Position numbers and translations under genes: made by a program. DNA of 32,965 nt from Acidobacteria bacterium Ga0077553 (GTDB taxonomy: Bacteria > Acidobacteriota > Terriglobia > Bryobacterales > Bryobacteraceae), in the NCBI GenBank assembly GCA_001464575.1, contig LNFE01000224.1, positions 1 through 32,965 on the forward strand, given 5' to 3'. Position 1 is the stretch's first letter; every line of letters starts with the position of its first letter. The notes beneath the pieces are model-generated. The model saw only the letters and a program-made list of their open reading frames with translations. It did not search any database and was not told where the DNA came from. This document shows positions 1 through 32,965 of this stretch, in pieces.

Positions 1-162
1 GGCCGGGGAGGCCGCGTCGACCAGGCGCCAGTTTTCATAGTCGAAGAAGCGTCCCTGCCGGGTGGGGAAGACAAGGGCTCGTTCTCCGGCGTGGCCGAAG
101 ACAAGGAGTTCCATATCGCGCTGAAGGGGTGCGCTAAACCACTTGTGGTATTCCCGAAGCAT
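1..162 (-). CDS. Putative esterase (alpha/beta hydrolase), N-terminal part only
   Basis: The reading frame stays open from an ATG at 162 down to the window edge (54 residues). The N-terminus contains REYHKWFS and, from residue 17, MELLVFGHAG followed by LVFPT and GRFFDYEN. I recognise this as the start of the putative-esterase family (esterase D / PF00756-like), common in Acidobacteria and usually about 230-250 aa; the catalytic serine lies beyond the window. A GGGACAGG stretch just upstream can serve as ribosome-binding site. The start lies inside the end of the GDSL hydrolase gene (29-nt overlap), so the two are probably translationally coupled. Family assignment rests on the N-terminal motif only. 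Confidence 0.7.
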   Translation of the reverse strand, partial: MLREYHKWFSAPLQRDMELLVFGHAGERALVFPTRQGRFFDYENWRLVDAASPA

Positions 163-820
163 CCTGTCCCGCGGGGTTCTGGCTTGAGGATAGCTCGGCT
201 GAACGAATATCCGGCGACGGATCAATTAACATTCGGTTGCGATCCTGTTTTAAGGTCTCGGCCCAGCGCCGGTATCCGGCGGGACTCAGATGCAGACCAT
301 CGGGCTGGAAGTAATCGGAGACGGGATAACCGGCCGGGTTCAAGAGGGGCGAGGCCACGTCGATGAACGACGCCCGCGGGTGACGCGCGGCTTCCTGCCG
401 AATCGCGTTATTGGCGCGGTCGATTTGCGGGCGAAGGTGCAGGCGGGAGGGCGAGAGCTTGATGGAGAGGAAGGCCCACGGCAGGGTGGGATCAAAGCGG
501 AGGATCTTCTCGGTGAGCGCCCGGAATCGGTCCAGCACAAACTCGGGAGACTGGCCGTCGCCCAGGTCGTTGTCCCCAGCATAGACCAGCAGAGATCGCG
601 GCTGAGCGAGCGGGATCAGCTGATCGAAAAAATGGACGCAGGCCGCCAGTGTCGACCCGCCGAAGCCGAGATTAATGGCGCGAGGGTTATTCAAGTCGTC
701 GGGAAGGTGATCCCAAAGCCGAATTGAAGAAGAACCGTAAAAGGCAATCGGTGAGGGCGGCAGAGGGTTCTGACGCAGCTTTTGCGCGAGGTTGGCGACT
801 TCCTGAAGATACCACTCCAT
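134..820 (-). CDS. SGNH/GDSL-family hydrolase
   Basis: A 228-residue protein with the SGNH blocks in order: block I FYGSSSI (nucleophile serine, the usual GDS written as GSS), block II GFGGST (oxyanion glycine), block III YAGDND (Asn), and block V DGLHLSPAGY with the catalytic Asp and His. It should hydrolyse an ester, such as an acetylated sugar or lipid, but the substrate cannot be read from sequence. No signal peptide is evident. The ATG at 820 has only a weak upstream purine stretch. The last 35 or so residues after the catalytic His are polar and poorly conserved-looking, and overlap the start of the esterase gene. Confidence 0.85.
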   Translation of the reverse strand: MEWYLQEVANLAQKLRQNPLPPSPIAFYGSSSIRLWDHLPDDLNNPRAINLGFGGSTLAACVHFFDQLIPLAQPRSLLVYAGDNDLGDGQSPEFVLDRFRALTEKILRFDPTLPWAFLSIKLSPSRLHLRPQIDRANNAIRQEAARHPRASFIDVASPLLNPAGYPVSDYFQPDGLHLSPAGYRRWAETLKQDRNRMLIDPSPDIRSAELSSSQNPAGQDASGIPQVV

Positions 821-1324
821 TTCATTTCAGTTTATCAGGGTAAAGGGCTTCGTTCGATTCTCCGGTTGTAGGGTGTAGGCCGACGCCCGCGCGAGTGGGG
901 CGCGCCCTGCCCGCCCCCCAGGCCGTGGACCGACGCAGGAACCTGTCTCGTCGTCCTGCTGGTATCTGTGACCGCCCGTCGTCGGAGTAGTGCGAAGGAC
1001 GCTAGCCGATGATCCGTTGTGCCGCCTACGACCTGTCCGCACTTTCACCCGACCATGACAACGACTCGCGTCAAGGAGGACCGCCGCTTGAAACCGTATG
1101 CGCTCCGGCCCGATCCAGTTCCATTACGGCCACGACGCCGTCTTGAGGCGCGTCACGGATTCCGACTCTTGTAGGCGCCCTTTCTAGGTCCCGAGCTGCG
1201 CTTGGCTGCCTTCGAATGGGTGGGAGCGTCGCGTAAGGATCACTGCTAGACTAAAAAAGAGATTTTCGAAGAACGCTGCAAGAACATCGCGTCTGATGAC
1301 GATAAAGCTGGCGAGGGAAGTGTT
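821..1324. other. Gene-free stretch of about 500 nt
   Basis: This stretch separates the GDSL gene (minus) from the RsbQ-like gene (plus), so it should contain two divergent promoters. A short open frame on the minus strand at 827-1048 is arginine/glycine rich, resembles no family and is probably spurious. I see no tRNA, riboswitch, repeat or clear decayed gene. The last 80 bases are AT-richer (a run of A near 1252-1258) and probably carry the promoter of the downstream gene; GAGGGAAG just before 1325 is its ribosome-binding site. Confidence 0.4.
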
Positions 1325-3715
1325 TTGGAATTCTCACCTGTTGATACTGCGATAGGTCGTCGCAATGCGGTCCGCATTGGAGGGACAGGTTCGAGAACGC
1401 TCGTGTTCTCTCACGGTTTCGGGTGCGAGCAGGCGATGTGGCGGCATGTAGCGCCCTGCTTCCTGGACGGATATCGCGTAGTCCTATTCGATCACGTCGG
1501 CTCCGGTAGCTCGGACAAAACTGCCTACGATTCGCATCGTCACAACTCGCTGACCGGATACGCTGACGATGCGCTGGAATTGTGCGTCGACCTGGACTTG
1601 CGACATGTCACTTTTGTTGGGCATTCGGTGAGCGCCATGATCGGCGCCGAAGTTGCCATCGCCATTCCTGACCGAGTCGACGAACTGGTTATGGTGGGAC
1701 CTTCACCCTGCTATCTCAACGACGGCGACTACCGGGGCGGCTTCGAGCGCGAGGATATCGAAGAGCTTTTGGAGACGCTTGAGGCCAACTACCTCGGCTG
1801 GGCGCGGACCATGGCTCCCGTCATCATGGGCCGCCCGGATCGGCCGGAGTTTGGCGGCGAGCTCACCGATAGCTTCTGCAAGCTAGATCCCGCCATTGCC
1901 GCCGAGTTCGCCCGGGTAACCTTCTTTAGCGATAGCCGGGCAATACTGCCCCGGATTCAAGCCCGCACTCTAGTCGTGCAATGCACTGACGACGCAATTG
2001 CACCCCGCCATGTCGGCGAGTATACGCAGTCCCAGATCCCAAACGCTAAACTCGTTTACCTGGAAGCCAAAGGGCATTGCCCAATCTTAGCGCTCCGGAA
2101 GAGACGGTCGCCGCAATTCGGAGCTTTCTCGAACGGGGAACCCGTGTTCCCGGCTAATCAGTGGGACGCCGCACTCCTCGATGCGCTCCCTTGCGGCGTA
2201 GTCGTCACTACGCTCGATGGCGAGATCGAGCGGGCCAACCAGGAGTTCCTCCGGTGGGTGGGCGCAGGCGGGAACGTTGGCCGGCCCTTGCCCGGGGTAT
2301 TCACGCTCGGCTCGCGGCTGTTCTACGAAACGAACCTGGCTCCACTAGTCCATCTGGGAGGGCGAGTCGACGAGGCCGTGGTCGAATTGCGCCTGGCGGG
2401 GGGCGGACGGATGTCGGCACTGCTCAACGTCCGGGAATGGATCAACGATGCGGACAGGCGACCACGTTTGCTCGTCGTCGTGTTTCCCGCCAATGAACGG
2501 CGCCGCTATGAACGGGAGCTGCTCGCAGCTGAACGCCACGCCAGAGAGACGGCCGAGGACCTTCGCAAGGCTCGCGAAGCCGCCGAGGCCGCCAGCGAAG
2601 CCAAGACCCGGTTCCTTACCAACATGAGCCACGAGCTGCGGACGCCGATGAACGGAATCCTTGGCTTCGCCGGGCTCCTCGCCGACACTCAACTTTCCGG
2701 GCCGCAAAAGGAGTATGTCGGGACGATCCAAAGCTCGGGCGAAGCACTGCTCCGCATCATCAGCGACCTGCTCGACTTGGCCCGCGTAACCGCCGGCCGC
2801 CTGGAGCTGGAGAACCTCGTCGTCGATCTTCGCAAGCTGCTGGCGGGCGTATGCGATCTGGTAGCCCCGCGGCTTTCCAACGATCACACGGAGTTGTCGA
2901 TGGAGTGCGACCCCCGGCTGCCGCTCCACTTCTGGGGCGACCCCGGACGAATCCGGCAGATTTTGTTGAATTTAGTGGGCAACGCGGCCAAGTTCACGGA
3001 GGCTGGCCGCATCTCGGTTCGGGCTCTGCGCGTCGGCGCGGATGTCCTCCGGATCGAAGTGGCGGACTCCGGACCTGGCATCGCGCCGGAGTACCGGGAC
3101 CGTATTTTCGAAAAATTTGACCGCGGCGACCCCGACGTCGCCACTCGTCATGGCGGCACCGGGCTCGGCTTGGCCATCGCTCGTGAGCTAACCGAGGCCA
3201 TGGGCGGAACCATTGGGGTGGAAAGCGAAGTCGGCGCCGGGTCGGTATTCTGGTTCACCCTGCCGCTCCGCAGCGCGGACGCCGAGCCGGCGGCGACCGT
3301 GCTGCCGCCCGTAGAACCGCTGTTCCTCAGCAAAGAGTTCCGGGTGCTGCTCGCCGAGGATAATCTGGTCAACCAACGACTCGCCCGCGCGCTGCTCGAA
3401 AACCTCGGATGCGCCGTTACAATTGCCCGGGATGGATTTGAGGCCGTGCAGCATTCGAGACAAGGCGAATTCGACCTGATTATCCTGGACTGCCTGATGC
3501 CAAACATGGACGGTTGGCAGGCCGCCAGGGAAATGCGCCAAGCCGGCCTGTCAACCCCTATCGTCGCCCTCACCGCCGCGGCCATGCCGGGAGACCGGGA
3601 GCGGTGCCTCGAGGCAGGAATGGACGAGTTCCTCACCAAACCCGTGCGCCAAGCCGAGCTAGCTGCGGTCGTCCACCGGTGGGCAGGAACTACGCGCCTC
3701 GCCCAGCCTTTTTGA
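1325..3715 (+). CDS. RsbQ-like hydrolase read into PAS/hybrid histidine kinase (apparent frameshift fusion)
   Basis: As written, the frame encodes 796 residues. Residues 1-253 match RsbQ, the alpha/beta hydrolase of the Bacillus energy-stress pathway: [20 protein letters not shown], nucleophile elbow GHSVSAMIG (Ser101), [12 protein letters not shown], Asp222/223 in QCTDDAIAP and His251 in GHCP. Exactly after GHCP the RsbQ C-terminus continues in another frame (2083-2157), and kinase sequence begins only from about residue 275. I therefore think two overlapping genes were joined by loss of one base near 2081-2083. Start is TTG 1325, preceded by GAGGGAAG. RsbQ is thought to supply a small hydrophobic ligand to the PAS domain of its partner, which fits the PAS kinase downstream. 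Confidence 0.75.
2083..2157 (+). pseudogene. Out-of-frame RsbQ-like C-terminus
   Basis: Read from 2083, this frame gives [16 protein letters not shown] plus eight more residues and a TAA at 2155-2157. That continues the RsbQ-family ending after GHCP (family pattern GHCPHLSAPEET followed by an amphipathic helix). Restoring one base between 2081 and 2083 gives a normal 277-residue hydrolase. Because this tail keeps family consensus, the lesion is recent or a sequencing/assembly error. Confidence 0.8.
2144..3715 (+). CDS. PAS-domain hybrid histidine kinase (proposed separate gene)
   Basis: Proposed start is GTG 2144, preceded by GGGGAA at good spacing and overlapping the hydrolase stop by 14 nt; this gives 523 residues. 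Order: PAS (about 5-110; contains [13 protein letters not shown], a motif I associate with RsbP-type PAS domains), a charged coiled-coil linker, HisKA with [16 protein letters not shown], HATPase_c with [17 protein letters not shown] and GTGLGLAI, then a receiver with LLAEDN, phosphoacceptor LIILDCLMP and a TKP lysine. No membrane segment, so a cytosolic sensor. The last 26 nt overlap the end of the convergent regulator gene. The output protein is not in the window. Confidence 0.75.
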
Positions 3716-5120
3716 TATCGATGGAGAGCCGCTTAATCTTCTGGTTCAGCGTCGACAAGGGGATCCGCAACATCTCCGCCGCCTCGGTCTGTGAAAAGTT
3801 CACGGTCTCCAAGACTTCCAGGATCCGCTGCCGCTCGAATGCGGCCACGATCTCATACAGCGAGGCATCCGCCGGAACGTTCCCAGTATCATCGGTCCGG
3901 ATCTTGATGCCTCCCGCGTGCAGCAGCGAATCCGGCAGGACGGTCACCGGCACAACGGCCTCATTGGCCAGGACTACCGCCCGCTCCACCGCGTTTTCCA
4001 ACTCCCGGACGTTCCCTGGCCAGTTATGCTCTAACAGGAGCTGCAAGGCATCGGGCTCAAAACGCAGCGTCGACTTCCCTTCCGGATTCAGGAATTTCGC
4101 GTTCTCCTGGCAGAAACGGTCAAAGAAGTGCTGCGTTAACAGTGGAATATCTTCCTTGCGTTCCCGTAACGGCGGCAAAGGGATATTGATGACGTTCAGG
4201 CGATAGTACAGGTCTTCGCGGAACTTCTTCTCCTCCACCAACTTCTTCAAGTCCTCGTTCGTCGCCGCCACCAGCCGGACATCCACCTGCATGACATCGG
4301 TAGACCCGAGCGGCATGAACTCGCGCTCCTGAATCACCCGCAGCAGTTTGGCCTGGGTCTCGAGGGAGATGTTGCCGATCTCATCGAAAAAGATCGTCCC
4401 CCGGTTGGCAATCTCGAAGACGCCTTTGTGCGAAGCAATTGCCCCGGTGAACGCGCCTTTCACGTGACCGAACAGCGTCGATTCCAGCAGATCCGGCGGC
4501 AGTCCCCCGGAGTTCACGGCGATAAAAGGCTGCTCGGATCGGGTGGAGTTCGTATGAATCGACTTCGCAATTAGCTCTTTGCCTGTGCCTGTCTCTCCGG
4601 TGATCAGGATCGTGGCCCTCGACGGCGCCACCTGCGCGACAAGATCGAGCACTTTCAACATCCGCTCGCTTTTGCCGACAATGTTCGGGAAGGAATAGCG
4701 CTGCTTCAGTGCCCGCTTTAGTTCGGTGTTTTCCCGCTCCAGATGGTTCTTGGCGATCTGCCGGTCGATTTCGATCAGCAGCTTCTCGTTATCCCACGGC
4801 TTAGAGAAGTAGTCGTTGGCGCCGGACTTGAGCGCCTGCACGGCGACGTCGATGGAGCCATACGCGGTGATGAGAAAGATGGGCGTGGAGCGGTCGCGCT
4901 GCCGCACTTCGGCGAGCACGTCCATGCCCGACTTATCCGGCATCATTAAGTCCAGCAGGACTAAGTCGTAAGTAGATTGCTCCATGCGGCGAAGGCCGGC
5001 GTTGGCCAGCGGGGCAAGTTCGACGGTATACCCTTCGAGAGTGAGCAGCGTTTCGAGAGATTCGCGGATATCTTCTTCGTCGTCGATGATTAAAATACGG
5101 CCCTTAGGGGCGGTGGGCAT
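3690..5120 (-). CDS. NtrC-family sigma-54-dependent response regulator
   Basis: A 476-residue activator with three domains. The receiver (1-120) has acidic residues DDEED at 13-17, phosphoacceptor Asp57 in LLDLMMPD and Lys107. The AAA+ domain has Walker A GETGTGK (175-181), the sigma-54 contact loop GAFTGA (222-227) and Walker B FFDEIG (244-249). A Fis-type helix-turn-helix sits at the C-terminus ([10 protein letters not shown] to IKRLSID). It should bind an enhancer and drive transcription by sigma-54 RNA polymerase when phosphorylated. Its start overlaps the end of the upstream kinase gene by 17 nt, so that kinase is almost certainly the partner. Target genes are unknown; I saw no convincing -24/-12 promoter in the window. 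Confidence 0.95.
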
Positions 5121-8019
5121 TCACGGGTTCCTCAACGGGTTTCAAGACGAGCGGGAAGGCAAGCGTGAACCTCGTTCCCTGTCCAGGGACGGAATCCGCA
5201 GCAATCGAACCGCCGTGCTCTTTTACAATACCGTAGGTGATCGAGAGCCCGAGACCGGTGCCTTTCTTGGCGCCTTTGGTCGTGAAGAACGGATCGTAAA
5301 TCCGGTTGAGTAGCTCGGCGGGAATCCCCTGCCCGGAGTCCGCCACTTCGACGCGGACGCTGTCGCCTTCAGTCATCGTGCGAACCTCGAGGACGCCGCC
5401 GGCATCCATCGCGTCCCGCGCATTCAGGAACAGATTTAAGAAAACCTGCTGCAGCTTGCTGCTGTTCCCCCGGATAGCCGGCAACTCCCCATCGAGGCTC
5501 TGAATGACCCGCACCTGCGCCTTTTGCAGTTGCGGCTCGATCAGCGACAAGGTCTCCCGCAAAACCCGGTTCAGATCCACCTCGTCGAACTCGGTCGAGC
5601 CGGTTCGCGAGAAGTTGAGCAGGCTGTTGACGATCTCACTGGCGCGAAAGGTCTGTTTGGCGATTTTCTCAAGCAACCGGCTCTTAGCCTCGTCGCCGTT
5701 GACCTGCTTGGCGAGCATCTGCGCATAGGTTGAAATCACCGCGAGCGGGGTATTCACTTCGTGCGCCACCCCGGCTGCCAGCAAGCCGATGGAGCTCAGC
5801 TTGTCCGCCTGCACCAGGCGCGTCTCCAACTCGGCGCGCTCGGTAATGTCGTCGAAAATAATCAAGCGGCCGATCTGCTCCTGCTCTTTGGAGATGAGCG
5901 GCGCCACGGCAATATTCACCGTTCGATCGGTCAAGGACGCCTTGTAGATGTGGTGGATGCCTTGTTCGCCCCGGGTCCGCATCAACTCCTCGCTCAGTAC
6001 CGCAGGCAGCAGTTCGCGCAGCCGCCGGTCCACCGCATCCTGACGGCGAATCCCGGTGAGTTGCTCCATCTGCGAGTTCCAACTCTCCACCCGGTCTTCG
6101 AGGTCTACCGCCAAAATCCCGACGTTGATGGATTCGACGATGTTTTCGCTGAACTCCTTCAGCCGCTCGACCTCCTCGGCCTTCCGCTCGAGCGACCGAT
6201 AGAGCCGCGCGTTTTCAATGGCGATGCCGACGTAGCCACAGAGCGTCACCAGGAGCTCCACGTCGTCCGACGAGAGAAAGTCGCCTTTGTCGGTCCGCGA
6301 GACCCCCAGCCAGGCGATCACGCGTCCCCGCGCCGTGCAGGGGATGTAATAGGTGAGGCCGAAATCGGCGATCGTGTGCTTCACACTCGCCGGCCATTCC
6401 CGCGCCAGGACATCAACGAAATTCCGGGTTCGCTCAAAGAACAGATACGGGGTTTGCCCGGCTTGCGCCGAGGACAGGAACGAGAGGTCCATCACGTCGG
6501 GCACGGGCCGCGTCAGCCCGGCGGTCATATACAGCCGGAAGGCATCCGCCTGCTTTTCGTCCGAAAGGAAAAACGCCAAGTGCTGAATCGACAACGTCCG
6601 CAGCAACCGGTCCGACACCGAACTCAGCATCCGATTCAAATCGGTTTCCGCACTCAATTCGCGGGCGAACTCAATCAACGTCCGGCGGTAGTCGTACCGG
6701 TCGCGGTAGAAGACATACCGGTCCAGGACCTCCTGCAGCCAATTCCGGATCGGCTGGAAGACGAACGCCGCCACTAAGATCAGCACCACGAGCGCCGCCG
6801 GCGAAAGGTCGTCGAACCGGGAAGAATGCTCCGAGCCCTCGGGCCCAGTCGTGCGGCCAGTGGTGATCGAAACCAGCAGACCGTAGAAGACCGCGAGCAC
6901 GCCCAGCGTGGCCAGGGTGTAGACGTAGCCCTGCTGGAAGATCACGTCGACGTCCATCAGCCGGTAGCGGAAAATCGCATAGGCCCAAGTGACCGGCACC
7001 AGCACCAGCGCCAGAACGGCCATCTCCATCCGCGGAGTGGGCACGGAACCCAGGGCATAAGGAATCGCGTAGAGCAACGTAAAGGGCAGCACGCCCAGCA
7101 CGGCCCCGTTCCGCAGCCATTTCAACTGTTGCCGGACAATCGGGTCCTCGGCGCGCGGATACCGCAGCGCCAGCACCAAGGCTCCGGCCATTTGACCCGA
7201 CACCACAAACAGCAGCCAAACCCGATCCATCATCCAGCGCAGTTCGATCAGCGAGATGTCCAGCCGGAGCGTGCCGGAAGTAATCATGAGCCACAGAACG
7301 GCCAGGATGGTCGCGGGAACGTATAGTAAGATCCGCGTCCAACGAGCCTGGAACGGCCGCGCCGGTTCCGGGAAAGCCACGGCGAAATGGAAAAACAGGG
7401 TCGGCAGGTACAGCCCGGCGATGACGTTCGAGTAATAGACAACCTTGTCGAAATTGTTCAGCTTCCCGGTGTAGTGAAACGTGTTCAGAACGAAACTGGC
7501 GAGACAGAGAAGATAGAAATGCACGGCCCGGTGCGCCGAACCGCGCCGGAAGAAGACGAACAGCCCAATAAAGAGATAGGCAGCGCCTACGGCATATTGG
7601 TAGAGCACCGCGGACCCAGCGGTCCGGGCTTCCACGACGACGGCCAACTTGGTGTCCAACGCGACGGAGACGCCCTGTCGCGTCACCAGCCGTTCGACGA
7701 AATAATCGAGCTTCTTCCAGGCCCCCGAGCCGACCAGAATCTGGGCGACGTCGGTCGACTTTTCAACCGGCAGCGTGCCGATGCGCCGGAGCACGTCCCC
7801 TTCATGAATGCCAAATTTCTCGCCCGCACTGCCCGGCGCCACATGCAGCGCCACCACGGCTTGGGGATGCAGTGGGGTGCTGCGGTCGACCCAAGTGACC
7901 CCGTCTTCTGGCAGCTCATATTTGTTCTGCTGCTGGAAGTTAATCGCCGCCGCAACGACCGCCGCCACCGTCAGAATGACGATGAACGCACCAATCAATT
8001 GTCGTTTAAGTTCAGTCAC
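5104..8019 (-). CDS. Membrane histidine kinase with PDZ, multi-TM, GAF and PAS domains
   Basis: A 971-residue sensor. Order: TM helix (8-27), extracytoplasmic PDZ-like region (about 50-130, with APGSAGEKFGIHEGDVL), seven or eight TM helices (about 138-425), GAF (about 450-605), PAS (about 620-725), HisKA with phosphoacceptor His753 in AAGVAHEVNTPLA, and HATPase_c with N-box NLFLNARDAM, DSGQGIPAEL and GTGLGLSI. No receiver of its own. It should phosphorylate the NtrC-type regulator encoded directly downstream (17-nt overlap). The PDZ domain before the membrane block suggests sensing of a peptide or envelope state, but the signal cannot be read from sequence. Start ATG at 8019. Confidence 0.92.
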   Translation of the reverse strand: MTELKRQLIGAFIVILTVAAVVAAAINFQQQNKYELPEDGVTWVDRSTPLHPQAVVALHVAPGSAGEKFGIHEGDVLRRIGTLPVEKSTDVAQILVGSGAWKKLDYFVERLVTRQGVSVALDTKLAVVVEARTAGSAVLYQYAVGAAYLFIGLFVFFRRGSAHRAVHFYLLCLASFVLNTFHYTGKLNNFDKVVYYSNVIAGLYLPTLFFHFAVAFPEPARPFQARWTRILLYVPATILAVLWLMITSGTLRLDISLIELRWMMDRVWLLFVVSGQMAGALVLALRYPRAEDPIVRQQLKWLRNGAVLGVLPFTLLYAIPYALGSVPTPRMEMAVLALVLVPVTWAYAIFRYRLMDVDVIFQQGYVYTLATLGVLAVFYGLLVSITTGRTTGPEGSEHSSRFDDLSPAALVVLILVAAFVFQPIRNWLQEVLDRYVFYRDRYDYRRTLIEFARELSAETDLNRMLSSVSDRLLRTLSIQHLAFFLSDEKQADAFRLYMTAGLTRPVPDVMDLSFLSSAQAGQTPYLFFERTRNFVDVLAREWPASVKHTIADFGLTYYIPCTARGRVIAWLGVSRTDKGDFLSSDDVELLVTLCGYVGIAIENARLYRSLERKAEEVERLKEFSENIVESINVGILAVDLEDRVESWNSQMEQLTGIRRQDAVDRRLRELLPAVLSEELMRTRGEQGIHHIYKASLTDRTVNIAVAPLISKEQEQIGRLIIFDDITERAELETRLVQADKLSSIGLLAAGVAHEVNTPLAVISTYAQMLAKQVNGDEAKSRLLEKIAKQTFRASEIVNSLLNFSRTGSTEFDEVDLNRVLRETLSLIEPQLQKAQVRVIQSLDGELPAIRGNSSKLQQVFLNLFLNARDAMDAGGVLEVRTMTEGDSVRVEVADSGQGIPAELLNRIYDPFFTTKGAKKGTGLGLSITYGIVKEHGGSIAADSVPGQGTRFTLAFPLVLKPVEEPVNAHRP

Positions 8020-8140
8020 GGCTGGGCATCCGGAAGCACGAAGACACTACGCCGATGGAATGCAAAGCAATTCTCGGGCCAAAGCGAAAATCACCTTTAG
8101 CAAACCGATTAGCGCACAATCTATCAGAAATTCAGCGCAG

Positions 8141-8170
8141 TTGCCAACGACCGGCGGCGCCGCCAGGCAA
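8141..8170. repeat. GC-rich inverted repeat between tpx and the kinase gene
   Basis: The core GGCGGCGCCGCC (8153-8164) is a perfect palindrome flanked by TTGCC (8141-8145) and GGCAA (8166-8170). It lies after tpx and upstream of the kinase, both on the minus strand. No T-tract follows, so it is not a classical terminator; it may be a weak terminator or a binding site. The rest of 8020-8214 holds nothing else I recognise. Confidence 0.35.
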
Positions 8171-8214
8171 GAAATCTTCCAGAAATAGAAGTTCAATCCC
8201 GGCTGTTGGAATTC

Positions 8215-8730
8215 TTACTTCTCCACCAGCGCTTTGGCCACCGCGAGCGTGGCATCATAATCCGGGTGATCCGCCACTTCCCGGACGTACTCGGCGTGCT
8301 GAATGGTGTCGTTCTCGTCGACGACGAAAATGGCGCGGCACTCGATGCGCAGGTCCAGGATCAGCGTTCCATAGGCTTCGCCGAACGAAGCATTCCGGTG
8401 ATCGGAGATCATGGCCATGTTGTCGACGCCCATCGCGCCGCACCACCGCTTCATGGCAAAAGGCAGATCCATCGAGATCGTGTAGAACTTGATGTTGGGC
8501 AGGGTGGAGGCCACATCGTTGAACCGCTTGGTCTGCATGTCGCAAACCGGGGTGTCGAGCGAGGGGACCACGGAGAAGATCCGCACGGAACCCGAAGTAT
8601 CGGACAACGTAATCGGCTTCATGCTCGAATCCACCGCTTCAAAAACGGGGGCCGCATCGCCCACTTTCAGTTCCGGTCCGGCAAGGTCTTTGGGGTTGCC
8701 GCGCATCGTAATCGCGCCAGGTCGGGTCAT
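8215..8730 (-). CDS. tpx: Thiol peroxidase (atypical 2-Cys peroxiredoxin)
   Basis: 171 residues from the ATG at 8730; the frame stays open much further upstream, but that extension is low-complexity and overlaps the divergent gene. Tpx family features: TMRGNP near the N-terminus, peroxidatic Cys63 in SLDTPVCDMQT and resolving Cys97 in MKRWCGAMGVDN, the spacing that gives an intramolecular disulfide. The length matches the family (about 165-170 aa). It reduces hydrogen peroxide and organic hydroperoxides in the cytosol using thioredoxin. Only 34 nt separate its start from the divergent MgtC/DUF4010 gene, so the promoters overlap. Confidence 0.95.
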   Translation of the reverse strand: MTRPGAITMRGNPKDLAGPELKVGDAAPVFEAVDSSMKPITLSDTSGSVRIFSVVPSLDTPVCDMQTKRFNDVASTLPNIKFYTISMDLPFAMKRWCGAMGVDNMAMISDHRNASFGEAYGTLILDLRIECRAIFVVDENDTIQHAEYVREVADHPDYDATLAVAKALVEK

Positions 8731-8764
8731 GCTTTCACTATAGCCGATGTAGACTGAAGGGCCA

Positions 8765-10018
8765 GTGAATCCGGACATCAATTGGCCGCAGGTAGCGGGA
8801 ATTCTGATTGCCGCCGCCGGCGGCGCCGCCATCGGGGTGGAGCGCGAACGGTCCAGCCGCCCGGGCAACGCCCACGCGCTCTTCGCCGGAATTCGCACGT
8901 TCACGCTTCTGGGGGGCCTGGGCGGCGCAGCGGGTCTCCTCTGGACCCTCGGCTTCGAGGCCCTGGCCACGACGCTCCTCGGCGGCGCCGCCGCATTAGT
9001 AGTGGCCGCTTACGTGATGGCCAGCCGGAAGGACGTCGGCAGCACCACCGAGGTCGCCGCGTTCATCGTGCTGGCCGCTGGGGTATTCGCCGGCTCGGGC
9101 CATTGGCGCCTCGCGAGCGGCATTGTCGCCATAACGGCGGTGTTGCTCGCCGAGAAATCGCAGTTGCACGATTGGGTCGAGCGGGTACCCGAGAAAGGTG
9201 TTCGCTCCGGATTCCGCTTCGCGTTGATGGCGCTCGTGGTCCTGCCGCTGGTCCCGGATGGCCCCTTTGGCCCATGGGGAGGAGTCCGCCCGCGGGAGCT
9301 TTGGATCGTCGTGCTGCTCATCTCCGGCCTCAGTTTTTTGGGCTACGCCGCGCGCGCCATTGTCGGCCCGGGTAAGGGCTCGGTTCTCTCTGGCCTGCTC
9401 GGCGGATTGATCTCATCCACCAACGTCACCCTCTCTTTCGCGCGCACCAGCCGGGTGGAACCCCAATCCGGCGGTCCCCTGGCGCTCGGCGTCATCACCG
9501 CATGTACGGTGATGTTCGTCCGCGTCGGCATCGCCACGGCGCTGCTCAACCCTGCCCTCGGCCTCGTGATCCTGCCCTACGTCGGCGTTCCCGCCGTTGT
9601 CGGCACGCTGGTTGCGATCTGGGGCCTCACGCGTAAGCACGAAGGCGCCGAGGGGTTCACGGAGGCGACCAACCCGCTGCAAGTGGGCGCGGCGCTCCAG
9701 ATGGCGGCTCTGTTCCAGGCGGTCCTGTTTGCCCTGCAAGCCGTGAAGGATTGGTGGGGCGGGGCCGGGCTGGTCCTTTCGGGCGCTCTGCTCGGGCTGA
9801 CGGACGTGGACGCGCTGACGATCGCGATGGCCAAGGCCGAGGTCGCTCCCACGCAAGCGGCGATGGCCGTGGGAGTTGGTTGCCTGGCCAACACACTGGT
9901 GAAGCTCAGCATCGCGCTCGTTGTTGGGCGAGGCCGCTTTCGCCCCGCGGCGGCGACGGGCTTCGCGATGCTCCTGGCGGGGCTCGCCTTCGGCTTTTTT
10001 CTCGCTTGGCCCCGCTAG
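8765..10018 (+). CDS. MgtC/DUF4010 family integral membrane protein
   Basis: 417 residues, very hydrophobic, about eleven or twelve predicted helices. The N-terminal 140 residues are MgtC-like (AAIGVERERSSR, GIRTFTLLGGLGG) and the C-terminal half is DUF4010-like (LLGGLISSTNVTLSFA, LTDVDALTIAMA). Start is GTG 8765 with AAGGG upstream. Function is not established; MgtC-type proteins are tied to magnesium stress, and DUF4010 fusions are usually annotated only as membrane proteins. Its stop shares the tetranucleotide CTAG with the stop of the convergent universal stress gene. Confidence 0.88.
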   Translation: MNPDINWPQVAGILIAAAGGAAIGVERERSSRPGNAHALFAGIRTFTLLGGLGGAAGLLWTLGFEALATTLLGGAAALVVAAYVMASRKDVGSTTEVAAFIVLAAGVFAGSGHWRLASGIVAITAVLLAEKSQLHDWVERVPEKGVRSGFRFALMALVVLPLVPDGPFGPWGGVRPRELWIVVLLISGLSFLGYAARAIVGPGKGSVLSGLLGGLISSTNVTLSFARTSRVEPQSGGPLALGVITACTVMFVRVGIATALLNPALGLVILPYVGVPAVVGTLVAIWGLTRKHEGAEGFTEATNPLQVGAALQMAALFQAVLFALQAVKDWWGGAGLVLSGALLGLTDVDALTIAMAKAEVAPTQAAMAVGVGCLANTLVKLSIALVVGRGRFRPAAATGFAMLLAGLAFGFFLAWPR

Positions 10019-10860
10019 ACGCTCAACACGGGGCAGGGCGACATCCGAATCAGATCGTGGGCGTTCGACCGCAGCCGTCCCAGCAGCCCTTGAATTCGCC
10101 CACGGCCGATCACAAGAAGGTCCGCTCGATGCGTGGCAATCGCATTCGTCACTCCTTCAACGAGGGTCGCCTCTTCCAAAATTTCCAGGTACTCCGGCAG
10201 GTCCAACTCCGCCGCGACGGCCTGATAAGCCGCCACCGCCTCCTCGTGCAGCAGGTTGTGCGCCCGCTCCACTGTTGCGGAGGGAAACCGCGTGTCGAGA
10301 GCCGGGTGCGAGTACACAATCCGCAGCGGCGCCTCAAACCGTTGCGAGACGGCCACGGCAGCCTCTAGCACATGCCGCGTCTGCGGCCCGCAGTCAATCG
10401 CACAGAGGATATGCTTCGGCGACGGCGCAGCCAAGGGCGCATCCGCATGGGCGCTCGTCCACACTGGCAGTTCGCAATCGTGCAACACGCTCGCCACCAC
10501 CGAACCGAGCATCAACTGGCGGAACCGCGTATACCCGTGTGTCGGCAGCATGATCACGTCGATTCCGTTCGCCTTCGCGTAGTCGACAATCGCCGTTCCC
10601 GCCCGGCCGTCCACCTGGATCCGCCGGACGGAGAGCCCCGCGAACGCATCCGGCAGAAACTCATTCAACCGTTGGTGCGAAGCTTCGCGCAGGGCTGCCA
10701 ACTCGAGAGCCAGATTGGGCTGTTCGACGGCCACCACCGGCAGCTCATGGACGTGGAGCAAAGTCAGGTCAGCCTCGTATCGCTTGGCCCACGCCTCCAC
10801 GGCGGGAACCAGATTCTCGCAGGGGGTGGAAAAGTCGACGGGGAACAAAATATGGCGCAT
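10015..10860 (-). CDS. Tandem-domain universal stress protein
   Basis: 281 residues with two Usp domains. The first (1-140) begins HILFPVDFS and ends with PTHGYTRFRQLMLGSV, close to the ATP-binding G-2x-G-9x-G(S/T) pattern. The second (about 145-281) begins HILCAIDCG and has VIGRGRIQGLLGRLRSNA, where the last small residue is Ser in a variant setting. Cytosolic. No operon partner: the neighbours on each side are transcribed on the other strand, convergent with a 4-nt stop overlap on one side and divergent on the other. Confidence 0.92.
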   Translation of the reverse strand: MRHILFPVDFSTPCENLVPAVEAWAKRYEADLTLLHVHELPVVAVEQPNLALELAALREASHQRLNEFLPDAFAGLSVRRIQVDGRAGTAIVDYAKANGIDVIMLPTHGYTRFRQLMLGSVVASVLHDCELPVWTSAHADAPLAAPSPKHILCAIDCGPQTRHVLEAAVAVSQRFEAPLRIVYSHPALDTRFPSATVERAHNLLHEEAVAAYQAVAAELDLPEYLEILEEATLVEGVTNAIATHRADLLVIGRGRIQGLLGRLRSNAHDLIRMSPCPVLSV

Positions 10861-10910
10861 AGCGTCTCTCTAGCCTAACCCTATTACAACCATGCGATAA
10901 GCTCAAGAAC

Positions 10911-11609
10911 ATGCGTTGGTTGTCTGTTGCCTTTTGCGGAGTGGCCCTCTGGGCCGAAGTGCCAGATTTTCAACGGGACGTTCGCCCGTTGTTGAGCAAG
11001 AAATGCATCGCCTGCCACGGCCCCGATGAGCACTCCCGCCAAGCCGGGCTGCGCCTCGATCAGCCCAACGCCAAAGGCGCCCGCATCCTCGCCCGCGTCT
11101 CCCATCCCACCCGTCCGATGCCCCCCTCCGGCCCCCGCCTCACCGACACGGAAATCAAGACTCTTAAAGACTGGGTCGACGCCGGCGCCCCGTATACGGC
11201 CCACTGGGCCTATCAAAAGCCGAAACGAACCCCAGCAACTGGCATTGACGCCTTCATCCTAAACAAATTGGCCGAAAAGAAGCTCACCCCGTCGAAGGAG
11301 GCCGACCGGCCCACCCTCGCCCGCCGGGTCGCCCTCGACCTCATCGGGGTGCCGCCGGAGCCCGCTGTCGCCGCCGAATTCCTCCGCACCGGCGACTATG
11401 GCAAGTACGTCGATACCCTGCTCGCCAACCCGCAGTTCGGCGAACGCTGGGCCAAGATCTGGCTGGACCTCGCCCGCTACGCCGATACACAAGGCTACGA
11501 AAAGGACAGCAAACGAACCATCTGGCCCTACCGCGCCTCCCCTTCAACGAATTCACCATCCGCCAACTCGCCGGCGACCTGCTGCCGGAGCCTTCGATTG
11601 ATGACCTGA
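10911..11609 (+). CDS. N-terminal part of broken PSD1 gene (cytochrome c / DUF1549)
   Basis: 232 residues: signal peptide (about 1-15), a cytochrome-c-like haem site CIACHGPDEHSRQAGLRLD, MPPSGP, then the start of DUF1549 (FILNKLAEKKLTPSKEADR, RRVALDLIGVPP, YVDTLLANPQFGERWA, LARYADTQGYEKD, TIWPYR). After TIWPYR (11534) the frame is wrong: the family continues DWVI..AFN..LPF, but here only two bases remain before LPFNEFTIRQLAGDLLPEP resumes in another frame at 11537. Roughly 28 nt appear to be missing, and the last 25 residues of this frame are out-of-frame noise. The intact protein would be exported, probably anchored in the envelope, and paired with DUF1501. Confidence 0.85.
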   Translation: MRWLSVAFCGVALWAEVPDFQRDVRPLLSKKCIACHGPDEHSRQAGLRLDQPNAKGARILARVSHPTRPMPPSGPRLTDTEIKTLKDWVDAGAPYTAHWAYQKPKRTPATGIDAFILNKLAEKKLTPSKEADRPTLARRVALDLIGVPPEPAVAAEFLRTGDYGKYVDTLLANPQFGERWAKIWLDLARYADTQGYEKDSKRTIWPYRASPSTNSPSANSPATCCRSLRLMT

Positions 11610-13435
11610 TCGCCACCGGGTTCCACCGCAACACGATGACCAATACCGAAGGCGGCACCGACGACGAGGAGTACCGCGACATCGCCATCCGCGACCGCCT
11701 CGCCACCACGGGCCAAGTATGGATGGGGCAGACGTGGGGTTGCGCCCAGTGCCACACCCACAAGTACGATCCCCTCACCCATAAAGAGTTCTTCCAGCTG
11801 TACGCCTTCTTCAATCAAACGGCCGACGACGACCACCCCTCGGACCGGCCGACGCTCAAGCTCACGGACAAAGCATCGACGTTGATTCTCAAGGAGCTAC
11901 CCGCCGACAAGCAGCGGAAGACCCGCATCTACGAGCGCGGGAACTTCCTCACCCCGGGCGAGACGGTCGAAGCCGGCATTCCCGCGGCCTTCCCTCCCCT
12001 GCCCCCGAAGGCTCCGCGCAATCGGCTCGGCTTCGCGCAGTGGCTGGTCAGCGAGGACAATCCGCTCACCGCCCGGGTCACCGTCAATCGCTTTTGGAGC
12101 CGCTTGATGGGCCGCGGTCTCGTCGACAGCGAAGAGGATTTCGGCACGCAGGGTGTACCGCCCACGCATCCCGAACTCCTCGACTACCTGGCTCTCGAGT
12201 TCCAAAAGGATTGGGACGTTAAGAAATTACTTAAGACCATCGTGACCAGCGCCACTTATAAGCAGGCCTCGGACGTCACGCCCGACCTACTCGAGAAGGA
12301 TCCGCAGAACAAGTACTACGCTCGCGGCGCCCGCTTCCGCCTCGACGCCGAGATGGTCCGCGACCAGGCGCTCGCCTCCGCCCGCTTGTTGAGCAAGAAA
12401 ATGTACGGCCCACCGGTGATGCCCTGGCAGCCCGAAGGCGTCTGGCTGGTCGTTTATAACGGCGATAGCTGGGTCACCTCGCCCGGTGAGGACCGCTACC
12501 GTCGCGCCCTCTATACCTTCATGCGCCGCACCAGCGCCTACCCATCGATGATGAACTTCGATGCGCCCAATGGCGAAGTCTGCACGATCAAACGCATCCG
12601 CACCAATACTCCGCTCCAGGCCCTCACCGCCATGAACGACCCGGCGTTCATGGAAGCTGCGCAGCGCCTGGCCGAGCGCGCCCGTAAGGAGTCGCCCGCC
12701 GACCCCCTCGGCAAGCTCTACGAACTCGCGCTGCTTCGGGCGCCCACGCCCGCCGAGCGCAAGCGGGTCGCCGCGCTCCACGTCGCCACCACCGCCGAAC
12801 TCGCCCGCCAGCCCGAAAACACGAGCAAACTCCTTCACTACGGTGAAGTGCTCTATAGCGAAGACCGCCAGTCCACACTGATTCCCGATGCCCGCACTAC
12901 GCCCCGCGAATGGCGCTACCTGACCACAGATCCCGGCAGCCCGGATTGGATGAAGCCCGGCTATGACGCTTCGCGATGGTCGGCCGGCCCCGGCTACTTC
13001 GGCTACTTCACCAAGCCCAGCGAAACCACGCCGATTAAGACCCAATGGGACACCGACGTGCTTTGGCTCCGGTACGAACTGGACCTGCCAGCCGCCCTGC
13101 CGACGAACTTTAAGCTGCCCGCCCGTACGAACTCGCAGTTCGATGTCTGGGTAAACGGTGTGCTCGCCCTCAGCAACATCTTCGAACGCAGCGGCCACTA
13201 CGATTACCCCATCAACGATGACGGCCAGCGGGCATTTAAGCCCGGTAAGAATGTCATCGCCATTCGCGCCGCCCGCAATGGCGTCCGCGGCACCGGCCAA
13301 CTCTTCGACGCCGGTCTCGTCGGCTCCGTCCCTCTGAATCTGAGCAAACCCAAGCCCGGCGACGCGGCCAAGGCCGCCTGGGTCGTCGTCGCCAACACCA
13401 TTCTCAACCTTGATGAAACGGTAACCCGCCGATGA
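11537..13435 (+). CDS. C-terminal part of broken PSD1 gene (DUF1549/DUF1553)
   Basis: Homology resumes at 11537; the first ATG in frame is 11636. It contains the end of DUF1549 (ATGFHRNTMTNTEGGTDDEE, WGCAQCHTHKYDPLTHKEF) and DUF1553 (RLGFAQWLVSEDNPLTARV, NRFWSRLMGRGLVDSEEDFG, HPELLDYLALEF, LRTNTPLQALTAMNDPAF-like segment). CAQCH is a second haem-type motif usual for the family. Between the last helices of DUF1553, around 12830-13340, there is an inserted beta-rich segment (WRYLTTDPG, GYDASRWSAGPGYFGYF, WLRYELDLP, FDVWVNGVL, GKNVIAIRAARN) resembling a galactose-binding/jelly-roll fold; the family ending VVVANTILNLDE follows it. The stop overlaps the DUF1501 start (ATGA). Confidence 0.85.
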   Translation, partial: LPFNEFTIRQLAGDLLPEPSIDDLIATGFHRNTMTNTEGGTDDEEYRDIAIRDRLATTGQVWMGQTWGCAQCHTHKYDPLTHKEFFQLYAFFNQTADDDHPSDRPTLKLTDKASTLILKELPADKQRKTRIYERGNFLTPGETVEAGIPAAFPPLPPKAPRNRLGFAQWLVSEDNPLTARVTVNRFWSRLMGRGLVDSEEDFGTQGVPPTHPELLDYLALEFQKDWDVKKLLKTIVTSATYKQASDVTPDLLEKDPQNKYYARGARFRLDAEMVRDQALASARLLSKKMYGPPVMPWQPEGVWLVVYNGDSWVTSPGEDRYRRALYTFMRRTSAYPSMMNFDAPNGEVCTIKRIRTNTPLQALTAMNDPAFMEAAQRLAERARKESPADPLGKLYELALLRAPTPAERKRVAALHVATTAELARQPENTSKLLHYGEVLYSEDRQSTLIPDARTTPREWRYLTTDPGSPDWMKPGYDASRWSAGPGYFGYFTKPSETTPIKTQWDTDVLWLRYELDLPAALPTNFKLPARTNSQFDVWVNGVLALSNIFERSGHYDYPINDDGQRAFKPGKNVIAIRAARNGVRGTGQLFDAGLVGSVPLNLSKPKPGDAAKAAWVVVANTILNLDETVTRR

Positions 13436-14664
13436 ACCCCAAACTCCAAACGGCACTCGCGGCCACCCGCCGCCACTTTCTTTCCGGCTGCGGCGTTGGC
13501 CTCGCCAACCTTTTCCTCGCCGAAGCCCACGGCGCGAAGAAGCCGGACCATCCGGCCAAGGCGAAGTCCGTCATCTTCCTCCACATGGCCGGTGCGCCGA
13601 GCCAACTCGAACTCTTTGACTACAAGCCAGAGTTAGTCAAATACGACGGCAAGCCTTGCCCGGACGAGTTACTCAAGGGCAAGCGCTTCGCCTTCATCAA
13701 GGGCGTCCCCCGGATGCTCGGCACGCCGTACAAGTTCAAGCAATACGGCCAGTCCGGCGCCTGGCTCAGCGAACTCCTGCCGCAGTTCTCGACGATCGTC
13801 GACGACGTCTCCATCATCCGGTCGATGAGCACCGACCAGTTCAACCACGCCCCCGCCCAGCTCTTCGTCCACACCGGCAATCCGCGCTTCGGCTTCGCCT
13901 CGATGGGCGCTTGGGCCACCTACGGCCTGGGCACCGAAAACGAAGATCTACCCGGCTTCGTTGTTCTGACGAGCGGCGGCAACAACCCCGACGGCGGCAA
14001 GAGCCTCTGGGGCAGCGCGTTTCTCCCCAGTGTCCACCAGGGCGTTCACTGCCGGTCGCACGGCGATCCGGTGCTGTTTCTGTCCGACCCCGACGGCATG
14101 ACCCGCTCGCTGCGCCGCAAGACGCTGGACGCCATGAAGGACCTGAACAGCCTGCAGGCCAAGCAAGCTGGAGACCCGGAAATCGACGCGCGGATGGGCC
14201 AATACGAACTCGCCTACCGTATGCAGATCTCCGTTCCGAAGGTGATGGACATCTCGAAAGAGCCCGCCGCGGTGCATGAGGCCTACGGCACCGAACCCGG
14301 CAAGACCAGCCTCGCCAACAACTGCCTGCTAGCTCGCCGCCTGGTTGAAAATGGTGTCCGTTTTGTTCAGATCTTCGATTGGGGCTGGGACCACCACGGC
14401 ACCAGCAAACGCGACGACATTCAGTTCGCCCTGCGCCCGCACATCCGCTCCGCCGACCAAGCCGTTACCGCGCTCATCAAAGACTTGAAGCAGCGCGGCT
14501 TGCTTGACCAGACGCTGGTCGTGTGGGGCGGCGAGTTCGGCCGTACCCCCATGCGCGAAAACCGGGGCGGCACCGAGGGCGCCTTCGTGGCGGCGGCATC
14601 CGAAAGGGCTTCAATTTCGGCGAGACCGACGATATCGGCTACTACGTCACCAAAGACAAGATGA
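13432..14664 (+). CDS. DUF1501 protein, Tat-exported, truncated by a frameshift
   Basis: The N-terminus has a twin-arginine signal (TRRHFLSGCGVGLANLFL). Family motifs follow: VIFLHMAGAPSQLELFDYKP, DDVSIIRSMSTDQFNHAPAQ, HTGNPRFGFASMGAW, ENGVRFVQIFDWGWDHHG and WGGEFGRTPMRENRGGTEGA. DUF1501 belongs to the alkaline-phosphatase/sulfatase-like fold and is the usual partner of PSD1. After GAF (14586) the family should read GRDH...FT.W.AGGG, but that block is missing and GGGIRKGFNFG resumes in another frame at 14589. The lost GRDH histidine is in the conserved core, so this product is probably inactive if the lesion is real. The last 26 residues are out of frame. ATGA overlap with PSD1. Confidence 0.85.
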   Translation: MNPKLQTALAATRRHFLSGCGVGLANLFLAEAHGAKKPDHPAKAKSVIFLHMAGAPSQLELFDYKPELVKYDGKPCPDELLKGKRFAFIKGVPRMLGTPYKFKQYGQSGAWLSELLPQFSTIVDDVSIIRSMSTDQFNHAPAQLFVHTGNPRFGFASMGAWATYGLGTENEDLPGFVVLTSGGNNPDGGKSLWGSAFLPSVHQGVHCRSHGDPVLFLSDPDGMTRSLRRKTLDAMKDLNSLQAKQAGDPEIDARMGQYELAYRMQISVPKVMDISKEPAAVHEAYGTEPGKTSLANNCLLARRLVENGVRFVQIFDWGWDHHGTSKRDDIQFALRPHIRSADQAVTALIKDLKQRGLLDQTLVVWGGEFGRTPMRENRGGTEGAFVAAASERASISARPTISATTSPKTR

Positions 14665-14804
14665 CGCCTCGCGATTTGCAGGCGACGATCCTCCATCAAC
14701 TCGGCTTGAACCCGCACACCCTCCACTATCCGTACCTTGGCCTGAACCAACGCCTGATCGGCCCGACCGACGAAGCCCGGGTGATGAAGGAGCTGATCGC
14801 TTGA
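14589..14804 (+). pseudogene. Out-of-frame DUF1501 C-terminus
   Basis: From 14589 this frame encodes GGGIRKGFNFGETDDIGYY, then MTPRDLQATILHQLGLNPHT, YPYLGLNQRLIG and VMKELIA, the normal DUF1501 ending, with a stop at 14802-14804. It is 71 residues long and continues the gene that begins at 13432. No start codon suits it as a separate gene. About 40-45 nt seem to be lost at the junction, estimated from the family pattern. Confidence 0.82.
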
Positions 14805-14811
14805 GGCCGGC

Positions 14812-16332
14812 TTACAGGGTTCGCAGGAAGGCAATCAACTGAGATCGCTCGGCCGGGGTGAGTCCTAGGCCGAACTCATGACCCTTCACGGCGCGAGTTT
14901 TGGTCCCAAGGGGCCGCCAGCCACCCGGCGAGTGGGAATCCTGCAGGCGGCTCGGGTCGAACATCTCTTCGAGACTCGCCAGCGAGCCGTCGTGTAAGTA
15001 GCGGCCGCGGTACCAAACTCCCTTGAGCGAGGGGATTTTGTAGTAACCGGTGCCTTTGCGCGTGGACAGCGCGAGGCTAGGGTCCGTCCCCACGGAAACA
15101 GGGAGGATCTCGAGCGATGCCGGCGCATTGGCGGGTACGGCAAATCCGCTGGCCAACGTCAGCCGGTTGTTGGTGTAGAGCGGCGGCGTGTGACAGTTTA
15201 CGCAGCCCTCCCGCTGGAACAGTCGTTGTCCCGCGGCTGCGCTTTCATTAAATGGATTCGGATTGGCGGGAGGCGTGAGCGAGTAGAGATACCGGGCGAG
15301 AGCGTACAAATCGTCATCGGAGAACCTGGCCCGGATACGCTTGGTGTCCGGTCCGCCCATCTCGTGGGGGCCGAATCGGGTGGCCTCGGCGGAGGTGACC
15401 AGCGCGGCGTATCGCATCAAGTCGCCGGCATTGCGATGCAGGTGGGTGGCAGTGTGGTCGATATAGCGTCGCTCCTGGATGCCGATCAGGTCGGGAGTCT
15501 TCGCGGGGAAGATGATGCTTCCGTTCCAGCGCGGCAGCCCTCCGCTGCTCCGGGCAGCCAGGTCCAGTTGCTCGTATTCTTCTTGAGTCACGGTTTTGAG
15601 GCGCTCGTGCGGATCGTCGCTTTTCCAGGGAACTCCATAGCCCTGGGAGAGCCGCGCGCCGACGGAAAGCCCGGGCATCAGAAACGGCGGGCTCCCCACC
15701 AGGACGCCCAGTTCGACTTGCAGGCGGGAGAACACCGGCCAAACCTTAAACGTTTCGGGCGGGCGAGGAGCGATGGTGCGAAACGGCGCTCCCGGTACTC
15801 GCGCGCCGTCGGGAAGGTATAGCGTGTGGCAGAAACTGCAATTGGATGAGGAAAGAGCGACGCCCTGCTTCGTCGGAACCCAGCGCAATCCAAATAGTGT
15901 GCCGTCGGGCAAGACGCGGGAAGGAGCCAGACTGCCGTTTCTGACCTCCGCGATGTACTTCGGGTCGAGCGTACGCAGGTGGAAGAAATCGGCTTCTTCA
16001 AAAGCAATCTTGCCCGCTTCAATCCACTCCGTTGCAGTCCGACTCCCCTTTTTCTCCATCAGTGGCTTAGGGCCGGTGCTCTGTATCCGCTGCCAGTAAC
16101 CAGCTGGCTCGCGGCCCGGAGCATAAACAGGGTAAGTGCGGAGAGAAACAACCGGAAGGTCGTAGTACTCCTTCGGCCGGATATGAGACGGGCGGACATT
16201 CAGCCCGGCGATCGGGGTCGCCCATTCCGCGAGAGCTTTCTCATCCCAGACTTTGGGCGCCTTGCTCCGTTCGGGTGGCTGAGCTCCGGCAAACACGCAA
16301 ACGAGCAGAAGGAGTATCCAAAGTTTAGCCAC
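14812..16332 (-). CDS. Secreted dihaem cytochrome c (peroxidase-like C-terminus)
   Basis: 506 residues with a signal peptide (LWILLLLVCVFAGAQ). Two CxxCH haem sites: CSFCH (165-169) and CVNCH (377-381). The C-terminal third resembles MauG/cytochrome c peroxidase proteins: RLFQREGCVNCHTPPLYTN, KIPSLKGVWYRGRYLHDGS, LEEMFDP and the final LTPAERSQLIAFL. It should act in the periplasm in electron transfer or peroxide chemistry. Start is GTG 16332 with AGAGGA upstream. It is 23 nt after the dehydrogenase gene on the same strand, and its stop faces that of the DUF1501 gene. Confidence 0.85.
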   Translation of the reverse strand: MAKLWILLLLVCVFAGAQPPERSKAPKVWDEKALAEWATPIAGLNVRPSHIRPKEYYDLPVVSLRTYPVYAPGREPAGYWQRIQSTGPKPLMEKKGSRTATEWIEAGKIAFEEADFFHLRTLDPKYIAEVRNGSLAPSRVLPDGTLFGLRWVPTKQGVALSSSNCSFCHTLYLPDGARVPGAPFRTIAPRPPETFKVWPVFSRLQVELGVLVGSPPFLMPGLSVGARLSQGYGVPWKSDDPHERLKTVTQEEYEQLDLAARSSGGLPRWNGSIIFPAKTPDLIGIQERRYIDHTATHLHRNAGDLMRYAALVTSAEATRFGPHEMGGPDTKRIRARFSDDDLYALARYLYSLTPPANPNPFNESAAAGQRLFQREGCVNCHTPPLYTNNRLTLASGFAVPANAPASLEILPVSVGTDPSLALSTRKGTGYYKIPSLKGVWYRGRYLHDGSLASLEEMFDPSRLQDSHSPGGWRPLGTKTRAVKGHEFGLGLTPAERSQLIAFLRTL

Positions 16333-16355
16333 GACAACAGAATCCTCTCAGCTCA

Positions 16356-17375
16356 TTATTGCGCTTGCGAAGGAAGGTGGCCCTCCTGGCTTGATGCCTG
16401 CGGCCGGATCATAACCCGCGGCGGTCGCGCGGTGGCCGCGTACTCGAGCGCCGCGTTCACCTCCGCCAGCGCGAAAGTCCGCGGCACGAGTTCGGCGAAA
16501 GGAAACCGCCGACCGGGCCCGGCCAGAAACGCCAGCGCCGCCTCCAGATCCTGCGGCCGGTAGTTGTGCACACCCTCGATCCGCCACAGTCCACGGACGA
16601 TCGCCTCCGGGTCAATCGCCACTGGCGGCACGGCAAACACGGCTCCCGCCAGCACCCACACCCCGCCGATGCGGAGCGCCGGCATCGCCGCCGAACGTCC
16701 CGAAAACTCGAACGCCACATCCACCGCCGGAGGATCGCCGGCGTGGCATGCGGTCGCCCCGAATCGCCGGGCCAGTTCCCGACGCTCAGCGTCCGGGTCG
16801 ACGACATGCACCTCGGCCGCGCCCCCGGCCGTCGCCATCGCCACCGCGGTTAAGCCCAGCAGCCCTGCGCCCTGCACCAGGATCGATCTGCCCTGGATCG
16901 TCCCGGTCACGCGGAAGCAGGCCGCCACGGTAGCCGTGGCACAGTTTGCCGGGCAGACGACCTCATCCGCCAATCCTTCGGGCACGTCCAGAACGGTCGT
17001 CCCCGGCCGCAGCACCATCAGCTCCGACAGCCCGCCGGACGGCGAAGCCCCATGTGCAGCGTGGCCATACTTGAACAGCCGTTCGCACTTCTGTTCCAGG
17101 CCCCGGCGGCAGCGGTCGCACTCGCCGCAGCAAGCCATGATCGACCAGGTCACGCGCCGGCCGGTGGTGACGAGAATTCCCACCGCCTCATGGCCCAGGA
17201 TGGAGGGCGCCGGCGCCGGACGCCTCCCCGCAAGAGTATGCAGATCGCTGCCGCAGATCGTGCAAGCCGTCACCCGGACGAGCATCTCGCCGGGCTGCAA
17301 CTCCGGATTACGAAACGAAGCCAACCGGAGCGGCAACCCGGGACCGTCAAACAAGGCCGCTCTGTACTCGTTCAC
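16356..17375 (-). CDS. Zinc-binding alcohol dehydrogenase, resembling the phosphonate-associated subgroup
   Basis: 339 residues from the GTG at 17375, which directly follows the M48 gene stop; an in-frame TTG at 17432 would add 19 unlikely residues. Catalytic zinc region ACTICGSDLHTLAGRRPAP (Cys41) and LGHEAVG (His62, Glu63); structural zinc cysteines 83, 86, 89 and 97; Rossmann motif GAGLLGLTAVAMA. The N-terminus (NEYRAALFDGPGLPL) and CGSDLHTLAGRRPAP resemble the family named putative phosphonate-catabolism-associated alcohol dehydrogenase (TIGR03366). No phosphonate gene is nearby, so I would not infer that role. NAD(P)-dependent alcohol oxidation is the likely chemistry. Confidence 0.85.
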   Translation of the reverse strand: MNEYRAALFDGPGLPLRLASFRNPELQPGEMLVRVTACTICGSDLHTLAGRRPAPAPSILGHEAVGILVTTGRRVTWSIMACCGECDRCRRGLEQKCERLFKYGHAAHGASPSGGLSELMVLRPGTTVLDVPEGLADEVVCPANCATATVAACFRVTGTIQGRSILVQGAGLLGLTAVAMATAGGAAEVHVVDPDAERRELARRFGATACHAGDPPAVDVAFEFSGRSAAMPALRIGGVWVLAGAVFAVPPVAIDPEAIVRGLWRIEGVHNYRPQDLEAALAFLAGPGRRFPFAELVPRTFALAEVNAALEYAATARPPRVMIRPQASSQEGHLPSQAQ

Positions 17376-17377
17376 GC

Positions 17378-18754
17378 CTAGAACCGGATACTGCGCATCA
17401 TTTCCTGATACTCGCCATCGGCGATCCGCCAACGGCTCTCCGGCGCGACGAAGATGGCATTAAACAGGCCCTTGGGATGCATGATGGTGAGAACCCGAAT
17501 GATCTCTTTTTCGCCGCGTTTCATGCCGCTCTGCCCTTCGAGCGAGATCAGGATGGCCTGCTGGCCGTTTACCTGCACCCGTTGTGCATTCCCCGTTTGC
17601 CGGACGCCCGTGTTGCCCTGCAGTAAGTTCTTCAGCAACGCGTTCGTCTCGTTGTCCAGATTCTGGCTCTGGGCCTGATTGATGGCCACCAGCACCCCGT
17701 GGCCGATGTCGTTCTGCCCGTTCTGGCCGCGGATGATGCCGTCGGAAGCCGCCATGGTCAACGAAACCTGGTCTTGGGCGAGCTGGCTCTGCCAATCCTC
17801 GGGATAGGCGATCGCATAGAGCGGGCTCTGCTGTACCTTGAAGCCCCGCGGCGCCTGCGTGGTCGGCATTTGGCCGCCGTTCTGCGGAGCCGCGACGGCC
17901 CCCTGCTGCGGCCTCTTCGCCGGCGGGGGCAGCCCCTTGGCGATGGACTTCGCGGCCAAAAAGTCGGCCGAAGGCGTCGCGGACTGATAGTTAGCCCGGG
18001 GGTAGAACTGCATGTCGGCCTGAATATTCTTTACCCGGTTGCCGGGATTGGGGTGGGACGCGAAGAACTGCGTCATGGCATTGCCTTTGCCGGACTGCGC
18101 CTCCAGTTTCTCGAAGAAACGGGCGAGTTCGACGGGGTTGTAGCCGGCCGCATGCAGCAGCCGCGCACCCAGCAGGTCGGCGTCGGATTCGGCGTTGCGG
18201 GAGAACTTCATCAGGACGGAGTTCGCACCCAGCCCGATACCCAGTTGCGCCAACGTGCCCATGATGCCGCCCTCGCCCACCATTCCTCCCGCCAGCGCGA
18301 GGGGAAGCTGGATCAGGTTGGCTTTCGAGGCCTGGTTGGTGCCATGGCGGAGAATGACGTGGGCCATCTCATGGCCCATCACCCCGGCGACCTGCCCTTC
18401 GTTGTCCGCTGCAGCGATCAGCCCGGTCTGAATGAACATAGGTCCGCCAGGCAACGCGAAGGCGTTGATCGAAGGATCGTTCACGACCTTGAACGAAAAG
18501 GGGAACTGCGCGTTCTTCTTGTCCGTGGCGTTGGCCGCCATCAGCTTCTGACCGATGCGGTCGATCAGCCCCGTCAGCCTGGGATCGTTGACGATCTGCA
18601 TCTCCCGTTCGATCTGGGCGGCCGACTCCTTGCCAAGCTGGATGTCCTGCTCAAGCGAGAACATATTGAAGCCTGGCTTCACCGTCTTCTGCTTTTGCGC
18701 GAAGAGCAGAGCGGCGGTCAGGATCAGTTGCGGAACGACACGGCGCAGAATCAT
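17378..18754 (-). CDS. Secreted M48-family zinc metalloprotease
   Basis: 458 residues. Signal peptide about 1-20 (RRVVPQLILTAALLFAQ). Catalytic motif HEMAH (His128, Glu129, His132) in VAGVMGHEMAHVILRHG and third zinc ligand Glu189 in NAESDAD, as in BepA/LoiP-type periplasmic proteases; SHPNPGNRVKNI is also family-like. The C-terminal 170 residues form a separate domain after a Pro/Gln-rich linker (about 285-305). Likely periplasmic, in envelope protein quality control. It is the first of three minus-strand genes (protease, dehydrogenase, cytochrome) and is divergent from the phospholipase gene. Confidence 0.92.
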   Translation of the reverse strand: MILRRVVPQLILTAALLFAQKQKTVKPGFNMFSLEQDIQLGKESAAQIEREMQIVNDPRLTGLIDRIGQKLMAANATDKKNAQFPFSFKVVNDPSINAFALPGGPMFIQTGLIAAADNEGQVAGVMGHEMAHVILRHGTNQASKANLIQLPLALAGGMVGEGGIMGTLAQLGIGLGANSVLMKFSRNAESDADLLGARLLHAAGYNPVELARFFEKLEAQSGKGNAMTQFFASHPNPGNRVKNIQADMQFYPRANYQSATPSADFLAAKSIAKGLPPPAKRPQQGAVAAPQNGGQMPTTQAPRGFKVQQSPLYAIAYPEDWQSQLAQDQVSLTMAASDGIIRGQNGQNDIGHGVLVAINQAQSQNLDNETNALLKNLLQGNTGVRQTGNAQRVQVNGQQAILISLEGQSGMKRGEKEIIRVLTIMHPKGLFNAIFVAPESRWRIADGEYQEMMRSIRF

Positions 18755-18847
18755 AGGGAACAGTTTCTCCGCTAGCTATGATGCAGGAGTTGGCCCCCTT
18801 GTTTCAACGTCATGGGAATGCAACCTTGGCTCGCTAGACTGCGAGGG

Positions 18848-19927
18848 ATGAGAATGCTTCTATTTCTGGTGGCCGCCGTGGGCGCCGCGCAGACGCGCCC
18901 GGAAGAGATCCGGATGAATCAAGTACAGGTCCTAGCCAGCCACAATAGCTACAAACAGGCGATCGACCCGTCCCTGCGGAGCATCCTTCGCGAAACGATG
19001 GGAGACCGGCTGAAGGGTCTCGAATACAGCCATCTGCCGTTCGCCGATCAACTCGACCGCGGACTCCGTGGGCTGGAGATCGACGTCGTCCACGATCCGA
19101 AGGGCGGGAGGTATGCGGCTCCCGCCGGCCTTGCCTGGGTGAAGGAGCGCGGTCTCCCCGCCGGTGCGCCGTACGATCCGCAGGGGTTGATGCGCCGGCC
19201 CGGCCTGAAGGTTCTCCATGTTCAGGATATGGACTTCCGCACCCACGCCTACAGCTTGCGCCAGGCCCTGGGCCAGCTCCGCGCCTGGAGCGAACGGCAC
19301 CCGCGTCATCTGCCGATCGTGATCACGATGAACGCCAAACAGGACTTGATCGACCGCCCCGGCTTCACCCGGCCGCTGCCCTTTGACCGCGCCGCCTACG
19401 ACGCCTGGGACGCCGAAATCCGCGCGGAGTTGTCCGCCGGCAAACTCATCACCCCCAAAGGTGTTCAGGGTACCTATCCCACGCTCGATGCCGCCGTGCG
19501 CGCCCATGCTTGGCCGACGGTTGAATCGAGCCGGGGCAAGTTTCTGTTTGTGCTCGACGAAGGCGAAGCGCAATGGAAGCTCTACCTCGACGGCCGCAAA
19601 GATCGCGTGATGTTTGTTAACGTGCCGGAGGGCCACCCGGAAGCCGCGGTCCGCATCGTCAACGAGCCCCGCAAAAACATCGGCTACATCCAACGCCTCG
19701 TCCGCTCTGGCTACTACGTCCGCACACGCAGCGACGCCGACACCCGCGAAGCGCGCACCAACGACAAAACCCGGTTTGAAGCCGCTCTCGAGTCCGGCGC
19801 CCAACTGATCTCGACGGACTACTACGTGCCGGACCCGGAAATCGGCAACGGGTTCCAAATTACCCTCGCGCCGGGCTGGAATCCCCTTCTTCTGCCCGCT
19901 TTTCGGCCCCTTCCGCCCATTGAATAG
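18848..19927 (+). CDS. Secreted calcium-dependent PI-PLC-like protein
   Basis: 359 residues from ATG 18848; ATG 18854 has the better-spaced ribosome-binding site (GAGGG at 18843-18847), and an earlier ATG at 18812 lacks one. Signal peptide MLLFLVAAVGAAQ. Family motifs of bacterial Ca2+-dependent phosphoinositide-type phospholipase C: VLASHNSYKQ (first catalytic His), GLRGLEIDVVHDP (acidic metal ligands), KVLHVQDMDFRTH (second His), IVITMNAKQ and, near the end, GAQLISTDYYVPD. It should cleave a glycerophospholipid or phosphoinositide head group outside the cytoplasm; the true substrate in this organism is unknown. It has its own promoter region, divergent from the M48 gene. Confidence 0.85.
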   Translation: MRMLLFLVAAVGAAQTRPEEIRMNQVQVLASHNSYKQAIDPSLRSILRETMGDRLKGLEYSHLPFADQLDRGLRGLEIDVVHDPKGGRYAAPAGLAWVKERGLPAGAPYDPQGLMRRPGLKVLHVQDMDFRTHAYSLRQALGQLRAWSERHPRHLPIVITMNAKQDLIDRPGFTRPLPFDRAAYDAWDAEIRAELSAGKLITPKGVQGTYPTLDAAVRAHAWPTVESSRGKFLFVLDEGEAQWKLYLDGRKDRVMFVNVPEGHPEAAVRIVNEPRKNIGYIQRLVRSGYYVRTRSDADTREARTNDKTRFEAALESGAQLISTDYYVPDPEIGNGFQITLAPGWNPLLLPAFRPLPPIE

Positions 19928-19930
19928 GCC

Positions 19931-19945
19931 TTATAGCGCTATAAT
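19931..19945 (+). promoter_or_regulatory. Candidate ilvE promoter with palindrome over the -10 box
   Basis: TATAAT (19940-19945) is a perfect -10 hexamer ending six bases before the ilvE ATG, so transcription would begin at or beside the A of ATG and the mRNA would be leaderless. The 14-bp perfect palindrome TTATAGCGCTATAA (19931-19944) overlaps the box and could be an operator. The nearest -35-like TTGAAT (19920-19925) is only 14 bases upstream, too close for a normal promoter. Confidence 0.5.
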
Positions 19946-19951
19946 ATTTGG

Positions 19952-20878
19952 ATGTTGACGCCCACAGAGAAGATTTGGTGTAACGGTAAGTTTATAGATT
20001 GGGACGACGCGAAGATCCACGTTTTGAGTCACGTCGTCAGCTACGGCAGCTCGGTGTTCGAAGGAATCCGCTGCTATGACACGCCCGCCGGTCCGCAGGT
20101 GTTCCGGCTTCGGGACCACATGCGCCGGCTCATGGATTCGGCCAAGATCTACCGGATGGACAAAGTCGATTTCACGATCGACCAGATGTGTGAAGCCGTA
20201 GTCGACCTCATTCGCGTCAACAAGCTTGAGGCCTGCTACGTCCGCCCCATCCTCCTCCGCGGCTACTACGAACTGGGCGTCCTCGGCATCAATAACCCGA
20301 ACGACCTCTACCTGGCCTGCTGGTCCTGGGGCCAGTACCTGGGCGCCGAAGCGCTGGCGCAGGGCGTCGACGTCTGCATTTCGAGCTGGAATCGGATCGC
20401 TCCCAACACCCTGCCGGCACTGGCCAAGGCCGGGGCGAACTACATGAACTCGCAGCTGATCCGGATGGAAGCCCACTTCAACGGCTTTGCAGAAGGCATC
20501 GCGCTCGATACCAACGGCTACATCTCGGAAGGGTCAGGCGAGAACATCTTCGTCGTTCGCGATGGCAAGATCACCACTCCCCCGCTCGGCAACAGTGCCC
20601 TGCCCGGCATCACCCGTGCAACGATCACCTTCCTCGCCAAGCGGATGGGTCTTGAAGTCATCGAAACCCCCATTCCCCGCGAAGCGCTCTACATTGCCGA
20701 CGAGGTGTTCTTCACCGGCACTGCCGCCGAGGTTAGCCCGATTCGCTCGGTGGACCGGATTACGATTGGCTCCGGCAGCCGGGGTCCCATCACCGAAAAG
20801 CTGCAGAAGGAGTTCTTCAGTGTCATTAACGGCGAGAAGCCGGATACGGAAGGCTGGCTGACCCCCGTCCGCAAGTAG
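19952..20878 (+). CDS. ilvE: Branched-chain amino acid aminotransferase
   Basis: 308 residues, the normal length for class IV IlvE. Motifs: YGSSVFEGIRCY, YVRPILLRGY, catalytic PLP lysine Lys159 in ALAKAGANYMNSQL, EGIALDTNGYISEGSGENIF and EVFFTGTAAEVSPI. It transfers the amino group between glutamate and the 2-oxo acids of leucine, isoleucine and valine, the last step of their synthesis, in the cytosol. No other branched-chain gene is adjacent. There is no Shine-Dalgarno before the ATG, matching the leaderless promoter arrangement described above. Confidence 0.96.
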   Translation: MLTPTEKIWCNGKFIDWDDAKIHVLSHVVSYGSSVFEGIRCYDTPAGPQVFRLRDHMRRLMDSAKIYRMDKVDFTIDQMCEAVVDLIRVNKLEACYVRPILLRGYYELGVLGINNPNDLYLACWSWGQYLGAEALAQGVDVCISSWNRIAPNTLPALAKAGANYMNSQLIRMEAHFNGFAEGIALDTNGYISEGSGENIFVVRDGKITTPPLGNSALPGITRATITFLAKRMGLEVIETPIPREALYIADEVFFTGTAAEVSPIRSVDRITIGSGSRGPITEKLQKEFFSVINGEKPDTEGWLTPVRK

Positions 20879-20900
20879 CCGGGGCCGCAGTGGAAGCAAA

Positions 20901-20935
20901 GGAAAAGGGCGTTTGGAATTCCAGACTCCCTTTCC
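20901..20935 (+). terminator. Imperfect hairpin after ilvE
   Basis: An inverted repeat forms a stem of about 15 pairs with one bulged A, one mismatch and an AATT loop: GGAAAAGGG pairs with CCCTTTCC and GTTTGG with CCAGAC. It starts 22 nt after the ilvE stop. No clean T-tract follows, so it may be a weak or Rho-assisted terminator or an mRNA-stabilising hairpin. The rest of 20936-21124 shows only a small hairpin near 20972-20990 and no recognisable gene. Confidence 0.4.
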
Positions 20936-21124
20936 TCCCCCGAGATTAGCCTCGTGCAACATCACCCGCGGTACCTTATTGTTGTACCAGGAGTGCGATT
21001 CGGATGCCAGCAGAAAGTAGGTTCGGTCCACAGGTTTTTAGCGGCCTGGAATCATCGGTTTAGGCTCGCAGGGTTGTGAAGATGCTGTGCATAAAACAAA
21101 ACTAGAAGGAATTGTTTTAACTCT

Positions 21125-22270
21125 ATGAGAATAATTGGCTTGGACGCCGTTCGTCAGGAACGCGTCATCCTCGACTTCGGAGCCGTTATCACGGGCGTCA
21201 CCGAGTTGCTCGATCCCTCCGTCCAAGAGCTCGACTACGTAGCTCCCGGCTTCATCGATCTCCAGGTGAACGGCTACGCCGGGGTGGACTACAACTCGCC
21301 CGTGACCAGCCACGAAGAGATCGCCCGGAGTTTGCGGGTGCAGTTCGCCTGCGGTACTACCCGTCTGCTGCCTACCGTCATCACGGGCACCTACGAGGGG
21401 ATGCGTGGCTCGCTCGCCAATCTCTATGCCGCCAAGCAGGCGCTGCCGGAGGGGATCGCCATCGAGGGATTCCATGTCGAAGGCCCGCATATTTCCGCCG
21501 AGGAGGGTCCGCGAGGGGCCCATCCGATTCAATGTGTGCGGAAGCCTGACGTCGACGAATACAAGGGCTGGCAAGAGGTTACGGGTGGTTTAGTGAAGTT
21601 GGTTACCATCTCTCCCGAGTGGCCCGAGGCGCCCGCCTACATCGAGGCGCTTGTGCGCGAAGGCGTAGTTGTGGCGATCGGGCACACGGGAGCCAACCGC
21701 CAGCAGATCCAGGACGCGGTGTCGGCCGGCGCGACACTTTCGACGCATCTGGGCAACGGGGCGCATGGCGTGCTGGCGCGGCACCCCAACTATTTGTGGG
21801 AGCAGATGGCGGAGGATCGCCTCGCCGCCGATTTCATCGTCGACGGGATTCATATTGGAGAGGCTTTCCTGCGGGTCGCTTTGCGGGCAAAGGGGGTGGA
21901 GCGGTCGATTCTGGTGACGGACGCCAGCGCCCCAGCCGGTGCCGCCCCGGGCCGGTACCAGTTGGGCGACCAGTGGGTGGACCTGACGCCGGATGACCGG
22001 GTGGTCCTGGCGGGCCAGACGCGTTTGGCGGGCAGCGCGTTGAAAATGCACAAGTCGATTGAGAACGTGATGCGGATGACGGGGGTTACGTTGCCGCAGG
22101 CGGTGACGATGGCCACCCGCAATCCGGCGCGGGTGGGCCGGATCAGCGGCCGCCAGCGCGGCTTGGTGACGGGCGAACGGGCGGACTTCGTGGTGTTTTC
22201 GATGGCCGAGGGCCAGATCCAGGTGGAAGAGACGTGGATCAGCGGCGAGCGGGTTTATCAGGCCGCTTAA
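21125..22270 (+). CDS. nagA: N-acetylglucosamine-6-phosphate deacetylase
   Basis: 381 residues, the usual NagA length. Amidohydrolase-fold motifs in order: APGFIDLQVNGYAGVD (45-54; as in other NagA proteins the classical HxH is replaced), GFHVEGPHIS with metal ligand Glu119, AIGHTGA with His187, STHLGNGAHG with His208, FIVDGIHIG, and catalytic Asp266 in VTDASAPAG; SALKMHKSIENV is also typical. It deacetylates GlcNAc-6-phosphate to glucosamine-6-phosphate in amino-sugar or cell-wall recycling. A GAAGGA lies 14 nt before the ATG, farther than usual. No nagB or transporter is adjacent. The following riboswitch operon starts 50 nt after its stop. Confidence 0.93.
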   Translation: MRIIGLDAVRQERVILDFGAVITGVTELLDPSVQELDYVAPGFIDLQVNGYAGVDYNSPVTSHEEIARSLRVQFACGTTRLLPTVITGTYEGMRGSLANLYAAKQALPEGIAIEGFHVEGPHISAEEGPRGAHPIQCVRKPDVDEYKGWQEVTGGLVKLVTISPEWPEAPAYIEALVREGVVVAIGHTGANRQQIQDAVSAGATLSTHLGNGAHGVLARHPNYLWEQMAEDRLAADFIVDGIHIGEAFLRVALRAKGVERSILVTDASAPAGAAPGRYQLGDQWVDLTPDDRVVLAGQTRLAGSALKMHKSIENVMRMTGVTLPQAVTMATRNPARVGRISGRQRGLVTGERADFVVFSMAEGQIQVEETWISGERVYQAA

Positions 22271-22277
22271 GCCTCGC

Positions 22278-22307
22278 TTGAAGAGTGCCAGGGGCTGCCT
22301 TTAAGAT
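22278..22307 (+). promoter_or_regulatory. Candidate sigma-70-type promoter of the riboswitch operon
   Basis: TTGAAG (22278-22283) and TAAGAT (22302-22307) are each four-of-six matches to TTGACA and TATAAT, spaced by 18 bases. Transcription would start near 22314, just before the first riboswitch hairpin at 22320. A GGGGCT/AGCCCC inverted repeat (22291-22319) overlaps it and might instead be part of a nagA terminator. Confidence 0.4.
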
Positions 22308-22319
22308 ATGGGTAGCCCC

Positions 22320-22368
22320 ACCGGGACGACCCGGTACCCAGTAGTAGGCTTAGCCAGGACGACTTGGC
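22320..22368 (+). promoter_or_regulatory. Guanidine-II (mini-ykkC) riboswitch aptamer
   Basis: Two tandem hairpins, each with a 6-bp stem and an identical ACGA loop. P1 is ACCGGG-ACGA-CCCGGT (22320-22335). P2 is GCCAGG-ACGA-CTTGGC (22353-22368, one G-T pair). The linker is 17 nt. Both loops are flanked by GG and C, matching the mini-ykkC consensus of two hairpins with ACGR loops whose CG bases interact when guanidinium binds. P2 ends 16 nt before the AGGAG of the next gene, the normal position for this class. The stems differ in sequence while both keep pairing, which is evidence of selection on structure. Basis: pattern seen directly; class from established knowledge. Confidence 0.9.
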
Positions 22369-22398
22369 ATCAGATCTCTGCCCCAGGAGTTGATGCCA
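22365..22398 (+). promoter_or_regulatory. Alternative hairpin sequestering the ribosome-binding site
   Basis: TGGCATCA (22365-22372), which includes four bases of the P2 3' strand, is perfectly complementary to TGATGCCA (22391-22398), which ends on the A of the ATG. Inside this loop CTCT (22376-22379) can pair with GGAG (22386-22389) of the AGGAG Shine-Dalgarno. P2 and this hairpin cannot form together. Inferred logic: without guanidine the start region is closed, and guanidine-stabilised P1/P2 opens it, an ON switch acting on translation. Confidence 0.75.
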
Positions 22399-23417
22399 TG
22401 ACCCACACCCACTTCGACGCTCTCCCCCTCGTCGATGTCTCCGGCCTCCAGGCCTCCGACCCGGCCACACGGCTCGCCACCGCCCAAGCCCTCGGCCGCG
22501 CCGCCCGCGACTGCGGCTTCTTCTACGCCACCGGCCACGGTCTTCCCACCGCACTCACCGAAGCCCTGATCACCCAAGCGCAGTCCTTCTTCGCCCTCCC
22601 CATCGAAGAAAAGATGCGCTGGTACATCGGCCTTTCCCCCAACCACCGCGGCTACGTCCCTGAAGGCGAAGAGACCTTCGCCGCCGGCACCTACGATCGC
22701 AAAGAAGCCTTCGATCTCAGCTTCGAGCTGCCCACCCTCGACCCCACAGCCCCCACCCTCGGCCCGAACGTCTGGCCCAGTCTCCCCGGCTTCCAACCCG
22801 CCGTCAGCGCCTATTACAACGCCGCCTTTGCCCTCGGCCGCACCCTCCTCCGCGGATTCGCTCTCGCCCTCGACCTCGAAGAATCCTACTTCGACCGCTT
22901 CGTCACCCAGCCGCCCTCCCAACTCCGGCTGATCCACTATCCCTATCTCCCGGATGTCGTGGACGCCCCCGGCATCGGCGCCCACACCGACTACGAGTGC
23001 TTCACCATCCTGCTCCCCACCGCCCCCGGCCTCGAAGTGATGAATGGCGCGGGAACTTGGATTGATGCCCCGCCCGTCCCCGGCGCGGTCGTCATTAACA
23101 TCGGCGACATGCTCGAAACCTTTACAAATGGCGAACTGATCGCCACCTCCCACCGCGTCCGGAAAGTGGAGCAGGAGCGCTACTCGTTCCCCCTCTTCTT
23201 TACCTGTGACTATCACACCCTGGTCGAGCCCCTCCCCCCATTCGTTTCCGCATCGAACCCGGCCCGCTACCCGGCCCTTGTGGCCGGCGAGCATCTCTAC
23301 GCCCAAACCGTCCAGAGCTTCACTTATCTCAAACAACGGCTCCAGCGGGGGGAACTCCGCCTGCCGGACGGCGCCCGGCCCCTGTCCTCCTTCGGCCAGG
23401 AAGCCAGGACCAAATGA
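22398..23417 (+). CDS. 2-oxoglutarate/Fe(II)-dependent oxygenase, isopenicillin N synthase family, under guanidine-II riboswitch
   Basis: 339 residues from ATG 22398, with AGGAG at 22385-22389; the open frame runs 30 codons further upstream, but that part covers the riboswitch. N-terminal DIOX_N region: LPLVDVSGL, RDCGFFYATGHGLP and FFALPIEEKM. The C-terminal 2OG-FeII_Oxy core has iron ligands His196 and Asp198 in GIGAHTDYECFTILL and His252 in SHRVRK, and 2-oxoglutarate ligands Arg261 and Ser263 in RYSFPLFF. All active-site residues are present. Family members hydroxylate, desaturate or cyclise small molecules. The riboswitch suggests a substrate or product that is guanidine or a guanidino compound (arginine, homoarginine and similar); this is inference. 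The stop overlaps the next start by ATGA. Confidence 0.92.
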   Translation: MTHTHFDALPLVDVSGLQASDPATRLATAQALGRAARDCGFFYATGHGLPTALTEALITQAQSFFALPIEEKMRWYIGLSPNHRGYVPEGEETFAAGTYDRKEAFDLSFELPTLDPTAPTLGPNVWPSLPGFQPAVSAYYNAAFALGRTLLRGFALALDLEESYFDRFVTQPPSQLRLIHYPYLPDVVDAPGIGAHTDYECFTILLPTAPGLEVMNGAGTWIDAPPVPGAVVINIGDMLETFTNGELIATSHRVRKVEQERYSFPLFFTCDYHTLVEPLPPFVSASNPARYPALVAGEHLYAQTVQSFTYLKQRLQRGELRLPDGARPLSSFGQEARTK

Positions 23418-24196
23418 CCCTGCTCGAAGTGGCTCAACGCCAGCCGACGCTCCCCAACCCCGCCGTCCCCGAATGGACCATGGGCTGCTTCCGTCGCCGA
23501 TCGATCACGTTCTACTCCGGGGAAACCGATACGGAAACCCAGGTCTACTGGCTCCAATCCGGCCGCCTCTGCGCCGACTTCCGGTTCGGCCTTCCCGGCC
23601 AGGTGGAAGCGGGCGTGGCCGAGGCGACGTGGGACGGCCGGCAGATGCGATGGTCTCAATGGACGGCTCTCGATGACCGCGACAAGTGGCCGGAACCGGG
23701 CGAGTTACGCCGTGTCGGCAACAGCCTGATCGAATTCGCCCCCAGCGGCGCCTATGTGGAGGACTGGCGGCTGCAACCGCACGAACCCGGCATGGTGGCC
23801 GGACTTCGCCTGGTCGACGAGACCGACGAGGCTACCGGGCAGATCGTTCACTCGGGCGGCGGTCTCGTCGTATGCGGCCAACATCTCGCTCTCATCCGCG
23901 GCGGCGCCTCGTTCACTGCGGCTTACGGAGTCCGCCAGTCCGACGGGGCAGTCTCGCCCGTCCTGCGCCTCGACGGCAATGATCCTGGCTGGAGCCTTGA
24001 GGGCTTTGAACCGGGCCCTGGCGGGCTCACGCAAAAGCTGGTCTGCCAAGGCCGCCGCATCCTGCGCCGCTATACGGTCGACACCCTGATCCCCCACTTT
24101 TCGTTCCCTGTCGCGACCTCGGCCACGGATTTTGGCCAGCAGTGGCTCGAGCGGGAGGCCGGTACCGTACTGGCTCTGAGCCGTACGGTCTACTAG
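23414..24196 (+). CDS. Protein of unknown function coupled to the guanidine-switched oxygenase
   Basis: 260 residues, soluble, without signal peptide or membrane segment. Tryptophan-rich and beta-rich in appearance: RRRSITFYSGETDTETQVYW, LQSGRLCADFRF, WSQWTALDD, AYVEDWRLQPHEPG and HSGGGLVVCGQHLALIRGG. The YWLQ..RL.ADFRF and YVEDWR pattern recalls small lipocalin-like proteins of the HRI1 type that I have seen annotated as hypothetical; this is a weak recollection, not an assignment. The ATGA overlap with the oxygenase means both are translated from the same riboswitch-controlled message, so a role as partner, ligand-binding protein or second enzyme is plausible. Function unknown. Confidence 0.75.
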   Translation: MTLLEVAQRQPTLPNPAVPEWTMGCFRRRSITFYSGETDTETQVYWLQSGRLCADFRFGLPGQVEAGVAEATWDGRQMRWSQWTALDDRDKWPEPGELRRVGNSLIEFAPSGAYVEDWRLQPHEPGMVAGLRLVDETDEATGQIVHSGGGLVVCGQHLALIRGGASFTAAYGVRQSDGAVSPVLRLDGNDPGWSLEGFEPGPGGLTQKLVCQGRRILRRYTVDTLIPHFSFPVATSATDFGQQWLEREAGTVLALSRTVY

Positions 24197-24241
24197 GGCG
24201 GAATCTGGCGGCGCCAAACAGAACTGTGTTATCCAGGAGGC

Positions 24242-25744
24242 TTGCCGCCCCATCGCTGGTTCTTCGTTGTCTTCTTTCTCGTTTCTTTCGGCGTGCGGCT
24301 GTTCTACTCCCATACGCTGTTTTTGAACCCCGACGAGTGCTTGCACGTGAACGCCGGTTCCTCCGCTCAATGGGCGGTGTATCATCATCCGCCGCTCTTG
24401 CTGTGGTGGCTCTGGGCCGCGACACTCGTCTCGAATCAGGAATGGTGGCTGCGCCTGGCGCCCTGCCTCGCCGGGGCGATTACGCCTATCGCGGCGGGCC
24501 TGTGGCTGCGCCGGTGGATGCACCCCGCCGCCGCATGGGGGCTCGCCTCTCTGCTCGCATTCACCCCGAATCTCGTTCTGCTCTCCGTCCAACTGCGCGG
24601 CTACTCGATGGCGCTTCTCGGCATCGCCATGGCTCTCTATGCGTTGGACCGCGCCTACAGCGAAACCAGCCGCCGTTGGCTGCTGATCCATTTTGCCGCC
24701 CTCGCCTTCGCCATCCTCGCCGAGTTCATGACGGCGTGGGTGGCCTTGGCGATGGGTTTGTATGGGCTCCTTCGCTTGCTGCGGGAGCGGGAGGTTCGGA
24801 GTCTCGTCCCGGCCTGGTGCGTCGGGCAATCCGTATGCGTGGGCCTCTACGTGGTCCTTTATCTTTTCATCGTGCGTCCGATCGTCGAGCAGCATACGCC
24901 AGCGGGGTTGGTCGACATCTACCTCCGGGGCGCGTTTCCGCGGCCCGGCGAAAGCTTGCTGCGGTTCACCGCGATCGGGTCCTTTAAACAGGTGGTCTAC
25001 ATCACAGGAAGCATGGCGGGTGGCGCCGTGGCGACGGCTTTCCTGCTCCTCGGCCTCTTCCATTGGTCCATCCGAAGGGACAGCCGCGTGATCCTTATTA
25101 CCGCGCTCGTATTGACCGTCCTGGGGGCGATCGGCGAGTTCTTTCCGTACGGACGCAGCCGCCACACCGTAGCCCTGGGCTTGCTCAGCCTGGCCGCCGT
25201 TGGTGCCGGCCTCGACGTTGTCGCCCGGCGCTGGGCGCCGATCCGCTGGGCCGCGCCGGCTGCGATCCTTGCCTTGGCCTTCCTCACGCCACTGTCCGAC
25301 GTCCACAATCTGCCCCTGGAGGTCTGGAACAAGCAGAACTGGGACCGCTCGATTGCGCATTTCGAGCGGCTGGTTCCGCGTGGTGCAACCGTATTGGCCG
25401 ACGGCGAGGCGTTGCAGATGCTCCAGGCGCGCCTGGCCGCGCGGAACGACCGGGCGCGGCACACCGGCGAGCCGAACACGCTAGGAGTCCTGGGCATCAC
25501 GATGGTATCGCCCACTTGGGATTGGCCCGCGATCCCGGACGAGCGGGTGACCGCGGAAGCTTCCCGCTTGCCCGAAGGAATTTGGCTGCTCGATACGGGA
25601 TTCAACGTCGGTTGGGCCAGGACGCGCTGGCGCGCGCTCGGCGTGGAGGTTCTGGTGGATGAGCCAGGCGTCTTCCTCCTCGGCCGCTTGCGGCCGGCGT
25701 CCCGTTCGAGTAAGCTCATCGACGAAGTGAGGCCCGGCAAATGA
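24242..25744 (+). CDS. GT-C/ArnT-like glycosyltransferase membrane protein
   Basis: 500 residues with about ten predicted helices through residue 360, then a soluble C-terminal part. The first helix (WFFVVFFLVSFGVRLFY) is followed by LNPDECLHVN, the acidic loop expected after helix 1 in GT-C transferases of the PMT/ArnT type, which use lipid-linked sugars. The C-terminal region (about 360-490) reads as a periplasmic domain. Start appears to be TTG 24242, but AGGAGG (24235-24240) is only one base upstream, which is unusually close; no better in-frame start exists. It follows the unknown gene by 45 nt and overlaps the dioxygenase start by ATGA. Substrate unknown. Confidence 0.7.
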   Translation: MPPHRWFFVVFFLVSFGVRLFYSHTLFLNPDECLHVNAGSSAQWAVYHHPPLLLWWLWAATLVSNQEWWLRLAPCLAGAITPIAAGLWLRRWMHPAAAWGLASLLAFTPNLVLLSVQLRGYSMALLGIAMALYALDRAYSETSRRWLLIHFAALAFAILAEFMTAWVALAMGLYGLLRLLREREVRSLVPAWCVGQSVCVGLYVVLYLFIVRPIVEQHTPAGLVDIYLRGAFPRPGESLLRFTAIGSFKQVVYITGSMAGGAVATAFLLLGLFHWSIRRDSRVILITALVLTVLGAIGEFFPYGRSRHTVALGLLSLAAVGAGLDVVARRWAPIRWAAPAAILALAFLTPLSDVHNLPLEVWNKQNWDRSIAHFERLVPRGATVLADGEALQMLQARLAARNDRARHTGEPNTLGVLGITMVSPTWDWPAIPDERVTAEASRLPEGIWLLDTGFNVGWARTRWRALGVEVLVDEPGVFLLGRLRPASRSSKLIDEVRPGK

Positions 25745-26379
25745 AAAAGACAACGCCCACGCGGCGCGAGATTATGGAGCGATGCATCACGGGAGGCCTG
25801 CTGGCAGGTTCGGGCGCTCTCTCGCAAATGCAATTGTTGGCTTACTGGGAAGAAACCGAAAAGCAGGCGATGAAGCCGACGGCGGCCGATGTCCTGGGAC
25901 CGTTCTTCCGCAAGGGCGCTCCCAATCTCCGGACCCTGCGCGGGCCGAAAGATCCCGGGTTTCCTCTGCTCGTATCCGGCCGCGTAGTGAACGTGAAAGG
26001 CCAGTTGGTCGAAGGCGCCACTGTGGATTTCTGGCACGCCGACCATGCCGGACGCTACGATACGCGCGGGTATAAGTTCCGTACGAAAGTGACTCCGGAC
26101 GCCAAGGGCGACTATGCCGTCGAAACCATCTTTCCCGGCCACTATGGCGACCGCCCCGCGCAACACATCCACTATCTGATCGCCGCACCGGGCCATAAGC
26201 CCCTCATCACCCAAGCCTACTTCGCCACCGACCCGTTCTTTGAAGGCGACCCGGTGAAGAACTGGAACAAGCGGGGCTTGGCCGCCAGTCGCGATCTGAT
26301 CATGCCGGTAAAGCTATTCGAAGGCCCCGCCGCCCCGCGCGCCGAGATTCGCTTCGATATTGTCTTGGAGAAGGCGTAA
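25741..26379 (+). CDS. Intradiol ring-cleavage dioxygenase-like protein
   Basis: 212 residues. Family core: DVLGPFFRKGAP, VSGRVVNVKGQLVEGATVDF, WHADHAGRYDTRG, PDAKGDYAVETIFPGHYGDR and AQHIHYLIAAPGH. Non-haem Fe(III) ligands Tyr106, Tyr135, His142 and His144 are all present. An N-terminal RREIMERCITGGLLAGSGAL resembles a twin-arginine export signal, so it may act outside the cytoplasm, unlike catechol or protocatechuate dioxygenases. Its aromatic substrate is unknown and no ring-degradation genes are nearby. ATGA overlap with the glycosyltransferase-like gene; its stop abuts the next ATG. Confidence 0.88.
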   Translation: MKKTTPTRREIMERCITGGLLAGSGALSQMQLLAYWEETEKQAMKPTAADVLGPFFRKGAPNLRTLRGPKDPGFPLLVSGRVVNVKGQLVEGATVDFWHADHAGRYDTRGYKFRTKVTPDAKGDYAVETIFPGHYGDRPAQHIHYLIAAPGHKPLITQAYFATDPFFEGDPVKNWNKRGLAASRDLIMPVKLFEGPAAPRAEIRFDIVLEKA

Positions 26380-27252
26380 ATGGCTGACCGCACTTTGGCG
26401 GCGGCCGCGATTCCCGGCACGCTGGCGTTCGCTCACGATGGGCTGACCCTCTCGGCGCTTTGCCGCGATAACATCATCCGAACCTGGACGGTGGAGACTG
26501 GCAAACTGGCGTCCGAAAAACTCGTCCCGCCGCGCAGCGCGCTGCTCTCCGCCGGCCGCTGGGCCGAACGGGTGGACAAGGCCAACGTGCGGGTTTGGGA
26601 CCTGACAGCAGACCGCCAGATCCAGATCCTAAACGGCGTCGCGATGAACCGGGCCGCGCTGTCCAGTGATGGCAAGTGGCTCGCAGCGGCGGATACGGCC
26701 GGCCGGCGGGTGGAGATCCGGGAGGTTGCCACCGGCAAACAACGGCACGTGCTGGCGGATGGCATCGGCGGCACGGCGGCGCTACGGTTTTCTCCCGACG
26801 GCGGCCTGCTCGTCAGCACCAACTACGATAACGACGTCCGCGTCTGGCGGACCTCCAGCGGCGAACTGGTCAAGAAGATGGAAGACCTGACGGGCGCGAT
26901 GTTCGCGGCCGAGTTCACGCCCGACGGCCAGCGGCTGGTCATGGCGGGGCTCGACGAAACCGTCTACATCTGGGACGCGAAGACCTTCGCGCTGCTCAAG
27001 AAATTGGGTGGGCACGGCGAGACGATCTCGGCTTTGGCCATCTCGCCGGATAGCAAGACCATCGTCACCGGGGGCTTCGATGTCCTGGCCGAGAAGAATC
27101 CGGTGAAGGTCGTCTTCTGGGACCTGGCGAGTGGCAAGATCCTCAAGACGGTGCGGGCCCCGCACCGGGTGGCTTCGCTCGCGTTCTCACCCGATGGAAA
27201 GTGGGTCGCCATGGCGGCGGGCGAAAACGAAATCGGTCTGTGGGCGCGGTAA
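26380..27252 (+). CDS. WD40-repeat beta-propeller protein
   Basis: 290 residues made almost entirely of WD40 blades. Recurring signatures: IIRTWTVETGKL, VRVWDL, RFSPDGGLLVS with DNDVRVWRTSSGEL, EFTPDGQRLVMAG with ETVYIWDAKT, AISPDSKTIVTGG with VVFWDLASGKI, and AFSPDGKWVAMAAGENEIGLW. This suggests about seven blades, enough for one closed propeller. No signal peptide or enzyme domain. It probably serves as an interaction scaffold. ATG follows the TAA of the dioxygenase gene with no gap, so translation is coupled, and its stop is 18 nt from that of the convergent protease gene. Confidence 0.9.
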   Translation: MADRTLAAAAIPGTLAFAHDGLTLSALCRDNIIRTWTVETGKLASEKLVPPRSALLSAGRWAERVDKANVRVWDLTADRQIQILNGVAMNRAALSSDGKWLAAADTAGRRVEIREVATGKQRHVLADGIGGTAALRFSPDGGLLVSTNYDNDVRVWRTSSGELVKKMEDLTGAMFAAEFTPDGQRLVMAGLDETVYIWDAKTFALLKKLGGHGETISALAISPDSKTIVTGGFDVLAEKNPVKVVFWDLASGKILKTVRAPHRVASLAFSPDGKWVAMAAGENEIGLWAR

Positions 27253-27269
27253 GCAGCGCCCACTACAGA

Positions 27270-29354
27270 TCAAAACCAATCCTCACAGCCGATGGGCTGC
27301 CCGGGCGGAGGAGCAAGCGGCTTGGCCATCGCCGGCGGCTTCCCTTCCCGCACGAACCGGTCGATGGTAGCTGCCGCGAGCGGCCCATCGGCCTTCATCT
27401 GCAGTAACCCGTCCATGGCCAGCGCCCGCGCCGAAACCTGGGCGCCTTCGTCCGCAGCGAGAACCATCAAGTGCTGCATCACCACAGTCCGCACGGCCTT
27501 CTGGATCTCGCCTTGCAGCCCTGTCTTCTTCACGGCGGACTTCGCCAGCACGGCTCGCATCACCTCTCCGAAGCCGGGGCTGCCCGCTACCCGCGCCGCC
27601 AACTGCTCCAGGCGGCCGGCGCGCTCCGGATGGAATAACAGTCCCACCGTGTGGCTGGCCGCCGACTCCGCTGCGCCCACCGGATCGAACGTCAATCCGG
27701 CCCGGCCGCGGAACGATTCGCGCGTTGTGCCGTAGCCGAAAGCGTGGGGCGGCAGCAGCGCCAGAATGCGTTCGGGAATTTCGAGTTCCGCTGGGTCGAT
27801 GGTGGCGAGGACGGCCGTAAGGGCGCGCCGCTGTTCGGCGGGCTTCACGGGTTCGGCGATCTTCTGTCCGTCGCCGCGGAGGGCGTAGTTGTAGTCGACG
27901 CCGCCAATGACTTTGGTGGCGGCTTCGGTTTGATAGCGATGCAGCAGATACATCGGCACTAGCGTATCTCCGAGGGCGGACATTGGCTGGCCCATCGGCA
28001 AGTTATCCTCACCAAAGCGCGCGAGTATCTTGCGGCGGACCTGCATCATGCGGTTCAGTTCGTCGACGGCGTTTGCGCCGTTGTCCCAGAGATGGGCCAC
28101 GGGGCTGGCGCCGCCCTCGTCCCGCGCATCCTGGTCGCTCAAAAACCGCAGACGGTCCAGCGTCAGCGATCCGCCCAAATAGCCCCAACCGATTGCCATC
28201 TTGTCCCATTCGCCCAACCCGGTGGCGTAGGCATTGGCCAAAGTCGGCTTGCCGTTGATGTCCAAGTCGATCTGCGGGTGCGGATAGTCCATCACGCTCG
28301 CTTTGCCATTCACACTGGCGGCGAAGTTATGGGCGAGGCCCAGGGTGTGGCCGACTTCGTGGGCGGAGAGCTGGCGGAGGCGGGCGAGGCCCATCTCCCG
28401 CATGGCCGGGTTGGCAGCCTTGCCCCGTTCGTAAGGCGCCAACACCCCTTCGGCAATCAGATAATCCTGGCGCACCCGGAGCGACCCCAGCGTGACGTTG
28501 CCTTTCATGATCTCGCCGGTCCGCGGATCGACGATGGAGGCCCCGTAGCTCCAGCCGCGTGTGGACCGGTGGACCCAGTTGATCATGTTGTAGCGAACGT
28601 CCATGGGGTCCGCACCTTCGGGCAACATCTCCACCGTGTACTGTCCCGCGGGAAATGCCTGCGCCCACCACCGGGCGCCTTCGAGCAGCGCGGATCGCAC
28701 CGGCTCCGGGGTGCCCGGGTCGAGATAGTAGCGGATGGGCAGCCGGTGCCGCACGGCCCAGCGCTTGGTCATCGGCTCGCCGAGGGGCGTCGAATAATCC
28801 ATGTAGGTGACGGCGTTGAAGCTCGACCGCGGGTCGAGCGCCTTCGGGGTGAAGCCGGGGCCCGGCAGCGCGACCAGGCTGTAGTGCTCCCGGACGGTGA
28901 ACGCCTCGGCCGAAGGCGATACGCTGCCGACCAGTCCCCCCTGCGGTTCGCCGGTGAAGGTCAGCATCACCTCCACTTCTGTGTTCCGCGGAAACGATTT
29001 CGTGCGCTCCATCCAGACGGCGCTGCGGGTCGCATCCACGCGGTAAGTTCCCGCCCGCGCGCGCCGCACCGTCGCCGCGGCGTCATGACCGTCCCGGACA
29101 AAGAACGGGGTCGCGTCGACGAGCACCCGTTGTCCCTCCTCGGCGGCCGGGGCAAATCCCCAATGCACGGTGCTGGCGAACGAATCCGCCACAGCCTGTT
29201 GTTCGGCGGCGTCGGCCGAGGAGGAGCGGAACCGCCGGTTGCCTTCGATCAGCAACACTTTTGGCCCGACGCGCTCAAACCGCACGAGCCTCGTTCGAAC
29301 CAAGCCCGGCCGGTAGGGAAGTATAGAGCAAAACCTCTTCGCCCCACCGCGCAA
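27270..29354 (-). CDS. DUF5117/DUF4953-type zinc metalloprotease, main part of a frameshifted gene
   Basis: 694 residues as read, but residues 1-20 are out-of-frame noise; family sequence starts at TRLVRFERVGPKVLLIEGN (29294). Further motifs: DSFASTVHWGF, VLVDATPFFVRD, and the catalytic HEVGHTLGLAHN within LSAHEVGHTLGLAHNFAAS (zinc ligands HExxHxxxxxH), then ASVMDYPHP and ALRGDGQKIAEP. It should be a secreted protease. The N-terminal part with the signal peptide is in another frame (29275-29499); about 30-35 nt that normally encode a block like DIGLDRGQL are missing at the junction near 29292-29297. It follows the PQQ-propeller gene on the minus strand. Confidence 0.85.
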   Translation of the reverse strand: MRGGAKRFCSILPYRPGLVRTRLVRFERVGPKVLLIEGNRRFRSSSADAAEQQAVADSFASTVHWGFAPAAEEGQRVLVDATPFFVRDGHDAAATVRRARAGTYRVDATRSAVWMERTKSFPRNTEVEVMLTFTGEPQGGLVGSVSPSAEAFTVREHYSLVALPGPGFTPKALDPRSSFNAVTYMDYSTPLGEPMTKRWAVRHRLPIRYYLDPGTPEPVRSALLEGARWWAQAFPAGQYTVEMLPEGADPMDVRYNMINWVHRSTRGWSYGASIVDPRTGEIMKGNVTLGSLRVRQDYLIAEGVLAPYERGKAANPAMREMGLARLRQLSAHEVGHTLGLAHNFAASVNGKASVMDYPHPQIDLDINGKPTLANAYATGLGEWDKMAIGWGYLGGSLTLDRLRFLSDQDARDEGGASPVAHLWDNGANAVDELNRMMQVRRKILARFGEDNLPMGQPMSALGDTLVPMYLLHRYQTEAATKVIGGVDYNYALRGDGQKIAEPVKPAEQRRALTAVLATIDPAELEIPERILALLPPHAFGYGTTRESFRGRAGLTFDPVGAAESAASHTVGLLFHPERAGRLEQLAARVAGSPGFGEVMRAVLAKSAVKKTGLQGEIQKAVRTVVMQHLMVLAADEGAQVSARALAMDGLLQMKADGPLAAATIDRFVREGKPPAMAKPLAPPPGQPIGCEDWF

Positions 29355-29499
29355 TTTCGAGATACAGGCTGCCCGTCTTCCCGTCCCAATAGAGCGGGAA
29401 CAGGCCGTCCATTTTCGTCATTCCGGCCGTTTTTTCCGCAATCGATGCCCCGGCGGCCAAGGCAGAAGTAACCAGCAAAAAGGCGAGTAACCGTAACAT
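29275..29499 (-). CDS. N-terminal fragment of the DUF5117-type protease
   Basis: 74 residues: signal peptide MLRLLAFLLVTSALAAGA, then SIAEKTAGMTKMDGLFPLYW (DUF5118-like start of the family), LYLEIARWGEEVLLYTSLPA and GLGSN, where the correct frame ends. Intact relatives continue with a D-I-G-L-D-R-G-Q block before TRLVRFERVGPKV, which resumes here in another frame. ATG 29499 is preceded by AACGGG and lies 24 nt after the propeller gene stop, so the pair would be an operon. Confidence 0.8.
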   Translation of the reverse strand: MLRLLAFLLVTSALAAGASIAEKTAGMTKMDGLFPLYWDGKTGSLYLEIARWGEEVLLYTSLPAGLGSNEARAV

Positions 29500-29523
29500 C
29501 CCGTTAGTATCGCACCGGACGGG

Positions 29524-30846
29524 CTAGTATTCGGCCGCATCGAGCGAAACCCGCACCACCTCCCGGTCGTTTCGCCACACCATGTGCCGGTTTGCAAACG
29601 CCGGGTGCGACCAGACCACCGCTCCTAGCTCCCGCCGCCCGCCGGGGGAGGAGGTGGGCGCGATGACCTTGGCCCGCCCGATCTCGGTATACCCCGCCGG
29701 CGAGAGCCGCGCCATGACCAACTCGCCCCGGTCGTTCAGGATCAAGACGCGCTCGCCATTCGGCACCAACCAAGCGGAAACGTTTCGCGCCCGCTCCACG
29801 GTGGCGGCCTGCGACTCCCACACCCGCTCCCCCGTGTCCCGCCGGAGACACCGCAGTTGCCCGTAGCTGCAGATCCCATAGACATAGTCTCCGATGAGCA
29901 ACGGCTGACTCATCAGGGCGTGTAGCTTGTCGCTGCGGATCTCATTGCCGGAGTTACTGCGCCACGCTAACTCCGGTGACTTGCCGTCCAGGCGCATCAT
30001 GCGCGCCCCGTCGAAGAATCCGGAGACCAGTAGGCTATTGCCGCTCCAGGCTGGGGTAGCGATGGGCGTGTTCATGGTGACGGGGAACGGATGCGACCAC
30101 TGGACGGCCCCGGTGTCGGGATCGAGCGCCTCCAACGCGCCGGCATGCCAGATGACCACCTCCGGCCGCTCGCGCTGGATCAGCACGGGCTGCGAGTAGC
30201 CTGGTTCGGACGTATCGCTGGCCAACGCCCGCCAGACCTCTTTTCCCGTCCGCTTGGCGAAGGCGACCACCTTGGCGTTTGCCATGCCGCCGACTACTGC
30301 AATCAAATTCGAACCCGCCACCAGCGGCGCACTCGACATCCCCCACCCCGGCACGACGGTTCCGTAGTCCCGCACGAAATCGACGCTCCAGAGCTCGCCT
30401 CCGTCACGGACGCGCAGGCATCGCAGGAGGCCCTTGGCGCCCAGGACGTAGACGCGGTCGCCATCCACGGTAGGCGTCGCGCGGGGCCCGTTGTTGTAGT
30501 CGAGGCCGCGATAGTCGGCCTCCCACTCGCGAGTCCAGAGCTGCTTTCCGGTTTTTTCGTCGAGGCAGATCACCCGCTCCGTTACGCGACTGCTCCCCGG
30601 TTGCGGCGAGTGGTCGAGTAGAAACACGCGCCCTCCAGCGATGGCCGGGCCGGAGTAGCCAGCGCCAATCGGGACCCGCCACTTCACCTTCAGGCCCTCG
30701 GCCGGGATGTGCTCCAACACCCCGCGCTCGGTCCAAACGCCTTGCCGGCCAGTGCCACGCCACTCCGGCCAGTCCGCAGCCCAAGCGACCAACAATCCCG
30801 CCAAAAGCCCCAAAACCAGCGCTCTAACGGCCCCGCGCCATGGCAC
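29524..30846 (-). CDS. BamB/PQQ-like beta-propeller protein, secreted
   Basis: 440 residues from GTG 30846; the frame stays open to 31140, but only from here is there a signal peptide (WRGAVRALVLGLLAGLLVAWAA). The mature start DWPEWRGTGRQGVW matches the DWPQWRGP opening of quinoprotein-like propellers. Blades recur as GRVFLLD, VICLDEKTGKQLW, DRVYVLGAKGLLRCL, AKVVAFAKRTGKEVWRA, LEALDPDTGAVQWSHPF and LRCLRRDTGERVWES. No haem domain or catalytic motif, so more likely a structural or binding propeller than a PQQ dehydrogenase. The nearest upstream purine tract is weak, and the start is uncertain. Confidence 0.85.
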   Translation of the reverse strand: MPWRGAVRALVLGLLAGLLVAWAADWPEWRGTGRQGVWTERGVLEHIPAEGLKVKWRVPIGAGYSGPAIAGGRVFLLDHSPQPGSSRVTERVICLDEKTGKQLWTREWEADYRGLDYNNGPRATPTVDGDRVYVLGAKGLLRCLRVRDGGELWSVDFVRDYGTVVPGWGMSSAPLVAGSNLIAVVGGMANAKVVAFAKRTGKEVWRALASDTSEPGYSQPVLIQRERPEVVIWHAGALEALDPDTGAVQWSHPFPVTMNTPIATPAWSGNSLLVSGFFDGARMMRLDGKSPELAWRSNSGNEIRSDKLHALMSQPLLIGDYVYGICSYGQLRCLRRDTGERVWESQAATVERARNVSAWLVPNGERVLILNDRGELVMARLSPAGYTEIGRAKVIAPTSSPGGRRELGAVVWSHPAFANRHMVWRNDREVVRVSLDAAEY

Positions 30847-30871
30847 TCCGGCTGGCGTATCCTGAGTATTA

Positions 30872-31372
30872 GTGTCCTCCCAGCTTGCGGTGCTGCCCTT
30901 GGCGCTACTCTTCATCCTGTTTTCCTGGTTCCTCTGGCTGAACGCGCTCCTGCTCCTCTTGGGAGGCGAGTACCAATACCGGTTGCAAACGCTCGGGGCG
31001 TTCCCCAGGTGGAGCCGGGCCCGCCGTTGGTTGATGCAAGCACTCAGTATCCCGTTTTTTTTCGTGTGGGCAGCACTCGCACTCTTCCTTGCGTACGCCG
31101 GAAGCGCCGCGATCTCGCTTGAGTCCGTGCACGGACTCAAGCGCCATCCTTTGGCGCTGCTGCCGATCCTGTGTGCTTGCGGGTTTATCTGGTGGACGAC
31201 ACCGGCGGAGGAACCCGCCCGCCCGATTATCGGCGAGATACCCCATCACAGCGCTCACATGCAGTTGTTGCGTTACGTGATCTGCCGAACGACGACCCGA
31301 AGGCTCGCCGTCCAGGCTGCAACGGTAGTGTTTGCCCTGCTCCCAGTGCTGGTCCTCCGCCTGCGCTCTTGA
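30872..31372 (+). CDS. Possible small membrane protein, unknown
   Basis: 166 residues from GTG 30872. Hydrophobic stretches at about 4-32 (LAVLPLALLFILFSWFLWLN), 55-80 (SIPFFFVWAALALFLAYAG), 92-108 and 146-163 suggest four helices with basic segments between. No family recognised and no ribosome-binding site; the start is 26 nt from the divergent PQQ-propeller start, and leaderless expression is possible. A perfect 28-bp palindrome lies inside it (31116-31143), odd for coding sequence. Alternatively the whole stretch 30847-31398 is non-coding and the frame is fortuitous. Confidence 0.5.
   Translation: MSSQLAVLPLALLFILFSWFLWLNALLLLLGGEYQYRLQTLGAFPRWSRARRWLMQALSIPFFFVWAALALFLAYAGSAAISLESVHGLKRHPLALLPILCACGFIWWTTPAEEPARPIIGEIPHHSAHMQLLRYVICRTTTRRLAVQAATVVFALLPVLVLRLRS
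31116..31158. repeat. Perfect 28-bp palindrome plus overlapping hairpin
   Basis: Positions 31116-31143 form a perfect palindrome, half-site CGCTTGAGTCCGTG, with no central spacer. Immediately overlapping it, AGCGCCA (31140-31146) and TGGCGCT (31152-31158) form a 7-bp hairpin with a TCCTT loop. They share 31140-31143 and cannot form together. A 28-bp perfect palindrome is far from random expectation. It might be a regulator site, a transcription attenuator or a cruciform-forming element. Confidence 0.8.
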
Positions 31373-31398
31373 TTCGTTCGGAACTACTTTCCTTCCCT

Positions 31399-32965
31399 TC
31401 ACCGCCCTAGGCGCTCGACATCCAGATAGTAGGCCCCGCGCTCAGTTCCGTCTTCGGAGATCAACCAGGTCTGTAGTTCCATGGGCCCGGCCGGCAAGCG
31501 GACTTCGAACGCGACCGCCGCCTGGGCGGGGTCCACCTTTGTCTCCCGCTCGATCCCTCCGATCTTGATCCGCGCCTTCTGCAGGCCCGCGATGGCTTTG
31601 CCGGGCGTCTGTTCGCGGTTGCCCGGCGGCGGGGTGTAGGCCGCGCCCAGGGGTAGGTTCAACTCGGCGGGCCAGCGGCGCAGGGCGAAGCGGTAGCGGC
31701 CGGGGCGGGCTTCGAGAGCCCAGAAGCCATTGGCTACCGGACCCTGCAGAATCGACTTCTGGTTCCAGGTGGCGAGGGCGCCGTTACCGTGCCAGTCATG
31801 GGCCGTCAGCCGGACCGGGTTCTCCTGCGGGTCGCCGATGACGATGCGGGCGTACTCCCGGGCGCGGGCGGCGACCGTTTGCCACCAGGTTTCGTAGTCG
31901 CTGCGCAGTTGGGCGACGATGGCGGGTTCTTGGGCCGCGAGGTCGGTCTTCTGGCTGGGGTCGGCGAGGATGTCGTAGAGTTCGAGGCGCTTCGGCTCGG
32001 CGGGTCCGCCGGGCCCGGGGCTGACGAGGCGCCAGCGATCCGTCATCACCGCGGCCTGGCGCCAGGGGAGGAGCTCCTCCTCGCGTTGCGAATCGACGAC
32101 GACGGTGCGGGCGGGCCAGGGTTGGCCGCGGAGGAGCGGCGCCCAGGAGCGGCCATGGAGCGGGAGGGGGGCGGCGCCGCGGGGTACGCCCGTGAGGTCG
32201 AGGAGGGTGGGCAGGACGTCGATGTGGGCGGTCAGTTGCGGGAGGTCCCGGCCTTGCGAGAAGCCGCCGGCTGGCCAGTGGAGGAAGAAGGGCACGCGGT
32301 GGCCACCTTCGTAGGCCGAGCCCTTGGCGCCGCGCATGCCGGCGTTGAAGACCTGGGCGCCGGCGGCGGTGCCGTTGTCGGTCGTGAAGATGAAGATGGT
32401 GTTTTCGGCGAGACCGGCGCTGGCGAGGTATTGGCGGAGTCGGCCGACGTTGTCGTCGATGTTCTCGATCATGCCGTAGAAGCCAGCTTCTTTGAGGCCT
32501 TGGACGTTCTGGTAGCGGGCCTCCTTATCGGCCGGCGACCACATGGGCCCGTGGGGCGCATTGGTGGGCAGGTAGCAGAAAAAGGGCTGCTTCGCCCGCA
32601 CCGATTGCTCGATGAACCGCTGCGCTTCCTGGAAGAAGACGTCAGTGCAGAAGCCGGTGAACTTTTGGAGCTTGCCGTTGTGGCGGTACGTGTCGTCGAA
32701 GTAGTCGTTGCCGAAGTGATCGGGGGTTTGCCAGATGCCGCCGCCGCCGTGGATGAGGACTTCGTCGAAGCCTTTGTCCTGGGGGCGGCTGGGGTAGTTG
32801 TCGCCGAGGTGCCACTTGCCGAAGATGCCGGTGCGGTAGCCGGCGGCGCGAAGGCTGGCGGCGAGGGTGGTTTCGTTGTGGTGGAGGATGCTGCGGCCCT
32901 GGATGGTGTGCCAGGGGCCGGCGAGGTTGGAGTAGCGGCCGGTGAGGAGGGCGGCGCGGGTGGGA
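31399..32965 (-). CDS. Sulfatase, 5' end outside the window
   Basis: 521 residues are visible. The frame enters the window at PTRAALLTGRY, the sulfatase signature C/S-x-P-x-R, but the catalytic Cys or Ser itself lies two residues before the edge, so the maturation type cannot be told. Other motifs: GYRTGIFGKWHLGD, QPFFCYLPTNAPHGP, TIFIFTTDNGTAAG, KGSAYEGGHRVPFFLHWPAG and LTAHIDVLPTLLDLTGV. The last 130 residues form a beta-rich domain after the sulfatase core. Expected to be exported and to desulfate sulfated glycans or arylsulfates. GC-rich even for this window (third-position G/C). Confidence 0.95.
   Translation of the reverse strand, partial: PTRAALLTGRYSNLAGPWHTIQGRSILHHNETTLAASLRAAGYRTGIFGKWHLGDNYPSRPQDKGFDEVLIHGGGGIWQTPDHFGNDYFDDTYRHNGKLQKFTGFCTDVFFQEAQRFIEQSVRAKQPFFCYLPTNAPHGPMWSPADKEARYQNVQGLKEAGFYGMIENIDDNVGRLRQYLASAGLAENTIFIFTTDNGTAAGAQVFNAGMRGAKGSAYEGGHRVPFFLHWPAGGFSQGRDLPQLTAHIDVLPTLLDLTGVPRGAAPLPLHGRSWAPLLRGQPWPARTVVVDSQREEELLPWRQAAVMTDRWRLVSPGPGGPAEPKRLELYDILADPSQKTDLAAQEPAIVAQLRSDYETWWQTVAARAREYARIVIGDPQENPVRLTAHDWHGNGALATWNQKSILQGPVANGFWALEARPGRYRFALRRWPAELNLPLGAAYTPPPGNREQTPGKAIAGLQKARIKIGGIERETKVDPAQAAVAFEVRLPAGPMELQTWLISEDGTERGAYYLDVERLGR

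Follow-up and report, generated by a model that had tools for sequence, protein, structure and literature searches.

What is an RNA of the guanidine-II type doing in front of a gene for a 2-oxoglutarate/Fe(II) oxygenase? The question is raised by the stretch of DNA analyzed here (the window, 32,965 nucleotides), a contig of an acidobacterial genome of 6.45 Mb (308 contigs, 92.9% complete). A sequence-only reading had recognized two hairpins of this riboswitch class, had regarded the oxygenase as a different, unexplained output for it, and had sought the reason in chemistry on arginine or homoarginine of the kind known from the ethylene-forming enzyme (EFE). Our results point to another answer: the RNA is very probably a translational ON switch for a two-gene operon, mgdH-mgdL. 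The features concerned are collected in Table 1.

Table 1. Features of the leader and of the adjoining genes in the window
Feature	Position	Strand	Basis
nagA-like deacetylase (amidohydrolase), upstream neighbour	21125..22270	+	Amidohydro_1; TIGR00221 208.1 bits, below cut-off 225.65
P1 hairpin, guanidine-II aptamer, ACGA loop	22320..22335	+	sequence reading; RF01068 alignment
P2 hairpin, guanidine-II aptamer, ACGA loop	22353..22368	+	sequence reading; RF01068 alignment
Alternative masking hairpin, 22365-22373 paired with 22390-22398, encloses Shine-Dalgarno	22365..22398	+	minimum-energy fold
Shine-Dalgarno GGAG	22386..22389	+	sequence reading; conserved in L003
mgdH homologue, 2OG/Fe(II) oxygenase, probable methylguanidine hydroxylase	22398..23417	+	DIOX_N + 2OG-FeII_Oxy; 61% to V. 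boliviensis LC1
mgdL homologue, probable N-(hydroxymethyl)guanidine lyase	23414..24196	+	D55/R57 = published D49/R51; profile match

The leader RNA

Both hairpins lie 5' of the Shine-Dalgarno sequence (SD) and of the mgdH ATG, at exactly the coordinates given by the sequence-only reading. P1 (ACCGGG-ACGA-CCCGGT) and P2 (GCCAGG-ACGA-CTTGGC) each have a 6-bp stem, that of P2 including one G-U pair, and are separated by a linker of 17 nt. Two ACGR hairpins arranged in this way (stems of at least 5 bp, hairpins 3-120 nt apart) occurred in 1 of 4000 mononucleotide-shuffled 400-mers. Single GGACGACY cores are not significant, with four in the window and 3.35 expected.

A scan of the window against Rfam at the gathering threshold listed nothing. 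The match to RF01068 (22318-22367, plus strand) scores 28.3 bits (E 3.8e-4), below the gathering score of 32; it is the sole Rfam match in 22200-22420 at E-values up to 10. Among the 150 of 1570 first-look candidates scored, it is also the top RF01068 match found in the whole genome (E 0.0026), the runner-up having 21.2 bits (E 0.14). The homologous leader of Candidatus Sulfopaludibacter sp. SbA3 (locus L003, genome G396), a member of the same genus (Acidobacteriota, Bryobacterales according to NCBI), reaches 32.3 bits. The score check proposed earlier thus fails for the window copy itself and succeeds for its relative, and the guanidine-II class suggested by the sequence-only reading is upheld. 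Membership of the window copy is based on this relative, on covariation and on the downstream genes, not on its own score; judged from these comparisons of sequence, the leader RNA is a guanidine-II (RF01068) aptamer.

Between the window and L003, 82 of 89 aligned leader positions are identical (22309-22397), and 17 of 37 in the adjoining spacer (22271-22308). A wider alignment was built from 13 of the 17 known leaders described below (L016, L023, L070 and L079 were left out), and all figures in this paragraph refer to it. The cells of P1 and P2 are paired in 97.4% of cases, a value reached by none of 500 shuffles. Compensatory changes are present in the stems: the outer pair of P1 is A-U in the window, G-C in L003 and U-A, G-C or U-G in the other rows, and the third pair of P2 from the loop, U-A in 11 of the 13 rows, is A-U in the remaining two, the window and L003. 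Eleven cells have both partners changed, a number that none of the 500 shuffles reached, and the covariation score of 0.280, against 0.121 when shuffled, exceeds that of each of the 500 shuffles and of every slid control. Two weaker measures do not stand out strongly, namely the number of pairs changing on both sides (4 of 12 against 2.7 when shuffled; 76 of 500 shuffles as high) and that of further pair types (9 against 6.9; 23 of 500 as high). As seven of the 12 pairs are invariant and one varies on one side only, the support from covariation comes from four pairs.

A longer open reading frame, running from an ATG at 22308 through the hairpins, was rejected as not credible, because L003 does not share this ATG. 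Inspection by eye suggested a possible sigma-70-type promoter between nagA and the leader; scanning found none in the window or in L003. No terminator-like site was detected by scanning 22200-22420. The same scan shows one such site in L003, at 4876-4895, before its leader.

The oxygenase and its overlapping partner gene

The reference for the oxygenase was the gene at the mgdH position of Vreelandella boliviensis LC1 (L042), identified by organism, strain and operon position as that of the characterized entry A0A265DXP8. BLASTP aligned the two proteins with 420 bits and 61% identity over residues 6-339. The best relative of solved structure, 9ovh, whose chain is named ethylene/succinate-forming enzyme, gave 195 bits by phmmer (residues 5-284), bits from the two programs being comparable only roughly. 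The alignment indicates close homology to MgdH, beyond the level of the superfamily, and the window oxygenase is probably a methylguanidine hydroxylase. According to the text available for Sinn et al. 2025 (PMC12508155), V. boliviensis MgdH hydroxylates methylguanidine, and the hydroxylated product is cleaved faster to guanidine and formaldehyde in the presence of MgdL, which requires D49 and R51. In Zavarzinia, tandem second oxygenase copies adjoin the mgdH homologue (L037, L039 and L058, near 3900-4970); they are 56-57% identical to the window protein.

The ATG of the following gene overlaps the mgdH stop codon. Its product matches no NCBIfam entry, and no Pfam entry above the cut-off, and the L042 MgdL used as tblastn query at 1e-4 retrieved neither the window protein (L001) nor that of L003. 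Homology to MgdL is indicated by profiles, whose comparison gave 99.3% (E 2.9e-20). The L042 protein, annotated as hypothetical, stands here for MgdL A0A265DXW6 and carries D49 and R51 at the published numbers. D55 and R57 of the window protein align with this catalytic D-x-R pair, and the two, together with W80, E107, Y114, E116 and W118, are invariant in all 56 rows of the MgdL alignment (55 distinct; rows chosen by tblastn at 1e-3, L001 being the window itself). By alignment, the catalytic Asp and Arg thus appear conserved. AlphaFold2 returned a model consisting mostly of strands, in keeping with the published beta-barrel model, with a best mean pLDDT of 78.6 (the other four, 69.8 to 55.9). 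Below E 0.001, this model matches a single PDB entry, 3rby (E 5.4e-4, TM about 0.5), the yeast protein YLR301w, whose title calls it uncharacterized. The product is therefore probably MgdL, N-(hydroxymethyl)guanidine lyase, as far as profiles and residues can tell, and the presence of this adjoining partner makes the mgdH assignment firm.

On the genes, the sequence-only reading is partly supported. That the riboswitch precedes an oxygenase of guanidino-compound metabolism is borne out by MgdH homology; the output that had seemed out of place is explained by that close homology together with the mgdL partner. Arginine, homoarginine or EFE-type chemistry as first choice was dropped, being superseded by the 61% match and the MgdL homologue.

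The nagA-like gene upstream has no known part in the methylguanidine pathway, and gca, cgdA, cgdB and atzF are not found in the window operon, whose neighbours differ. An intradiol-dioxygenase-like protein (PF00775) is encoded near the operon, at 25741-26379. In the genome of the window, 92.9% complete, no match was detected for an SMR exporter or for guanidine carboxylase (gca), and no CgdA/CgdB pair was present, there being one DUF1989 match. Of 19 genomes in the genus, 11 have a gca match (E up to 1e-200), among them the two others that carry mgdH, and the absence of gca here may be an assembly gap. No guanidine-I riboswitch was found at E up to 0.001 in this genome or that of L003. A guanidine hydrolase was considered and rejected, the one ureohydrolase match of the genome being an arginase by TIGR01229; the genome of L003 also has one ureohydrolase match.

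Distribution of the leader and its genes

Of 257 genomes of the order, three carry MgdH (E up to 1e-60), and these three are also the ones with MgdL (E up to 1e-10). A draw of 396 genomes from the phylum gave an MgdH match at 1e-60 in two, the window genome and one at 45% identity. A further genome of the genus, G509, has contigs and coordinates identical to those of G396.

Relatives of the oxygenase were taken from a scan of genome contigs as the best 80 of 579 confirmed. Sixteen of these 80 loci carry a double ACGR hairpin within 400 nt 5' of the matched oxygenase start, so that at least 17 guanidine-II-like leaders, the window included, stand directly before mgdH; 64 of the 80 have no such pair there. 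Window-type MgdL is encoded downstream in all 16 leader-bearing loci among these 80, and six loci (L045, L046, L055, L065, L067 and L077) have an MgdL match of at least 160 aa without a leader. Elsewhere on the same strand of the 80 loci, the double hairpin was seen in 25 of 3559 overlapping tiles, from 12 loci, in most of them just before gca; of those submitted to Rfam, L042, L048 and L065 are confirmed.

A covariance model built from the 13 aligned leaders was searched against 82 sources (891,712 bases) and returned 17 sites at E up to 0.1, each directly before this oxygenase, and no further site. The 13 training rows match by construction; L016, L023, L070 and L079 were recovered without having been used in building it. 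The Rfam gathering score is reached by one of the 17 leaders, L003, the window and 15 others being below it, an indication that methylguanidine use is under guanidine-II control more widely than annotated.

By the tree, those 15 (L016, L023, L032, L033, L036, L038, L043, L053, L060, L063, L070, L071, L074, L079 and L080) belong to loci grouping with Pseudomonas, Marinobacter and Haliea. Their P1-P2 linkers measure 18-65 nt (the available text of PMC7544219 gives 7-40 nt for guanidine-II) and each contains a hairpin in the minimum-energy fold, with z values against shuffles of -0.2 to -3.3, below -2 in 5 of 15; the linkers of the window and L003 have no hairpin to speak of. In the oxygenase tree, a quick tree with some long branches, the loci with the 17 leaders are spread over more than one clade (at least four changes; AU p 3e-11), so the pairing of leader and mgdH was gained or lost more than once.

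In G507 (L104:1490-1503), a genome of the same genus, the oxygenase is 81% identical, no part of the leader is present and mgdH follows nagA at a distance of 8 nt. Control must differ there, and is perhaps by translational coupling to the nagA stop. As L003 falls outside the window and G507 in the tree (support 90), loss of the leader in G507 is the simpler reading. The earlier expectation of hairpins before close homologues accordingly holds for two of three copies in the genus and fails for G507 and for the 64 wider loci; neither absence argues against the window RNA.

Loci of the Paraburkholderia type (L004-L015, L018, L031, L034) combine the oxygenase with cgdA-cgdB-gca; at 1e-4 they gave no match to MgdL, which may be absent from them or too diverged. 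RF01068 matches at E up to 0.01 were also obtained in six other genomes of the order. One, from another genus of the same family (L110:1499-1889), is a guanidine-II RNA over the Rfam cut-off before an SMR-family gene (PF00893). The other five were treated as probable chance matches, with hairpins weak or oddly placed (L112, L117) or no double hairpin by scan (L113, L115, L116).

A proposed switch, its alternatives and known systems

Folding computations show two mutually exclusive structures, since P2 and the masking helix both need 22365-22368. Without ligand, the masking helix, which reaches the start codon, has a probability of about 0.99, and the pairs of P2 have 0.002-0.02. The cost of opening the region from SD to AUG was calculated, after the accessibility averages, for the window and L003 only: with the RNA ending at AUG, it falls from 7.4 to 4.2 kcal/mol in the window and from 8.5 to 5.2 kcal/mol in L003, where masking is the same, when P1 and P2 are imposed. 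Shuffling the flanks gave a drop of the window's size in 5 of 300 cases; the ligand-free cost itself is not unusual (43 of 300 as high). With P1 and P2 imposed, three of the four SD bases are still paired, in a shorter helix, and with a longer piece of coding sequence the mean accessibility of the SD shifts very little (0.15 to 0.17 in the window, 0.03 to 0.05 in L003), so the release of the SD is only partial in the model. Fourteen other leaders (L023 left out) showed no consistent release when folded.

Ligand binding, the direction of switching and the substrate are inferred as follows. In the ligand-free RNA, the region from SD to start codon would be paired with the 3' strand of P2 and the flanking bases, and the translation start would be masked. 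Guanidinium or methylguanidinium would then stabilize P1 and P2 through kissing ACGA loops, the joining of two guanidine-II loops by guanidinium being taken from the literature; as P2 is nearly absent without ligand, the ligand would have to pay about 3-4 kcal/mol. The stabilized P2 would withdraw its own 3' strand from the masking helix and allow translation, and mgdHL so induced would convert methylguanidine into guanidine and formaldehyde. For the guanidine-II RNA of V. boliviensis, the available text of PMC12508155 gives similar binding of guanidine (93 uM) and methylguanidine (83 uM), so that the operon could be induced by its substrate as well as by its product.

That the hairpins are a chance occurrence or a protein-binding inverted repeat, and no riboswitch, is very improbable. 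The score below the gathering threshold and the absence of the hairpins in G507 would agree with it; against it stand the rarity of such a pair in shuffled sequence, covariation in the stems, the footprint shared with L003, and downstream genes homologous to those of guanidine metabolism. An action of the leader on transcription or RNA stability, in place of SD masking, would suit the partial release of the SD in the model and is unlikely rather than far-fetched; scanning found no terminator-like site around the leader, the masking helix runs up to the start codon, and L003 repeats both the masking and the fall in cost.

The oxygenase might also act on another guanidino compound, such as dimethylguanidine, a methylated arginine derivative, or arginine or homoarginine as in EFE and plant 2-ODD-C23, with the riboswitch sensing the guanidine produced. 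In its favour, MgdH relatives make up a large and varied clade (the best 80 of 579 confirmed were kept), the homologues include PDB chains named ethylene/succinate-forming enzyme, and published MgdH also accepts N,N-dimethylguanidine, as the available text of PMC12508155 has it. We consider this quite improbable, given the 61% identity to MgdH over residues 6-339 and the overlapping next gene, a lyase homologue with its catalytic residues intact. A translational switch for methylguanidine use is retained as the preferred reading.

Riboswitch and enzymes are of known kinds; as to the stand-alone guanidine-II-mgdHL arrangement, a search with supplements and subscription papers outside its range found no paper placing guanidine-II directly before mgdH or in Acidobacteriota. 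With this arrangement, a puzzling combination of riboswitch and gene becomes a pathway open to testing: the demethylation of methylguanidine in Acidobacteriota, outside a guanidine carboxylase operon. Control of only the demethylase by guanidine-II would agree with the reported failure of a guanidine-II RNA to distinguish methylguanidine from guanidine (PMC12508155, available text), and methylguanidine would then be a natural inducer. More speculatively, guanidine-II RNAs before mgdHL might represent a branch that has mostly escaped annotation, that was gained or lost repeatedly and that senses methylguanidine over guanidine in vivo; in its gammaproteobacterial members, a hairpin in the 18-65-nt linker would bring P1 and P2 together.

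Among 2OG oxygenases that release guanidine, EFE and the plant homoarginine-6-hydroxylases belong to the same superfamily as the window oxygenase. The EFE chains, to which the comparison was confined, are much more distant in sequence, and the available text of PMC12186494 and PMC12508155 mentions no MgdL partner for these enzymes. The closest known system is that of V. boliviensis LC1, where a homologous lyase, likewise with the catalytic D-x-R, comes after the homologous hydroxylase and where a guanidine-II riboswitch belongs to the same regulon (PMC12508155). The order in L042, cgdA-cgdB-guanidine-II-gca-mgdH-mgdL-atzF, is that of the published operon as far as the available text describes it: mgdHL lies inside a guanidine carboxylase operon, with guanidine-I leading and guanidine-II before gca. 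In the window, by contrast, no gca was found in the genome, mgdHL lies behind nagA, and guanidine-II stands directly before mgdH. The leader resembles RF01068 (mini-ykkC) in its two ACGR-loop hairpins, its 17-nt linker and its place close upstream of SD and start codon. It differs from the published guanidine-II model, which in the available text of PMC9094411 has a putative anti-SD in the P1-P2 linker, in that the predicted masking strand is the 3' strand of P2 itself with the bases after it.
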